Source of the DNA: Heyndrickxia acidiproducens DSM 23148
Lineage (GTDB): Bacteria > Bacillota > Bacilli > Bacillales > Bacillaceae_C
Assembly (NCBI RefSeq): GCF_000374345.1
Contig: NZ_KB893976.1
Location: forward strand, 1-64,000
Length of the DNA: 64,000 nt
Direction of reading: 5' to 3'
The position numbers and the translations under genes are program-made. Shown here piece by piece: positions 1 through 64,000 of this stretch. Every line of letters starts with the position of its first letter. Positions within the stretch are counted from its first letter, which is position 1. The notes below the pieces were generated by a model. The model did no database searches, was not told the origin of the DNA, and worked only from the letters and a program-made list of their open reading frames with translations.

Positions 1-258
1 ACTTTAGCTTGGTTTTCGCAACTTCGGTATACATGGTGTAGGCGATTGAACGTTGAAGATTTTACGTGACAGACGTTTTTCCTGTCACAACCTCATATCT
101 TCAGTTTTCAAAGAACAACTTACAAATATATAATAGCACATATGTTCCTGCTTTTCAACAACTTTGGCTAACGCCAACCGACATTCATCTCCCACCTATT
201 CATTGGGCTAATGCCCTTCACATTCCTTGAGGTGGGAGTCTTCTGTCGGAAAATGATA
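1..258 (-). mobile_element. IS200/IS605-like element end with nested hairpins (element cut by window edge)
   Basis: Read on the minus strand, this stretch holds a nested stem: CCGACA/TGTCGG (plus-strand 244-249 and 178-183) encloses a 9-bp stem CTCCCACCT/AGGTGGGAG (189-197 and 230-238), which encloses GGGC/GCCC (205-208 and 213-216). A TTGGC/GCCAA hairpin (164-168 and 173-177) follows. The repeat at 38220-38391 has the same plan, an outer stem around a CTCCCACCT stem. Such compact nested stems are typical of IS200/IS605 ends and TnpB guide-RNA scaffolds. Further left come a promoter, a GTGACAG/CTGTCAC hairpin (66-72 and 82-88) and an ATG at 34 that would start MYTEVAKTKLK before the edge. That could be a TnpB N-terminus, but it has no clear ribosome binding site. 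The family assignment is inferred from shape only. Confidence 0.35.
130..158 (-). promoter_or_regulatory. Sigma-A-type promoter reading leftwards out of the window
   Basis: On the minus strand TTGAAA (153-158) and TATTAT (130-135) are separated by exactly 17 bases. Each hexamer is close to consensus. Transcription would start near position 123 and run off the left edge through a 66-88 hairpin. The gene it serves lies outside the window or begins at position 34. Confidence 0.5.
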
Positions 259-525
259 AAATAATCCTTACTTCCTCAAAACCCAAGATTATATTTCTGA
301 ATCAAAATCTCATTCACCATTACATGCCGGAGAAAGATACCGGGACCTTGCAAAAGCCCCCGGCGTAAAATATGGCAGTGCTGAGCCAAGAAGCAGCAAA
401 ATTCATCCTTATATTTTAATATTGGAATATGATAGAAGTATAATCAAATTTGCGGAATGAACGGGGGCCGGCCGGGGCAAAATCCCGATGATGTGACAGA
501 CCGCAATCTGAGAACCGCCGAAATA
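250..525. other. Intergenic stretch without a recognised gene
   Basis: This 276-base stretch has no open frame with a convincing start and ribosome binding site on either strand, and no recognised RNA family. A TATAAT-like hexamer near 430 lacks a good -35 partner. It is A+T-rich on the left and turns G+C-rich around 455-520. Confidence 0.4.
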
Positions 526-567
526 AAAAACCCCATTCAGCCTGTAAACCGGCTGAATGGGGTTTTT
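526..567 (-). terminator. Rho-independent terminator of the lmrB-like gene
   Basis: A perfect inverted repeat, AAAAACCCCATTCAGCC (526-542) against GGCTGAATGGGGTTTTT (551-567), has an 8-base loop and T tracts on both strands. It lies six bases beyond the stop codon of the minus-strand efflux gene. Confidence 0.9.
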
Positions 568-572
568 AATGC

Positions 573-2021
573 TCAATCTAATTTTGTTTCTTCTTTTAAA
601 CGCATTTTCTTATCCTGTTCCTGCGGTGTTTCATACACGCCGACTGTTTTAATCGTAAACGAAAGGAGAAAGCCTATGATGGTCAGAACGAGTGTAAAAA
701 CAAACCCGTATTGGACGCCGTTTGTCAAAGCTTCAGCCGCATTATGCCCGTTTGATAGCGTATAGGCATGTTCACCGGCGGCCAGGAACGTCGCGGACAG
801 GGCTGTTGCAATGGCACCGCTCACTTGCTGTGCCGTATTCATGATCGCACTGCCATCAGGTGAGAGTTCTTTCGGCAACGCATTCAGTCCGTTTGTCTGC
901 GCAGGGGACATAACGAGCGGCGCACCGATCATGAGCAAAATATTTGCTGTGATCACGAAAAGAAAAGAGGATGTTGTTTGAATGTTTACAAACATGGCCG
1001 CTGAAATTATACAGATGATAAAGCCGATTCTGACGAGCCATTTCGCACCGTACATATCATACATTTTACCGGAGACAGCAGAAACCACCCCGTTAACAAT
1101 TCCTCCCGGCAAAAGAAGGATACCGGTGAGGGCGACCGCGACCAGTTTTCCGCTTTGCCAGTACATCGGCAAAAGAAGCATGGATGACATAATGATGCTG
1201 AAGACAATCATGATCATCAGGGTGCCGATCGTGAACATTTTATGCTGGAATGCCCGGACATTCAGCATGGGTTTATCCATTTTCAATTGCCTGATGGCGA
1301 AAATCAGCAGTCCGATAACGCCAATGGCAAGCGAAACAATGACTTTCGTATTTCCCCAGCCACCTTCACCGGCGGAACTGAATCCGAACACGATGCCTTC
1401 AAAGCCAATGGTGGACAATGCAATAGAGAAGATATCGATTTTCGGCCGTGTTACTTCATTTACGTTTCTGCAAAATATAGCAGAAATGAAAAAAGCAAGG
1501 ATCAGGAATGGCAGCATGACCCAGAAAATCCATTGCCATGTAAGTGTACTCAAAATAAAACCGGCTGCAGTCGGGCCAATTGCCGGAGCAAACATAATGA
1601 CCAGGCCGACAATGCCGAGTGCCGCGCCTCTTTTATGCGGCGGAAAAATGGCCATCACCGTATTAAATATGAGCGGGATGAGAATACCGGTGGCGATCCC
1701 TTGAATGAGCCTGCCAACGAACAATAAAGTGAAGGTATGGGATAAGGCTGAGATGAGCGTGCCAATCATAAAGGCGCTTAATGCGGTCAGCAGCAGCTGC
1801 CTGGTTGTAAACCATCTGATCAGTAACCCGGAAACCGGAACCAGAACGCCGACAACAAGCAGGTATCCCGTTGTCAGCCATTGGACGGTGGAAGCTGTGA
1901 TGTGCAGGTCTCCCATTAAGGAAGTTAAAGCGATATTTAAAGCTGTTTCACTGAACATGCCGACAAAACCGCCGATTAAAAGCCCAAGCATAATTGGAAA
2001 TTTTTTTACTTCTGTTTGCAA
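573..2021 (-). CDS. lmrB: LmrB-like MFS multidrug efflux transporter (DHA2 family, 14 TM)
   Basis: Drug:proton antiporter of the DHA2 branch of the major facilitator superfamily, located in the cytoplasmic membrane. The sequence is a series of hydrophobic helices with the family signatures LSETALNIAL-like (here FSETALNIALTSL) in TM1, QWLTTGYLL in TM2 and GRLIQGIATGILIPL in TM4. At about 482 residues it has the usual DHA2 size. I chose the TTG at 2021 because GGGGAG sits eight to nine bases upstream; an in-frame ATG at 2063 would add 14 residues but has no ribosome binding site. It follows a TetR-type repressor gene in the same orientation, and the operator ahead of that gene matches the LmrA/YxaF box, so this looks like a B. 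subtilis lmrAB-type operon. LmrB is known for lincomycin and puromycin resistance; the substrates here are inferred. Confidence 0.85.
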   Translation of the reverse strand: MQTEVKKFPIMLGLLIGGFVGMFSETALNIALTSLMGDLHITASTVQWLTTGYLLVVGVLVPVSGLLIRWFTTRQLLLTALSAFMIGTLISALSHTFTLLFVGRLIQGIATGILIPLIFNTVMAIFPPHKRGAALGIVGLVIMFAPAIGPTAAGFILSTLTWQWIFWVMLPFLILAFFISAIFCRNVNEVTRPKIDIFSIALSTIGFEGIVFGFSSAGEGGWGNTKVIVSLAIGVIGLLIFAIRQLKMDKPMLNVRAFQHKMFTIGTLMIMIVFSIIMSSMLLLPMYWQSGKLVAVALTGILLLPGGIVNGVVSAVSGKMYDMYGAKWLVRIGFIICIISAAMFVNIQTTSSFLFVITANILLMIGAPLVMSPAQTNGLNALPKELSPDGSAIMNTAQQVSGAIATALSATFLAAGEHAYTLSNGHNAAEALTNGVQYGFVFTLVLTIIGFLLSFTIKTVGVYETPQEQDKKMRLKEETKLD

Positions 2022-2081
2022 TGGTAAAATCTCCCCTTTGATTTTAAGTAGACCAGTCATCATAATCAGCAGAAAAGAACA

Positions 2082-2651
2082 TCAGGTGTTCTTTAGAATA
2101 TACGGGGTTTTTTCAGCCAGCATTTTAAAAAAAGATACATCCTGGTAGGTAATCGACATCGTCATGGCCCCTTCCATTAAAATATAAACAAGGGCAGCCG
2201 TCTGCTCCGCACTTTCTCTGGAATAACCTTTTTGAACAAGATAATCGGAAATCAAGGACATCCATTCGTGATACGCGCTTTTGCATGCTTCCCTGATATT
2301 TTCACTTGTACTGACGCTTTCAGAGGCAATTAAACCAATGCGAAACTCAACTTGCTGATCATTCAGCACTTTAGATGCGACATGAAGAAACTGGGCCTGT
2401 ATAGCTTCGACAGGATCCTCATAAGAAGATAGTAAAAGTTGTACTTCCTCTTTCACCTCGTTCTTTACGCTGTCAATTGCTGCAATTGCAATTTCTTCTT
2501 TCCCATTAGGAAAATGGTAATACAAAGAGCCTTTTGGGGCCCCGCTGTCTTTAATAATTTGATTAATGCCTGTCGCATGGTATCCCTGGATCTGAAAAAG
2601 ATACTTCGCAGTGTGGATGATGCTTTCCCGCGTATTCTGTTTCTTACTCAT
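2082..2651 (-). CDS. lmrA: LmrA/YxaF-type TetR family repressor
   Basis: TetR-family regulator of 189 residues with an N-terminal helix-turn-helix (about residues 10-55, including IIKDSGAPKGSLYYHFPNG) and a C-terminal ligand-binding domain of the LmrA/YxaF type. The ATG at 2651 follows AAGGAGAA at proper spacing. The gene precedes the lmrB-like efflux gene on the same strand with a 60-base gap. A site matching the LmrA/YxaF consensus overlaps its promoter region, so autoregulation and co-repression of the pump are likely. In B. subtilis this class is relieved by flavonoids; the inducer here is unknown. Confidence 0.85.
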   Translation of the reverse strand: MSKKQNTRESIIHTAKYLFQIQGYHATGINQIIKDSGAPKGSLYYHFPNGKEEIAIAAIDSVKNEVKEEVQLLLSSYEDPVEAIQAQFLHVASKVLNDQQVEFRIGLIASESVSTSENIREACKSAYHEWMSLISDYLVQKGYSRESAEQTAALVYILMEGAMTMSITYQDVSFFKMLAEKTPYILKNT

Positions 2652-2665
2652 AGAAATTCTCCTTG

Positions 2666-2683
2666 ATTATATAGATCGGTCTA
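2666..2683 (-). promoter_or_regulatory. LmrA/YxaF-type operator ahead of the lmrAB-like unit
   Basis: The plus-strand sequence ATTATATAGATCGGTCTA fits, base by base, the consensus I recall for B. subtilis LmrA/YxaF boxes (AWTATATAGANYGGTCTA). It contains the imperfect palindrome TAGATCGGTCTA. On the minus strand it overlaps a TATATAAT -10 element just before the repressor's ribosome binding site, so bound repressor would block transcription. Confidence 0.75.
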
Positions 2684-2890
2684 AATAAAAACGTAACACT
2701 GATTCATTTGATTGTCAAACGGGCAGGACAGTCTTTTTCTTTTTGGAAAATTGCGAAGGAAACAGCTATACCGGAACGGATAAAATTGAAAAACGGATAG
2801 GAACAAATTCCTGAAATTTGCGGGCATAGGTTTTAACTGCTTTATTTACGGAAATAGATGAGCATCACAGCAGCAATCTTTTAATAAGGG

Positions 2891-4351
2891 TTGAGCAACG
2901 CTTACCGGGATTTTCCGGTAAGACATATTAAAAAAAGGGGGCATTATATTTTGGATCAATCTCTTATCCGCCGGCAAAAAGAAGAAGCAGTGAATATTGA
3001 AAGAGTCAAAAGAAAACCTCCTCAATTAACGCTTAAAGAAAAAGTTGCCTATGGCGCGGGGGACATCGGCTATAATTTTATGTTTGACCTCGGCCAGATT
3101 TATTTGCTGAAATTTTATACGGATACATTAGGACTGCCTGCTTCAGTCGCAGGAATGGTATTTTTGGTCTCGAAAATCTGGGATGCTTTTTCAGACTTCA
3201 CAATTGGGACTTGGATTGACCATCGCAAACATATCGGGCCGAAAGGGAAATTCCGCCCGTTTATTCTCTATACAGCGGTTCCGCTTGCACTCATGACCAT
3301 TACCAGTTTTATCACGCCCGGCTTCTCGCTGGATGGAAGAATCATCTGGGCCTTTGCTACTTACATGGCTTTCGGCACGATTTATAGTATTTCAAGCATA
3401 CCATACGGTTCCATGGCACCGGCCATGACGAAAAATTTAAATGAACGGGCTGAATTATCCGCGTTCAGGCAGGCAGGCGCAAACCTCGGGCTGCTGATTA
3501 CAACAGTAGGTTTTATGCCGCTTGTCCTGTTGTTTGACAACAATAAAATCGGCTACCCTGTAACCGTGGCGATCTTTGTATTAATGGGCGTTTTACTGCA
3601 GATTTATTCTTATGCAAACATTAAAGAACGGTATGTGGAAATCAAACCAAAAACAGAGACGCACACCATAAAAGAAAGTTACAAAGCTTTAATGAAAAAT
3701 GGGCCGCTCATGATCGTCAGTCTGGTTAATTTATTCACAATTTCCGCTTACAATGTGAAACTGGCTGTCCAGGTGTACTACTGCCAATACGTGCTGAACA
3801 ATGTGACCATTGTTTCTTATATGGGATTTTTTAGTATGGGCTGTGCTTTTTTGGGCATTGCTTTCGCCCCTTTGGCACAGAAAAAAATCGGCAAAAAGCT
3901 GACTTATATGCTTGGCTGTGCCATTTGGGTTGCGGGAGATTTGCTCGCTCTATTTTTTGCAAAGGAAGCCGTGATTTTTATTCTGTGTGCATGCCTCGCA
4001 TTTTTTGGAAATGCTTTTGTGAACAGCTTAAACTGGGCGCTCGTTTCCGACTGTGTGGAGTACGGGGAGTGGAAGACCGGCCGCCGTACAGAAGGCATTG
4101 TGTATTCCTTCTTTACTTTTTTTCGCAAATTATCGCAGGCGGTTGCCGGGTTTATTCCGGGCCTTGTACTCGGGCTGGTTGGCTATGTGCCGAATGCCGT
4201 ACAGTCCGCAACGGCCATTTTTGGCATTAAAGCGCTGATGTTTATCTATCCGGTTGTACTTGCGGCTGCAACAATTGTTGTGTTTGGTTTCTTTTACAGG
4301 CTCACAGAGCAAAAATACGAGGAAATTACGGCAGATTTGAGCCGCCGCTAA
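2891..4351 (+). CDS. GPH-family (glycoside-pentoside-hexuronide) sugar:cation symporter
   Basis: Twelve-helix sugar symporter of the GPH family (relatives XynP, YnaJ, MelB). Family hallmarks are KEKVAYGAGDIGYNFMFD at the start of TM1, LYYTD-like LKFYTDTLGLPA, and the loop WDAFSDFTIGTWIDH, whose acidic residues lie where GPH proteins bind the coupling cation. The start is uncertain. The TTG at 2891 gives 486 residues with an unusual 40-residue basic N-terminus. The TTG at 2951 is preceded by GGGGG, and the GTG at 2990 gives a length closer to relatives. It stands alone, with a terminator downstream and no adjacent glycosidase, so the sugar cannot be named. Confidence 0.8.
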   Translation: MSNAYRDFPVRHIKKRGHYILDQSLIRRQKEEAVNIERVKRKPPQLTLKEKVAYGAGDIGYNFMFDLGQIYLLKFYTDTLGLPASVAGMVFLVSKIWDAFSDFTIGTWIDHRKHIGPKGKFRPFILYTAVPLALMTITSFITPGFSLDGRIIWAFATYMAFGTIYSISSIPYGSMAPAMTKNLNERAELSAFRQAGANLGLLITTVGFMPLVLLFDNNKIGYPVTVAIFVLMGVLLQIYSYANIKERYVEIKPKTETHTIKESYKALMKNGPLMIVSLVNLFTISAYNVKLAVQVYYCQYVLNNVTIVSYMGFFSMGCAFLGIAFAPLAQKKIGKKLTYMLGCAIWVAGDLLALFFAKEAVIFILCACLAFFGNAFVNSLNWALVSDCVEYGEWKTGRRTEGIVYSFFTFFRKLSQAVAGFIPGLVLGLVGYVPNAVQSATAIFGIKALMFIYPVVLAAATIVVFGFFYRLTEQKYEEITADLSRR

Positions 4352-4366
4352 CCTTGTGTGAAATTG

Positions 4367-4411
4367 AACAGCCTTCGCATCCGCGGAAAACGGTGCAAAG
4401 GCTGTTTTTTT
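4367..4411 (+). terminator. Terminator after the GPH symporter
   Basis: AACAGCCTT-type arm (from 4367) pairs with AAGGCTGTT (ending about 4406) and is followed by a run of seven T. Confidence 0.8.
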
Positions 4412-4609
4412 GCAGTGAAAAGCTTCATTTTTTATAATTGAAATTTAACCGGCAAAAGATTTCAAATTCAAGTATAATCAATGTAGGGATTAATCCGGAT
4501 GGACAAGCTTACGTCTTTACATTCATCCGGCAGTTTAACCGGTTTGATTTTGGATATAAGCTCCAGGGAAGTTCCCAACGCCGGGTTACACAAAATGGGA
4601 GGGGAATAA

Positions 4610-5740
4610 ATGAGAGAAGTAAGATGGAGTGTTTTGTTGAAATACATCCTGCTGCTCGTAGCGGCTGTACTTGCTGTTAAGTATTTTGATTCGATCATGA
4701 ATGCATTCAGACATTTGTGGAGCGTTGCTTACCCGCTTGTGCTGGGAGGAGCAATTGCTTATGTGCTCAATATATTAATGAAAAAAATAGAACGCTTCTA
4801 TTTTCCAAACTCCGGCAGTAAAATCGTTGCAAAAACGCGGAGGACGGTCAGCATTCTTTTATCCTTTGTGATTATTTTCGGGATCGCATCGATACTCATT
4901 TTAATTATTGTCCCGCAACTGATACAGGCCATTACAGTTGTCATCGAAGCAATTCCCGAGTTTTATAATAAAAGTGTTGCGTACTTTCAAACAAATGGTG
5001 ATAAATATTCCGATATGGGTAAATTAATTTCCAGCCTTCAAGTCGATTTGGATTCGATTTCGCAAAAAGTAACATCCTCTTTATCGAAAGTATTGACGGA
5101 CATTCTGAATTCCACCTTTTCGATTGCAGGTGCTTTTACAAGCGGCATCATGAATCTGATCATTGCGATTATTTTTGCCGTTTATATTTTGTCCGCGAAA
5201 GAAAAACTGTCATTACAGGCGAACAAGGTGATCCAGGCATTTTTAAAAAGAAAAAATGCGGAAAAAGTTTATTATGTATTAAATGTGGCGAATACAACCT
5301 TTTCCGGTTTCATTGTCGGGCAATGTGTGGAAGCGGTGATTTTGGGGAGTTTGTGTACGCTTGGCATGTTTCTTTTTCAGTTTCCGTATGCTGCAATGGT
5401 GGGCGCCTTCATTAGTGCAACGGCTCTGATCCCGGTGGTGGGCGCCTACCTTGGTGCGGCTTTCGGTGCCTTTATGATTTTGACGGTTGATCCGATGAAA
5501 GCCTTGTTTTTTCTCATTTTTATTGTTGTTCTCCAACAGGTGGAAGGGAACATCATTTACCCGCGGGTTGTCGGTTCCTCGATCGGCCTGCCGGGAATCT
5601 GGGTGCTGGCGGCTGTCATTATCGGTGGCGGATTAGGCGGTGTGGTTGGCATGCTGTTAGGCGTTCCGGTAGCAGCAACCCTTTATAAACTCATCAGCAA
5701 TATCGTCAATAAACGCTTGAAAACACCGCGAACCGGCTGA
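4610..5740 (+). CDS. AI-2E/PerM family membrane transporter (YrrI/YtvI/YubA-like)
   Basis: Integral membrane protein of 376 residues with the AI-2E transporter-like (PerM, UPF0118) pattern: two N-terminal helices, a central soluble part (about 100-160), then clustered helices including FSGFIVGQCVEAVILG, the glycine-rich ALIPVVGAYLGAAFGA and the conserved QQVEGNIIYPRVVGSSIGLPGIWV motif. Family members include Na+/H+ antiporters and putative autoinducer exporters, so a substrate cannot be assigned. The ATG at 4610 follows GGGAGGGG. A TATAAT-like element near 4474 and a 7-bp stem (4495-4501/4524-4530) lie in the 200-base leader. Confidence 0.85.
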   Translation: MREVRWSVLLKYILLLVAAVLAVKYFDSIMNAFRHLWSVAYPLVLGGAIAYVLNILMKKIERFYFPNSGSKIVAKTRRTVSILLSFVIIFGIASILILIIVPQLIQAITVVIEAIPEFYNKSVAYFQTNGDKYSDMGKLISSLQVDLDSISQKVTSSLSKVLTDILNSTFSIAGAFTSGIMNLIIAIIFAVYILSAKEKLSLQANKVIQAFLKRKNAEKVYYVLNVANTTFSGFIVGQCVEAVILGSLCTLGMFLFQFPYAAMVGAFISATALIPVVGAYLGAAFGAFMILTVDPMKALFFLIFIVVLQQVEGNIIYPRVVGSSIGLPGIWVLAAVIIGGGLGGVVGMLLGVPVAATLYKLISNIVNKRLKTPRTG

Positions 5741-5823
5741 CGGAATTTGTACGTGCTCATGCTCAACGGTGTCACAAGATTTGCTGGATAAAATATGGAT
5801 TTCTACACGAAGGAGGACATCCA

Positions 5824-6687
5824 ATGAAACTAATAGCGATTGATTTTGACGGTACATTATTAGCCGATAATGGAACGATAAGCGAGGAAAACGCAAAAGT
5901 GATTCGTGCGATGCAGCGGCAGGGGGATATTGTTGCCGCCTGTTCAGGGCGTTCGCTTCATGATACGCAGCATATTCTTAAAAAAGCAGGCCTTGCTTGT
6001 CCGGTGATAACGGGAAACGGCGCGATTGCATACCATTCGAACCAATGTATCCAAAAACTTTTGCTTCCGGATAAAGTGATGGATGAGATTCTGCCGGAAC
6101 TGGAAGCACAAGGATATTATTATGAGCTGTATACCAATCAGGGCGTGTATGTGCTGCAAAAGGGAAGGGAACGGCTGCAAACTGAAATTGATTCGCTCCA
6201 TGAAAAAGATGAAACATTTTCCGTCGATTGGGCTGCCGGCCAAATGGAGCTTCAATTCCAGCAGTACGGTATTCATTATTTCCATCATTATAGTGAACTG
6301 GATCTTCCTCATTTGGAAATCTACAAAATTTTTGTATTGTCATTCAGCCCGGAACGTTTAAAGCAACTCCGCAGCCGGTTAAGCGGCAGACAGGACTTAT
6401 CAATGACCACATCGGGGCGTGCAAAATTGGAAATTGCCCATGCCGAAGTCAGCAAAGGCAATGCCCTTACTTTTATGGCCCGCCATTTAAACATCCCGCT
6501 GAAAGATACCATCGCAATCGGGGATAATTTCAATGACCTTTCGATGTTTAAAGCAGCCGCTGTAAGCATTGCGATGGGAAATGCGGAAGAAGAAGTGAAA
6601 AAGCAAAGCACCTATGTCACAAAAACCAATAACGAAAACGGCGTGGCCTGTGCACTGCGGAAATATGTATTGAAAAATGATCATTAA
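5824..6687 (+). CDS. Cof-type HAD-IIB phosphatase
   Basis: Haloacid dehalogenase superfamily hydrolase of 287 residues, Cof/YkrA-like, cytoplasmic. Motif I is IDFDGTLL (nucleophile Asp8, acid/base Asp10), motif II is the Ser in ACSGRS, and motif III/IV lies in a Lys region followed by GDNFNDLSMF near residue 238, which carries the Mg2+ ligands. The large alpha/beta type-IIB cap lies between motifs II and III. Relatives dephosphorylate sugar phosphates, nucleotides or FMN; the substrate here is unknown. The start follows GAAGGAGGA. Confidence 0.88.
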   Translation: MKLIAIDFDGTLLADNGTISEENAKVIRAMQRQGDIVAACSGRSLHDTQHILKKAGLACPVITGNGAIAYHSNQCIQKLLLPDKVMDEILPELEAQGYYYELYTNQGVYVLQKGRERLQTEIDSLHEKDETFSVDWAAGQMELQFQQYGIHYFHHYSELDLPHLEIYKIFVLSFSPERLKQLRSRLSGRQDLSMTTSGRAKLEIAHAEVSKGNALTFMARHLNIPLKDTIAIGDNFNDLSMFKAAAVSIAMGNAEEEVKKQSTYVTKTNNENGVACALRKYVLKNDH

Positions 6688-6849
6688 ATACGGTTTAAAA
6701 CGGTTGTATATGGATCCGGTTAACCATAAGGCGGATAAAGCCTGGCACGCACATAAACATTTTTCATAAGGGAAACCTAAAATAATCATACTCCTTATTA
6801 ATCTTGTATAATAGAAAAATAAGCAATGATTATGAGAGGGTGTTAAGCG

Positions 6850-7341
6850 TTGAGCGTATACCATATTCCGGAAAAAGTCCAGATATTTGGAAAAGATATT
6901 CGGAAAGGGCAACTGAGATATCATCGTAAGCGGACGGCTGTAACGAAGGAATTTACTTTCGATGCTGCCCATCATTTGCATTTGTATGAAGGAAAGTGCA
7001 AAAACCTGCACGGCCATACATATAAAGTAAAAATCACATGCAGTGCGTATTTGAATGAAATTGGCATCAGTATTGATTTTGGCGATCTGAAAAAAATATT
7101 TCACGAAGCCATTGAGGAGAAACTTGACCATCAATACTTGAATGAAGTGCTTCCGCCGATGAACACAACTGCGGAAAATATGGTTGTCTGGATGTGGGAA
7201 GAGATCGGAAACAGGCTGAAACAGCAAAAAGATTACGCGGACAGGGGGGCAAGATTAGAAGAACTGGTATTATATGAAACGCCAAAAAGCTATGCAACGA
7301 TGAAACGGGAATGGATGGAGGAAGAAACAGATGGCAAGTAA
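6850..7341 (+). CDS. queD: 6-carboxy-5,6,7,8-tetrahydropterin synthase
   Basis: Second enzyme of the preQ0/queuosine pathway: it converts dihydroneopterin triphosphate to 6-carboxytetrahydropterin. The zinc-binding histidines are visible as FDAAHH and NLHGHTYKV, and the catalytic Cys is in GKCKNLHGH. DHQYLNE and the ENMVVWMWE segment complete the PTPS fold. The protein has 163 residues, with about 35 N-terminal residues before the core. The TTG start follows GAGAGGGTG. A TATAAT at about 6810-6816 may be the promoter. It overlaps queE by 11 bases, but queC and queF are not adjacent and I see no preQ1 riboswitch upstream. Confidence 0.88.
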   Translation: MSVYHIPEKVQIFGKDIRKGQLRYHRKRTAVTKEFTFDAAHHLHLYEGKCKNLHGHTYKVKITCSAYLNEIGISIDFGDLKKIFHEAIEEKLDHQYLNEVLPPMNTTAENMVVWMWEEIGNRLKQQKDYADRGARLEELVLYETPKSYATMKREWMEEETDGK

Positions 7342-8056
7342 AATACCGGTGATTGAAATATTTGGTCCAACGATCCAGGGGGAGGGCATGGTCATCGGAA
7401 AGAAAACCATGTTTGTCCGCACGGCCGGGTGTGACTATGCCTGCAGCTGGTGTGATTCTGCCTTTACCTGGAACGGGGAGGAAAGAGACCGGATTGCGCT
7501 GATGACTGCAGATGAGATCTTCCGGAAACTGAAAGAAACAGCAGGGGAAAATTTCAGCCATGTCACGATTTCGGGAGGCAACCCGCTTTTGCTGAAGGGC
7601 CTGGGAGAACTGATTGAGCTGCTTAAACAGCACCATATCCGTACAGCGGTTGAGACACAGGGATCACGCTGGCAGGATTGGTTAACAGATGTCGATGACA
7701 TTACAATTTCACCAAAGCCGCCCAGCTCGGGGATGCGTACAAATTTTGACCGCTTGGATTTGATGGTCGGCAAGTTAACCCATTCAGGCAGCCGTCTTTG
7801 TTTAAAAGTCGTTGTGTTTGATGAAAAGGATTTTGATTACGCTAAAACGATACACAAACGTTTTCCATTGGTTTCTTTTTATCTGCAAGTGGGCAATCCG
7901 GACATCATTTCGCCTGACCGGGATCAATTATCAAGTATGCTCATTCAAAAATATCAATGGCTGATTGACTTAACCTTGAATGCTGAGGAAATGAATGATG
8001 CTTATGTTCTGCCCCAGCTGCACACATTGGTTTGGGGAAACAAGCGAAAAGTATAA
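7331..8056 (+). CDS. queE: 7-carboxy-7-deazaguanine synthase (radical SAM)
   Basis: Radical S-adenosylmethionine enzyme making 7-carboxy-7-deazaguanine from 6-carboxytetrahydropterin. The 4Fe-4S cluster ligands are in GCDYACSWCDSAFTW (CxxxCxxC). EIFGPTIQGEG at the N-terminus is a QueE hallmark, and TISGGNPLL and ETQGSRWQDW match the SAM and substrate regions. It has 241 residues, typical size. Its start lies inside the end of queD, which suggests translational coupling. It ends at a bidirectional terminator. Confidence 0.92.
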   Translation: MASKIPVIEIFGPTIQGEGMVIGKKTMFVRTAGCDYACSWCDSAFTWNGEERDRIALMTADEIFRKLKETAGENFSHVTISGGNPLLLKGLGELIELLKQHHIRTAVETQGSRWQDWLTDVDDITISPKPPSSGMRTNFDRLDLMVGKLTHSGSRLCLKVVVFDEKDFDYAKTIHKRFPLVSFYLQVGNPDIISPDRDQLSSMLIQKYQWLIDLTLNAEEMNDAYVLPQLHTLVWGNKRKV

Positions 8057-8097
8057 AAAAGGCCGTCCTGTACAGTTTTGGCAGGGCGGCTTTTTTG
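8055..8097. terminator. Bidirectional terminator between queE and the SBF transporter
   Basis: AAAAAAGGCCGTCCTG (8055-8070) pairs with CAGGGCGGCTTTTTT (8082-8096) with one bulge and a G-U pair. A and T tracts on the two sides let it serve both converging genes. Confidence 0.85.
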
Positions 8098-9072
8098 TCA
8101 GACGTGCTGGCTTGCGGTGTGATCCGGTGTGGCATTTTCAGCCTTTTTATCTTTCATCCGGCTGTAAATATTTGCAAGTAAGGAACCGGACAAATTATGC
8201 CAAACACTGAAAATGGCACTCGGGACGGCAGCAAGCGGAGAGAAGTGGGCTGTTGCGAGCGCTACACCAAGACCAGAATTTTGCATCCCGACCTCCATCG
8301 ATACTGCTTTTTGTTTGGCGAGATCCATACCGCACAAGCGGGCGAAGAAAAAGCCGATCACAAAGCCGAGCAAGTTATGCAAAATGACAACGGCAAAGAC
8401 CAATAAAGCAGTTTGCGCAATTTTTTCAGCGCTTCCGGAAACTACGGCGGAAACAATCAGCACGATGGCGACAACCGATACGAGCGGCATCGCCTTTGCG
8501 CCGGCCCGCGCTTGTCTGGCAAAGAATTTTTTCACGATAAAACCAAGCGCCAATGGGACAATGATAACCTGAACAATAGAAAGGAATAAAGACAGTACAC
8601 TAACATGGACCCATTCGCTGGCAAATAAAAGGATTAACAGCGGTGTAACAAGCGGCGCGAGAAGTGTGGAGACCGAAGCAATCGCAACGGCAAGCGCGAC
8701 ATTTCCACGTGCCAGAAAGACCATCACATTCGAAGCTGTTCCGCTCGGGCAGCACCCTACTAAAATAACGCCGACCGCGATATCTTTTGGTAAATGAAGG
8801 CCGAAAGCGAGTGAAAAAGCGATGAGCGGCATGATGATAAAGTGGCCGATGACCCCGAGTGCCACTTCTTTCGGCCTTCTGAAAACCTCTTTAAAATCGG
8901 ATAGTTCCAAAGTCAGCCCCATTCCAAACATAACAATTCCCAATAAAGGAACAATATAATCGCCCAGCCATACAAAGTGCTGTGGCAATAGATAAGCGAT
9001 AGCCGCAAAAAGCAGCACCCACAAGGTGAATGTTTTTCCGGCAAATGTGCTGACTTTCTCAATGACTCCCAT
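8098..9072 (-). CDS. Bile acid:sodium symporter (BASS) family transporter, YocS-like
   Basis: Membrane protein of 324 residues of the SBF/BASS family, about nine to ten helices. Family marks are GMGLTLELSDF, the discontinuous helix CCPSGTASNVMVFLARGN, which forms the Na+ site, and EVGMQNSGLGVALATAHF near the second crossover helix. Bacterial members transport organic anions such as pantoate or ketopantoate; the substrate here is unknown. The ATG follows GGAGG. A matching promoter lies at 9107-9135. It is monocistronic. Confidence 0.88.
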   Translation of the reverse strand: MGVIEKVSTFAGKTFTLWVLLFAAIAYLLPQHFVWLGDYIVPLLGIVMFGMGLTLELSDFKEVFRRPKEVALGVIGHFIIMPLIAFSLAFGLHLPKDIAVGVILVGCCPSGTASNVMVFLARGNVALAVAIASVSTLLAPLVTPLLILLFASEWVHVSVLSLFLSIVQVIIVPLALGFIVKKFFARQARAGAKAMPLVSVVAIVLIVSAVVSGSAEKIAQTALLVFAVVILHNLLGFVIGFFFARLCGMDLAKQKAVSMEVGMQNSGLGVALATAHFSPLAAVPSAIFSVWHNLSGSLLANIYSRMKDKKAENATPDHTASQHV

Positions 9073-9106
9073 ATGAAAACCTCCAAAATATAAACTGTTT
9101 TATAAA

Positions 9107-9135
9107 ATGATAGAATATCTGACAAAATAAATCAA
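9107..9135 (-). promoter_or_regulatory. Promoter of the SBF transporter
   Basis: On the minus strand TTGATT (9130-9135) and TATCAT (9107-9112) are separated by 17 bases in a very A+T-rich leader, about 35 bases before the start codon. Confidence 0.5.
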
Positions 9136-9283
9136 TATAAATTATTTGATATTTTTAAATATTTGTTATGGAATCTGGTTTTTTCGCCACTTACTGCCTG
9201 TGAGTCCGGCCGAATGTCTAGTAGGAACCCCTAAATAGACAAAAGCAGCCTGTGAAACCTGCCGTCTGGTTGAAAAGATCAAA

Positions 9284-9316
9284 AAACAGCGCAATGCCGT
9301 TTGCATTACGCTGTTT
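9284..9316 (-). terminator. Terminator of rqcH
   Basis: AAACAGCGCAATGC (9284-9297) pairs with GCATTACGCTGTTT (9303-9316) with one mismatch. On the minus strand it is followed by a T run just after the rqcH stop. Confidence 0.85.
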
Positions 9317-9324
9317 CACCTTTT

Positions 9325-11034
9325 TTATTCTTTTTTCATTGCCAATACTTTTTCCACATCCGGTGTTATATAGACCGTCTGCTGGTTTTCATAAATCACA
9401 AATCCGGGTTTGGCGCCTGTTGGTTTCTTGACATAGCGCACTTTTGTATAGTCAACCGGTACGGAACCGGAATGGCGTGCTTTGCTGAAGTAAGCGGCAA
9501 GATTCGCGGCTTCCAAAATGGTTTCGTCTGCCGGGGTCTTGCTGCGGATCACCACATGTGAGCCCGGAATGTCCTTCGTATGAAGCCAGGTATCATCCCT
9601 GGCCGCAACCTTATTTGTTAAATAGTCGTTTTGCTTATTGTTTTTCCCGACTAGAATCGCGGTGCCGTCTGAAGCCACGTATTTTTCCAGCGCAATTTTC
9701 GCTGCTTTCCGGCGTGTGTTCCTGCGGTGCCGGCTTTTCAAATAGCCTTCTTCCTCCAGTTCTTCACGGATTTCCCCGATATCTTTAGGGGAAGCTGTCT
9801 CCAGCTGCTGAAGCAGGTTATCAAAATAGCGCACTTCATTTTTGGCATGTTCGATTTGTTCCTGTACGACTGTTTGGGCATGCTTTGCTTTCTGGTAACG
9901 TGAAAAATAATGTTGTGCGTTCTCAGCCGGACTTTTCCGCGGGTCAAGTTCAATTTCCACCGTTGCGCCGTTTTCATCATAATAATTTTGGACTTCGATT
10001 TTTTCCATGCCTTTTGAAACGGCATAAAGATTGGCAGTCAGCAGCTCACCAAATAATTGGAATTGCTCGGCGTTTTGCGCATCATCAAGAGTGGCTTTGA
10101 GCTTTTTGATTTTTGTTTCATTTTTCTCAAGCTCATTTTTAATAAAGCGTTCAAGATCATGGCTTTTCTGTTTGACGCGGTCGCGCTCGGCTTTGCCGAT
10201 ATAGAAGCGGTCGAGCAGTTCGCTCAATGTGGCAAACGATTTGACTTCGCCTTCAAGATGTTTGAGCGGCATAAAATAAAAATATTCTTTTTGCGCACCG
10301 GATATCATCACCGGCTTGATGTCGTGCGCTTTTATTTGTGCCATAACTTCCAAAAAAGCATCCGAAACAGCATCGGGGTTGGAATATTTTGCGCGGTACA
10401 TGATTTCTTTTGCCAAAAGCGGGGAGACGCCGGCAAATTGCGCGACGATCTGTTTATCCATTTTCCCGCTGTTCCAGTCCAGTGCCGCGATAATATCTTC
10501 CCATGTTGCTTCGAGCGGATTCCGTTTATGCTGTTCCGGCGGAAAAACATATTCCTGCCCCGGCAGAATCGTCCGGTATGTGTTGACGGCAGGCGGCACA
10601 TGTTTAATACTGTCGAGAATCAGATTGCGATCTTTTTCTACTAAAATAATATTACTGTGGCGGCCCATAATTTCCACATACAGCTGCTTATATGAAACGT
10701 CACCGATCTCATTTCGGCCTTTGATTTCGAATACGACGACGCGGTCAAGGCCGGTCTGGTAAATCTCTTCAATAACCGAGCCTTCGAGATGCTTGCGCAG
10801 CAGCATACAGAACATCGGCGGATCCTGCGGGTTGTCATAAGGCTCGTTTGTCAGCTGGATTCTTGCATAGCTTGGATGCGCCGACAAGAGGAGCCGGCGG
10901 TTTTTGCCGTTTGCCCGCACAATAAAAATTAATTCATTTTGATATGGCTGGTGGATTTTACTAATCCGCCCGCCCTTTATGGTGTCCACAAGTTCCGTTG
11001 TCATGGCGCTTGTAAATAATCCGTCAAAAGACAT
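9325..11034 (-). CDS. rqcH: Rqc2-homologue ribosome quality control protein (NFACT family)
   Basis: NFACT protein of 569 residues (B. subtilis YloA, once called fibronectin-binding protein). It binds stalled 50S-peptidyl-tRNA complexes and adds C-terminal alanine tails. The NFACT-N domain includes the conserved Asp-Arg pair in GLDRVVVFE that the alanine-tailing activity needs. A central coiled coil (about 280-420) follows, then the NFACT-R domain with VGKNNKQNDYL and WLHTKDIPGSHVVI. The start follows TTGAGGAATG. It diverges from the Ca2+ ATPase gene, as yloA does from yloB in B. subtilis. Confidence 0.93.
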   Translation of the reverse strand: MSFDGLFTSAMTTELVDTIKGGRISKIHQPYQNELIFIVRANGKNRRLLLSAHPSYARIQLTNEPYDNPQDPPMFCMLLRKHLEGSVIEEIYQTGLDRVVVFEIKGRNEIGDVSYKQLYVEIMGRHSNIILVEKDRNLILDSIKHVPPAVNTYRTILPGQEYVFPPEQHKRNPLEATWEDIIAALDWNSGKMDKQIVAQFAGVSPLLAKEIMYRAKYSNPDAVSDAFLEVMAQIKAHDIKPVMISGAQKEYFYFMPLKHLEGEVKSFATLSELLDRFYIGKAERDRVKQKSHDLERFIKNELEKNETKIKKLKATLDDAQNAEQFQLFGELLTANLYAVSKGMEKIEVQNYYDENGATVEIELDPRKSPAENAQHYFSRYQKAKHAQTVVQEQIEHAKNEVRYFDNLLQQLETASPKDIGEIREELEEEGYLKSRHRRNTRRKAAKIALEKYVASDGTAILVGKNNKQNDYLTNKVAARDDTWLHTKDIPGSHVVIRSKTPADETILEAANLAAYFSKARHSGSVPVDYTKVRYVKKPTGAKPGFVIYENQQTVYITPDVEKVLAMKKE

Positions 11035-11122
11035 ATGGCATTCCTCAATTCTTTATTTTTCACGGCAATGTCTGATTGCCGAAACGTTTCTCTTTGCCCG
11101 CAAGATAAATTATATCATTTTT

Positions 11123-11151
11123 TTGGACAGGGCTGAATATGTTGCTAGTAA
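11123..11151 (+). promoter_or_regulatory. Possible promoter of the Ca2+ ATPase gene
   Basis: TTGGAC (11123-11128), a 17-base spacer and TAGTAA (11146-11151) lie 40 bases before the start codon. The -10 is weak. Confidence 0.35.
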
Positions 11152-11190
11152 GACGATATTGGGCAGAAGCAAGGGGAGAGTGTATTGTAA

Positions 11191-13869
11191 ATGATGTTTC
11201 ATGAAATGAGTGAAAAAGACGTCGAACAGGCATTAAGCACCAATCTTGAAAAAGGGCTCACGGAAAAAGAAGCAGAAAAAAGGAGAAGACAGTACGGGTA
11301 TAATGAGCTGGCGGAAGGGGAAAAGGAATCTGCCCTCATTCTCTTTTTAAGCCAGTTTAAAGATTTTATGACGCTCGTCCTGCTTGCTGCGACGGTCATT
11401 TCCGGGTTTTTGGGCGAGTATGTCGACGCGGTTGCCATCGTCGCGATTGTTCTGATTAACGGGTTTCTCGGCTTTTTCCAGGAACGCCGGGCCGAAAAAT
11501 CTTTGGCGGCGCTGAAAGAACTCTCAGCCCCGCAGGTTTATGTACAGCGCGGGGGGCAGTGGCTGAAAATCCCGTCAAAGGAAGTGGTGGCCGGGGATAT
11601 TGTAAAATTTGAAAGCGGCGACCGTATTGGGGCCGATATCCGCATCATAAAAGCCAATAATTTAGAAATTGAAGAGTCGGCGCTGACCGGAGAATCGATT
11701 CCGTCTCCTAAAACAAGCGCCGCCCTCTCCGGGGAGAATGCCAGTTTAGGAGACCTGCGCAATATGGCATTTATGGGCACGATGGTCACAAGGGGGAACG
11801 GTATCGGGATTGTCACCGGGACCGGGATGAAAACAGCAATGGGCGAAATTGCCGATATGATTCAGAATGCCGATGCCCTGACAACCCCTTTGCAAAGAAG
11901 GCTGGAGCAGCTCGGGAAAATTTTAATTGTCGTTGCGCTCTTGCTGACATTGCTTGTCGTGCTCGTCGGTGTCTGGCGCGGACATGATTTATATTCAATG
12001 TTTTTAGCAGGTGTATCGCTTGCGGTAGCGGCGATTCCGGAGGGGCTGCCGGCCATCGTTACCATTGCCCTCTCGCTCGGCGTTCAGCGCATGATCCGCA
12101 AAAACGCGATTGTCCGCAAATTGCCGGCTGTTGAAACGCTCGGCTGCGCATCTGTGATCTGCTCCGATAAAACCGGAACCATGACGCAAAACAAAATGAC
12201 GGTGACCCATCTGTGGAGCGGCGGGCAAACTTGGCAGGTTTCGGGAACCGGTTATACACCGAACGGTACATTTACGCAAGGGGAGACGGAAATCCACCCG
12301 CTGAAAGAAAAAAGCGTATACCAGTTGCTGACATTCGGGCTTTTATGCAACCATGCCGAACTGAAGGTAAAGGGTGAGGAATATATTGTGGACGGCGACC
12401 CGACGGAGGGCGCTCTCCTGGTATCCGCCTTAAAAGCCGGGCTGACAAGGGACCTGTTGTTAAAAGAGTTTACGATTGAACAGGAATTCCCGTTTGATTC
12501 AACGCGGAAAATGATGAGCATGGTGATCCGTGATAAACATGGCAAACTGTTTGTGATCACAAAAGGCGCGCCGGATGTGCTGCTGAATTTAAGCCGTTCG
12601 GTGCTGTGGGACCACCGTGAACAACCGTTGTCGGGTGAGTACCACAAACAGGTCCGGGATGCCGTTGACGGCTTGGCCTCACAGGCGCTCAGAACGATTG
12701 CGATTGCGTTCAAGCCGCTTTCCGGCGGGCAAAAAGTGGCCCATGAACAGGATGCTGAAAAAGACTTGATTTTCCTCGGTGTACAGGGAATGATTGATCC
12801 GCCGCGTCCGGAAGTCAGACAAGCCATTAAAGAATGCAAAGAGGCCGGAATCCGGACGGTGATGATCACAGGCGACCATGCAGTAACGGCGAAAGCAATC
12901 GCCAGGCAGCTTGGCATTTTGCAAAGGAATCACAAGGTCATGGACGGCGGCATGTTAAACCAAATGACGGTCGATGAACTGGAAGAGGTGATTGATGAGG
13001 TTTCTGTATTTGCACGCGTGTCTCCGGACCACAAATTGAAAATTGTCAAGGCATTCCAGAACCGCGGCCATATTGTGGCGATGACAGGGGACGGCATCAA
13101 TGACGCGCCGGCAATTAAACATGCGGACATCGGCATTTCCATGGGGATTACGGGCACGGATGTGGCAAAGGAAGCTTCCTCTCTGATCTTGTTGGATGAC
13201 AATTTTGCCACGATCAAATCCGCTATTCAGGAAGGCCGGAATATATATGAAAACATCAGGAAATTTATTCGTTACCTGCTTGCTTCAAACGTCGGTGAAA
13301 TTCTGGTCATGCTGTTTGCAATGCTTTTGTCGCTGCCGCTGCCGGTTGTGCCGATCCAGATTCTCTGGGTCAATCTTGTTACAGACGGGCTGCCGGCGAT
13401 GGCACTCGGGCTTGACCAGCCGGAAGAAGACGTCATGCAGCGCAAGCCCCGTCATCCGCGTGAGGGCGTGTTTGCAAGAGGGCTCGGCTGGAAAGTGGTG
13501 TCGCGCGGCTTTTTAATCGGGCTTGTCACATTAATTGCGTTTATGACGGTTTACTATCAAAACACCGATAATCTGGCGTATGCCCAGACCGTAGCCTTTG
13601 CGACCCTTGTTTTGGCACAGCTGATCCATGTGTTTGACTGCCGCAGCGAGCGCTCAATCCTGGCGCGAAACCCGTTTGGCAACCTTTATCTTGTGCTGGC
13701 GGTGCTATCATCTGTGCTGCTCATGCTGGTTGTCATTTATTTGCCGGCGCTGCAGCCAATTTTCCATACGCTTCCAATTCTGCCGAAAGACTGGCTGCTG
13801 ATTATATGCCTGAGTGCGGTTCCGACATTTCTGCTGGCCGGTTCCTATTATATAAGAAAAAAGAATTGA
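11191..13869 (+). CDS. Calcium-translocating P-type ATPase (SERCA-like, YloB)
   Basis: Type IIA P-type ATPase of 892 residues that pumps Ca2+ across the cytoplasmic membrane. Domains in order are a cation ATPase N-terminal region, TM1-2, the actuator domain with LTGESIP (about 168), TM3-4 with IPEGLPAI carrying the ion ligands, the phosphorylation motif CSDKTGTMT with Asp326, the nucleotide-binding domain, the hinge TGDGINDAPA and six C-terminal helices with LWVNLVTDGLPA. Length and motifs are intact. The ATG at 11191 (a second one is at 11194) follows AAGGGGAG. The position next to rqcH equals yloB of B. subtilis, which functions in spores and Ca2+ efflux. Confidence 0.93.
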   Translation: MMFHEMSEKDVEQALSTNLEKGLTEKEAEKRRRQYGYNELAEGEKESALILFLSQFKDFMTLVLLAATVISGFLGEYVDAVAIVAIVLINGFLGFFQERRAEKSLAALKELSAPQVYVQRGGQWLKIPSKEVVAGDIVKFESGDRIGADIRIIKANNLEIEESALTGESIPSPKTSAALSGENASLGDLRNMAFMGTMVTRGNGIGIVTGTGMKTAMGEIADMIQNADALTTPLQRRLEQLGKILIVVALLLTLLVVLVGVWRGHDLYSMFLAGVSLAVAAIPEGLPAIVTIALSLGVQRMIRKNAIVRKLPAVETLGCASVICSDKTGTMTQNKMTVTHLWSGGQTWQVSGTGYTPNGTFTQGETEIHPLKEKSVYQLLTFGLLCNHAELKVKGEEYIVDGDPTEGALLVSALKAGLTRDLLLKEFTIEQEFPFDSTRKMMSMVIRDKHGKLFVITKGAPDVLLNLSRSVLWDHREQPLSGEYHKQVRDAVDGLASQALRTIAIAFKPLSGGQKVAHEQDAEKDLIFLGVQGMIDPPRPEVRQAIKECKEAGIRTVMITGDHAVTAKAIARQLGILQRNHKVMDGGMLNQMTVDELEEVIDEVSVFARVSPDHKLKIVKAFQNRGHIVAMTGDGINDAPAIKHADIGISMGITGTDVAKEASSLILLDDNFATIKSAIQEGRNIYENIRKFIRYLLASNVGEILVMLFAMLLSLPLPVVPIQILWVNLVTDGLPAMALGLDQPEEDVMQRKPRHPREGVFARGLGWKVVSRGFLIGLVTLIAFMTVYYQNTDNLAYAQTVAFATLVLAQLIHVFDCRSERSILARNPFGNLYLVLAVLSSVLLMLVVIYLPALQPIFHTLPILPKDWLLIICLSAVPTFLLAGSYYIRKKN

Positions 13870-13886
13870 ATTATGGTATAATCTTT

Positions 13887-13921
13887 AAAGTAATAGGGAG
13901 AGACTCTATTACTTTTCTTTT
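13887..13921 (+). terminator. Terminator after the Ca2+ ATPase gene
   Basis: AAGTAATAG (13888-13896) pairs with CTATTACTT (13906-13914) and is followed by a T-rich run. Confidence 0.75.
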
Positions 13922-14082
13922 TGGAAGGAAAACTTCAGCCCGCTTTTTCAGATCATAACGGGCCGGCAGCACTTTACATTTTCCTTTTCTTATTGAAACC
14001 GGCGCGGTATAATCAACCATAATAGCATGTTGCCGGTTCAGAATTTCTTGCGGAAACAAACAAGAGGATTGGACGTGAGAAG

Positions 14083-14958
14083 ATGGTTTTAAGCATGACC
14101 GGCTACGGCAGAGGCCAAAAAGGGTCGAAACTGTTCAATGTGACCGTTGAAATCAAATCTGTCAACCATCGTTACTGCGAATTTCAAATGCGGATGCCAA
14201 AACAGCTGATAAAAATCGAAGACCAATTAAAGAAAACGATCGGCCGGTTTATCAAAAGAGGCCGTGTGGATGTATTTGTTACAGTTGCCGGAGAGGGGCT
14301 TGTCAGGCGGAAACTGCGTGTGGACTGGGAACTGCTTGATGAATACCACCAGTTTCTAAGCCGGCTCCAGCAAAAATACGGAATTCAATCAGGTTTTGGC
14401 ATTCGCGAGTTATTAAATCATGAAGATTTAGTTACAATAGAAGAAATAGAAGCGGAAAATGAAGAAGTCTCTGTGCTCGTCATGGATGCTTGCAGGGAGG
14501 CAGCCGGGCAATTAAGAAGCATGCGCGAAAAAGAAGGGAACGCACTGCAAAAAGACTTGGAACAGCTCCTTGGCTCGGTTTCACAGCATCTTACCGTCAT
14601 TAAAGCGCATGCTTCAACACTTGCAGATACATATCGCAATAAACTGCAAAAAAGGATGCAGGAACTGGTGAACGGGCAGATGGACGAAGCAAGAATTGCC
14701 CAGGAAGCGGCACTGTTTGCCGATAAATCCGATGTTCACGAAGAAATAACAAGACTTGAGAGCCACTTGCTTCAATTTGCGGAAACGCTCATGCTCGATG
14801 AACCGATCGGCAGGAAACTGGATTTCATGATTCAGGAGATGAACAGGGAAGTCAATACCATCGGTTCAAAAGCCAATGCTTCGCAAATCTCAACGGCTGT
14901 AGTTGAATTGAAAACAATCCTCGAAAAAATGCGCGAACAGGTACAAAACATAGAATAA
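14083..14958 (+). CDS. yicC: YicC/YloC family endoribonuclease
   Basis: YicC-family protein of 291 residues. It starts with the family signature MTGYGRG and KSVNHRYCEF, has long central helices and ends with the conserved LDFMIQEMNREVNTIGSKA and a Glu-rich segment. E. coli YicC is an endoribonuclease acting on small RNAs, and B. subtilis YloC is a homologue; the target here is unknown. It begins the yloC-remA-gmk-rpoZ cluster seen in other Bacillaceae. The ribosome binding site is weak (AGAGGATTGG upstream). Confidence 0.88.
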   Translation: MVLSMTGYGRGQKGSKLFNVTVEIKSVNHRYCEFQMRMPKQLIKIEDQLKKTIGRFIKRGRVDVFVTVAGEGLVRRKLRVDWELLDEYHQFLSRLQQKYGIQSGFGIRELLNHEDLVTIEEIEAENEEVSVLVMDACREAAGQLRSMREKEGNALQKDLEQLLGSVSQHLTVIKAHASTLADTYRNKLQKRMQELVNGQMDEARIAQEAALFADKSDVHEEITRLESHLLQFAETLMLDEPIGRKLDFMIQEMNREVNTIGSKANASQISTAVVELKTILEKMREQVQNIE

Positions 14959-15021
14959 CGGTTGGCTGCGGAAGAGGCTGTTTCGCAAAATACGTGCATG
15001 GCGAGTGGGGGGAGGATTCAT

Positions 15022-15898
<877 letters not shown>

Positions 15899-15900
15899 AT

Positions 15901-16107
15901 ATGCTGTATCCATCTATTGACGAATTACTTAAGATTATTGACTCAAAATATTCGCTGGTTACGATTGCTGCAAAACGGGCGCGTATATTGCAGGAAAATG
16001 GCAATGAAACTCTGGACCATTATGTATCAGATAAATATGTCGGAAAAGCGCTGGAAGAGATTTATGCCGGCACACTCCGCATCAAACAGGACGAACCGGC
16101 TTCCTGA
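15901..16107 (+). CDS. rpoZ: RNA polymerase omega subunit
   Basis: Omega subunit of 68 residues that helps assemble beta-prime into RNA polymerase. [28 protein letters not shown] matches the family core. The ATG follows TTGGAGG. It lies three bases after gmk. Confidence 0.95.
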
Positions 16108-16292
16108 CAACGGGTTTTAAAGGCTGAAGCCTGCTCTTGCCCGGCTTTAAGCGGAGAAAATTAACATGATTATTGTCTGCACGGGGCTGGCCGGATAGGG
16201 CTCAGCTCTTTTTCTTATTTTTACTTTTTTGATAGAATGGGGATAAGCAATCCTTGCAGAAAAGCTTTGAAAAATCTTAGGGGGACTTATGG

Positions 16293-17501
16293 ATGCTTGG
16301 AAAAAAGATTTTATTATGTGTAACCGGCGGGATTGCCGTATACAAGGCAGCTGCTTTAACGAGCAAACTCGTGCAGGCGGGAGCGGAAGTAAAAGTCGCC
16401 ATGACAAAGTCCGCCTGTCAATTCGTTACGCCTTTAACCTTTCAAGCACTTTCGCGGAACGATGTCTATACCGATATATTTGAAGAAAAACAGCCGGATA
16501 AAATTGCCCATATCGACCTGGCAGATTGGGCGGATCTTGTTTTGGTCGCCCCCGCTACCGCCAACATGATCGGCAAAATGGCAAACGGGATTGCGGATGA
16601 TATGGTGACAACAACGATTCTGGCAACCACGGCGCCGGTGTGGGTGGCGCCGGCCATGAATGTCCATATGTATGATCATCCGGCTGTCCGGCGTAATATC
16701 GAAATATTGTACGAATATGGCTGCCGGTTTATTGAACCGGGAGAAGGGCATCTCGCATGCGGTTATGTCGGAAAAGGCAGATTGGAAGAACCGGAGAAAA
16801 TCACCGCGCTCATTGCGGATTATTTCGATTCGGGTACGAAGCCTTTAAGCGGAAAAACGGTGCTGGTGACAGCAGGGCCGACGATAGAAAAAATAGATCC
16901 GGTCCGTTATTTGACAAACCGTTCTTCCGGGAAAATGGGATTTGCAATTGCTGAAGAAGCCGCGAAAATGGGGGCACATGTCCTGCTCGTTACCAGCGTG
17001 GACCGTCTGCCGGCCCCGGCCGGTGTTGAAAGGCTGAAGGTGCAAAGTGCAGCGGATATGTATGAGACGGTGATGGGCCTTTATAAACAAGCCGATATTG
17101 TGATTAAAAGCGCTGCGGTTGCGGATTATGCACCTGTACATACGTCAGACCGGAAATTGAAAAAACAGCCGGGCCCGCTTGTTTTGGAACTGGCGCGGAC
17201 AAAAGATATCTTAAAAGAACTCGGTGAACAGCCGGACAAGCCGTATTTGGTAGGGTTCGCCGCCGAAACGGATCATCTTGAGCAATATGCCCTTGAAAAG
17301 TTAGAGAAAAAGCGTGCCGATATGATTGTCGCCAATAACGTCAGCCATGAAGGCGCGGGCTTTGCAGGTGACACCAATATTGTGACAATTTTTAAGCGGG
17401 ACGGTGCAAAGATCGAGCTGCCATTGCTTTCAAAGCATGAAACCGCACGAAGAATTTTGCAGGAAATTTGCACAACGCTGGAAATGGGCTGGGCGAAATG
17501 A
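16293..17501 (+). CDS. coaBC: Bifunctional phosphopantothenoylcysteine decarboxylase / phosphopantothenate-cysteine ligase
   Basis: Two steps of coenzyme A synthesis in one 402-residue protein. The N-terminal CoaC flavoprotein half (about 1-185) has VTGGIAVYKA, the active-site His region ADLVLVAPATANMIGKMANGIADD, PAMNVHMYDHPAV and the substrate Cys loop ACGYVGKGRL. The C-terminal CoaB half has TAGPTIEKIDPVRYLTNRSSGKMG, which binds CTP, and the KKRADMIVANNV lysine. The start follows TTAGGGGGA. Its stop overlaps the priA start in ATGA. Confidence 0.95.
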   Translation: MLGKKILLCVTGGIAVYKAAALTSKLVQAGAEVKVAMTKSACQFVTPLTFQALSRNDVYTDIFEEKQPDKIAHIDLADWADLVLVAPATANMIGKMANGIADDMVTTTILATTAPVWVAPAMNVHMYDHPAVRRNIEILYEYGCRFIEPGEGHLACGYVGKGRLEEPEKITALIADYFDSGTKPLSGKTVLVTAGPTIEKIDPVRYLTNRSSGKMGFAIAEEAAKMGAHVLLVTSVDRLPAPAGVERLKVQSAADMYETVMGLYKQADIVIKSAAVADYAPVHTSDRKLKKQPGPLVLELARTKDILKELGEQPDKPYLVGFAAETDHLEQYALEKLEKKRADMIVANNVSHEGAGFAGDTNIVTIFKRDGAKIELPLLSKHETARRILQEICTTLEMGWAK

Positions 17502-19903
17502 AGATTGCCAGTGTGATTGTCGATGTGCCTGCGATGCAGACCGACAAGCTGTTTGATTATTTGGTCCCCGAAAAGTGGGAAAATACGATCCTGCCGGGCA
17601 TGCGGGTGATCGTTCCTTTTGGGCCGCGGAAGATCCAGGGCTTTGTCACCGCTTTGAAAGCTGACTCGGAAGTGGAGCATTTGCGTGCGATCATCGAACC
17701 GCAGGATCTCGTGCCCGTATTAAACGGCGAGCTTTTGGCGCTCGGGGACTGGCTCGCGGAAGAAACGTTATGCCTGAAAATATCCGCTTACCAGGTAATG
17801 CTTCCGGCTGCGATGAAAGCCAAATATGAAAAGTCGATCAGAAGGCTGGATCATCAAGCCAACCCGCTTTTGGACGAGATGTTTGGAAACAAAGAAGAAA
17901 TCAGCTGGAAAGAGGCAGAGGCGCGCAACATCCTGCCGTCTTTGCAAAAAGAGGTTAAAAACGGTTCTGCGGAAGTCGTTTACGCAGTGAAAAGCAAAGC
18001 CAATAAAAAAATGGTGCGGATGATTTCCAGCCCGCTATCTTTAGATGAGTTGAATGAAAAGATTGGCACCATTCCCGGCAATGCTGTCAAACAAAAACAG
18101 CTACTGCAATTTTTCCTTGTCCATCCCGGTGCAGCTGTACCGGCGCCGGAGCTTGCCAAAACGGCCGATGCTTCTTCAGCCGCCATTAAAGCGCTCATTG
18201 AAAAAGGATGGCTGCGCGAAAAAAGGAAGGAACTGTACAGGGATCCTTATGAGCACAGCACCTTTCAAAAAAGTGATCCGCATGTCCTGACAACTGACCA
18301 AAAGCAGGCGATTCAGCCTGTCCTCTCATCCATCCGCGAAAACCGGAGCGAGACATTCCTGTTGTACGGCGTCACCGGAAGCGGAAAAACGGAAATTTAT
18401 CTGCAATCGATTCAGGCCGTGCTCAATGAAGGCAAAGAAGCAATTGTGCTTGTTCCGGAGATCTCGCTGACGCCGCAGATGGTGCACCGTTTTAAAAGCC
18501 GCTTTGGGAAGGATGTTGCTGTCCTCCACAGCGGCCTCTCAATCGGCGAGAAATACGATGAATGGCGGAAAATCATCCGTAAAGAAGTAAAAGTGGTGGT
18601 CGGGGCGCGGTCGGCGATTTTTGCACCTTTTGAAAATATCGGCATGATCATTATTGACGAAGAACATGAGAACAGCTACAAGCAGGAGGACAATCCGCGC
18701 TACCATGCCCGCGATGTCGCGATTTTCAGAAGCAAAATCCATCATTGCCCGGTTATTCTTGGCAGTGCTACACCGTCGCTCGAATCATTTGCGCGCGCTC
18801 AAAAGAATGTCTATACCTTATTAAGAATGGGAAAGCGGATGAATAACCAGCCGCTTCCGGATGTTTCCATTGTTGATATGCGCGAAGAACTGCGCACCGG
18901 CAACCGCTCAATGTTTTCAACAGCGCTTTTCGAAAAGCTGCAAGACCGGCTTGAAAAAAAGCAGCAGACCGTCCTGTTGTTAAATAAGCGGGGGTATTCG
19001 TCGTTTGTAATGTGCCGCGACTGCGGGTATGTAATGCAATGCCCGAACTGTGATATTTCTTTGACCTACCACCGCCATACAAATGAAATGAAATGCCATT
19101 ACTGCGGCTATCAAACATTTGTGCCGCAAGTTTGCCCTGAATGCGGCAGCAGCCATATCCGATACTTTGGGACCGGGACACAGAAAGTGGAAGAAGAACT
19201 GGGGAAACTTCTGCCCCACGCAAGGGTAATCCGAATGGATGTTGATACGACAAGCCGGAAAGGATCCCATGAGCGCCTGTTAAAAAGCTTTGCAAACGGG
19301 GAAGCAGATATTCTGCTTGGCACGCAAATGATTGCAAAGGGCCTTGATTTTCCGAATATTACCCTGGTTGGTGTTTTAAATGCCGACACAATGCTGCATT
19401 TGCCCGATTTTCGCGCCTCTGAAAAAACATTCCAGCTGTTAACGCAGGTGAGCGGGCGGGCGGGGCGCCATGAGCTTGCCGGCGAAGTTGTTGTGCAGAC
19501 ATACACACCGGAACATTACAGCATCCAGCTTGCCGGCGACCAGGACTATGAGAGTTTTTACCGGCAGGAAATGATGATGCGAAAAGTGGGTGCCTACCCG
19601 CCGTTTTACTATTTGGCATTGATCACCGTCAGCCATGAAAATGTAATGAAGACAGTGGCAGCGGCGGAAAAAATCGCCCGTTTCGTGCAGTCCCGCGTCT
19701 CCGGCCAAAGCGTTATTCTGGGCCCGGCGGCATGCCCTGTCCCGCGGATTAAAAATAGATATCGCTATCAATGTCTGATAAAATACAAGCATGAACCGAA
19801 ATTGAAAGAAACGTTGACTACCTTGCTGGAACACTTCCAGCATCAAATCGCATCTGAGGGATTAAGCATTTCAATTGATGTCAATCCTAATAGGATGATG
19901 TAA
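17498..19903 (+). CDS. priA: Primosomal protein N' (replication restart helicase PriA)
   Basis: PriA superfamily 2 helicase of 801 residues, which recognises stalled forks and reloads the replisome. The N-terminal DNA-binding domain is followed by the helicase core with Walker A GVTGSGKTEIY, DEEH box IIIDEEHENSYKQE and GSATPSLES. A zinc-binding insert with eight cysteines, from CRDCGYVMQCPNC to CHYCGY and CPECGS, binds two zinc ions. Motif VI is QVSGRAGRHELAG. I chose the ATG at 17498, four bases overlapping coaBC, matching homologues; a longer frame upstream is not supported. Confidence 0.95.
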   Translation: MKIASVIVDVPAMQTDKLFDYLVPEKWENTILPGMRVIVPFGPRKIQGFVTALKADSEVEHLRAIIEPQDLVPVLNGELLALGDWLAEETLCLKISAYQVMLPAAMKAKYEKSIRRLDHQANPLLDEMFGNKEEISWKEAEARNILPSLQKEVKNGSAEVVYAVKSKANKKMVRMISSPLSLDELNEKIGTIPGNAVKQKQLLQFFLVHPGAAVPAPELAKTADASSAAIKALIEKGWLREKRKELYRDPYEHSTFQKSDPHVLTTDQKQAIQPVLSSIRENRSETFLLYGVTGSGKTEIYLQSIQAVLNEGKEAIVLVPEISLTPQMVHRFKSRFGKDVAVLHSGLSIGEKYDEWRKIIRKEVKVVVGARSAIFAPFENIGMIIIDEEHENSYKQEDNPRYHARDVAIFRSKIHHCPVILGSATPSLESFARAQKNVYTLLRMGKRMNNQPLPDVSIVDMREELRTGNRSMFSTALFEKLQDRLEKKQQTVLLLNKRGYSSFVMCRDCGYVMQCPNCDISLTYHRHTNEMKCHYCGYQTFVPQVCPECGSSHIRYFGTGTQKVEEELGKLLPHARVIRMDVDTTSRKGSHERLLKSFANGEADILLGTQMIAKGLDFPNITLVGVLNADTMLHLPDFRASEKTFQLLTQVSGRAGRHELAGEVVVQTYTPEHYSIQLAGDQDYESFYRQEMMMRKVGAYPPFYYLALITVSHENVMKTVAAAEKIARFVQSRVSGQSVILGPAACPVPRIKNRYRYQCLIKYKHEPKLKETLTTLLEHFQHQIASEGLSISIDVNPNRMM

Positions 19904-19918
19904 CCAGAAAAGAAACGA

Positions 19919-20413
19919 GTGAGCAATTTGTCTACCATGGAAATTATCAAATACCCGGCCGCAGTACTGGAAGAAACTTGCGGGCCGGTTAAAACGTTCG
20001 ACCGGAATTTAAAGGAAACATTGGACCGCATGTATGAAACAATGCTTGCCTCGGACGGTGTCGGCCTTGCCGCTCCCCAGGTCGGGATTGCCAAACAGAT
20101 GGCGGTCGTGGATACCGGTGATGAAACGGGCAGAATTGATCTGGTGAATCCGAAAATCATTGCAAAACGCGGGGAGCAGACGGATATAGAGGGCTGTTTA
20201 AGCTTCCCGGGCGTGTATGGGACCGTTTCGCGTGCCTACCATGTAAAAGTAAGGGCCCAAAACGCGCACGGGAAAACGTTTATAATAGAAGCGGAAGATT
20301 TTCTGGCACGTGCGCTCCAGCATGAAATTGACCATCTGCATGGTGTTCTTTTTACCTCTAAAATTATCGAGTATGTAGATGAAGAAGATTTGGAGGAGGC
20401 TGATGATGAATGA
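19919..20413 (+). CDS. def: Peptide deformylase
   Basis: Metalloenzyme removing the N-terminal formyl group from new proteins. All three motifs are present: [18 protein letters not shown] (metal Cys) and HEIDHLHG (two metal His and catalytic Glu). The length, 164 residues from the GTG at 19919, is typical of type 1 enzymes. TTG 19928 and ATG 19937 are alternative starts and none has a strong ribosome binding site. It overlaps fmt by four bases, pairing deformylase with formyltransferase. Confidence 0.94.
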
Positions 20414-21360
20414 CAAAAGTAGTGTTTATGGGGACACCGGAGTTTTCCATTCCGGTGCTGGAAACTTTGATCAAAGACGGCTATGAAGTGGTTGGCGTTG
20501 TCACGCAGCCGGACAGGCCGGTCGGCAGAAAACATGTGCTGACACCGCCGCCGGTGAAAGTGGCCGCCGAAAAATATAAGATCCCGGTATTTCAGCCTGA
20601 AAAATTGCGCCTGCCGGAAAATCTGGCACCCATTTTAGATTTAAAACCGGACGTAGTTGTTACCTGCGCGTACGGCCAGATTCTGCCGAAAGCCCTGCTT
20701 GATGCGCCCCCGTTTGGCTGTATCAATGTCCACGCCTCACTCCTGCCGGAACTGCGTGGCGGCGCGCCAATCCATTACGCAATTTTACAGGGGAAAAAGA
20801 AAACCGGCATTACGATCATGTATATGGCTGAAAAGTTGGACGCTGGCGATATCATCAGCCAGCGGGAAGTGAAAATTGAGGAAACCGATAATGTTGGCAC
20901 GCTTCATGAAAAGCTGAGCAAAACCGGGGCACAGCTTTTATCAGAAACACTGCCTGAAATCCTTAAAAATAACATTACACCTATCCCCCAGGATCATGAA
21001 AAAGCTACTTTTGCCCACAATATTACGCGCGAGCAGGAAAAAATTGACTGGCATAAAAACGGTGAAGAAATCTATAACCAGATCAGAGGGCTTTGCCCGT
21101 GGCCGGTAGCCTTTACTGTGCTTGAAGGAAAAAATCTAAAAATATGGAAAGCAGAAAAAGTGGTGCTGACGCAAAATGCCGCGCCGGGGACAATTGCCGG
21201 CTTGCAAAAAGATGGGATATTGATTGGCACAGGGGACAACACAGCCATTAAAGTTACAGAACTGCAGCCTGCCGGAAAAAAGAAAATGACGGCTGCACAA
21301 TTTTTAAATGGTATCGGTGCCCATCTTACCATTGGCATGAAGCTGGGAGACGAAAAATGA
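20410..21360 (+). CDS. fmt: Methionyl-tRNA formyltransferase
   Basis: Transfers formyl from 10-formyltetrahydrofolate to Met-tRNAfMet. The N-terminal catalytic domain has [11 protein letters not shown], the active-site [14 protein letters not shown] and the Asp in DAGDI. The C-terminal OB-like tRNA-binding domain starts near residue 205. It has 316 residues, full length. Both ends overlap neighbours by four bases (def, rsmB), so it sits in a tightly coupled operon. Confidence 0.95.
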
Positions 21361-22694
21361 GCAAAGAAAAGAAAAATGTCCGCGAAGCCGCTTTGGAGTT
21401 ATTGGAAGCAGTCGAGAAAAACCAGTCATACAGCAACCTGCTTCTGAATCATTTTATTGAAAAATACGGCATCAGAGGTCCGGATGCCGGGCTCCTGACC
21501 GAGATCACTTACGGGACTTTGCAGCGGAAGCAAACGCTCGACTTTTTTCTTGCCCCTTTCCTGCAGAAAAAAGTTGAACCTTGGGTGCGAAATTTATTAC
21601 GCCTGTCTTTATATCAAATGGTATACTTAGATAAAATCCCTGATCGCGCCATCTTGTTTGAAGCGGTAGAGCTGGCGAAAAAACGCGGCCACCGCGGCAT
21701 ATCCGGAATGGTAAACGGTGTCTTGCGTTCGGTCCAGAGGCGGGGACTTCCGAGTTTAAAAGAGATTCAGGATCCGCTGGAAAGATTATCAGTTGCCACC
21801 AGCCATCCGCGCTGGCTTGTCGAAAGGTGGGCGGAGCAGTACGGCTATAAAACAGCAAAAGAAATGTGCGAAGCGAACCTGGCTGCGCCTGTTCAGACGG
21901 CAAGGGTAAATATGAACCGGACAACAGTGGAAGAAGTGGCAAAAATGCTCGGGCAGGAAGGGTTTAAAATTCAACCAAGCCCGGTAGTTCCGGAAGCAAT
22001 CCGGTCATTAAAAGGAAATCTCGCCCGGTCGGCTGCTTTCCGTGAAGGCCTGATTACGATCCAGGATGAGAGCTCAATGTGCACGGCTTATGCGCTCGAT
22101 ATCCAAAAAGGCCAGCATATTCTCGATTGCTGCGCGGCGCCCGGCGGCAAAACGACGCATATTGCAGAAAAACTGCAAGGAACCGGAAGTGTCACGGCGC
22201 TCGATTTGCATGAGCACAAGATTAAGCTCATTCTGGACAATGCAAAAAGGCTTGGCCTCAGCCGGGTTGAAGCATTTGCAATGGACAGCAGGAAAGCAGG
22301 CAGCCGGTTTGCAAAAGAATCTTTCGACCGTATTTTAGTCGATGCACCGTGCTCAGGTTTCGGGGTTTTAAAAAGAAAACCGGATATTAAGTATGTAAAG
22401 TCGCTGAAAGATATCCATGCGCTGCAGCAGGTTCAGCTGTCCATTTTGTCAGAAGCAGCAGGGCTCTTGAAGCCAAACGGGATCCTGGTATTCAGTACCT
22501 GCACGGTGGATCATGAAGAAAACGCGGGAACCATCGAAACTTTTTTAGCGCACCATCCCGATTTTGAACCTTGTGCGCTCCAGGTGCCGGAAGCTTTGCA
22601 TTCCTATGTGGCGGACTACTACCGGCTGCAGATTTTTCCGCAGGATTTCGGCGGGGATGGCTTTTTTATTTCCAGCATTCGGAAAAAGGCATGA
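21357..22694 (+). CDS. rsmB: 16S rRNA (cytosine-967-C5) methyltransferase
   Basis: RsmB (Sun/YloM) methylates C967 of 16S rRNA with SAM. The N-terminal NusB-like domain (about 1-140) is followed by the methyltransferase fold with [32 protein letters not shown] (nucleophilic-cycle Cys) and [10 protein letters not shown] (catalytic Cys). It has 445 residues. The start overlaps the fmt stop. In B. subtilis rlmN follows; here prpC follows directly. Confidence 0.95.
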
Positions 22695-22774
22695 GCTTGT
22701 CTGCCTGCTTTCCCGGAACAGAGGATTGCCGGCTGCCAAACGAAGAAACCAAGTGATAAAAAGAGGTGACCAAT

Positions 22775-23533
22775 ATGGAAACTGTCTATAAAACGGACAC
22801 GGGGAAAGTTCGCCAGCACAATGAGGATAACGGAGGAATTTTTTTGAATTCTGCGGGTGACCGTTTGGCGATTGTCGCTGATGGGATGGGCGGGCACAGG
22901 GCCGGCGATATTGCCAGTGAAATGACGGTTCAGCATTTTAAGGAAGCTTTTGAGAAACTTGAACAGATTGCCAGTGCCGAAGCTGCTGAAACCTGGCTGG
23001 CCGAGACCATTCGGATTGTGAACAGGCGCCTGTTTGAACATGCTGCGGGCCATCCCGAATGCGAAGGAATGGGCACAACCCTGGTGGCGGCAGTGTGCAC
23101 GGACCGTTTTGTGACCATTGCCAACATCGGCGACAGCCGTTGTTATATTTTTAATGATAACGGTTTTCACCAGCTGACCGAAGACCACTCATTGGTGAAC
23201 GAATTGGTGAAAACCGGCCAGATATCCAAAGAAGATGCCGAAAACCACCCCCATAAAAATGTAATTTTAAAGGCACTCGGAACAGAAGCATCAATCTCTC
23301 CTGACTTGCAGACGATTATTTTTGAAGAAGAAAATTATTTGCTGCTTTGTTCCGATGGGCTGTCCAATAAGGTGCAGGCTGAAAAAATGAAAGAAGTGCT
23401 GGAGCAGGATTTTCCTTTAGAAAGAAAAGCAGACATGCTTGTGGAACTGGCGAATCATAATGGCGGGGAAGATAATATCACCATCGTTCTGATTTCGTTT
23501 GTTAACGGTAAAGGCGGGTGCCAATCATGTTGA
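22775..23533 (+). CDS. prpC: PP2C-type serine/threonine phosphatase PrpC (Stp)
   Basis: Metal-dependent PPM phosphatase of 252 residues that reverses PrkC phosphorylation. It shows KTDTGKVRQHNEDN, the metal-binding DGMGGHRAGD, GTTLVAAV, NIGDSRCYI, DHSLVNEL, LLCSDGLSNKV and GGEDNIT, the full PP2C motif set. I chose the ATG at 22775, eight bases after AGAGG, over an in-frame GTG at 22766 that overlaps the ribosome binding site. It overlaps prkC by seven bases. Confidence 0.94.
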   Translation: METVYKTDTGKVRQHNEDNGGIFLNSAGDRLAIVADGMGGHRAGDIASEMTVQHFKEAFEKLEQIASAEAAETWLAETIRIVNRRLFEHAAGHPECEGMGTTLVAAVCTDRFVTIANIGDSRCYIFNDNGFHQLTEDHSLVNELVKTGQISKEDAENHPHKNVILKALGTEASISPDLQTIIFEEENYLLLCSDGLSNKVQAEKMKEVLEQDFPLERKADMLVELANHNGGEDNITIVLISFVNGKGGCQSC

Positions 23534-25665
23534 TCGGAAGGCGTATCAGCGGCCGCTACAAAGTATTAACCCTTATCGGCGGCGGCGGAATGGCAAACGT
23601 CTACCTGGCGCATGACATGATTTTGGATCGCAATGTTGCTGTGAAAATATTGCGGCTTGATTTTGCAAATGAACCGGAATTTATCAAAAGGTTCCACCGT
23701 GAGGCACAGTCGGCGACAAGCCTTGTGCATCCGAACATCGTCAGCATCTATGATATTGGTGAAGAAGACGACATCAACTATATCGTCATGGAAAATGTTG
23801 AAGGCATGACGCTTAAACAATACATACAGCAAAACGGCCCGGTTTCCGTTGAAAAAACTTTGGATATTATGGGGCAGTTAACGGCTGCAATTTTCCACGC
23901 CCACCAAAATCATATTATCCACCGTGATATTAAGCCGCAAAATATTTTGATTGATCACGATGGGGTGGTTAAAATTACCGATTTCGGCATCGCGATGGCT
24001 TTATCGGCCACCTCCATCACACAAACCAATGCCGTTCTTGGTTCTGTCCATTATCTTTCACCCGAACAGGCAAGGGGCGGAATGGCGACCTATAAATCAG
24101 ATATTTATGCACTTGGCATTGTCATGTTTGAACTTTTAACAGGAAGGCTGCCGTTCTCCGGGGAATCGGCTGTCTCGATCGCTTTAAAACACCTGCAAAC
24201 TGAAACACCCCCGCCGAAAAGGTGGAATCCTGATATTCCGCAAAGTGTTGAGAATATCGTATTAAAAGCAACGGCAAAGGACCCGTTTCACCGCTATAAT
24301 GACGCGGATGAAATGGGGGAGGACATCCGGACGGCACTAAATCCGGAACGGGCCAATGAACCGAAGTTTGATGTGCCGGAAGATGATGAAAAAACGATTA
24401 CAATGCCGGTGCTAACAGAAGCAAGGCCTGCTGCGGCCAAAAATGATGAAACCATTATGCTGAATGCCGCCGAAGAAAAAAAGGAAGCAAAAAAGGCGAA
24501 AAAGCACGGCAGAGAGAATAAAAAGCGCAGGAAAAAATGGCCTTTTGTACTTGGCTCACTCGCACTGCTAGCGGTTTTGGCGGGCCTTTTTGCTTTGTTG
24601 CTGCCGTCCATTTTAGGCCCGAAAACGGTGAGCGTTCCGGATATTAAGGGGAAAGAAGCAAGCGCGGCGGCAGCCGTCTTGGCTGCGCACGGCTTAAAAG
24701 CCGGTGAAAAAATCACAACGGCAAGTGAAACGGTACCGAAAGGAAAAATCATTAAAACGGATCCTTCGACCGGCGCAAATATTAAAGAAGGCACCGAAGT
24801 CACGCTTTATATCAGTGGCGGGAAGGCGAAGTACAGTCTTTCCGATTACACGGGCAGGCAGTATGATGACATTATCCGGTTGCTGAGCGGGGAACATTTT
24901 AAAGACATCCAAAAAGAAGAAGTGTATGATGACAGTATCGAGGGTACGATTCTTTCCCAGGATCCGAAGCCGAATGCCAAAGTCGTGCCGGAAAATACCG
25001 TCATTACGTTTAAGGTCAGCAAAGGTGTGGAAAAAGTGACCGTCCAGGATTTATCCGGTTTTTCAAAGAATGATCTCAACCATTATGCGAATGAATCCGG
25101 TTTTTCAATTGATTCGACGGAAAAAGCTTATTCCGATACGGTCAAAAAAGGACTGGTGATCTCACAGACACCGGCAGCGGGGGCCGTACTTGACAAGGGT
25201 TCTACGGTGAAAGTTGTGATCAGTAAAGGACAGGAAGAACTGCCGCCGAAAACCGTCCATAAAGAAGTGACGATTCCGTATGAACCGGACGAGACGGACA
25301 GCCATCCGGATGATACCGGGTCGGCGGACACATCCGTTACCGGTGATTCAAGCGGCACTGATTCAAATAGTAATGATTCAAAAAGCAATGACTCAAAAGA
25401 CACCGGCTCAGAAAACGCCAAAACAGACGGCCAATCGGATGATCAGGATCAGGGCAGGACGGTAGCTGCACCGGTGAAACAGGAAGTACAAATCTATATT
25501 GATGATATGAATCATAACATGTCGGATCCCGTTGAAACGTTTGAAATCACCAAAACGGTGAAAAAACAGCTCGAATTTACAATTGAGTCCGGGAAAACAG
25601 CAACCTACAAAATTGTCAGGGATGGAAAGGTGATCGAAGAAGATACGGTTTCTTATCCGGATTAA
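23527..25665 (+). CDS. prkC: PASTA-domain serine/threonine kinase PrkC
   Basis: Membrane kinase of 712 residues that senses muropeptides or wall precursors. The kinase domain (about 1-270) has GGGGMANVY, AVKIL (Lys), HRDIKPQN and DFG in ITDFGIAM. A basic linker and one TM helix (about 338-363) lead to three extracellular PASTA repeats (about 366-430, 434-500 and 501-570). A Ser/Asp-rich linker (about 588-642) with NDSK repeats follows, then a C-terminal beta-rich domain. The ATG at 23527 matches homologues (MLIGRRISGRY). Residues and length indicate a functional kinase. It is in an operon with prpC and upstream of rsgA, a known substrate pathway in B. subtilis. Confidence 0.95.
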   Translation: MLIGRRISGRYKVLTLIGGGGMANVYLAHDMILDRNVAVKILRLDFANEPEFIKRFHREAQSATSLVHPNIVSIYDIGEEDDINYIVMENVEGMTLKQYIQQNGPVSVEKTLDIMGQLTAAIFHAHQNHIIHRDIKPQNILIDHDGVVKITDFGIAMALSATSITQTNAVLGSVHYLSPEQARGGMATYKSDIYALGIVMFELLTGRLPFSGESAVSIALKHLQTETPPPKRWNPDIPQSVENIVLKATAKDPFHRYNDADEMGEDIRTALNPERANEPKFDVPEDDEKTITMPVLTEARPAAAKNDETIMLNAAEEKKEAKKAKKHGRENKKRRKKWPFVLGSLALLAVLAGLFALLLPSILGPKTVSVPDIKGKEASAAAAVLAAHGLKAGEKITTASETVPKGKIIKTDPSTGANIKEGTEVTLYISGGKAKYSLSDYTGRQYDDIIRLLSGEHFKDIQKEEVYDDSIEGTILSQDPKPNAKVVPENTVITFKVSKGVEKVTVQDLSGFSKNDLNHYANESGFSIDSTEKAYSDTVKKGLVISQTPAAGAVLDKGSTVKVVISKGQEELPPKTVHKEVTIPYEPDETDSHPDDTGSADTSVTGDSSGTDSNSNDSKSNDSKDTGSENAKTDGQSDDQDQGRTVAAPVKQEVQIYIDDMNHNMSDPVETFEITKTVKKQLEFTIESGKTATYKIVRDGKVIEEDTVSYPD

Positions 25666-25762
25666 CGGGGAAAAAGACCTTAAAGTCATTCCTTTTTTCG
25701 CCTTTTACCGCCCGGCCGGCCCGGGGGAATATACACCAAATATTGAACAAGGAAGTGGATCT

Positions 25763-26650
25763 ATGCCGGAAGGAAAAATCTTGAAGGCTTTAAGCGGGTT
25801 TTACTACGTCGCCGATAAGGAGAACAATGAGATTTACCAATGCCGTGGCAGGGGCATTTTCCGAAAAAATAAGATTACCCCTTTGGTCGGGGATTATGTC
25901 GTCTACCAGCAGGAAAATGGCCATGAAGGGTATATTTTGGAGATCCGCGAAAGAAAGAATGAATTGGTACGCCCGCCCATTGCCAACGTGGATCAGGCTG
26001 TTCTCGTTTTTTCGGCGAAAGAGCCGGATTTTAATACTGCACTCTTGGACCGTTTTTTGGTTTCAATCGAATCCAGACATGTCCATCCGCTGATTTTAAT
26101 CACCAAATGTGATTTATTGGGAGAAGATGAAAAGAAACAATTGGCTGAAACATTTGATGTTTACCGGAAGCTGGGGTATCCCGTTATTCTGTCATCTTCA
26201 AAAGAACAGTGGGGGCTGGACAGGCTGGGCCCTTATCTGCAGGATAAAATCTCGGTAGTTTGCGGCCAGTCTGGCGTGGGGAAAACTTCGATGCTTAACC
26301 GGCTCGACCCGGAACTCCGATTAAAAACGAACCAAATTTCAACGCATTTGGGTAGAGGAAAACATACAACCCGCCACGTTGAATTGATTCCGGCTGCAGG
26401 GGGACTGGTTGCAGACACACCCGGCTTTAGCTCGCTTGATTTTAATGAAATTGACGCATACGGCCTTGGGGATTGTTTCCCTGAAATCGCAGAGCGTGCC
26501 GGCGCATGCAAATTCCGCGGCTGCCTGCACCTGAACGAACCGCATTGCGCTGTGAAGCAGGCTGCCGGGCAAAAGGAAATCGCTTCTTTCCGGTATGACC
26601 ATTACATCCAATTTCTTCAGGAAATCCAAAACAGAAAGCCGAGGTATTGA
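25763..26650 (+). CDS. rsgA: Ribosome small subunit-dependent GTPase A
   Basis: Circularly permuted GTPase that checks late 30S assembly. An OB fold (about 1-65) precedes the GTPase domain, with G4 ITKCDLL ahead of the P-loop GQSGVGKTSMLNRL and G3 DTPGFSSLD. The C-terminal zinc site is CKFRGCLHLNEPHC. It has 295 residues. The ATG follows CAAGGAAG. The stop overlaps the rpe start region. Confidence 0.95.
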   Translation: MPEGKILKALSGFYYVADKENNEIYQCRGRGIFRKNKITPLVGDYVVYQQENGHEGYILEIRERKNELVRPPIANVDQAVLVFSAKEPDFNTALLDRFLVSIESRHVHPLILITKCDLLGEDEKKQLAETFDVYRKLGYPVILSSSKEQWGLDRLGPYLQDKISVVCGQSGVGKTSMLNRLDPELRLKTNQISTHLGRGKHTTRHVELIPAAGGLVADTPGFSSLDFNEIDAYGLGDCFPEIAERAGACKFRGCLHLNEPHCAVKQAAGQKEIASFRYDHYIQFLQEIQNRKPRY

Positions 26651-26652
26651 TG

Positions 26653-27300
26653 ATGGTTAAAATTGCACCTTCTATCTTGTCCGCTAATTTTTCAAAGCTT
26701 GGGGAAGAAGTAAAAGATGTTGAAAACGGCGGGGCGGACTGGATCCATATTGATGTCATGGACGGGCATTTTGTACCGAATCTGACAATGGGGCCGCTCG
26801 CTGTCGAAGCGGTGCGCCCGATTACAAAGCTTCCGCTTGATGTTCATTTAATGATTGAAAATCCCGGCCAATTTTTAGAGGCTTTTGCAAAAGCCGGGGC
26901 AGACTATATTTCAGTCCATGCTGAAGCGTGCCGGCATTTGCACCGCACCATCCAGCAAATCCGCAACCTGGGCGTCAAGCCGGGCGTTGTCATCAATCCG
27001 GCGACACCGGTTGATTGGATTGTGCCGATTCTTCCGGATGTCGATCTGGTACTGCTGATGACAGTCAATCCGGGCTTCGGCGGGCAGGCATTCATTGAAT
27101 CGGTTGTCCCGAAAATTGCACAAGTCTCCAAACTTGCCGCAGAACAGGACTTGAAAATTGAAATCGAAGTTGACGGCGGGATCAATCCGGCAACCGCCAA
27201 AAAATGCGCCAAAGCCGGTGCCACTGTGCTCGTAGCCGGCTCAAATATCTACCAAAATAAAAATCGTGAACAAGCAATCCAATCATTAAAAAACGTATGA
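26653..27300 (+). CDS. rpe: Ribulose-phosphate 3-epimerase
   Basis: Interconverts ribulose 5-phosphate and xylulose 5-phosphate in the pentose phosphate pathway. It is a TIM barrel with KIAPSILSANFSKLG, the metal His/Asp in HIDVMDGHFVPN, LDVHLMIENP, SVHAEA, MTVNPGFGGQ and EVDGGI. From the ATG at 26653 it has 215 residues, eight bases after GAGG; ATG 26650 and TTG 26647 are in-frame alternatives just upstream. It is coupled to rsgA. Confidence 0.94.
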   Translation: MVKIAPSILSANFSKLGEEVKDVENGGADWIHIDVMDGHFVPNLTMGPLAVEAVRPITKLPLDVHLMIENPGQFLEAFAKAGADYISVHAEACRHLHRTIQQIRNLGVKPGVVINPATPVDWIVPILPDVDLVLLMTVNPGFGGQAFIESVVPKIAQVSKLAAEQDLKIEIEVDGGINPATAKKCAKAGATVLVAGSNIYQNKNREQAIQSLKNV

Positions 27301-27387
27301 TAATAGAATGTTGCAAAAACATTCGGGATACTCGCCGGCGCTAAATGCCGGCTTTTCATTACCCAATGCCAGGAGGAATGATGCAAA

Positions 27388-28044
27388 ATGGCAGCAAACA
27401 TACATATCGTAGCGGGCGGTCCGCTGGAAAATGTCCCGGACTTGAAGAGCTGTGCTGAAAGTGAAAATGTGAGCTGGATTGGCTGTGACAGAGGTGTTGT
27501 GCATTTGCTTCAGCTTGGCATTGTCCCGGATATGGCCTTTGGTGATTTCGACTCCGTAAATGCTGAAGAGTGGCGGACCATCCAAAATACACTGACAAAT
27601 ATCAAAAAATTTAAGCCTGAAAAAGACGAGACGGATTTGGAACTGGCACTGCTGTGGGCAATCCGGCAAAATCCGCGGGCAATCAAAATTTTTGGCGCAA
27701 CAGGGGGAAGGGCGGATCATGCATTGACCAATATGATGCTTTTGACCCATGAAAAAGCCCTGGAATATCACGGTATGATTGAGATCATCGACCGAATGAA
27801 CCGCATTTCAGTTTGCCAGCCCGGCATCTATACGATAGGAAGCCTTCAAACCCATCCGTATATCTCGTTCCTGCCCATTACCGCCACGGTCGAAAATCTG
27901 ACCTTAAGCGGATTTAAATATCCGCTTCAGGACCGGAAAGTTTACCGCGGGTCCACCCTTTGCATCAGCAACGAACTGATCCGAGATTTTGGTACTTTTT
28001 CTTTTACAGACGGCATATTAATGATGATAAGAAGCCATGATTAA
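27388..28044 (+). CDS. thiN: Thiamine pyrophosphokinase
   Basis: Makes thiamine pyrophosphate from thiamine and ATP. Visible motifs are GCDRGVVHLL, MAFGDFDSV (metal/ATP Asp cluster), EKDETDLELAL and GATGGRADHAL. The C-terminal thiamine-binding beta domain has FKYPLQDRKVYRGSTLCISNEL. It has 218 residues. The ATG follows AGGAGG. No TPP riboswitch is visible upstream, in line with a salvage enzyme gene. Confidence 0.93.
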   Translation: MAANIHIVAGGPLENVPDLKSCAESENVSWIGCDRGVVHLLQLGIVPDMAFGDFDSVNAEEWRTIQNTLTNIKKFKPEKDETDLELALLWAIRQNPRAIKIFGATGGRADHALTNMMLLTHEKALEYHGMIEIIDRMNRISVCQPGIYTIGSLQTHPYISFLPITATVENLTLSGFKYPLQDRKVYRGSTLCISNELIRDFGTFSFTDGILMMIRSHD

Positions 28045-28149
28045 TCATTCCTTAATTCAGGATCAATACAGCAGTGCTGGTGAACGTATCGCATGATCAA
28101 GCATATAATAAGCGGGAGACTGGATGTTTTGTAATGGGGAGGGACAGAT

Positions 28150-28230
28150 ATGAAATTTTATACGATTAAACTGCCGAAGTTTCTGGGCGGGATCGTCAGG
28201 GCGATGTTAGGGACCTTTAAAAAAGGATAA
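28150..28230 (+). CDS. spoVM: Stage V sporulation protein M
   Basis: A 26-residue amphipathic peptide beginning MKFYTIKLPKFLGG and ending AMLGTFKKG, almost identical to B. subtilis SpoVM. It inserts into the positively curved mother-cell face of the forespore membrane, recruits SpoIVA for coat assembly and inhibits FtsH. The start follows GGGGAGGG at 28138-28145. The position between thiN and rpmB is conserved. A CATATAAT element at 28102-28109 may be a SigE-type -10, without a clear -35. This gene is direct evidence of a spore former. Confidence 0.96.
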   Translation: MKFYTIKLPKFLGGIVRAMLGTFKKG

Positions 28231-28260
28231 ATGGTTTTTCTTTTGAACATGACAGAAAAT

Positions 28261-28289
28261 AAAAAATCGGCGGAGCGCCGATTTTTTTT
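28261..28289. terminator. Bidirectional terminator between spoVM and rpmB
   Basis: AAAAAATCGGCG and CGCCGATTTTTTTT form a 12-bp stem with a GAG loop. A second hairpin at 28301-28323 (GAAACCAGT/ACTGATTTC) with a minus-strand T run lies closer to rpmB. Confidence 0.9.
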
Positions 28290-28349
28290 GCATATAAAAA
28301 GAAACCAGTATGCAACTGATTTCTAAATGGGTGTCTGGATTTTAAAGGA

Positions 28350-28538
28350 TTAAACGCGTTCCACTTTCCCGGATTTCAATGCACGGGTAGAAACCCAAAC
28401 ACGTTTTGGCTTGCCGTCAACCAGGATGCGCACTTTTTGAAGATTTGCTTTCCAAGTGCGTTTCGATGCGTTCATCGCATGTGAACGGTTGTTGCCTGCT
28501 GTTGTTTTGCGGCCTGTAATGACACATTTTTTCGGCAT
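28350..28538 (-). CDS. rpmB: 50S ribosomal protein L28
   Basis: Ribosomal protein bL28 of 62 residues: [23 protein letters not shown], then a basic C-terminus. It has a single Cys and lacks the zinc-binding CxxC pairs of the C+ form. The start follows AAGGAGGG. It is transcribed against its neighbours, as in B. subtilis. Confidence 0.96.
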
Positions 28539-28625
28539 AATATAGTCCCTCCTTACTTCACGAAGCAGAAATAGAACAAATTTATTATTTCATTACTTCA
28601 ATTTTCCTCGTAAAATTACTATTAT

Positions 28626-28654
28626 AATGTATCATATTCAAGGGCAGTTTGCAA
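28626..28654 (-). promoter_or_regulatory. Candidate rpmB promoter in the rpmB-yloU divergent region
   Basis: On the minus strand TTGCAA (28649-28654) and TACATT (28626-28631) are 17 bases apart. A TATAAT overlaps just downstream. The rest of the 357-base divergent region (28539-28895) holds a 12-bp palindrome AAACTATAGTTT at 28751-28762 and no gene I can support. Confidence 0.45.
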
Positions 28655-28895
28655 GGTTTCATCTTTGCAGCATCGCCGGGTACGGGGATTATCTGCCGGA
28701 ACGGTTATTCAGCCATTTCCCGCGCACTGCATGGCGTTTGCTTTTATGGTAAACTATAGTTTATGTAACGGCAACCATTTGGATTTAGAACGCCGCATTT
28801 TTATCTCCGGCTTTCCATGCTTTATGGATTATAGTAAAATGGGAGGAGCAAGCCGAATTCTTTTTTGGCAAAACGCCAGTAAGGAGGAGCAATTT

Positions 28896-29258
28896 ATGTC
28901 GATTGAAATGAATACTGCTTTCGGTCAAATTGATATATCTAATGAAGTGGTCGCTACGATTGCAGGTGGAGCGGCTGTCGATTGTTTCGGCATCGTCGGG
29001 ATGGCTTCAAAAAATCAGATCAAAGATGGCATTACCGAAATTTTGCGGAAGGAAAACTTCTCAAGGGGCGTAATTGTGCGTCAACAGGATGAGAAAGTAG
29101 AAATTGATATGTATATTATGGTGAGCTATGGAACAAAAATCTCTGAAATCGCCCACAATGTCCAGCAAAAAGTGAAGTATACCCTGAATCAAATGGTCGG
29201 CTTATCGGTTGACGCCATTAATATTTACGTTCAAGGCGTTCGTGTAACGAACCCGTAA
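28896..29258 (+). CDS. yloU: Asp23/Gls24 family envelope stress protein YloU
   Basis: Asp23-family protein of 120 residues with the typical core VVATIAGGAAVDCFGIVGM, a charged middle and VDAINIYVQGVRV at the end. Family members sit under the membrane and respond to envelope stress. The ATG at 28896 follows AAGGAGGAG; a longer frame upstream has no ribosome binding site. It precedes fakA by 15 bases, a conserved pairing in Bacillota. Confidence 0.92.
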   Translation: MSIEMNTAFGQIDISNEVVATIAGGAAVDCFGIVGMASKNQIKDGITEILRKENFSRGVIVRQQDEKVEIDMYIMVSYGTKISEIAHNVQQKVKYTLNQMVGLSVDAINIYVQGVRVTNP

Positions 29259-29273
29259 CGAGGAGGAAATATC

Positions 29274-30947
29274 GTGCTTACATCATTGGATGGCAAACAC
29301 TTTGCAGAAATGATTATACAAGGAGCAGACCACTTAGCCGCCAATGCAAAAGTGGTGGATGCTTTAAATGTGTTCCCTGTACCGGACGGCGATACGGGAA
29401 CCAATATGAATTTAACAATGACTTCAGGTGCAAAAGAAGTCCGGAAAAACAACCAGGAGCATATCGGTGCACTGGCCGCGGCTTTTGCAAAAGGCCTGCT
29501 GATGGGAGCAAGGGGAAATTCAGGGGTCATTCTTTCCCAATTATTCCGTGGATTTTCGAAATCAATAGAGGCGAAGGCAAGCATTACAAGCGTTGAATTT
29601 GCCGAGGCGTTTCAGGCCGGGATTGAAAGTGCTTTTAAAGCAATCATGAAGCCGGTGGAAGGGACGATCCTTACCGTTGCCAGGGAAGCGGCAAAAAAAG
29701 GCGTACAAGTGTCAAAAAATGAAAAAGATATTGCTGCTGTCATGGAGGCGATCCTTGGGGAAGCCAAAAAAACATTAAGCCGTACACCCGAAATGCTGCC
29801 GGTATTAAAAGAAGTCGGCGTTGTCGACAGCGGCGGCCAGGGGCTTGTGTTTATATATGAAGGCTTTCTTGCCGAATTGAAAGGGGAAGTGCTTCCGGAT
29901 GTTCCATCTGTGATCCCGTCTATGAATGAGCTTGTGAGCGCGGAACACCACAAACATGCGCAGGAATTTATGAAAACGGAAGATATTAAGTATGGATACT
30001 GTACGGAAATCATGGTAAGGCTGGACAAAAGCAAACCTGCCGGGCGCGTTTTTTCCGAAGACAGCTTCCGCCAGGAGTTGAGCCGGTACGGGGATTCCTT
30101 GCTGGTCATCTCGGACGATGATATTGTCAAAGTCCATGTCCACACTGAAAAGCCCGGTGATGTGCTGAATTACGGGCAGCAGTACGGCAGCCTGATTAAA
30201 TTAAAGGTTGATAATATGCGCGAGCAGCACAGCTCCATTGTCGGGGAGACGCATCACCCGCTTGCCACCGAAAAAGAAGCAAAACCGAAAGCGGAATACG
30301 GTATTGTTACGGTTTCAATGGGGGCAGGGATTGCTGAATTGTTTAAGAGCATTGGCGCAACAGCCGTGATCGAAGGCGGCCAGACAATGAACCCGAGCAC
30401 CGAGGATATCTTAAAAGCAATTGTTGAAGCCAATGCGGAGCAAATTATCATTCTGCCTAACAATAAAAATATTGTCATGGCAAGCGAACAGGCTGCCGAG
30501 CTGGCGGATGAAAAAGTTATCGTTGTCCCGTCGAAAACAGTGCCGCAGGGAATGGCAGCATTGCTTGCGTTCAATCCGTCACATTCGCTGGAGCAAAACG
30601 CAGAGGCCATGAAAGAAGCCCTTGGCCATGTAAAAACCGGCCAGGTGACATTTGCGGTCCGCGATACCAATATGGACGGCATCTCAATTAAAAAAGATGA
30701 TTATATGGGGATTTACGAAGGAAAAATTGTGAAGACAAGTCCTGAGCTATTAACAGCGGCTGAACAGCTTTTGGCACAGATGATCAGCGAAGAGGATGAA
30801 ATCGCCACCGTGATTTACGGGCAGGATGTCACTTCTGAACGGGTGGATGAGCTTGTTGCATTTATCGAAGACCATTATCCGGACATTGAAGTGGAAGTCC
30901 ATAACGGGAAACAGCCGTTATATTCTTTTATTTTTGCCGTTGAATGA
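29274..30947 (+). CDS. fakA: Fatty acid kinase catalytic subunit FakA (YloV, DhaL-like)
   Basis: ATP-binding subunit of the two-part fatty acid kinase. FakB/DegV proteins, encoded elsewhere, deliver the acyl chain. The N-terminal DhaL domain (about 1-200) has VFPVPDGDTGTNM, whose Asp residues bind Mg2+, plus GARGNSGVILSQ and VDSGGQGL. A middle domain and the C-terminal EDD-like domain (about 340-555) follow, with NNKN and RDTNMDG. It has 557 residues. The GTG start follows CGAGGAGG. Confidence 0.93.
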   Translation: MLTSLDGKHFAEMIIQGADHLAANAKVVDALNVFPVPDGDTGTNMNLTMTSGAKEVRKNNQEHIGALAAAFAKGLLMGARGNSGVILSQLFRGFSKSIEAKASITSVEFAEAFQAGIESAFKAIMKPVEGTILTVAREAAKKGVQVSKNEKDIAAVMEAILGEAKKTLSRTPEMLPVLKEVGVVDSGGQGLVFIYEGFLAELKGEVLPDVPSVIPSMNELVSAEHHKHAQEFMKTEDIKYGYCTEIMVRLDKSKPAGRVFSEDSFRQELSRYGDSLLVISDDDIVKVHVHTEKPGDVLNYGQQYGSLIKLKVDNMREQHSSIVGETHHPLATEKEAKPKAEYGIVTVSMGAGIAELFKSIGATAVIEGGQTMNPSTEDILKAIVEANAEQIIILPNNKNIVMASEQAAELADEKVIVVPSKTVPQGMAALLAFNPSHSLEQNAEAMKEALGHVKTGQVTFAVRDTNMDGISIKKDDYMGIYEGKIVKTSPELLTAAEQLLAQMISEEDEIATVIYGQDVTSERVDELVAFIEDHYPDIEVEVHNGKQPLYSFIFAVE

Positions 30948-31015
30948 AACGGTTCATTCCGCCTTTTGCGGCATATGCTAAACATAAGCACGATAATATA
31001 AGGTGAGTGGAAACC

Positions 31016-31678
31016 ATGAAGTACAAAAGCGTATTCGATATCATTGGGCCTGTCATGATCGGACCTTCCAGCTCGCATACGGCAGGGGCTGCGAGAATCG
31101 GCAAGGTGGCCAGAAGCTTATTCGGCAGGCAGCCAAAACAGGCCGATATTCATTTTTACGGTTCGTTTGCCAGCACCTATAAAGGCCATGGCACCGATGT
31201 TGCCATTGTCGGCGGTTTATTGGATTTTGACACCGACGACAGGCGGCTTACTTCTGCACTGGAAATTGCAAAAAAGCTCGGACTCGATGTCCGGTTTTTT
31301 GTTGAAGAAGCCATTCCCGATCATCCCAATACCGCAAAAATTGTATTGCGTGATGAAAACACGGAAATGGAACTTGTCGGGATTTCCATTGGCGGCGGAA
31401 AAATTGAAATCACGAAACTGAACGGGTTCCGGCTGCGTTTATCCGGACACCACCCGGCCATTCTTGTTGTCCATGATGATCGTTTTGGCGCGATTGCTGC
31501 GGTGTCCAATGTGCTATCAAAATATGAGATCAATATCGGCCACATGGAAGTCTCACGTAAAGAAGTAGGGAAAATGGCACTGATGACGATCGAAGTCGAC
31601 CAGAATCTTGATGACACCGTTTTGGAAGAAATCGGGCGCCTGCCGAATATTTCGCAGGTTGCCAGGGTAGTAGATTAG
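31016..31678 (+). CDS. sdaAB: L-serine dehydratase, beta subunit
   Basis: Beta subunit of the iron-sulfur L-serine deaminase, which makes pyruvate and ammonia. MIGPSSSHTAGAARIG is the catalytic-site signature, YKGHGTDVAIVGGLLDFD follows, and a C-terminal ACT domain (about 148-220, GHMEVSRKEVG) probably binds serine. It has 220 residues. The ATG at 31016 follows AAGGTGAG; an upstream GTG overlaps that site. A 100-base gap separates it from sdaAA. Confidence 0.94.
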   Translation: MKYKSVFDIIGPVMIGPSSSHTAGAARIGKVARSLFGRQPKQADIHFYGSFASTYKGHGTDVAIVGGLLDFDTDDRRLTSALEIAKKLGLDVRFFVEEAIPDHPNTAKIVLRDENTEMELVGISIGGGKIEITKLNGFRLRLSGHHPAILVVHDDRFGAIAAVSNVLSKYEINIGHMEVSRKEVGKMALMTIEVDQNLDDTVLEEIGRLPNISQVARVVD

Positions 31679-31778
31679 TGTTTGAACAGATGGCCGGCCA
31701 CTTATGTTCACTTCATTTCCAAAAAATACAAGTGTGCACAAGCGACAGCGACTTCCGTTTGTTGTAAGGAGGATATTT

Positions 31779-32666
31779 ATGTTTCGAAACGTTGCTGAAT
31801 TGGTCGGTTTAGCCGAACAGCAAAACAAAAAAATCTCGGAAATTATGATCGAACAGGAAATGGATGTGACGGGAGGATCCCGCGATGAAGTCATAAAGAA
31901 AATGGATCATAATTTAACCGTAATGGAAAAAGCGGTGGAACGCGGCATTGCAGGCGTAAAGTCCCGATCAGGGCTGACAGGCGGCGATGCGGTTCTGCTG
32001 CAGAAATATATTGAAAAAGGAAATTTTTTATCAGGAGAAACGATTTTAGACGCTGTCAGTAAAGCAGTCGCGACCAATGAAGTCAATGCTGCGATGGGTA
32101 CAATCTGCGCAACGCCGACTGCCGGTTCTGCGGGAGTTGTGCCAGGGACACTTTTTGCCGTTAAAAATAAACTGGATCCGACAAGGGAGCAAATGTTGCG
32201 GTTTCTGTTCACGGCAGGCGCCTTTGGGTTTGTCGTCGCCAATAATGCATTTATTTCCGGAGCTGCAGGCGGCTGCCAGGCTGAAGTCGGTTCTGCTGCC
32301 GGGATGGCTGCTGCCGCCATCGTTGAAATGGCCGGCGGGGCACCGGAACAAAGCGCACACGCGATGGCCATTACGTTAAAGAATATGCTTGGCCTTGTTT
32401 GTGATCCTGTTGCCGGTTTGGTTGAAGTCCCATGTGTGAAAAGAAACGCGATGGGGGCTGCGAATGCGATGGTGGCCGCCGATATGGCACTTGCCGGAAT
32501 CAAAAGCCGGATTCCTTGCGATGAAGTCATTGATGCGATGTACCGCGTCGGTTTGCGCATGCCGGTTGCGCTAAAGGAAACTGCCGGGGGAGGGTTGGCG
32601 GATACACCTACAGCAAGAAAGCTTGAATCCAAAATTTTCGGTGTTTCGCTCGATACCCATGGATAA
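31779..32666 (+). CDS. sdaAA: L-serine dehydratase, alpha subunit
   Basis: Iron-sulfur catalytic subunit, 295 residues. Cysteines in TICATPTAGSAG, GGCQAEVGSA, LVCDPVAGLVEVPCVKRN are the 4Fe-4S cluster candidates. The start follows TAAGGAGG. Its end overlaps recG by eight bases, so recG is probably co-translated from the sda transcript. Confidence 0.95.
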   Translation: MFRNVAELVGLAEQQNKKISEIMIEQEMDVTGGSRDEVIKKMDHNLTVMEKAVERGIAGVKSRSGLTGGDAVLLQKYIEKGNFLSGETILDAVSKAVATNEVNAAMGTICATPTAGSAGVVPGTLFAVKNKLDPTREQMLRFLFTAGAFGFVVANNAFISGAAGGCQAEVGSAAGMAAAAIVEMAGGAPEQSAHAMAITLKNMLGLVCDPVAGLVEVPCVKRNAMGAANAMVAADMALAGIKSRIPCDEVIDAMYRVGLRMPVALKETAGGGLADTPTARKLESKIFGVSLDTHG

Positions 32667-34707
32667 CGCCTTAAACCAGCCGGTATCTGTCATAAAAGGA
32701 ATCGGCGCAGAAACTGAAAGCAATCTGGAATTGATGGGAATTACCACGGTTGGCGACCTGCTTGGTTATTATCCGTATCGTTACGAAGATTACCGGCTCC
32801 GTGATTTGCAGGATGTCCGGCATGATGAAAGGATCACAGTAGAAGGGAGGGTTCACAGCGAGCCTTCTCTTATCTTTTATTCAAGAAAACGCTCGCGGCT
32901 GTCGATGAAAGTGCTCGTCGGGCAATTTTTGATTACCGTCGTATTTTTTAACCAGCCCTATTTAAAAAAGAAAATTCAGATTCAGGATGAAATTACCGTC
33001 ACAGGCAAATGGGACCAGAACCGCCAAACCATTATCGCCCAGGAAATGAAGACAGGGTCAGCAGAACGTGCCTCCCTGTTTGAACCGGTCTATTCCATTA
33101 AAGGTAAAATGACGGTCAAAAGCTTACGCAAATATATTAAAACCGCTTTTTCTGAATTTGGCGCCAAGATAGAAGACACTTTACCTGAATCGATGCTTGC
33201 TGCTTACAAACTATTTCCGAAGCGGCAGGCCATGTACGCGATGCACTTTCCAACGTCTGAGCGGGAAGTGAAATTTGCAAGGCGCACAATTGTATATGAA
33301 GAGTTTTTAAACTTTCAATTGAAAATGCAGGCGCTGCGCAAATTTGAGCGTGAACATTCCCATGGCCAGGCGATCCATTACAAACTGCCGGAGCTGAAAA
33401 AATTGATTCACTCGCTTCCGTTTGCATTAACGGCTGCGCAAAAACGGGTGGTCAATGAAATTTGTGCGGACATGAAGTCGCCATACCGCATGAACCGTCT
33501 GCTGCAGGGCGATGTCGGTTCAGGCAAAACTGTAGTTGCTGCGCTTGCGCTTTATGCGGCCGTGACAGCCGGCTTCCAGGGGGCATTAATGGTCCCGACT
33601 GAAATCCTTGCCGAACAGCATGCCAAATCATTGTACAAGCTATTGGAGCCGCACGGGGCCGTCGTTTCATTGTTAACCAGTTCGGTAAAAGGCAAACGGA
33701 GAAAGGCGCTGCTCGAGCAGTTGAAAAACGGGGAAATTGATGTACTGGTCGGAACGCATGCCCTAATCCAGGAGGATGTCGACTTTCATCGCCTCGGCCT
33801 CGTGATTACAGACGAGCAGCACCGCTTTGGTGTTGAACAGAGAAGGGTCCTCCGCGAAAAAGGAATCTCGCCTGATGTCTTATTCATGACGGCAACACCG
33901 ATTCCGCGCACACTCGCGATTACGGTTTTTGGCGAAATGGACGTCTCGGTCATCGACGAAATGCCTGCGGGGAGAAAAGAAATCGAGACATACTGGGTAA
34001 AGCATCATATGCTGGAAAAAGTGCTCGGAATGGTAGAAAAAGAATTGGAAAAAGGCAGGCAGGCATACGTCATCTGTCCGCTGATTGAAGAATCCGAGAA
34101 ACTCGATGTGCAAAATGCCATTGATGCCCATGCCGTTTTAACCCGGTATTTTGGCGATAGATACAAAGCAGGGCTGATGCACGGCAGGCTTCCAAACGAA
34201 GAAAAAGATGCGGCCATGAAAGCGTTCAGCCATAATGACATTCAAGTTCTTGTCTCCACTACTGTTGTCGAAGTCGGGGTGAATGTACCCAATGCCACGA
34301 TGATGGTTATCTATGATGCCGAGCGTTTCGGACTGTCCCAGCTTCACCAGCTGCGCGGCCGTGTCGGCAGGGGGGATGAGCAATCCTATTGTATATTGCT
34401 TGCAGACCCGAAAACAGAAATCGGCAAAGAGCGGATGAAAATCATGACCGAGACGAATAACGGTTTTGTGCTGAGTGAGAAGGATCTTGAATTGCGCGGG
34501 CCGGGAGATTTCTTTGGAAAAAAACAAAGCGGCCTGCCGGAATTTAAAGTGGCGGATATGGTGCATGATTTCCGCGCCCTCGAAACAGCTCGCAAGGATG
34601 CCCAAAAGCTGATTGAATCGGAAACCTTCTGGCATGCTCCGGAATACCGGAGATTAAGGGCAAATCTTAAGGAATCGGGTGTGCTGGAAGGGGAAAAGCT
34701 GGACTAA
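32659..34707 (+). CDS. recG: ATP-dependent DNA helicase RecG
   Basis: Branch-migration and fork-reversal helicase of 682 residues, the same length as in B. subtilis. The N-terminal wedge domain (about 1-235) contains the OB fold. Walker A is GDVGSGKTVVA, the DEQH box is VITDEQHRFGVEQ, motif III FMTATPIPRTLAIT, and motif VI QLRGRVGRGDEQSYC. The C-terminal EKDLELRGPGDFFG is typical. I chose the ATG at 32659, inside the sdaAA end, from homologue alignment; the frame's upstream extension is not used. Confidence 0.95.
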   Translation: MDNALNQPVSVIKGIGAETESNLELMGITTVGDLLGYYPYRYEDYRLRDLQDVRHDERITVEGRVHSEPSLIFYSRKRSRLSMKVLVGQFLITVVFFNQPYLKKKIQIQDEITVTGKWDQNRQTIIAQEMKTGSAERASLFEPVYSIKGKMTVKSLRKYIKTAFSEFGAKIEDTLPESMLAAYKLFPKRQAMYAMHFPTSEREVKFARRTIVYEEFLNFQLKMQALRKFEREHSHGQAIHYKLPELKKLIHSLPFALTAAQKRVVNEICADMKSPYRMNRLLQGDVGSGKTVVAALALYAAVTAGFQGALMVPTEILAEQHAKSLYKLLEPHGAVVSLLTSSVKGKRRKALLEQLKNGEIDVLVGTHALIQEDVDFHRLGLVITDEQHRFGVEQRRVLREKGISPDVLFMTATPIPRTLAITVFGEMDVSVIDEMPAGRKEIETYWVKHHMLEKVLGMVEKELEKGRQAYVICPLIEESEKLDVQNAIDAHAVLTRYFGDRYKAGLMHGRLPNEEKDAAMKAFSHNDIQVLVSTTVVEVGVNVPNATMMVIYDAERFGLSQLHQLRGRVGRGDEQSYCILLADPKTEIGKERMKIMTETNNGFVLSEKDLELRGPGDFFGKKQSGLPEFKVADMVHDFRALETARKDAQKLIESETFWHAPEYRRLRANLKESGVLEGEKLD

Positions 34708-34773
34708 AGGCGTCTGCTCATTTTTCAGAACTTGCAAGGGGATCGTGAATCCATTTTCCCTGCCTGGTAAATC

Positions 34774-34802
34774 TTGCAAACTTCTTTTACTTTCTATATA
34801 CT
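34774..34802 (+). promoter_or_regulatory. fapR operon promoter
   Basis: TTGCAA (34774-34779), exactly 17 bases, TATACT (34797-34802). The predicted start site near 34809 falls inside the FapR operator. Confidence 0.75.
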
Positions 34803-34806
34803 ACTA

Positions 34807-34823
34807 TTAGTACCAAGTCCTAA
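34807..34823 (+). promoter_or_regulatory. FapR operator
   Basis: TTAGTACCAAGTCCTAA is an imperfect 17-bp inverted repeat matching the FapR box (TTAGTACC half site followed by its mirror). It covers the predicted transcription start, so FapR would repress its own operon until malonyl-CoA binds. Confidence 0.85.
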
Positions 34824-34845
34824 GTTTTGGATGGTGGTTCGATTC

Positions 34846-35421
34846 ATGAGAATGCAGAAAAAAGACAGGCAGAAACATTTACAGGAAACCATTCAACAGA
34901 ATCCTTTCATAACGGATGAAGAACTGGCAGAGCGTTACCGGGTCAGCGTCCAGACGATCCGGCTTGACAGGCTGGAATTATCGATTCCGGAACTGCGGGA
35001 AAGGATTAAAAATGTTGCGGAAAAGCGGTTTGCTGATGAAGTGAAAGCTTTGCCGATCGATGAAGTCATCGGGGAAATTATTGACATTGAACTGGATAGA
35101 AGCGCGATCTCAATCTTTGATGTGAAAAAGGAACATGTATTTAAACGCAATTCGATTGCGCGCGGCCACCATTTGTTCGCGCAGGCGAATTCACTTGCAG
35201 TTGCTGTCATTAACGAAGAACTGGCTTTAACGGCAAAGGCAAACATCCAGTTTTTGCGGTCGGTAAAAGAAGGCGACCGTGTCGTCGCAAAAGCAGCCGT
35301 TTTAGATACAGGAAAAGAAACAGACAGGACAACCGTACTCGTCCAAAGCTATGTTGGAAAAGAGCTTGTTTTTAAAGGTGAATTTGAAATGTACCGAAAC
35401 CATGCACGTAAAGATGGTTAA
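34846..35421 (+). CDS. fapR: Transcription factor FapR (malonyl-CoA sensor)
   Basis: Repressor of fatty-acid and phospholipid genes, 191 residues. An N-terminal helix-turn-helix (about 15-60: [22 protein letters not shown]) is linked to a hot-dog effector domain that binds malonyl-CoA, with [22 protein letters not shown] chose the ATG at 34846 on homology and a GGTGG upstream; longer frames would run through the promoter and operator. It heads fapR-plsX-fabD-fabG. Confidence 0.95.
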
Positions 35422-35489
35422 GCTATTCATAAGATTTTGGCAGCGAGTTCGGTTTTAAAAGAGACTTTTAGAAGCGGGGCTGACAATAG

Positions 35490-36482
35490 ATGAAATTGGC
35501 AATAGATGCAATGGGCGGGGATTTTGCGCCAAAAGAGATTGTACTGGGGATCAACCGGGCAGTAAAAGCGTACGAGGACATTGAATGTATACTGTACGGC
35601 GATCAAAAGCAGATCGAACAATATTTACAGCCATCCGGACGCGTCAGGATTGTCCATACAGACGAAGTGATCGCCGGTACGGATGAGCCTGTGCGTGCAG
35701 TCCGCCGCAAAAAGAACGCCTCGATGGTGCTGATGGCGCAGGCAGTAAAAAATGGAGAAGCAGATGCCTGCCTATCTGCCGGCAATACCGGTGCTTTAAT
35801 GGCAGCCGGGCTGTTTATCGTCGGCAGGATTGAAGGCATTGAAAGGCCGGCGCTTGCTCCGGTGATTCCGACAATGGATGGGCAGGGCATTGTAATGCTC
35901 GATTTGGGGGCGAATGCAGATGCAAAGCCTGAACATTTACTGCAATTTGCCATTATGGGTTCGATATATGCCGAAAAAGTCCGCGGCATTGAAAGTCCGC
36001 GCATCGGGCTTCTTAATATCGGCACAGAAGAAAAGAAGGGCAATGATTTAACGAAAAAGACGTTTCAAATGCTTAAAGAAGCAGACTTGAATTTTATTGG
36101 CAACGTCGAATCACGCGCCTTGCTGCAAAGGCCGGCAGATGTTGTCGTAACAGACGGATTTACCGGAAATATGGTTCTGAAAACAATTGAAGGTACGGCA
36201 GGGTCATTGTTCTCCATGATCAAAAAAGTATTTTTAACAAATATGAAAACAAAGATTGCCGCCGCCATGGTAAAGCCTGAATTATCCGGGCTGAAAAATA
36301 TGATGGATTATTCGGAATACGGCGGTTCCGGTTTGATGGGGCTGAATGCACCGGTGATTAAAGCACATGGCTCCTCAAATGCCAATGCGATTTTCAATGC
36401 GGTGCGCCAGACACGTGAGATGGTGCAGCATGATGTCATTGGAAAAATTAAAACGGCCATCCAGCCGCACGAAACAAAGTAG
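35490..36482 (+). CDS. plsX: Phosphate acyltransferase PlsX
   Basis: Makes acyl-phosphate from acyl-ACP for phospholipid synthesis, a peripheral membrane enzyme. [46 protein letters not shown] and [12 protein letters not shown] are family blocks. It has 330 residues, complete. The ribosome binding site is a G-rich GCGGGGC about ten bases upstream. FapR-controlled by position. Confidence 0.95.
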
Positions 36483-36498
36483 GACGGAGGAAGTATCA

Positions 36499-37440
36499 AT
36501 GGGAAAAATTGCATTTGTCTTTCCGGGACAGGGGTCACAAACAGTCGGCATGGGGCAGTCTGTTGCTGAAGCAAATCAAAATGCAGCAGCCGTTTTTGCC
36601 CGGGCAGATGAAAAATTAGGATTTTCGTTAACGGATTTGATCCGCAAAGGGCCGCAGGAAAAACTGACGCATACGGCCAATGCACAGCCGGCATTGCTGA
36701 CTGTAAGCACGGCGATTTTACAAGTATTGCAGGAAGCCGGCATCAAGGCGGATTATGCCGCCGGCCACAGCTTAGGAGAATATTCGGCGCTTGTTGCTGC
36801 CGGTGCAGTCTCTTTTGAAGATGCTGTATATGCCGTGCGCAAACGCGGGGAGTATATGGATGAAGCATTCCCGAACGGCGCCGGTGCAATGGCAGCTGTA
36901 CTCGGGATGGACAGGGATTCGCTTGCCGCTGTTGCCGGAGAAATCGAACAAAGCGGCGAAACCGTCCAGCTCGCCAATTTAAACTGCCCCGGACAGATTG
37001 TCATTTCAGGAACGGCAGCCGGCATTGAAAAAGCAGCGGCGCTTGCCAAGGAAAAAGGCGCAAAACGGGTGCTGCCGCTGCAGGTAAGCGGGCCGTTCCA
37101 CTCCAGACTGATGGAGCCGGCAGCAAATAAATTTAAAAAAATCCTGGATGGAGTGGCCATCGGGGATGCAAAAATCCCGGTGATCGCCAATGTCAATGCG
37201 ATGCCGGTTGAAAAAGCGGGAGAGATTAAGGAACACTTGCTGAAGCAGCTTTACTCCCCGGTATTATGGGAAGAATCAGTCCATCAGCTGATTCATCTCG
37301 GCGTTAGCACATTTATCGAGGTCGGGCCCGGAAAAGTATTATCCGGATTAATCAAAAAAATAGACCGCAGCGTAAAAACGTATGCCGTTCAGGATATGGA
37401 AACATGCCAGGCGGTTATCCGCGATTTAAAGCAGCCATGA
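36499..37440 (+). CDS. fabD: Malonyl-CoA:ACP transacylase
   Basis: Loads malonyl groups onto ACP for chain elongation. FVFPGQGSQ opens the protein, the nucleophile Ser91 is in GHSLGEYSALVAAG, and the catalytic His lies in GPFHSRLM. It has 313 residues. The ATG at 36499 follows GGACGGAGG; a longer frame overlapping plsX is not used. Confidence 0.95.
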   Translation: MGKIAFVFPGQGSQTVGMGQSVAEANQNAAAVFARADEKLGFSLTDLIRKGPQEKLTHTANAQPALLTVSTAILQVLQEAGIKADYAAGHSLGEYSALVAAGAVSFEDAVYAVRKRGEYMDEAFPNGAGAMAAVLGMDRDSLAAVAGEIEQSGETVQLANLNCPGQIVISGTAAGIEKAAALAKEKGAKRVLPLQVSGPFHSRLMEPAANKFKKILDGVAIGDAKIPVIANVNAMPVEKAGEIKEHLLKQLYSPVLWEESVHQLIHLGVSTFIEVGPGKVLSGLIKKIDRSVKTYAVQDMETCQAVIRDLKQP

Positions 37441-37464
37441 AATAAATAAGAGGAGGGATAAGTG

Positions 37465-38211
37465 ATGGAAGAAGTAAAAGACAGGGTCGTGCTTGTCACA
37501 GGTGCTTCGCGCGGTATCGGCCGCGAAATTGCACTTGAATTTGCCAAAAACGGGGCGCATGTCATTGTCAACTATGCCGGCAATGCCAACAAAGCTGAAC
37601 AGGTTGCTGCTGATGTCCGCGAATATGGTTCGGAAGCGCTCGCCATTAAAGCCGATGTTTCAAAAGAAGCGGAAGTTCAGGAAATGTTCAAAGAAGTCCT
37701 CGCCAGATTCGGGAAAATTGATATTTTGGTGAATAACGCCGGCATTACCCGCGATAATCTATTAATGAGAATGAAAGAGGCCGAGTGGGATGCTGTCATC
37801 AATACCAATTTGAAAGGCGTTTTTCTCTGTACAAAAGCAGCTGCCCGCCCGATGATGAAACAGCGGAAGGGGAAAATTATCAATATTTCATCGGTCGTTG
37901 CCCTCAGCGGGAATCCGGGGCAGGCCAATTATGTCGCCGCCAAATCAGGCGTTATTGGTTTAACGAAAACGGCCGCCCGTGAACTTGCGGGCCGCGGAAT
38001 TAATGTGAACGCCATTGCGCCCGGTTTCATCCATACCGATATGACGGAACAACTGACAGAGGAGTTGAAGCAGGGAATGCTGGGCCAGATTCCGCTTGCC
38101 CGTTTTGGCGATCCGCAAGATGTGGCGAAAGTTGCTTTATTCCTTGCCAGTGACAGTGCTGATTATGTCACCGGGCAAACCATCCATGTTGACGGCGGCA
38201 TGATTATGTAA
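37465..38211 (+). CDS. fabG: 3-oxoacyl-ACP reductase
   Basis: NADPH-dependent short-chain dehydrogenase reducing 3-ketoacyl-ACP. [10 protein letters not shown] is the Rossmann motif, NNAG the structural motif, and Ser143, Tyr156 and Lys160 form the catalytic set ([15 protein letters not shown]). It has 248 residues. The ATG at 37465 is eight bases from AGGAGG; the GTG just before it is less well spaced. An omega-RNA-like repeat follows its stop within nine bases. Confidence 0.95.
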
Positions 38212-38219
38212 ACCCCTCA

Positions 38220-38391
38220 ACTGATGGAAGTTTCACTTTATCCCACTCTTAACGGGCAGTAAGACTCCCACCTCAAGATTTAAGGAACGACGAAGATAGG
38301 TGGGAGATCAAACTGCCCGTAAAGGTCCGATTGGTTCAACTAACCATCAGTGGGGATAAAGGGAAACCCCACTGATGGAAGTTTCACTTTA
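38220..38391 (+). ncRNA. Omega-RNA-like scaffold / non-autonomous IS200/IS605-type element without tnpB
   Basis: A 21-base direct repeat (38220-38240 and 38371-38391, ending TTTCACTTTA) brackets a strongly folded core. Stem 1 is CGGGCAGT (38253-38260) with ACTGCCCG (38312-38319). Inside it GACTCCCACCT pairs with AGGTGGGAG (38264-38273 and 38298-38306). Stem 3 is a perfect 12-bp hairpin, CCATCAGTGGGG (38344-38355) with CCCCACTGATGG (38367-38378). This is the arrangement of right-end guide-RNA scaffolds of IS605-family TnpB elements, whose 3' end abuts a guide copied from flanking DNA. No tnpA or tnpB is present. The TTTAT at 38237-38241 could be the target motif abutting the left end. Assignment rests on fold and remembered family features, not on a search. 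Confidence 0.6.
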
Positions 38392-38438
38392 TTATTTATT
38401 AAAAATCCTCTATAATGGCTTGAGGGGAGGTGAACCGC

Positions 38439-38672
38439 ATGGCAGACGTGTTAGAACGTGTAACAAAAATCGTCGTTGACCGCCTTGGAGTGGAAGAATC
38501 GAAAGTTACGCTTGATGCTTCTTTTAAAGAAGATCTTGGTGCCGATTCTCTTGATGTAGTGGAATTGGTAATGGAACTGGAAGATGAATTTGGCATGGAA
38601 ATTTCGGACGAGGACGCTGAAAAAATTGTAACAGTGGGTGACGCTGTAAATTACATACAAAATCAGCAGTAG
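38439..38672 (+). CDS. acpP: Acyl carrier protein
   Basis: Carrier of the growing acyl chain, 77 residues, with phosphopantetheine attachment at Ser37 in [11 protein letters not shown]. The protein is acidic, as usual. The ATG at 38439 follows GGGGAGGTG. TATAAT at 38411-38416 is a good -10, while the region where the -35 should lie (about 38388-38393) is the border of the upstream repeat. acpP may therefore be transcribed from its own promoter as well as from the fap operon. Confidence 0.96.
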
Positions 38673-38684
38673 TCGTTTTGATTT

Positions 38685-38718
38685 AAAATGTCCCGCACAT
38701 TCACGGCGGGGCATTTTT
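38685..38718 (+). terminator. Terminator after acpP
   Basis: AAAATGTCCCGC (38685-38696) pairs with GCGGGGCATTTTT (38706-38718), ending in a T run. Confidence 0.85.
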
Positions 38719-38931
38719 CACATTATGATTGCAGGCGGAATACGTGCGCCATCTGACAATCCATCCCATCCCTGCCTAAAGCGATGGTAAATGCGCAAAG
38801 AGAAATTTTTACGCATTTACGACCGTTTGAGTAATTCGGACCGCCTTTGCACTCTGCTCCATTTTTATATACACTTAAACTAAGTTTGCGGTACTTATCC
38901 GCGCAAATAAAAGAATAACAGGTGGTAAACC

Positions 38932-39669
38932 ATGATGAAAAAATCAAACTCAGACCATGACGCAACAGCGCATGAAAATTTAAGCAAGCTGCAGGATCAA
39001 CTGCAGATCCATTTTAACAACAAGGACTTGCTGAAACAGGCATTTACCCATTCTTCTTATGTAAATGAACACCGGCAAAAACCAAATGAAGATAATGAAC
39101 GGCTCGAATTTTTGGGTGATGCCGTTCTCGAACTGACTGTCTCGCATTACCTGTTCGAACATTATCCAATGATGAACGAAGGCGAGATGACGAAACTGCG
39201 TGCAGCCGTTGTTTGTGAACCGTCACTCGTACTCTTTGCCAATGAACTGCGGTTTGGCGAATTTCTCCTGCTCGGAAAGGGCGAGGAAATGACAGGCGGC
39301 AGAACCCGTCCTGCTCTTTTGGCTGACGTGTTTGAAGCCTTTATCGGAGCACTTTTCCTCGATAAAGGGATCGATACGGTCGTCACCTTGCTGGAAAAAG
39401 TGGTATTTCCAAAGATTCAGGATGGCATGTTTTCCCGTACAACAGACTACAAAAGCCAATTGCAGGAATTTATCCAAAAAGTATCTTCCGGCGTACTGGA
39501 ATATACGATTTTGGATGAACGCGGCCCGGCGCATGACCGTGAATTTGTCTCAAGGGTTTCTTTAAATCATAAGGAACTTGGCACCGGAAAAGGCCATTCA
39601 AAAAAAGAAGCAGAACAGCATGCGGCCAAAACGGCTTTGGAAAATTTGCAGAAAAAGCAGCAACATTGA
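38932..39669 (+). CDS. rnc: Ribonuclease III
   Basis: Double-strand RNA endonuclease of 245 residues for rRNA, scRNA and mRNA processing. The catalytic signature [14 protein letters not shown] is near residue 60. A second acidic site ([15 protein letters not shown]) and a C-terminal dsRNA-binding domain (about 170-240, KSQLQEFIQ to [14 protein letters not shown]) complete it. The start follows CAGGTGG. It begins the conserved rnc-smc-ftsY cluster. Confidence 0.95.
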
Positions 39670-39700
39670 TGTTTTCATGCAAGGAATGGAGGGGAAGTGA

Positions 39701-42700
39701 TTGTTTCTCAAGCGTTTGGACTTAATTGGATTTAAATCGTTTGCAGAAAGAGTTTCGGTGGAGTTTGTCCCGGGCGTCACAGCAGTTGTCGGCCCAAACG
39801 GAAGCGGCAAAAGCAACGTGATCGATGCGGTCCGCTGGGTACTTGGGGAGCAGTCGGCAAAATCTTTGCGGGGCGGCAAAATGGAAGATGTTATTTTTGG
39901 CGGCAGTGATACGAGAAAACCGCTGAATTTTGCCGAGGTGACCCTGACACTTGAAAATGAAGACGGGAAGCTTCCAATTGATTACCAGGAAGTGAGCGTT
40001 ACAAGGCGGGTGTACCGTTCGGGTGACAGCGAATTTTACATCAACAAACAGGCCTGCCGCCGAAAGGATATCGTCGAACTGTTTATGGACTCCGGCCTTG
40101 GCAAAGAAGCGTTTTCTATTATCAGCCAGGGAAAAGTGGAAGAAATTTTAAACAGCAAAGCCGAAGAACGCCGGACTATTTTTGAAGAGGCGGCGGGCGT
40201 TTTAAAATATAAAACACGCAAGAAAAAAGCAGAAGCCAAGCTCACCGAAACACAGGAAAATTTAAACCGGGTGAGCGACATTATTTTCGAACTGGAGGGC
40301 CGGATTGACCCGCTCAGGATCCAGGCTTCAATCGCCAGGGATTACCTGGAGCAAAAAGAAGCATTAAAAAACTACGAAATTGCGGTCACCGTCCATGAAA
40401 TAGAAGAATTGCATGGCAAATGGGAGAACTTGAGCGCCTGGCTCGCGGAACATCAAGACCAGGAAGGTGCGCTTGCCACAGAAATCAAAAAAAGCGAAGC
40501 ACACCTTGAAGAAAAAAAGAATCAGCTGGGTGCGCTGGATGAATCAATCAGCGATCTGCAAAATGTTTTGCTTGCAGCAACTGAAGAGCTGGAAAAACTT
40601 GAAGGGCGCAAAGAAGTATTAAAAGAACGTAAAAAAAATGCCACCCAGAACAAAGCACAGCTTGAGCGGAATATAAAAGAGGCCGCAGATACGCTATCGG
40701 CGCTTTCCAAAAATAAGAACAGGCTGCTTGAAGAAATGGAAGAGAACCGGCGTGCTGAGGCTGCCTTAAAAGAAAATGTAAAAAATAAACATGCCTTGCT
40801 TGCACAGTTCAATGTCAATATTGACGAAAAAATCGAGTCGTTAAAAAGCGACTATATTGAACTTTTGAATGAACAGGCGAGCGGAAAAAACGAAAGAAAT
40901 TATTTACAGCAGCAATTAAAGCAGTCCGCTGTCCGCATTCAAAAATTGGACAGTGATAACCAAAAATATGTGGAAGAAAGAAAAACCATACGCGCCCGGA
41001 AAAAGGAAGCACATGCACGATGCAATCAGCTTGTACAAAAGCTGGAAGACGAAGTGGCTGCCTTCCGGGAAAAGCAAAGGCAGCTCGAGGCGGCCAATAA
41101 TCGTTACCAGAAGCAGGAATCCAATCTGTACAAAGCCTATCAATATTTGCAAAAAGCCAAATCGCGCAAAGAAACATTGGAGGAAATGGAAGAGGATTAT
41201 ACCGGCTTTTATCAGGGTGTCCGTGCAGTCCTGAAGGCCAGAACGAAAGAACTGGATGGGATTGAAGGCGCCGTGGCCGAATTAATTCAGGTGCCCGGAA
41301 CCTATGAAAAGGCGGTTGAAACGGCTTTGGGCGCAGCCATGCAGCATGTTGTTGTGGAAACGGAACATCACGGCAGGCGCGCAATTGAATTCTTAAAACA
41401 GCGGAAAGCGGGCCGTGCTACATTTCTGCCGCTTAATATTATCAGGCCGAAAATGATTCCGGCTGCACAGTTGAATCCGCTCCGCAGCGAGGATGCTTTT
41501 ATTGGCATTGCGGACGGCCTCGTTCATACGGATGAGCGCTACCGGACGATTATATCGAATTTACTCGGAAATGTCGTGATTGCCCGTGACTTAAAAGGCG
41601 CCAATAAACTCGCCAAACTGCTCAGTTACCGGTACCGCATTGTAACGCTGGACGGCGATGTCGTGAATCCTGGCGGCGCAATGACAGGCGGGGCATCGAA
41701 ACAAGGCGGCATATCATTGTTAAGCAGAAAAGGCGAGCTTGAATCACTAAAAGAAAAGCTCGCAGATATGGAAGCCAAAACGCTGGAACTGGAAGCGAAT
41801 GTGAAGTCGCTGAAGAGCGAGGCGGAGAGAAAAGCAGAGGAACTGGAAGAAGCGAGAAAACGCGGGGAAGATCTGCGGCTTCAGGAACAGGGCGCAAGGG
41901 CGGAAATGCAAAGGCTTGAGCTGGCTGAGAAAAATATGAATGAGCATTTGCTTGTGTATGATATGGAAAAATCGGAAGCAGAAGAAAACAACCGCAGCGT
42001 TACAAAACGAATATCCGAAATTGAAGCCATGCTTGCCAGCCGTACGGAAGATTGCCGCAGGCTCGAGGCCGAAATTGAAGCCCTTTCGCTAAAGAAGAAT
42101 GATGATACGACAACAAAAACCCAGCTTCAGGGCGAACTGAGCGATTTAAAAGCAAAACTGGCCGTCGAAGCCGAAAAATCAGCGCGGAACCGTGAAGAAT
42201 TGGAGAAACTCAATCAAAGTATAAAGGAATGGTCGGAGCGAAAGGAAAGCTATGAGGACCAGTACCGCTTTTTGATGGATGAACAGACCCACCACCATAC
42301 TTCTGAGAGTGAACTCATTGCGGCGGCAGAACAAAAAGCACGAGATAAAAATGATACCCTGGCCTTTATCTCAATCCGCAGGGAAGAAAGACTGAGGATG
42401 CAGGCAGAAATAGAAGATGCCGAACTGGCCTTAAAAGAGCTGAAACGCCGGCAGAAGGGGCTGCTTGTTGCGATTCAGGATGAAGAAGTAAAAGCAAACC
42501 GGCTTGAAGTTGAACTTGAAAACCGGCTCCGGCGGCTCCGCGAAGAATATACGCTCAGCTATGAAGCGGCTAAAGAAGCATATCCGCTGCAAGTATCAAT
42601 TGAAGAGGCCCGCAAAAAGGTGAAATTGATTAAACTTGCAATCGATGAACTCGGCACCGTCAACCTCGGTGCAATTGAAGAATACGACCGGGTATCGGAA

Positions 42701-43276
42701 CGCTACCAATTTTTAAAAGAACAGGAATCCGACCTGCTGGAAGCAAAAGATACGCTTGGCCAAGTTATTTTGGAAATGGACGAAGAAATGATCCGGCGCT
42801 TTGATGCAAACTTCAAAGCGATCCGCCATGAATTCGAGCCGATATTCAGGGAGCTTTTCGGCGGCGGCCGCGCGGATTTAAGGCTTACCGATCCAAAAGA
42901 CTTATTAAATACAGGCGTGGAGATTGTTGCCCAGCCGCCGGGGAAGAAGCTGCAAAACCTTGGGCTTTTGTCAGGAGGAGAAAGGGCCCTGACCGCAATT
43001 GCGCTGTTGTTTGCGATTTTACGCATACGGCCTGTCCCGTTTTGCATCCTCGATGAAGTGGAAGCAGCCCTGGATGAGGCCAATGTCTACCGCTTCAGCA
43101 AATATTTAAAACAATTCAGCCGGGAAACCCAGTTTATTGTCATTACCCACCGTAAAGGGACAATGGAAGAAGCGGATGTTCTCTACGGCGTTACCATGCA
43201 GGAATCGGGCGTATCCAAGCTCGTATCTGTGAAACTTGAAGAATCCGCGGACCTGGTGGGCCAGGTTTCCTCTTAA
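39701..43276 (+). CDS. smc: Chromosome segregation protein SMC
   Basis: Condensin ATPase of 1191 residues. The N-terminal head has Walker A GPNGSGKSN (about 31-39). Long coiled coils (about 165-500 and 680-1010) flank the hinge (about 510-680, with GDVVNPGGAMTGGAS). The C-terminal head has signature LSGGERALTAIALLF (about 1090) and Walker B FCILDEVEAALD (about 1113). The TTG start at 39701 follows GGAGGGG and agrees with B. subtilis SMC. It is in an operon with rnc and ftsY; ScpA/ScpB partners lie elsewhere. Confidence 0.96.
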   Translation: MFLKRLDLIGFKSFAERVSVEFVPGVTAVVGPNGSGKSNVIDAVRWVLGEQSAKSLRGGKMEDVIFGGSDTRKPLNFAEVTLTLENEDGKLPIDYQEVSVTRRVYRSGDSEFYINKQACRRKDIVELFMDSGLGKEAFSIISQGKVEEILNSKAEERRTIFEEAAGVLKYKTRKKKAEAKLTETQENLNRVSDIIFELEGRIDPLRIQASIARDYLEQKEALKNYEIAVTVHEIEELHGKWENLSAWLAEHQDQEGALATEIKKSEAHLEEKKNQLGALDESISDLQNVLLAATEELEKLEGRKEVLKERKKNATQNKAQLERNIKEAADTLSALSKNKNRLLEEMEENRRAEAALKENVKNKHALLAQFNVNIDEKIESLKSDYIELLNEQASGKNERNYLQQQLKQSAVRIQKLDSDNQKYVEERKTIRARKKEAHARCNQLVQKLEDEVAAFREKQRQLEAANNRYQKQESNLYKAYQYLQKAKSRKETLEEMEEDYTGFYQGVRAVLKARTKELDGIEGAVAELIQVPGTYEKAVETALGAAMQHVVVETEHHGRRAIEFLKQRKAGRATFLPLNIIRPKMIPAAQLNPLRSEDAFIGIADGLVHTDERYRTIISNLLGNVVIARDLKGANKLAKLLSYRYRIVTLDGDVVNPGGAMTGGASKQGGISLLSRKGELESLKEKLADMEAKTLELEANVKSLKSEAERKAEELEEARKRGEDLRLQEQGARAEMQRLELAEKNMNEHLLVYDMEKSEAEENNRSVTKRISEIEAMLASRTEDCRRLEAEIEALSLKKNDDTTTKTQLQGELSDLKAKLAVEAEKSARNREELEKLNQSIKEWSERKESYEDQYRFLMDEQTHHHTSESELIAAAEQKARDKNDTLAFISIRREERLRMQAEIEDAELALKELKRRQKGLLVAIQDEEVKANRLEVELENRLRRLREEYTLSYEAAKEAYPLQVSIEEARKKVKLIKLAIDELGTVNLGAIEEYDRVSERYQFLKEQESDLLEAKDTLGQVILEMDEEMIRRFDANFKAIRHEFEPIFRELFGGGRADLRLTDPKDLLNTGVEIVAQPPGKKLQNLGLLSGGERALTAIALLFAILRIRPVPFCILDEVEAALDEANVYRFSKYLKQFSRETQFIVITHRKGTMEEADVLYGVTMQESGVSKLVSVKLEESADLVGQVSS

Positions 43277-43302
43277 GATTAAGCAATGAAGGAAGTGTCG
43301 AT

Positions 43303-44295
43303 ATGAGTTTCTTTAAAAAATTAAAAGAGAAAATTACCCATTCTTCCGATTCTGTGACAGATAAATTTAAAAGCGGGCTGGCCAAAACAAGGGACAATTT
43401 TACAAATAAAGTCAATAATCTTGTGGCACGGTACCGTAAAATTGATGAAGATTTTTTTGAAGAACTGGAAGAAATTCTGATTCAGGCCGATGTCGGTTTT
43501 CAAACCGTAATGGAATTAATTGAAGAACTTAAAATGGAAGTCAAGAGAAAAAATATCCAGGAACCATCTGAAGTCCAGCCAGTGATCTCCGAGAAGCTGG
43601 TAGAAATCTATTCAGAAGGCGGGGATGTACCGAATACATTGAATATAAAAGACGGCGGGCTGACGGTTATCCTGTTTGTCGGCGTCAATGGCGTTGGCAA
43701 AACGACGACCATCGGGAAACTCGCTTACGCTTTGAAAGAAGAGGGCAGGAAAGTGATGATGGCCGCGGGCGATACCTTCCGCGCCGGGGCAATTGAGCAG
43801 CTCGAAGTGTGGGGAAACAGGGTTGGCGTGGAAGTCATCAAACATGCGGAAGGTTCTGATCCGGCCGCGGTCATGTACGATGCCATCCAGGCTGCAAAAG
43901 CACGGAAAGCGGACATATTGCTGTGCGATACCGCCGGGCGCCTGCAAAACAAGGTTAATCTAATGAAGGAACTGGAAAAAGTCAAACGCGTGATTGAAAG
44001 GGAAGTCCCGGGCGCGCCTCATGAAGTACTCCTTGTGCTTGATGCAACGACCGGGCAGAATGCGATGATCCAGGCGAAAACCTTCAAAGAAGCAACCAAT
44101 GTGACCGGCATCGTGCTGACAAAATTGGACGGGACGGCAAAAGGCGGCATTGTGCTTGCAATCCGCAACGAACTCCATATCCCTGTTAAATATGTCGGGC
44201 TTGGAGAAAAAATGGATGATTTGCAGGCCTTTGATGCAGAAAAATATGTATACGGGCTGTTTTCGGAGCTGATTGAAGAAACAGAAGAAGCGTAA
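43303..44295 (+). CDS. ftsY: Signal recognition particle receptor FtsY
   Basis: SRP receptor GTPase of 330 residues. A short basic/acidic A region and the N domain (about 40-110) precede the G domain with GVNGVGKTTTIGKLAY, DTFRAGAIEQL, DTAGRL, TKLDGTAKGG and the C-terminal GLGEKMDDL. The start follows AAGGAAGTG. The order rnc-smc-ftsY-ylxM-ffh is conserved in Bacillaceae. Confidence 0.96.
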   Translation: MSFFKKLKEKITHSSDSVTDKFKSGLAKTRDNFTNKVNNLVARYRKIDEDFFEELEEILIQADVGFQTVMELIEELKMEVKRKNIQEPSEVQPVISEKLVEIYSEGGDVPNTLNIKDGGLTVILFVGVNGVGKTTTIGKLAYALKEEGRKVMMAAGDTFRAGAIEQLEVWGNRVGVEVIKHAEGSDPAAVMYDAIQAAKARKADILLCDTAGRLQNKVNLMKELEKVKRVIEREVPGAPHEVLLVLDATTGQNAMIQAKTFKEATNVTGIVLTKLDGTAKGGIVLAIRNELHIPVKYVGLGEKMDDLQAFDAEKYVYGLFSELIEETEEA

Positions 44296-44338
44296 GCACT
44301 TGTAAGTATGGGTGTGGCGCACGCCTTTATCATATCCA

Positions 44339-44367
44339 TTGACAAACGCCCGGAACCTTTGTATCCT
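44339..44367 (+). promoter_or_regulatory. Promoter of the ylxM-ffh unit
   Basis: TTGACA (44339-44344), a 17-base spacer and TATCCT (44362-44367), 43 bases before the ylxM start. Confidence 0.65.
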
Positions 44368-44409
44368 AACAATATGTAAAGGTGTTTCACTTAACAGGGG
44401 GCGGCGAAT

Positions 44410-44736
44410 ATGCTGGAGAAAACAACGAGAATGAACTACTTATACGATTTTTACCAGTCGTTGCTGACTCCGAAACAGCGCAGCTACATGTCCCTCTATT
44501 ATTTGGATGATTTTTCGCTTGGCGAGATTGCCGCAGAATACGGGGTCAGCCGCCAAGCTGTTTACGATAATATTAAACGCACGGAACAAATGCTGGAAGA
44601 ATACGAGAAAAAGCTGCAGCTGCTGCAGAAATTCCAGGCACGTGCACAGATTTTTAAATCAATGCGAAAATTACTGGAGCAGCATGCTGATTCAGAACTG
44701 CTCCACTTGCTTGAAGCACTTGAAAAACTGGAATAG
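44410..44736 (+). CDS. ylxM: YlxM, putative SRP-associated DNA-binding protein
   Basis: Helix-turn-helix protein of 108 residues (UPF0122): [41 protein letters not shown] resembles sigma-70 region 4. A C-terminal helical tail follows. It is always next to ffh in Bacillota and modulates SRP in streptococci; its role in Bacillus is not settled. The start follows AGGGGGCGG. Confidence 0.92.
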
Positions 44737-44747
44737 GGGGCGAACAT

Positions 44748-46091
44748 ATGGCGTTTGAAGGACTCTCTGACCGTTTGCAAAGCACGATGCAAAAAATCCG
44801 CGGCAAAGGGAAAGTCTCAGAAAGCGATGTAAAAGAGATGATGCGGGAAGTCCGGCTCGCGCTTCTTGAAGCGGACGTTAACTTTAAAGTCGTAAAGAAT
44901 TTTGTGAAAAAAGTAAGCGAACGGGCTGTCGGACAGGATGTGCTGAAAAGCTTAACACCCGGGCAGCAGGTCATCAAAATCGTTCAGGAAGAACTGACCA
45001 ATCTGATGGGCGGGGAGCAAAGCCAGATTGCCGTGGCTAAACGCCCGCCGACTGTTATTATGATGGCCGGGTTGCAAGGGGCCGGGAAAACAACAACTAC
45101 CGGAAAACTGGCCAATCTGCTGCGAAAAAAATATAACCGCAAACCATTGCTGGTGGCTGCCGACATCTACCGGCCGGCTGCAATCAAACAGCTGCAAACA
45201 CTCGGCAAACAGCTCAGCATGCCGGTGTTTTCGCTCGGCGACCAGGTCAGCCCGGTAAAAATCGCCGAAGAAGCCATCCAAAAGGCGAAGGATGAGCATT
45301 ATGATTATGTGCTGATTGATACAGCCGGCCGCCTCCATATTGACGGTGAGCTGATGAATGAATTAAAGGAAATCAAGGAATTGGCACACCCGGATGAGAT
45401 TTTCCTTGTCGTTGATGCCATGACCGGCCAGGATGCCGTGAATGTCGCGCAAAGCTTTAATGAACAGCTCGGAATTACCGGTGTTGTGCTGACAAAGCTT
45501 GACGGTGATACACGCGGCGGGGCGGCTTTGTCCATCCGTGCAGTAACGGAGAAGCCCATTAAATTTGTCGGGATGGGCGAAAAAATGGATGCCCTTGAAT
45601 CGTTTCATCCGGAAAGAATGGCCTCACGCATCCTCGGCATGGGCGATATCCTTTCGCTTATTGAAAAAGCCCAGGAAAATGTTGACGAAGAAAAAGCACG
45701 TGAACTCGAAAAGAAAATGCGGGATATGTCGTTTACGTTTGACGACTTTTTGGATCAGCTCGGCCAGGTCCGCAAAATGGGCCCGCTTGGTGACCTTCTG
45801 AAAATGATTCCGGGCGCGAATAAGATCAAAGGGATGGACAATCTGCAAATTGATGAAAAGCAGATTACCCATGTCGAAGCAATCATCCAGTCGATGACAA
45901 AGAAGGAAAAAACGCATCCCGAAATCATCAACGCCGGCAGAAAAAAGCGGATTGCCAAAGGTTCGGGCCGCCCTGTCCAGGAAGTCAACCGGCTTTTGAA
46001 ACAATTTGAGGAAATGAAAAAAATGATGAAGCAAATGCAGGGCTTCACGCAAAAAGGCAAAAAAAGAGGCCTCAAATTCCCTTTTATGTAA
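44748..46091 (+). CDS. ffh: Signal recognition particle protein Ffh
   Basis: SRP54 homologue of 447 residues. The N domain (1-90) precedes the G domain with GLQGAGKTTTTGKLA, DIYRPAAIKQL, DTAGRLH, TKLDGDTRGGAAL and GMGEKMDALE. The methionine-rich M domain (about 300-447, e.g. MKKMMKQMQGF) binds scRNA and signal peptides. The start follows AGGGGGCG. It works with FtsY, encoded just upstream. Confidence 0.97.
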   Translation: MAFEGLSDRLQSTMQKIRGKGKVSESDVKEMMREVRLALLEADVNFKVVKNFVKKVSERAVGQDVLKSLTPGQQVIKIVQEELTNLMGGEQSQIAVAKRPPTVIMMAGLQGAGKTTTTGKLANLLRKKYNRKPLLVAADIYRPAAIKQLQTLGKQLSMPVFSLGDQVSPVKIAEEAIQKAKDEHYDYVLIDTAGRLHIDGELMNELKEIKELAHPDEIFLVVDAMTGQDAVNVAQSFNEQLGITGVVLTKLDGDTRGGAALSIRAVTEKPIKFVGMGEKMDALESFHPERMASRILGMGDILSLIEKAQENVDEEKARELEKKMRDMSFTFDDFLDQLGQVRKMGPLGDLLKMIPGANKIKGMDNLQIDEKQITHVEAIIQSMTKKEKTHPEIINAGRKKRIAKGSGRPVQEVNRLLKQFEEMKKMMKQMQGFTQKGKKRGLKFPFM

Positions 46092-46117
46092 AAAAATAAG
46101 GTGTTAAGAAAAAAGAC

Positions 46118-46146
46118 TTTACACCACGCTGTTTTTTTGGTATCAT
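46118..46146 (+). promoter_or_regulatory. rpsP operon promoter
   Basis: TTTACA (46118-46123), 17 bases, TATCAT (46141-46146), with the rpsP start 40 bases further on. Confidence 0.7.
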
Positions 46147-46186
46147 TTTATCTTGTGATAAACATTATCGGAGGTGCTATTTTAAG

Positions 46187-46459
46187 ATGGCAGTAAAAAT
46201 TCGTTTAAAACGTATAGGAGCTAAAAAAACTCCTTTTTATCGTATCGTGGTTGCAGATTCCCGTTCACCTCGTGATGGACGTTTCATTGATACAGTAGGT
46301 ACTTACAATCCGGTTCTGAACCCGGCTGAAGTAAAAATCGATGAAGAATTAGCATTGAAATGGATGCAAAACGGCGCGCAACCGTCTGATACTGTCCGCA
46401 ACTTGTTCTCAAAACAAGGTATTATGGAAAAATTCCATAACGCAAAATACAGCAAATAA
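46187..46459 (+). CDS. rpsP: 30S ribosomal protein S16
   Basis: bS16 of 90 residues: [42 protein letters not shown] is cut here only by quoting limits in homologues; the core [18 protein letters not shown] is diagnostic. It assembles early in the 30S body. The start follows CGGAGGTG. Its codon use is strongly biased towards common codons, as for a highly expressed gene. It heads rpsP-khpA. Confidence 0.96.
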
Positions 46460-46461
46460 TC

Positions 46462-46704
46462 GTGGCAGCCATGGATGAATTCATTTTAGCGATTGTAAAG
46501 CCCATTGTTGACCATCCTGAAGATGTCCGGGTGGAACGGGAAGAAGGCGATGCGGAAATCACGTACCGGCTATTTGTCCGCCAGGAAGACATCGGCAAGG
46601 TGATTGGGAAAAAAGGGCGTGTTGCTAAAGCCATCCGTACGGTTGTCTATGCAGCAGCCGGAGTACATGAACATAAGAAAATCCATTTGCAGATTGCCGA
46701 TTAA
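46462..46704 (+). CDS. khpA: KH-domain RNA-binding protein KhpA
   Basis: Small KH RNA-binding protein of 80 residues (YlqC). The GxxG loop is in DIGKVIGKKGRVAKAI. In other Bacillota it pairs with KhpB/Jag to bind RNA and control cell length. The GTG at 46462 lies two bases after the rpsP stop, so coupling is likely; ATG 46471 is an alternative and neither has a clear ribosome binding site. Confidence 0.9.
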   Translation: MAAMDEFILAIVKPIVDHPEDVRVEREEGDAEITYRLFVRQEDIGKVIGKKGRVAKAIRTVVYAAAGVHEHKKIHLQIAD

Positions 46705-46743
46705 AAACAGGCTAAGGAAACGGCCTGAATTTTAACATCAAAG

Positions 46744-46767
46744 AAGGGAGGGCCAACCTCCCTTTTT
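46744..46767 (+). terminator. Terminator after khpA
   Basis: AAGGGAGG (46744-46751) pairs with CCTCCCTT (46757-46764), followed by more T. Confidence 0.8.
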
Positions 46768-46885
46768 ACATATTATCTTTTTAAACGGTTGAGCCGGCGG
46801 ATGCTAAAATATCAAACGTTTACATAAACCTTCGCGGCCAACTGCTTGATACACAAAACTTGGCTGTTAAAGGGGGCGGGGAATC

Positions 46886-47278
46886 GTGAAAATCCTTCAA
46901 AATGTCACAGTCAAACAAATCCTTACCGAAACGAGTAAGCAAGCGCTGCAGCAAAAGTACTACGAAAGCAAACTCCAGCTGCAAAAAGAATGTGACCAGC
47001 TGCGGTTTGAATCAAAAAAACTGGAAAAAGCAAAAAAGTTCGCGGGCACGAGTTTAAAAATGCATTTTGAGAAAGAAATAAATAATCGCCAGGAAAAAAT
47101 TAAACTGGTCGATTTTCAGATGGAACAATTGGAACTGCTTCCGATTGGCACGGAATTAAAAGAAAAGGAAATTCAGGCCATCGTTGAAATCCGGGAAGGC
47201 GATGATTGGAATTCAGTTTCAAAGGAAAAAACCATCATTGTGAAAGATGGGATCATCTTAGAAATACGCGAGAGGTGA
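46886..47278 (+). CDS. ylqD: YlqD family protein
   Basis: Protein of 130 residues matching the YlqD family by sequence style and position. An N-terminal long helix with KEC-containing coiled coil (about 20-75) is followed by a small beta-rich tail ([22 protein letters not shown]). Function is unknown. The GTG start follows AGGGGGCGGGG. It is four bases ahead of rimM, so an operon with rimM-trmD is likely. Confidence 0.85.
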
Positions 47279-47282
47279 GAAA

Positions 47283-47801
47283 ATGACACAATGGTTTAAT
47301 GTCGGAAAAATCATCAATACACACGGAATCCGGGGCGAGGTCAAAGTGATTTCAATGACGGATTTCAAGGAAGAACGCTACCAGCCGGGCAATAGCCTTT
47401 ATCTGTTCCTCCCGGGTGAAAACGAACCGTTAAAGGTGCGCATCAAAAGTTACCGCAGCCACAAGCAGTTTGACCTGTTAAGCTTTGAAGGCTTTGACTC
47501 CATTGAAGCGGTTGAACCATGGAAAGAAGGCATTTTAAAAATATCAGAGGCGCAATTAAGCCGTTTAGGCGAAAATGAATATTATTTCCATGAAATCATC
47601 GGCTGTACAGTCTTCACGGCAGACGGCGGGAAAATCGGTACGGTAACAGAAATCTTGACCCCGGGGGCAAATGATGTCTGGGTCGTCCGCACAGATGACA
47701 GGAAAGAATATTTGATTCCTTATATCGGGGAGATCGTGAAGGACATTGATGTGTCCGGAAAAAGAATCGTGATTGAACCGATGGAAGGGCTGCTGTCATG
47801 A
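47283..47801 (+). CDS. rimM: 16S rRNA processing protein RimM
   Basis: 30S maturation factor of 172 residues binding S19 and the 16S head. The N-terminal beta barrel has [16 protein letters not shown], and the C-terminal PRC barrel has [19 protein letters not shown] and VPYI-like [13 protein letters not shown]. The start follows GAGAGGTGAG. Its end overlaps trmD by four bases. Confidence 0.95.
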
Positions 47802-48538
47802 AAATCGATATTTTGAGTTTGTTTCCGGAAATGTTTGACGGCGTCCTCGGTTCGTCAATCTTAAAAAAAGCTGAAGAAAAAGGAATTGCCCGCTACAATG
47901 TCATCAATTTCCGCGACTACAGTGATAACAAGCATAACACAGTTGACGACTATCCGTACGGGGGCGGCGCCGGCATGGTGTTAAAGCCGCAGCCAATTTT
48001 TGATGCAGTGGAAGACCTGCTTCAAAACAATCGGGGAAAAAAACCGCGGATCATACTGCTCTGCCCCCAGGGTGAAACCTATTCGCAAAAAAAAGCAGAA
48101 GAACTCTCAAAAGAAGACCATCTTGTTTTCATTTGCGGACATTATGAGGGCTATGATGAAAGAATCCGTGAACATCTCATCACAGATGAAATTTCAATTG
48201 GCGATTATGTGCTGACAGGCGGGGAGCTGGGCGCAATGGTGGTCATTGACAGCATTGTACGCCTTCTGCCGGGCGTCCTTGGCAATGAGGCTTCCCCTGT
48301 TACCGATTCATTTTCCACAGGCCTGCTGGAGCACCCGCAATACACCAGGCCGGCAAATTTTCGCGGGATGAAAGTCCCCGATGTCCTGTTATCCGGGAAC
48401 CATGAATTGATTCGAAAATGGCGCGATAAAGAATCGCTCTACCGGACGTATAGGAGAAGAAAAGATTTACTCCGCCATTATCCGCTTACAGACCAGCAAA
48501 AAACCTGGCTCAAAGAATGGGAAGAAGGCCGCAGTTAA
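47798..48538 (+). CDS. trmD: tRNA (guanine-37-N1) methyltransferase
   Basis: SPOUT methyltransferase of 246 residues that makes m1G37 and prevents frameshifting. [16 protein letters not shown], the conserved [17 protein letters not shown], and the SAM trefoil knot with [25 protein letters not shown] and [10 protein letters not shown] are present. Starts inside the rimM end. Confidence 0.97.
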
Positions 48539-48542
48539 GGAG

Positions 48543-48571
48543 TTGCATTCGGACTGCTTTTATGCTATGAT
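48543..48571 (+). promoter_or_regulatory. rplS promoter
   Basis: TTGCAT (48543-48548), 17 bases, TATGAT (48566-48571), immediately after the trmD stop. Confidence 0.7.
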
Positions 48572-48574
48572 TTC

Positions 48575-48660
48575 ACTTGTGGCTTGCTGATGCAGGCTGC
48601 CGCAAAACAATGTTCCGCTGCAATTATACTAAGTTTTGCAAGAGCATTTGTTGGAAGGAG
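48575..48660 (+). ncRNA. L19 leader-type structured 5' UTR of rplS
   Basis: The leader between the promoter and rplS folds into two hairpins: UUGUGGC (48579-48585) with GCCGCAA (48599-48605), then a longer imperfect stem in which AACAA pairs with UUGUU and an inner UGCAA pairs with UUGCA. This fits the autoregulatory L19 leader known upstream of rplS in Bacillus. The assignment is from memory of that family and not from a covariance search. Confidence 0.55.
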
Positions 48661-48669
48661 TTGAATACG

Positions 48670-49014
48670 ATGCACAATATTATTGCTGAAATTACAAAAG
48701 ACCAGCTTCGCACAGATCTTCCTGTTTTCCGCCCTGGCGATACTGTCCGTGTCCATGTGAAAGTTATTGAAGGATCACGCGAACGTATCCAAATTTTCGA
48801 AGGTGTTGTCATTAAACGCCGCGGCGGTGGAATCAGCGAAACTTTTACAGTACGTAAAGTTTCTTATGGTGTTGGGGTTGAGCGTACATTCCCTGTCCAC
48901 ACACCAAAAATTGCGAAGTTAGAAGTCGTGCGTCGCGGTAAAGTTCGCCGTGCGAAACTTTACTACCTGCGTAATCTGCGTGGTAAAGCCGCCCGTATTA
49001 AAGAAATCCGTTAA
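48670..49014 (+). CDS. rplS: 50S ribosomal protein L19
   Basis: bL19 of 114 residues, at the 30S-50S interface. [22 protein letters not shown] and [11 protein letters not shown] are family blocks, with the basic tail [17 protein letters not shown]. The ATG at 48670 follows GGAAGGAG; an upstream frame reading through the leader is not used. It has its own promoter, leader and terminator. Confidence 0.96.
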
Positions 49015-49034
49015 TTCAGGAATATTTGTTTTAA

Positions 49035-49062
49035 AAAAGGGGCTTTTCGAAAAGCCCCTTTT
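49035..49062 (+). terminator. Terminator after rplS
   Basis: A near-perfect palindrome, AAAAGGGGCTTTT, CG, AAAAGCCCCTTTT. Confidence 0.9.
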
Positions 49063-49156
49063 CTTCATTTTCTAATAAAATGATTAAATCCTTTCAAAAT
49101 ACTATATAATGAATAGAAATACACAATACGATTATTGTGAATGAGGCGGTGTGAAA

Positions 49157-49705
49157 ATGGCAAAACAAAAACAACCAAAAAATGAGCTCTGGGAATGGAT
49201 AAAAGCACTGCTAATCGCTGTTGCACTGGCCGGTGTCCTCCGTTACTTTTTATTCGCCCCGATTGTGGTTGACGGTTCATCAATGATGCCGACGCTGAAA
49301 AACGGGGACCGGATGATTGTCAATAAGCTTGGCACACCGAAACGTTTTGATGTTGTCGTTTTCCATGCACCTGAAGGAAAAGATTACATAAAAAGGGTAA
49401 TCGGGCTTCCAGGCGACCATATTGCGTATAAGAATGATGTCCTGTATATTAATGGAAAAGCCTATAAAGAGCCTTATCTCGACAAGTACAAAAAAGTAGT
49501 TGTTGACGGTCCGCTTACAGAAGATTTTACGTTGAAGGACTATATTGGGAGAGATACGGTGCCAAAAGGCCAAATCTTTGTCATGGGTGACAACCGCCGC
49601 TACAGCAAAGACAGCCGCCAAATCGGCACCATCCCTCTGAAAAAAGTCGTCGGCGACACAAAATTTGTATACTGGCCCCTCAAAGACGCCCATATTCTGA
49701 AATAG
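49157..49705 (+). CDS. sipS: Type I signal peptidase (SipS-like)
   Basis: Membrane serine protease of 182 residues that cuts signal peptides from exported proteins. One N-terminal TM helix (about 15-37) anchors it. The Ser/Lys dyad is Ser42 in DGSSMMPTL and Lys79 in DYIKRVIGLPGD. The box GDNRRYSKDSRQIG completes the fold. This is the short single-TM Gram-positive type. The ATG at 49157 follows GAGGCGG. A TATAAT at about 49104 may drive it. It lies between rplS and rbgA, as in several Bacillaceae. Confidence 0.93.
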   Translation: MAKQKQPKNELWEWIKALLIAVALAGVLRYFLFAPIVVDGSSMMPTLKNGDRMIVNKLGTPKRFDVVVFHAPEGKDYIKRVIGLPGDHIAYKNDVLYINGKAYKEPYLDKYKKVVVDGPLTEDFTLKDYIGRDTVPKGQIFVMGDNRRYSKDSRQIGTIPLKKVVGDTKFVYWPLKDAHILK

Positions 49706-49757
49706 AAAAGCGGAGGGCGCCACAAAAAGGATCATAATATGTTGGAGTTGAAGCAGG

Positions 49758-50600
49758 ATGGCAATACAATGGTTCCCCGGGCATATGGCCAAGGCGAGAA
49801 GAGAAGTAACAGAAAAACTCAAGCTCGTCGACATTATTTTTGAACTGGTCGATGCCAGGATCCCGGTTTCATCGGCAAACCCGATGCTGGACGAAATCAT
49901 CCAGCAAAAACCGCGGATCACATTGCTGAGCAAGGCTGATATGGCAGATTCAAAAATGACGGCGCGTTGGCTTGAACATTTCGCAAACCAAAACCGGCAC
50001 GTTCTTGCTATCGATGCACAAACCGGCACCGGCCTCGACAAAATGGTAAAACTGGCCGAAACGATTTTAAAACCAAAGCGGGACCGGATGCGTGCAAAAG
50101 GCATGAAGCCAAGAGCGATCCGGGCAATGATCATCGGGATTCCAAACGTTGGGAAATCCACGCTGATCAACAGGCTTGCTAAAAGAAACATTGCAAAAAC
50201 AGGCAACACACCTGGTGTAACAAAGGCACAGGCCTGGATCAAAGTCGGCAAATCAATGGAACTGCTCGACACGCCCGGAATCCTGTGGCCGAAGTTTGAA
50301 GATGAAGAAGTCGGTTATAAACTGGCGCTAACCGGCGCCATCAAAGATACGATTTTAAATTTGCAGGATATTGCAGTATTCGGTTTGAAATTTACAGAAA
50401 AGCATTATCCGCAGGCCCTGATGGAACGTTATCAATTAACGGAAATACCGGCGGAAGTAGTGGGATTATTTGACCATATCGGCCGGCTGCGCGGTTGTTT
50501 AAGGGCCGGCGGTGAAGTGGATTATGACAAAACGGCAAAATTGATTATCCGTGACATTCGCGGGCAAAAACTCGGGCCGTTAACATTTGATATCCTGTAA
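49758..50600 (+). CDS. rbgA: Ribosome biogenesis GTPase RbgA (YlqF)
   Basis: Circularly permuted GTPase of 280 residues needed for late 50S assembly (L16 incorporation). The order is G4 LLSKADMAD, then G1 [14 protein letters not shown] (about 130), then G3 DTPGILWP. The N-terminal [14 protein letters not shown] holds the catalytic-type His. A C-terminal helical RNA-binding tail follows. The start follows AAGCAGG. Confidence 0.95.
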
Positions 50601-50601
50601 G

Positions 50602-50630
50602 CACTCCCTTTTTTGGGAGTCTTATTTTTT
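50602..50630 (+). terminator. Terminator after rbgA
   Basis: ACTCCC (50603-50608) pairs with GGGAGT (50615-50620), followed by CTTATTTTTTT. The stem is short, so read-through into rnhB is plausible. Confidence 0.6.
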
Positions 50631-50645
50631 TGAGGTGTTCAACAG

Positions 50646-51404
50646 ATGAAAATCAGTGAAATTGAAACCCGGCTCGCCCTGCTCAGCAACCCGGATGATC
50701 CGTTTATTTTGGAGATGAGCCGGGATGGGCGCAAGGGCGTACAGAAAGCACTGGAAAAATGGAAAAAAAACCTGGAAAAACAAAAGCAGGCACGGGAAAA
50801 ATTCGGGCGGATGCTGCATTATGAAAATACATTAAGGCAACAGGGCTGCCGGCTGATCGCAGGTATTGATGAAGCCGGGAGAGGCCCGCTTGCAGGCCCC
50901 GTAATTGCAGCAGCGGTCATTTTGCCTGAGGACTTTTATTTACCAGGATTAAATGATTCCAAGCAGTTAAGCGCAAAGCAGCGGGAAGCCTATTTTACAG
51001 GAATTTGCGAAAAAGCGCTAAAAATCGGCACCGGCATCATCGGTGCAGCGGAAATTGATGCCTTCAATATTTATCAAGCGGCCAAAAAAGCCATGGTACA
51101 GGCCGTTGCCAATTTACAGTTGAATCCGGACCATCTTCTGATCGATGCCATGGAATTGTCTGTTCCGTATCCGCAAACCGCCATCATCAAAGGAGATGCA
51201 AAAAGTATTTCTATCGCTGCTGCTTCCGTTATTGCAAAAGTGACGCGCGACCGGATGATGCACAAACTGGCAAAAACGTATCCGCAATACGGATTTGAAA
51301 GGAATATGGGTTACGGGACAAGGGAACATTTAAAAGCATTAGAACATTTTGGCCCATGCCCGGTACATAGAAAATCGTTTGCACCGGTTAAAGATTTGTT
51401 GTGA
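50646..51404 (+). CDS. rnhB: Ribonuclease HII
   Basis: Removes RNA from DNA-RNA hybrids and single ribonucleotides from DNA. The catalytic Asp-Glu are in AGIDEAGRGPLAGPV, with further Asp residues in LLIDAMEL and GDAKS. The family block ASVIAKVTRDRMM follows. It has 252 residues including the N-terminal extension typical of Bacillus. The start follows TTTGAGGTG. Confidence 0.95.
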   Translation: MKISEIETRLALLSNPDDPFILEMSRDGRKGVQKALEKWKKNLEKQKQAREKFGRMLHYENTLRQQGCRLIAGIDEAGRGPLAGPVIAAAVILPEDFYLPGLNDSKQLSAKQREAYFTGICEKALKIGTGIIGAAEIDAFNIYQAAKKAMVQAVANLQLNPDHLLIDAMELSVPYPQTAIIKGDAKSISIAAASVIAKVTRDRMMHKLAKTYPQYGFERNMGYGTREHLKALEHFGPCPVHRKSFAPVKDLL

Positions 51405-51458
51405 AACCGGCGATATATCAATAAAAGAAACAAATTTAATGCAAAAGGCGTGAAAAAA

Positions 51459-52718
51459 ATGCAATTTGGCTCTGTAGTTGAATCGGCAATCTCAAGGCTT
51501 GCCCATACAAATTTGCAGACTTTCGAATTTAAAACCGGGCAAATTTTTTTCGCCAGCATTCAAAAGCTGTTTTCAAACCGCACCGCCCTGGTCAAAGCGG
51601 GTCCGCATACTTTTGTGGCGAAGCTGGAAGTCCCGGTTGAGAGCGGGAAGGGTTATTGGTTCCAAACCGTTTCCGCCGGGGGGGATGTGCAGTTGAAAAG
51701 GCTGGCCGGGCCGGACCGTACGGGAAGTGATACGCTCTTTTCCCAATTGCAACTGCCGGCCGGCAAAGAATACCGGGCCCTCGTCTCCTATTTGTCAAGC
51801 CAAAATCTTCCGTTCACAAAAGGGATGATCAGCGATCTTGGCAGCTGGCTGAAAGAAGCCCCGGACTTGCAAAAAGGGTTGGAGGCGGCAAAGGCAATGC
51901 TTGGAAACGGGTTGCCGCTGACAGAAGGCATCTTCCATTCGCTCGCCACAGCGGATCAGGCTGTGCCGGCTGCCACCCTGCTTAAAACCCTGCAGGCACA
52001 ATTACAGCAGGAAAAACCGGCGGCACCATTAACCAAAACTATTTTATCAGCGCTGCAATCCGTTCTTGAACCGGAGAATCAGCCGCTTAGCGCAACCGGC
52101 AGCGGAATTGCCATGCAGATCAAAGACTTGATCAGAAAACTCGGCCTCTTTTATGAAAGCGGGATTCCTGACCTGCAGGAAAATTGGGATCAGGTTGCTG
52201 AAAAACCGTTAAAAGCACTGCTTGTTGAAATGCTGCAAAAAGAAGCCGGCCCGCAAAAGGCGCGTGAGACAGCGGAACAGCTTGTTTTAAAGATGAATGG
52301 CCAGCAGCTGGTTACCGCCCTCAATACACCCGTTCAGCATATTCTGATAGACCTGCCGCTGAATTTTCCGCATTTTCAAACCCACGCTGCCATCCAGTGG
52401 TCAGGCAAACAGAAGAACAATGGACAACTTGACAGTGATTATTGTAAAATCGTCTTTTATCTTGATTTGCAATTTTCAAATGAAACTCTTGTTGAAATGA
52501 ATGTCCAAAACCGAATCATTTCTATAAATGTCAGCAATGGCAGCCCGCAATTTCAGGAGGCGGCGTGTAAAATCCTGCCGGCATTAAAAGCCAACTTGCA
52601 AAAGCTCAATTATACATTGTCGGCCGTCCATTTTCGTGCCCCCGGGGACGGGCTGCCGCTGCTTCCGGCTGCATTGCAACAAGAATCTTCCTATAAAGGG
52701 GTGGATATCAGGATATGA
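51459..52718 (+). CDS. YlqG-like protein with a FliK-like C-terminal region
   Basis: Hypothetical protein of 419 residues in the position of B. subtilis ylqG. The first part (about 1-110) is beta-rich, the middle is helical and Gln/Leu-rich, and the last 90 residues (from about NGQLDSDYCKIVFYLDL to SAVHFRAPGDG) follow the beta-beta-alpha pattern of FliK C-terminal (Flg_hook) domains: alternating hydrophobic strands, then LKANLQKLNYTLSAVHF. That similarity is my reading and not a search result. The gene overlaps ylqH by four bases (ATGA). I use ATG 51459; the GTG at 51450 is possible and the ribosome binding site is weak (AAAGGCG). Confidence 0.7.
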   Translation: MQFGSVVESAISRLAHTNLQTFEFKTGQIFFASIQKLFSNRTALVKAGPHTFVAKLEVPVESGKGYWFQTVSAGGDVQLKRLAGPDRTGSDTLFSQLQLPAGKEYRALVSYLSSQNLPFTKGMISDLGSWLKEAPDLQKGLEAAKAMLGNGLPLTEGIFHSLATADQAVPAATLLKTLQAQLQQEKPAAPLTKTILSALQSVLEPENQPLSATGSGIAMQIKDLIRKLGLFYESGIPDLQENWDQVAEKPLKALLVEMLQKEAGPQKARETAEQLVLKMNGQQLVTALNTPVQHILIDLPLNFPHFQTHAAIQWSGKQKNNGQLDSDYCKIVFYLDLQFSNETLVEMNVQNRIISINVSNGSPQFQEAACKILPALKANLQKLNYTLSAVHFRAPGDGLPLLPAALQQESSYKGVDIRI

Positions 52719-53002
52719 AAACAGAACACCATCCTGCACAAAAAGAAGCGGTTGCGCTCAGCTACAAGGCCGGCATCGATACTGCCCCCGTTGTAAAAGC
52801 AAAAGGGAAGGGGGCAGTTGCCGAACAAATTCTTCAAAAAGCAAATGAAAATCATGTGCCGATCCAGGAAGATCAGGATTTGGTCATGCTGCTGGGCCAG
52901 CTGAATATCAATGAAACGATTCCCGAAGAACTTTTTGAAGCGGTAGCCGAAGTGTTTGCCTTTATTTACAGGACCGACCAGTCTATGAAACCACCATCCT
53001 GA
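52715..53002 (+). CDS. ylqH: FlhB C-terminal-domain homologue YlqH
   Basis: Soluble protein of 95 residues corresponding to the cytoplasmic half of FlhB/EscU after its cleavage site: VALSYKAGIDTAPVVKAKG, VPIQEDQDLVMLL and IPEELFEAVAEVFAFIYR match that domain block by block. The NPTH autocleavage motif and all TM helices are absent, so it is not itself an export gate component. Translation is coupled to the YlqG-like gene. The role is unproven. Confidence 0.88.
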   Translation: MKTEHHPAQKEAVALSYKAGIDTAPVVKAKGKGAVAEQILQKANENHVPIQEDQDLVMLLGQLNINETIPEELFEAVAEVFAFIYRTDQSMKPPS

Positions 53003-53116
53003 AAATATTTTTAAATAATATTCCGTTTTCTGATCTTAATTGTAGACATATTACCGGATGTTTATTAAAATGAAAGCGCAGTTAATTTTTTGAAGAGTTT
53101 GATAGGAGGATGGAAG

Positions 53117-54277
53117 ATGAATATTCACGAGTATCAAGGCAAAGAGATCCTCAGAAAGTACGGGGTTGCTGTGCCGAACGGAAAAGTTGCTTTTACAGCC
53201 GATGAAGCGGTCGAAGCGGCAAAAGCACTCGGTACAGATGTTTGTGTCGTAAAAGCGCAAATTCACGCCGGCGGACGCGGAAAAGCGGGCGGCGTCAAGG
53301 TTGCAAAAAATCTGGATGAGGTTCGTACATACGCGCAGGAATTATTGGGAAAAACTTTGGTCACACACCAAACGGGCCCCGAAGGTAAAGAAGTAAAGCG
53401 CCTTCTGATTGAAGAAGGATGCGATATCCAAAAGGAATATTATGTCGGCCTTGTGCTTGACCGCGCGCAGTCAAGAGTCGTTTTAATGGCATCTGAAGAA
53501 GGCGGCACGGAAATTGAAGAAGTCGCGGCAAAAACGCCGGAAAAGATTTTCAAAGAAACCATTGATCCCGCTGTCGGTTTGCTTCCATTCCAGGCGCGCC
53601 GGATTGCGTTTCACATCAATATTCCTGGTAAACTCGTAAACCGGGCCGTGAAATTTATGATGGGCCTGTACCAGGTATTCGTTGAAAAAGACTGCTCAAT
53701 CGCGGAAATCAATCCGCTGGTGACAACGGGAGACGGCAAAGTCATGGCACTGGATGCCAAATTAAACTTTGACTCTAACGGACTCTTCCGCCAGCAGGAT
53801 ATTCTCGAATACCGCGATTTGGATGAAGAGGACCCGAAAGAAATTCGAGCTTCAAAATACGATTTAAGCTATGTTGCCCTGGACGGGAATATCGGCTGCA
53901 TGGTGAACGGGGCCGGCCTCGCAATGGCAACAATGGATATTATCAAATATTATGGCGGCGATCCTGCAAACTTCCTGGATGTCGGGGGCGGCGCAACTGA
54001 AGAAAAAGTGACGGAAGCGTTCAAAATCATCCTCTCAGATGAACATGTGAAAGGTATTTTTGTCAATATATTTGGCGGCATTATGAAATGCGATGTGATC
54101 GCGGCGGGCGTTGTAGCTGCATCCAAGCAAGTGGAACTGAAAATCCCGCTCGTTGTGCGCCTTGAAGGCACAAATGTGGAACTTGGCAAGAAAATCCTTA
54201 ATGAATCCGGTCTGAAGATTATCGCTGCCGATTCAATGGCGGACGGTGCGCAGAAGATTGTTGAACTCGTCGGCTGA
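53117..54277 (+). CDS. sucC: Succinyl-CoA synthetase, beta subunit
   Basis: ADP-forming ligase of the TCA cycle, beta subunit of 386 residues. It begins [17 protein letters not shown]. The ATP-grasp domain has [18 protein letters not shown] and EINPLVTT, and the C-terminal ligase domain has [13 protein letters not shown]. The ATG at 53117 follows GATAGGAGG. The upstream extension of the frame is not used. Confidence 0.97.
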
Positions 54278-54345
54278 TTTTTAAATAGAATAGCAATTAT
54301 TTCCAATACGAACAATATTCTTGACTTAGAAGGCAGGGGAATAAA

Positions 54346-55248
54346 GTGAGCATTTATGTTAATAAAGACACGAAAGTCATTGTCCAGGGGATCACAGGGA
54401 AAACAGCACTTTTCCATACAAAACAATGTCTGGAATACGGTACAAAAATTGTCGGCGGCACGTCTCCTGGCAAGGGTGGTATGGAAGTAGAAGGCATTCC
54501 TGTTTTTAATACGGTGGAAGAAGCGGTAAAAGCAACCGGCGCAACCGTTTCGGTTATTTATGTGCCGGCGCCGTTTGCAGCGGATGCCATTATGGAAGCC
54601 GTTGATGCGGAGCTGGATCTGGTCATCTGCATCACTGAACATATTCCGGTTTTGGATATGGTAAAAGCCAAACGTTATATGGAAGGCAAAAAAACACGCC
54701 TGATTGGTCCGAACTGCCCGGGAATCATTACACCGGATGAATGCAAAATCGGCATTATGCCGGGATATATTCACAAAAAAGGCCATGTTGGTGTGATTTC
54801 ACGTTCCGGTACGCTGACTTATGAAGCGGTTCATCAGCTGACGCGTGCCGGCATCGGCCAGACCAATGCGATCGGGATTGGCGGTGACCCTGTCAACGGC
54901 ACGAATTTTATCGATGTTTTGACAGCGTTTAATCAAGACCCTGAAACCGAAGCCGTCATTATGATCGGTGAAATTGGCGGGAATGCGGAAGAAGAAGCGG
55001 CCCGCTGGGTACAGGCGAATATGACCAAACCTGTTGTTGGCTTTATCGGGGGGGTAACTGCGCCTCCGGGAAAACGGATGGGCCACGCCGGCGCTATTAT
55101 TTCCGGCGGCAAAGGCACGGCAGCTGAGAAAATCCGTGTGATGAATGAATGCGGCATTCAAGTTGCGGAAACGCCGGCTGTTATTGGGGAAACATTGGTC
55201 CGTGTCCTGAAAGAAAAAGGGTTGTACGAAAAATGCCATAATCTCTAA
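54346..55248 (+). CDS. sucD: Succinyl-CoA synthetase, alpha subunit
   Basis: CoA-binding, phosphohistidine-carrying subunit of 300 residues. [17 protein letters not shown] and GGTSPGKGG bind CoA. The active-site His is in [14 protein letters not shown] near residue 245. The GTG start follows GGCAGGGGA. Sits 68 bases after sucC. Confidence 0.96.
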
Positions 55249-55279
55249 GCCGGTAAAAGAATGTGAATCAACCAGACCG

Positions 55280-55323
55280 GATCCGGCCATGCACGGCAAT
55301 CGTTAAAGTGCATGGGCCGGGTC
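55280..55323 (+). terminator. Probable terminator after sucD
   Basis: GATCCGGCCATGCAC pairs with GTGCATGGGCCGGGTC (ending 55323) with one bulge. The stem is strong but the following T run is broken (TGTTTGGTTTC). Confidence 0.5.
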
Positions 55324-55401
55324 TGTTTGGTTTCTATTTATCTACCCTTTTGGGATCAGTTTAACCGTGGCAAAATGCCAAACAAGAAAGCGAGGAATGA
55401 C

Positions 55402-56280
55402 ATGGAACCGTTAAAAGCAAAATACATTCGTCTTGATCACTGCAGGGGAATCAGGCCCGTACATAAAATGAAATTGCTAAAATACGACCCCCCGCTTGAA
55501 AAACTTTTGCATATGCCTCCCTTATCCTTAAAAAAACTGCTCAATATGCAGGCCGCACCATTTGAAGCCTTTTATTATGATCTCCACCATCTTGATATCA
55601 AACCCGTTTTATCCCTTTACGCCAAACACCACATCCGCCTCCTCACCCCCCTTGACCCTGAATATCCTTCTTTATTAAAAGAAACCTACCAACCGCCGCT
55701 CGTTCTTTATGCAATCGGGGATCTTTCACTCTTGCAGGCGCGGTCACTGGCAGTGGTCGGTTCCAGAAAAGCAGCCGGCGATGCGCAGCAGGTCGTTGAG
55801 CAGATCCTGCCCCTTTTGATTAAAAAGAACTTTGTGATCGCAAGCGGATTGGCCCGGGGTGTGGATACGATTGCCCACACTGCCGCCATGAAACTCGGCG
55901 GCAGAACCATTGCGGTGCTCGGAAGTGGTTTTTTTCATATTTATCCGGGGGAAAATAAACTTATAGCCGAACAAATCAAACAAAACCATTTACTGCTCTC
56001 TGAATATCCGCCCGCAACCCGGCCGCAAAAATGGCATTTTCCGGAAAGAAACAGGATTATCAGCGGCCTGTCTGAAGGGGTTCTCGTTGTCCAGGCTGAA
56101 AGGAGAAGCGGCTCGCTCATTACCGCTGACTTTGCGCTCCAGGAAGGGCGGGAAGTGTTCAGCATCCCCGGCAATGTACTGGATCCGCTCTCGGCCGGAA
56201 CGAATCATTTAATTCAGCAGGGGGCCAAACTTGTAGCCAGCAGCGAAGACATATTAGAAGAATTACGGATGGATGGCTGA
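55402..56280 (+). CDS. dprA: DNA processing protein DprA
   Basis: Loads RecA onto incoming single-stranded DNA in natural transformation. The Rossmann-like core has VVGSRKAAGDAQQVVEQIL, SGLARGVDTIAHTAA, VLGSGFFHIYPGENKLIAEQI, LSEYPPATRPQKWHFPERNRIISGLSEGV and SGSLITADFALQEGREVFSIPGN. At 292 residues it is B. subtilis-like (no C-terminal winged helix). The ATG at 55402 follows GCGAGGAATG. Confidence 0.93.
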   Translation: MEPLKAKYIRLDHCRGIRPVHKMKLLKYDPPLEKLLHMPPLSLKKLLNMQAAPFEAFYYDLHHLDIKPVLSLYAKHHIRLLTPLDPEYPSLLKETYQPPLVLYAIGDLSLLQARSLAVVGSRKAAGDAQQVVEQILPLLIKKNFVIASGLARGVDTIAHTAAMKLGGRTIAVLGSGFFHIYPGENKLIAEQIKQNHLLLSEYPPATRPQKWHFPERNRIISGLSEGVLVVQAERRSGSLITADFALQEGREVFSIPGNVLDPLSAGTNHLIQQGAKLVASSEDILEELRMDG

Positions 56281-56490
56281 GAAGGCATCCATCCCCATAC
56301 CGGAAAAATGCTTTGGAAATGCGGCAAACTTTAAAGAAAAATTCATAAAGTGAGGTTGCTTTTTTTCTTTTTATGAAAAAACTCATGATTTTTGGATAAG
56401 ATGTATATAAAATAGAGATAGAAAAGATCAAATTTTCGAAATGGAACCGTTTGCTGGCCAGGTGTTGAATGGCGTGATAAAATATTTAAA

Positions 56491-56519
56491 TTGACAAATG
56501 CCAACTTCAAGGCTAATAT
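56491..56519 (+). promoter_or_regulatory. topA promoter (within the dprA-topA gap)
   Basis: TTGACA (56491-56496), 17 bases, TAATAT (56514-56519), 85 bases before topA. The rest of the 324-base gap (56281-56604) is A+T-rich with no gene seen. Confidence 0.75.
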
Positions 56520-56604
56520 TTACATTTGATTTCAAGTATAAAAATAATGAACCGGCAAGGATGTTGTAAATAGAGGGTATGTTAACCTCTGGGGAGGATT
56601 TTGA

Positions 56605-58680
56605 ATGTCAGACTACTTAGTAATTGTGGAATCACCCGCAAAAGCGAAAACCATTGAAAAATATTTAGGAAAAAAATATAAAGTAAAGGCTTCCATGGGG
56701 CATATTCGGGATCTGCCGAAAAGCCAGATGGGAGTCAATATTGAAAACCATTTTGAACCCAAATACATTACGATCAGAGGAAAGGGCCCGGTATTAAAAG
56801 ATTTAAAGACTGCTGCCAAAAAGGCAAAAAAAGTCTATCTGGCAGCTGACCCCGACCGTGAAGGGGAAGCGATCGCCTGGCATCTGGCCAACAGCCTCGA
56901 TCTCGATGTCAATTCGGACTGCCGCGTGGTATTTAATGAAATCACAAAAGATGCGATTAAAGAATCTTTTAAACATCCGCGGCCGATCAATATGAATTTG
57001 GTCGATGCCCAGCAGGCGCGGCGGATACTGGACCGTTTAGTCGGTTACAACATCAGCCCGCTCTTGTGGAAAAAGGTGAAAAAGGGTTTAAGTGCCGGCA
57101 GGGTGCAGTCTGTTGCTGTCCGGTTGATTATTGACCGCGAGAATGAAATCAAAGCATTCGAACCGGAAGAATACTGGACCATCACAGGCGCTTTTAAAAA
57201 TGGAAAAAATTCATTTCAGGCTTCTTTTTACAGTGTGGACGGCAAGAAAACGAAGCTTAAATCCGAAGCGGACGTAAAGAAAATTCTGGACATGATCCAA
57301 AATGACCAATTTACTGTTTCCTCTATTACACAAAAAGAAAAGAAACGGAATCCGGCGCCGCCGTTTACCACGTCATCTTTGCAACAGGAAGCCGCCCGTA
57401 AAATCAATTTCAGGGCGAAGAAGACGATGATGATCGCCCAGCAATTATATGAAGGAATTGAATTAGGCAAAGAAGGGACAGTCGGGTTAATTACCTATAT
57501 GAGAACCGACTCGACCCGGATCTCCGAAGTGGCGAAACAAGAAGCCAAACAATTTATCACGGATAAATACGGTGAAAAATATTTGCGGAAGGATGAAAGA
57601 AAAGACAAAAAGCAAGCCAATGCCCAGGATGCCCATGAAGGGATCCGGCCGACAAGCATCTTCCGTGATCCTGCAACAATGAAGCCGTTCTTAAGCCGTG
57701 ACCAGTATAAATTGTATAAGCTGATATGGGAAAGGTTTACAGCCAGCCAAATGGCCCAGGCACTATTGGATACGATGAGTGTTAATCTATCGAACGGGCC
57801 GGTACTTTTCCGTGCAACCGGATCAAAAATCCGTTTCCCCGGCTTCATGAAGGTATATGTCGAAGGTTCGGATGACCAGCAGGAGGAAAGCGAACGTTTT
57901 TTGCCTGATTTAAAAGAAGGGGATGCAGTTTTATCGGAAACAATAGAACCAAAACAGCACTTCACACAGCCGCCGCCGCGGTATACCGAAGCAAGACTTG
58001 TTAAAACACTGGAAGAGCTCGGGATCGGCAGGCCGTCGACATATGCCCCGACGCTTGATACGATTCAAAAACGCGGTTATGTGGCCCTTGAAAACAAACG
58101 CTTTGTCCCAACAGAACTTGGGGAAATCGTAATGGAACTGATTGTCGAATTTTTCCCGGAAATCATTGATGTCGAATTTACCGCTGAAATGGAAAAGGAC
58201 CTGGATAATATTGAGGAGGGTAAAGTTGCCTGGGTAAATATAATCGACCAATTTTATCAAGATTTTGAGGAAAATTTAAAGAAAGCAGAAACCGAAATGG
58301 AAAAAGTAGAAATAAAAGATGAGCCTGCCGGCGAGGATTGCGAGTTGTGCGGGAGCCCGATGGTTTATAAAATGGGCCGTTACGGAAAATTCATGGCTTG
58401 CAGCAACTTCCCGGAATGCCGGAATACAAAACCGATCATCAAAAAAATCGGCGTCAAATGCCCGAAATGCGAAAAAGGCGAAATTATTGAAAGACGGACA
58501 AAGAAAAAACGCATCTTTTTCGGCTGCGACCGCTATCCGGAATGCGACTTCCTTTCCTGGGATAAGCCAATTGAGAGAAAATGCCCGAAATGCGATCATA
58601 TGCTGGTAGAGAAAAAGCTGAAAAAAGGAACGCAAATCCAATGCGTAAACTGCGATTACACAGAAAAATCGGTTGAGTAA
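56605..58680 (+). CDS. topA: DNA topoisomerase I
   Basis: Type IA topoisomerase of 691 residues relaxing negative supercoils. The TOPRIM domain has [17 protein letters not shown] and the acidic DPDREGEA. The nucleophile Tyr is in [14 protein letters not shown] (about 300). The C-terminus has two C4 zinc ribbons, CELCGS to CSNFPEC and CPKCEKG to CDRYPEC, and a third, CPKC to CVNC. The start follows TGGGGAGGA. The length equals the B. subtilis enzyme. Confidence 0.97.
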
Positions 58681-58721
58681 CCGGGGAACCTTTTCCTGCG
58701 CATTCTATATCTATCCTTCAG

Positions 58722-58751
58722 GGGGGCGGATGCAGTCAGTTCGCCCCCTTT
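58722..58751 (+). terminator. Terminator after topA
   Basis: GGGGGCG (58722-58728) pairs with CGCCCCC (58742-58748), then TTTAT. The T run is short. Confidence 0.55.
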
Positions 58752-58836
58752 ATGCGGCATTAAAATAAACAGCTGAAAGCAAATCACACAAAACATTTAA
58801 AATTAAAACTTTTGCGAAGAAAAATAAACAAATGCT

Positions 58837-58865
58837 TTTACTTCTTTTGACAACTAGTGTAAAAT
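58837..58865 (+). promoter_or_regulatory. Promoter of an unexplained transcribed leader in the topA-xerC gap
   Basis: TTTACT (58837-58842), 17 bases, TAAAAT (58860-58865). The predicted transcript starts near 58872. The transcript would begin with AGATCT repeats (58876-58881 and 58896-58901) able to pair, then a 7-bp hairpin GCTTTTG/CAAAAGC (58908-58914 and 58921-58927). A short frame GTG 58929 to TAA 59015 has only weak ribosome binding. No known RNA family is recognised. Confidence 0.5.
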
Positions 58866-59073
58866 GCTAGAGGATAGATCTGACAAAAAACGACAAGATC
58901 TTCGAAAGCTTTTGGGAAAGCAAAAGCAGTGAATGCTGGTGCAGGTTTTTCAAAAGCGGCGGTTAAGCAGGCGGACGAAATGCAAGGAGAAGGGCTTTTT
59001 TTGCAGTCAAGTTAAGATTTTTAAACAATTGTAAAAAACTATTCGAAAATTTATGAAAAATATATAATATTCA

Positions 59074-59103
59074 TTGCAATCGGGATATCAATTGTGGTAT
59101 GAT
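59074..59103 (+). promoter_or_regulatory. xerC-proximal promoter
   Basis: TTGCAA (59074-59079), 18 bases, TATGAT (59098-59103), 28 bases before the xerC start. Confidence 0.65.
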
Positions 59104-59131
59104 TTAATAGCCCTTGTGAGGTGTTAAACAG

Positions 59132-60034
59132 ATGAATGTTGAGCTGTCCGGCAGGCTGAGGTCTTTTCTGGAATACATGCAGATAGAAAAGAACTATTCT
59201 GAGTACACGATCCAATTTTACCGCCAGGATCTTGAAGATTTCTTTGCGTTTATGTCTGAACAGGGAATATCCTCGCTGGCACAAGTTGAATACTTGGATG
59301 GAAGGCTTTTTTTAACGAAACTTTATGAGCAACACTACAGCAGGGCGAGCGCAGCAAGAAAAATTTCAAGCATCCGCAGTTTTTTTAAATTCTTAATGCG
59401 GGAAAAACTTGTAGGCGAGAATCCATTTGCACTTTTGTCACAACCGAAAAAACATAAGCGATTACCCAAATTTTTCTACGAAGAAGAAATGGAGCAGCTG
59501 TTTTCGGCATGCGAAGGGGAGGACGATTTATCCATCCGCAATAAAGCACTGCTGGAAACGCTGTATGCGACCGGAATCCGCGTGAGTGAATGTGTTCAAA
59601 TCAAAATGAAAGATATTGATTTTGATTTTGAAACCATTCATGTGACTGGAAAAGGCAGAAAAGAGCGGATTGTTTTATTCGGCCATTTTGCAGGCGATGC
59701 GATCAACAAATATATGGAAAAGTCCCGCCCGGCTTTAACCGGGAATGCGAAAGCACATCCTTATTTATTTGTGAATGCCCGCGGAGGCCCGCTTACGAGC
59801 CGCGGTGTCCGGTACATTCTCAATGAAATCATCAAAAAGGCATCTTTGACGGGAAAAATACACCCGCATATGCTCAGGCATACCTTCGCCACCCATTTAC
59901 TAAATCACGGGGCAGACTTGCGTACAGTCCAGGAACTATTGGGGCATGAAAACTTGTCTTCCACGCAGGTTTATATGCATGTCACAAAAGAGCATTTACG
60001 CAAGACATACATGTCGTTTCATCCACGAGCCTAG
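59132..60034 (+). CDS. xerC: Tyrosine recombinase XerC (CodV)
   Basis: Site-specific recombinase of 300 residues that resolves chromosome dimers at dif with XerD (RipX). The N-terminal SAM-like domain covers about 1-90. The catalytic set is complete: Arg150, Lys174, His246, Arg249, His272 and Tyr281. The start follows GTGAGGTG. It heads xerC-hslV-hslU-codY, the B. subtilis codVWXY order. trmFO, normally just upstream, is not here. Confidence 0.95.
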   Translation: MNVELSGRLRSFLEYMQIEKNYSEYTIQFYRQDLEDFFAFMSEQGISSLAQVEYLDGRLFLTKLYEQHYSRASAARKISSIRSFFKFLMREKLVGENPFALLSQPKKHKRLPKFFYEEEMEQLFSACEGEDDLSIRNKALLETLYATGIRVSECVQIKMKDIDFDFETIHVTGKGRKERIVLFGHFAGDAINKYMEKSRPALTGNAKAHPYLFVNARGGPLTSRGVRYILNEIIKKASLTGKIHPHMLRHTFATHLLNHGADLRTVQELLGHENLSSTQVYMHVTKEHLRKTYMSFHPRA

Positions 60035-60077
60035 CAAATGCCTTTTCAGCTTTATGATTACATAGGAGGTGCTTCAA

Positions 60078-60620
60078 ATGGGTGATTTTCACGCGACTAC
60101 AATTTTTGCAATCCGGCATAATGGAAAAAGTGCGATGGCAGGTGATGGGCAGGTGACGCTCGGCAATTCTGTAGTCATGAAAAATACAGCCAAAAAAGTC
60201 CGCAGGCTTTTTAATGGAAAAGTATTGGCTGGCTTTGCCGGCTCTGTTGCGGATGCCTTCACTTTATTCGAAATGTTTGAGGGAAAGCTTCAGGAATATA
60301 ACGGGAATTTAACGCGGGCCGCAGTTGAACTGGCCAAAATGTGGAGGAGCGATAAAGTTCTCCGTAAGCTGGAAGCCATGTTGATTGTCATGGATGAACA
60401 AAATCTGCTGCTTGTGTCAGGAACCGGAGAAGTCATTGAACCCGATGACGGCATTCTCGCAATCGGTTCCGGCGGCAACTATGCGTTATCCGCAGGCCGC
60501 GCATTAAAGCGCTTTGCTGCAGAGGACCTCACCGCAAAAGAAATCGCAAAAGCTTCTCTTGAAATCGCATCGGAAATCTGCGTGTTTACCAACTCGAATA
60601 TCATTGTCGAAGAGCTTTAA
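60078..60620 (+). CDS. hslV: ATP-dependent protease peptidase subunit HslV (ClpQ/CodW)
   Basis: Proteasome-like peptidase of 180 residues working with Hsl[26 protein letters not shown] shares the family core TTIF and AGDGQVT, and [14 protein letters not shown] and [14 protein letters not shown] follow. The ATG at 60078 is eight bases from AGGAGG. B. subtilis ClpQ has Ser right after Met and uses it as nucleophile; here that residue is Gly. The nucleophile would have to be Thr7 after removal of five more residues, or the activity is altered. Otherwise intact. Confidence 0.94.
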
Positions 60621-60684
60621 TTTAGGAAAACCTATGCAAGGAAAGGCAAAAAACCGGCATAATTTCCATAAAGGAGTGAGCGGC

Positions 60685-62106
60685 TTGGCGTATTCGTTAA
60701 AAAATGCAAAAAGTTTAACACCAAGGCAAATTGTTGAGCGTTTGGACCAATATATTGTGGGCCAGAAAGAGGCAAAAAGGGCAGTTGCGGTGGCATTGCG
60801 GAACCGTTACCGCAGAAGTTTGCTCTCTGAGAAAATGCGGGAAGAAATTATCCCTAAAAATATTTTAATGATCGGCCCGACCGGCGTCGGCAAGACGGAA
60901 ATCGCAAGAAGAATGGCGAAACTGGTTGGTGCCCCGTTTGTTAAAATTGAGGCAACTAAATTTACGGAAGTCGGATATGTCGGCCGCGATGTCGAATCAA
61001 TGGTGCGCGATTTAGTGGAGACTTCAGTACGGCTTGTCAAAGAAAGCAAAATGATTGAGGTCAAAGAGCAGGCTGAAAAAAATGCAAATGCCCGCCTCGT
61101 GGATTTGCTTGTCCCATCCAAAAAAAAGCAAACCAATTTTAAAAATCCTTTTGAAATGATTTTCGGCGGAAATGTGGAAGAGCAAAATCCACAAAGCGAT
61201 GAAGCCGAAGAAGAATTTTCAAAAAAAGAACAGAAGCAGCGCATTAAAACCAGGCTTTTAAACGGGGAGCTTGAAGACGAACTTGTCACCGTCGAAGTGG
61301 AAGAACAGGCGCCATCCATGTTCGACATGCTCCAGGGTTCCGGCATGGAACAAATGGGCGTCAATGTCCAGGATGCGCTTGGCAGCCTGATTCCGAAAAA
61401 GACAAAAAAACGCAAGCTTCCGGTTAAAGAAGCCAGAAAAGTACTGACCCAGGATGAAGCCCAAAAACTAATTGATATGGATGAAGTGACGCAAGAAGCA
61501 ATTTATCGGGCGGAACAGACGGGCATCATTTTCATTGATGAGATTGACAAAATTGCCTCTAAAGGCGGCAATGCTTCTTCCCAGGATGTATCCAGGGAAG
61601 GCGTCCAGCGCGATATTCTGCCGATTGTGGAAGGATCAACGGTTGTAACGAAATATGGTTCAATTAAGACTGATTATATTTTGTTTATCGCAGCAGGCGC
61701 CTTCCATACGGCAAAACCGTCGGATCTCATTCCGGAGCTGCAGGGGCGTTTCCCGATCCGCGTTGAACTCGGCAAACTGACGGTAGAAGACTTTGTTAAG
61801 ATTTTAGTGGAACCTGATAATGCTTTAATCAAACAATATATTGCATTGTTGGAAACAGAAGGTATAGAAATAGAATTTTCTGACGAGGCTATTACCAGAA
61901 TTGCTGAAATTGCTTATGATGTGAACCAGAACACGGATAATATCGGTGCAAGGAGACTGCATACGATTATGGAGAAACTGCTTGAAGACTTGTCGTTTGA
62001 AGCGCCGGATATTCATTTGGGAAAAGTGTCCATTACCCCTCAATATGTGGATGAAAAGCTGCAGGTCATCTCCCAGAATAAAGACCTGAGCCAGTTTATT
62101 TTATAA
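60685..62106 (+). CDS. hslU: HslU/ClpY AAA+ ATPase subunit
   Basis: Unfoldase of the HslVU protease, 473 residues. [18 protein letters not shown] at the N-terminus, Walker [10 protein letters not shown], Walker [12 protein letters not shown], the [11 protein letters not shown] pore-loop region, a large I domain (about 110-230) and the C-terminal DLSQFIL that docks into HslV are all present. The TTG at 60685 is chosen because AAAGGAGTGA precedes it; ATG 60634 would add 17 residues with a weaker site. Confidence 0.95.
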
Positions 62107-62176
62107 CCGTTTTGAAGAGCTCATGAAGGGTAGTGTAAATTAAGGTTCCGGCCGTTTACCGGTGTCATCTCCATTA

Positions 62177-62206
62177 TTGCAAAAGAAGTAATTCAATTAT
62201 GATAAT
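62177..62206 (+). promoter_or_regulatory. codY promoter
   Basis: TTGCAA (62177-62182), 18 bases, GATAAT (62201-62206), 23 bases before codY. Confidence 0.55.
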
Positions 62207-62229
62207 GAATCGATCTAGGAGGAATTAAA

Positions 62230-63009
62230 ATGAGTTTATTAGATAAAACAAGGAAAATTAATTCAATGCTGCAAAATGCTGCCGGACGCCCGGTTAATTT
62301 TAAGGAAATGGCAGAAACATTAAGCGATGTCATTGAAGCAAATGTATATGTTGTCAGCCGCCGCGGAAAATTGCTGGGCGTTGCAACCAACCAGCAAATT
62401 GAGAATGAGCGCACAAAGAAAATATTTGAAGACCGCCAATTCCCGGAAGAATATACAAAAAGCTTATTCAATATTAATGAAACATCTTCAAACCTGACCA
62501 TCGAAAGCGAATATACCGCTTTTCCGGTTGAAAACAAAGATTTATTTGAAAATGGCTTAACAACCATTGTTCCGATTGTCGGAGGAGGAGAAAGAATCGG
62601 CACGTTAATTCTTGCCCGCCTCGAAGAACAATTTAACGACGAAGATTTGGTATTGGCTGAATACGGTGCAACGGTTGTCGGCATGGAAATTCTTCGCGAA
62701 AAAACAGACGAAATTGAAGAAGAAGCAAGAAGCAAAGCAGTTGTCCAAATGGCAATCAGTTCACTGTCTTACAGCGAATTGGAAGCAATCGAACACATTT
62801 TTGAAGAATTGAACGGAAAAGAAGGCCTGCTCGTCGCATCTAAAATTGCAGACCGCGTCGGGATTACACGTTCCGTAATCGTCAATGCCCTCCGTAAATT
62901 GGAAAGCGCCGGCGTCATTGAATCCCGCTCTCTCGGCATGAAGGGTACTTATATTAAAGTGCTTAACAATAAATTCCTGGTTGAGCTGGAAAAAGTCAGG
63001 TCAAACTAA
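62230..63009 (+). CDS. codY: GTP-sensing global transcriptional regulator CodY
   Basis: Global nutrient regulator of 259 residues, same length as in B. subtilis. It binds DNA when GTP and branched-chain amino acids are high. The N-terminal GAF domain (about 1-155, isoleucine pocket) and linker helix are followed by a winged helix-turn-helix (about 200-240): [25 protein letters not shown]. The start follows CTAGGAGGA. Ends at a strong terminator. Confidence 0.97.
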
Positions 63010-63024
63010 TATGTTTCAATAAAC

Positions 63025-63053
63025 AAGGGATACACTTCCAAGGTGTATCCCTT
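63025..63053 (+). terminator. Terminator after codY
   Basis: AAGGGATACAC (63025-63035) pairs with GTGTATCCCTT (63043-63053). Confidence 0.85.
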
Positions 63054-63465
63054 TCCATTACTTCGATGATTGTACCACTATTGTACCACCCCGGCATTTC
63101 CCCTCAATTGATGTTGTTTTCTGTTGTGATCTGTCGAAAATATAAGGTCCGGCCCTGTTTCACCTTGATATTTTATTTATTGATGTGAATGTATGATTAT
63201 ACAAAACGGCTAATGGAGAATAAGCCGTTTGTCATATGCCATAAGGCTGAAGATAATCAATTATCGGACAAAGTTCCATTATATCCCATGGTATATTATG
63301 CTTTTAAACCAAAAGTCCTATTTTGGGGTATTGTATATCATTTTTCATTAAATTTATAAATATGTTCATTTACAGCCAGAAAGGAAACCATTAAAATATT
63401 ACTTAGTTAACATTTTTGTCGTAAAAAAGAAAAAAACGTCATATTTTTGTTAGAAGGTGTCATTT
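63054..63465. other. codY-flgB intergenic region
   Basis: A 412-base A+T-rich gap with no supported gene. It contains a tandem repeat ATTGTACCAC (63069-63078 and 63080-63089), a hairpin AAACGGCT/AGCCGTTT (63204-63211 and 63223-63230) and a weak promoter-like TTGTAT/TATAAA pair near 63340-63365. I do not see a SigD consensus (TAAA-N15-GCCGATAT) or a clear CodY box here. Confidence 0.5.
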
Positions 63466-63849
63466 ATGCAATTATATTCCAGTACATTTTCTTCACTGGA
63501 AAACGCGCTGCAGTATGCTTCGCTGAGGCAGAAAACCATTTCCAATAACATCGCCAATGCCGATACACCCAACTATAAGGCGCGGGATGTGCGTTTCAAA
63601 AATCTCCTCCAGGATTCGGTTCAAACCGAAAAAACCGATCCGCGGCATTTTGATTTAAGCGGAACGGATGGCAGTGGCTCAAGCATTGTTACGAAGCCGG
63701 GCGTTACCTACAATAATAACGGCAACAGCGTAGATATAGACACGGAAATGTCGAATCTTGCCAGCAACCAAATTTATTACGAATCACTCATACAGCTCGA
63801 AAGCGGCAAACTTTCATCGCTGCTGAATGTCGTGAAAGGGGGCAACTAA
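63466..63849 (+). CDS. flgB: Flagellar basal-body rod protein FlgB
   Basis: Proximal rod protein of 127 residues. The Flg_bb_rod motif [23 protein letters not shown] is visible near residue 25, with an ordered C-terminus ([16 protein letters not shown]). It is secreted by the flagellar export apparatus without a cleaved signal. The ATG at 63466 follows AGAAGGTG; an in-frame GTG at 63457 lies inside that site. First gene of the fla/che operon. Confidence 0.95.
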
Positions 63850-63850
63850 G

Positions 63851-64000
63851 ATGTCCATGTTCTCCGGCATGAATATATCTTCATCGGCACTATCTGCCCA
63901 GCGTTTAAGGATGGACGTTATTTCATCCAATATCGCCAACGCCGATACAACCAGAGATACACTGGTGAACGGCAAATGGCAGCCGTATCGGAGAAAAGAA
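63851..64000 (+). CDS. flgC: Flagellar basal-body rod protein FlgC (5' part only)
   Basis: The first 50 codons of flgC, cut by the window end. [25 protein letters not shown] is the rod-protein motif, followed by [12 protein letters not shown] as in other Bacillus FlgC. It starts one base after the flgB stop. Confidence 0.93.

Follow-up and report, generated by a model that had tools for sequence, protein, structure and literature searches.

Signalling from FliK to FlhB in the flagellar export apparatus is not settled. The core domain of FliK is described as binding the cytoplasmic part of FlhB (FlhB-C), which lets the gate stop exporting rod- and hook-type substrates and turn to those of the filament type (PMC6972891), and several mechanisms are mentioned as having been proposed for the need of FlhB self-cleavage (PMC7064499). 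In Spa40 the beta-1 strand is reported to be central and buried (PMC2615192). Free-standing relatives are also on record, HP1575 of Helicobacter pylori being listed as the FlhB homologue flhB2 (PMC2864241) and 'flhX-fliK' being mentioned outside the main cluster in Nitratiruptor (PMC9321776).

The window analysed here, a stretch of 64,000 nucleotides from Heyndrickxia acidiproducens DSM 23148, holds a gene pair in which a FliK-like and an FlhB-C-like protein are encoded side by side. The open-licence literature in PMC yielded no functional study of ylqG or ylqH, and no description of the partner family, of its copy in the filament operon or of its C-terminal tail. The two gene names follow Bacillus gene order and are presumed to apply, and we take YlqH of B. 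subtilis to be a member of the family known as FlhX, flhB2 or TIGR00789. FlhX is already known; the conserved tail on its partner is new here.

The ylqG-ylqH locus

The upstream gene, ylqG (51459..52718, forward strand), is an open reading frame encoding a FliK-like partner of 419 amino acids, with an alternative GTG start possible nine bases further upstream. It is followed on the same strand by ylqH (52715..53002), which encodes an FlhX-type, FlhB-CC-like protein of 95 amino acids recognised by Pfam, NCBIfam, PDB and AlphaFold2 matches. Both frames are real and overlap, with ylqG upstream, as the original prediction had it, the stop of one and the start of the other sharing the four bases ATGA at 52715..52718 (forward strand). 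The same prediction had placed this FliK-like/FlhB-C-like pair about 10 kb from flgB, and a flgB-like frame, named by eye, indeed begins at 63457, 10.4 kb downstream. By gene names assigned by eye the pair adjoins rnhB and sucC and stands outside the flagellar operon; the presumed neighbours, named from Bacillus gene order, are rnhB upstream and sucC-sucD, dprA, topA, codY and flgB downstream. YlqG is not the hook-length protein of the main operon, since another FliK, which passes the Pfam cut-off, is encoded in the flagellar region of this genome at C1:72402; a separate FlhB lies at C1:81242. A Flg_hook match above the Pfam cut-off is present in 59 of the 60 genomes searched.

YlqH: an FlhB-CC-like domain without anchor, cleavage site or first strand

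YlqH matches Pfam PF01312 (E 1.2e-18) at profile positions 262-335 of 335, the end of FlhB, and Aquifex FlhB-C (3b1s) in a PDB sequence search (E 2.1e-9). Its best NCBIfam match is TIGR00789 (E 4.6e-28), at 97.3 bits short of the curated cut-off of 117.35, a value exceeded in only one of 77 sampled genomes. The AlphaFold2 model (pLDDT 85.5) overlays on chain 3b1s_B with a TM-score of 0.83 and an rmsd of 1.1, which recovers the CC fold. The four transmembrane helices of FlhB are absent from this protein of 95 residues, which matches the FlhB profile at 262-335 only, and its sequence lacks the NPTH autocleavage site, KEAVAL standing in place of the ADVVITN^PTHYAICL of FlhB from the same genome. 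The description of ylqH as the cytoplasmic part of FlhB, devoid of transmembrane helices and of NPTH, is thereby confirmed, and as judged from these matches YlqH is a soluble FlhB-CC-like domain.

What is missing from FlhX is the strand ADVVITN (beta-1), which in FlhB precedes the autocleavage site and occupies the core of the fold. The stretch before the first FlhX strand is polar, with a mean hydropathy of -2.36 over 121 sequences, versus +1.09 for the FlhB segment in 33 genes that were found by motif pattern among 47 loci (two of which held the same gene), a procedure that may miss divergent sites. In the YlqH model strands are assigned at residues 11-16 and 26-32, and the segment 48-53, which is taken to be beta-4 of FlhB, has no strand assignment, as would fit the loss of a neighbouring strand.

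A soluble domain of this kind might act as a decoy, which the original prediction had named beside a modulator, YlqH (with YlqG) competing for FliK or for substrates and so delaying the switch. The FlhB-C fold without a membrane anchor agrees with such a role, as does the coexistence of a separate FliK and FlhB in the genome; an FlhB decoy alone, however, leaves unexplained why a second gene, whose product has both a switch domain and a tail, so regularly accompanies it, and we regard this account as quite improbable.

FlhX and FlhB also differ as families. A tree built from 124 FlhX and 33 FlhB domains divides them exactly (support 0.953), a split made easier by all 33 FlhB coming from one phylum, that of the host. 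Position 53 is D in 115 of the 124 FlhX versus N in 28 of the 33 FlhB; position 58 is mostly E versus R or Q, and position 88 mostly D or E versus K. These data bear on a second alternative, that YlqH is a spare FlhB-CC able to stand in at the gate for the part that FlhB cuts off, with YlqG as its dedicated FliK or chaperone, the tail of which only holds YlqH until hand-over. Going by the title of Wand et al. 2006, HP1575 reportedly serves as a 'spare part' after deletion of FlhB-CC, and the hydrophobic positions of the fold are kept in FlhX as in FlhB, both in keeping with a replaceable part. The exact division of the tree, which the sampling favours, and the residues at 53, 58 and 88 argue the other way, and on balance we consider a spare part unlikely.

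YlqG: barrel, helices and a FliK/PscP-type switch domain

The AlphaFold2 model of YlqG (pLDDT 85.2) comprises a barrel, a helical array, a region of strands and one helix at residues 292-393, and a low-confidence end at 401-419. Residues 22-87 (51522..51719, this and the following features on the forward strand) form a predicted OB/S1-like beta-barrel, for which the VIA-align matches to S1/OB-type proteins (Z 6-7) are only suggestive. Residues 90-287 (51726..52319) form the predicted helix array, which by alignment varies in length among relatives, and residues 292-393 (52332..52637) correspond to a FliK/PscP-type switch domain on the combined indications of PF02120 in relatives, profile comparison, Foldseek and hhalign. 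The tail GVDIRI, residues 414-419 (52698..52715), was delimited from the sequence and from tail comparison and falls within the low-confidence end.

The switch domain is invisible in the single sequence and visible in the family. By itself YlqG has no hit at E<=1 in either Pfam or NCBIfam, and a scan of genome contigs with this one sequence found no relative. Flg_hook, by comparison, is matched at E<=1 in 28 of 40 rnhB-type relatives (drawn from 52 such loci; best E 3.5e-7), in 25 of 26 partners belonging to Clostridia or to other phyla (from 29 non-Bacilli named loci) and in 27 of 34 phylum-sample partners (from 37), the best value across partner sets being 3.3e-13. Late-operon-type partners, taken singly, match in three of ten cases, and a search of genomes brought three YlqG-type proteins above the Pfam Flg_hook cut-off. 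When the 26 distant partners were combined into a profile, FliK-C (2rrl, E 8.7e-4) came first among the PDB matches, over the switch-domain region, with PscP (5cuk) at E 8.3e-3; an unrelated glycosyltransferase is matched by the same profile at E 9.1e-4 over another region. The hhalign comparison with FliK gives E-values of 1.2e-4 and 1.7e-3 at a probability of only 55 and 15%, respectively.

Structural comparison points the same way with less force. A Foldseek search of the PDB with the YlqG model returned nothing at E<=0.001; PscP 5cuk was second (prob 1.00, E 0.064) and FliK 2rrl 27th (prob 0.97, E 0.4), and the best E-value, 0.03, belonged to an unrelated methyltransferase that VIA-align places on the barrel. 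VIA-align of the model with FliK-C gives a Z of 6.2 but an rmsd of 9.6. Taken as a family, YlqG has, by these profile matches, a FliK/PscP-type switch domain. A chance resemblance to FliK was rejected in view of the Flg_hook matches across relatives together with the profile match to 2rrl. The expectation that the upstream gene ends in a FliK-type domain, and would show profile similarity to Flg_hook (PF02120), was thus borne out at the level of the family, YlqG alone giving no match. DUF6240 recurs as a weak match of YlqG-type proteins and may be a related family; it was the next family after Flg_hook in the set of 40 (6/40) and again second commonest in the set of 34 (3/34), and tied for that place in the set of 26 (2/26).

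Pairing of the two genes across genomes

Of the 60 genomes, the host's own included, 57 have a YlqG-type match, and in one of these (G056) it is only of the late-operon type described below. The 4-bp overlap recurs in 47 of 52 rnhB-type loci, again including the present one, and in 44 of 50 named Bacilli loci when the start nearest the stop is chosen. A scan with an FlhX alignment, one genome per species and FlhB not excluded, confirmed at least 560 stretches, of which the best 80 were kept. In these best 80 of at least 560, the FlhX frames are 58-172 amino acids long and the loci belong by recorded names mostly to Bacilli, other groups being Clostridia, Nitrospirae, Deltaproteobacteria, Arcobacteraceae, Sulfurihydrogenibium, Fibrobacter, Magnetococcales and Hydrogenedentota; several are metagenome bins, the taxon names of which may be wrong. 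In 78 of the best 80 there is a same-strand frame of at least 100 amino acids whose end lies no more than 250 bases from the FlhX match, and 72 of these 78 frames match the YlqG switch-domain HMM at E<=0.01; the frame at L176 is a different gene.

For comparison of the pairs 131 FlhX loci were assembled, namely the 80 named ones, 39 from a phylum sample, 11 of the late-operon type and that of the window; they are not all independent and include the near-duplicates L113/L115 and L164/L168. Gene order is reversed, with FlhX first, at L273, L274 and L275. No FliK-like neighbour was found for FlhX at L176:4619-4936 or L268:1074-1433. By these comparisons FliK-type and FlhB-C-type domains form a linked pair in several bacterial phyla.

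Two loci have peculiarities of their own. L127, labelled Chryseobacterium, carries a Bacilli-type pair and is possibly mislabelled, and at L120:2183-5282 (forward strand) a gene that by eye resembles an acetyltransferase lies between ylqG and ylqH, the latter being preceded by a stretch like a damaged second copy of the end of ylqG.

Association with flagella

A second YlqG-type place was found in 22 of the 60 genomes, G056 having the late-operon kind alone, and 11 loci were read from the 23 genomes with such a match. In these 11 loci the FliK-like protein has 571-1888 and the FlhX 92-99 amino acids. Frames resembling fliS and flagellin genes directly follow the pair in ten of the 11, and flgM-, flgN-, flgK- or flgL-like frames lie nearby in several, these names being given by similarity to L058, in which Pfam confirms FliS, flagellin, FlgM and FlgK. 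In the FlhX tree the late-operon copies group together as one clade (support 0.991), as they do, leaving out L065, in the partner tree (0.886); L065 falls inside the clade in the former and outside it in the latter. The pair at L065:5444-7419 (reverse strand) is degenerate, its FlhX lacking the A-P-x-V-x-A-K-G strand and its partner ending in WEWTI. At L061:6450-12116 (reverse strand) the FliK-like protein reaches 1888 amino acids, compared with 571-891 in the other ten. Elsewhere, the pair at L163 is surrounded by FlgK, a flagellin-type frame, CsrA, flagellin, FliD and FliS; another lies in the vicinity of FliD-FliS (L157), one precedes rod-type genes (L179), one has a rod-type gene nearby (L274) and one follows flagellin (L275). 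The flgB-like frame of L274 had no match at 1e-5.

Co-occurrence was examined in a phylum sample of 199 genomes, the host's included, of which 170 have FlhA and 29 do not, nine of the latter being named by elimination. TIGR00789 was sought at E<=1e-4 in all 29 and in 48 FlhA genomes hand-picked from the 170, about one per family, and an open frame of less than 200 amino acids was counted as a separate FlhX. Such an FlhX occurs in 36 of the 48 genomes with FlhA versus one of the 29 without (Fisher 1.6e-10, relatedness not corrected). The single exception, G081, is ruled out as a flagellum-less genome carrying the pair by its FliP at 13722-14297; as this lies close to the end of a contig at 16032, FlhA and FlhB probably fall in an assembly gap. 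With G081 moved to the flagellar side the counts become 37/49 versus 0/28 (Fisher 7.3e-12, relatedness not corrected), a one-sided adjustment in that G081 is the one FlhA-less genome of the 29 that was searched for FliP.

In 12 of the 48 sampled genomes with FlhA the search brought up no separate FlhX, and among 59 relatives with FlhA the pair is absent from two, G053 and G058, both of which have FlhA and FliP. In G055, FlhA, FliP and the pair are all absent. Taken with the sample counts, these genomes suggest that the module needs flagella and that flagella do not need the module, which therefore looks accessory, as would be expected of a modulator more than of a core switch.

The rnhB neighbourhood of the pair, which the present locus shares with several from Clostridia (gene names by eye), and the OB/S1-type fold matches of the YlqG barrel might be taken to indicate a non-flagellar role, for example one linked to RNA. 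The near-restriction of FlhX to genomes with FlhA, the only FlhA-less carrier having FliP, and the presence of the pair among flagellar genes in other lineages make this highly improbable, and on the co-occurrence of FlhX with FlhA it was rejected as the main reading. The pair probably has a flagellar role. The original prediction of a cryptic switch module is thus supported as to a linked FliK- and FlhB-C-type pair with a probable part in flagellar function and unsupported as to 'cryptic', given a pair that is widespread, mostly intact where read, and located among flagellar genes in other lineages.

The conserved tail of the FliK-like partner

The partner proteins end in a tail of the form phi-[D/N/S]-x-x-phi-COOH. 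In 99 partners the residue at -4 is D in 91, N in four and S in four, and that at -5 is hydrophobic in all 99, positions -7 to -25 being little conserved. A strict motif (D at -4, a hydrophobic residue at -5 and I, V, A or L at -1) is present in 90 of the 99, versus 0.56% of internal positions and three of 30 true FliK ends, the controls coming from close relatives only. The set left out four of 103 partners, L144 for a frameshift and L213, L166 and L176 for a wrong frame or lack of a tail (the L213 genome was later read as L275); with these counted the figure is 90 of 103.

A relaxed motif, requiring D, N or S at -4 and a hydrophobic residue at -5, is present in 122 of 124 pairs, these being the 131 loci less L120, L159, L144, L166, L176, L264 and L268. 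It is present at 123 of all 131 FlhX loci when L120 is added, where a partner with the tail GVDFRI lies about 1 kb upstream behind another gene. The eight loci without it are of several kinds: a neighbour is present and tailless at L166 (L166:3995-4996, Sulfurihydrogenibium), L277 and L264, the pair is degenerate at L065, no partner was found at L176 and L268, the partner is frameshifted at L144, and L159 lies at a contig edge. The partners of the reversed loci L273-L275 keep the tail, as YVNLQV, GVNYKV and GVNFKV, which look alike by eye and may represent one lineage. Retention of the tail in this order rules out that it is an artefact of the overlapping start codon.

The tail resembles the strand that FlhX lacks. 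When all 5-mers of a partner protein are ranked by likeness to FlhB ADVVI, the last five residues come within the top 5% in 74 of 99 partners and within the top 1% in 34, versus a top 5% rank in four of 30 FliKs and in 0 to 4 of the 99 in five other registers. In the usual gene order the tail ends the partner and FlhX starts next, just as strand and CC part follow one another in FlhB. The penultimate residue, -2, is R or K in 96 of 122 tails; FlhB has a valine here, so the register or the docking site may differ. It can be speculated that the acidic FlhX residues D53, E58 and D88 pair with this basic residue; covariation between tail and FlhX is confounded by descent.

The conserved tail might instead have a different target from YlqH, for instance FlhA, FliK or FlhB itself, a possibility that is compatible with the other readings. 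The two FlhX loci without a partner (L176, L268) and the three neighbours without a tail fit this idea, against which the degenerate FlhX at L065, a single case, coincides with the degenerate tail WEWTI. We hold another target to be possible and somewhat doubtful.

A proposed mode of action

Building on what comparison shows of the two domain identities, the pairing, the flagellar link, the tail and the missing strand, we propose, as a reading evenly poised between right and wrong, that YlqG and YlqH constitute an accessory flagellar-export module, forming a complex through docking of the tail and acting on the export gate. YlqH (FlhX) would be a free FlhB-CC domain without the central beta-1 strand that FlhB retains after autocleavage, and YlqG a switch protein of the FliK family that brings an N-terminal barrel and a helical array of its own and is encoded beside ylqH for complex formation. 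The peptide VDIRI-COOH of YlqG would dock on YlqH, the empty beta-1 groove being the likeliest site, and so tie a FliK-type switch domain to a mimic of FlhB-C. We infer that the resulting complex may act on the gate (FlhB, FlhA, FliK) as a soluble second switch or holder and so adjust the transition to filament-type substrates. That one copy lies next to fliS and flagellin points to the filament side of this transition.

A more specific and more tentative version, which we place appreciably below an even chance, is that of a split FlhB-C, with the boundary between the two genes falling at the point of FlhB self-cleavage. In FlhB the strand ADVVITN is part of one chain with the CC domain, is cut from it at N^PTH and remains buried in the middle of the CC fold. 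The tail of a FliK-family protein would fill the place of ADVVITN in trans, separate translation replacing autocleavage and a switch protein replacing the membrane anchor. The result would be a second FliK-FlhB switch, diffusible and always plugged, one version of which is wired to the filament operon. If true, the strand and the CC domain, as separate products and with the strand on a FliK-type protein, would make cleavage and FliK signalling testable with small soluble proteins of a laboratory Bacillus, and a function would be suggested for ylqG and ylqH, genes whose YlqG-type match is nearly general among the 60 genomes.

Comparison with known systems

Three known systems are close to the pair. 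FlhX (flhB2, TIGR00789; H. pylori HP1575) is, like YlqH, a free-standing FlhB-CC-like protein, HP1575 being likened to it by description, and YlqH scores below the curated cut-off of that family (97.3 of 117.35 bits). FliK and SctP (PscP), of family PF02120, have the C-terminal switch domain in common with YlqG, whereas the YlqG model has an N-terminal barrel and helical array and YlqG differs in its tail. The cytoplasmic domain of FlhB and SctU (3b1s, 3b0z, Spa40) shares the CC fold with YlqH, which differs from it in having neither the transmembrane part, nor NPTH, nor the beta-1 strand.
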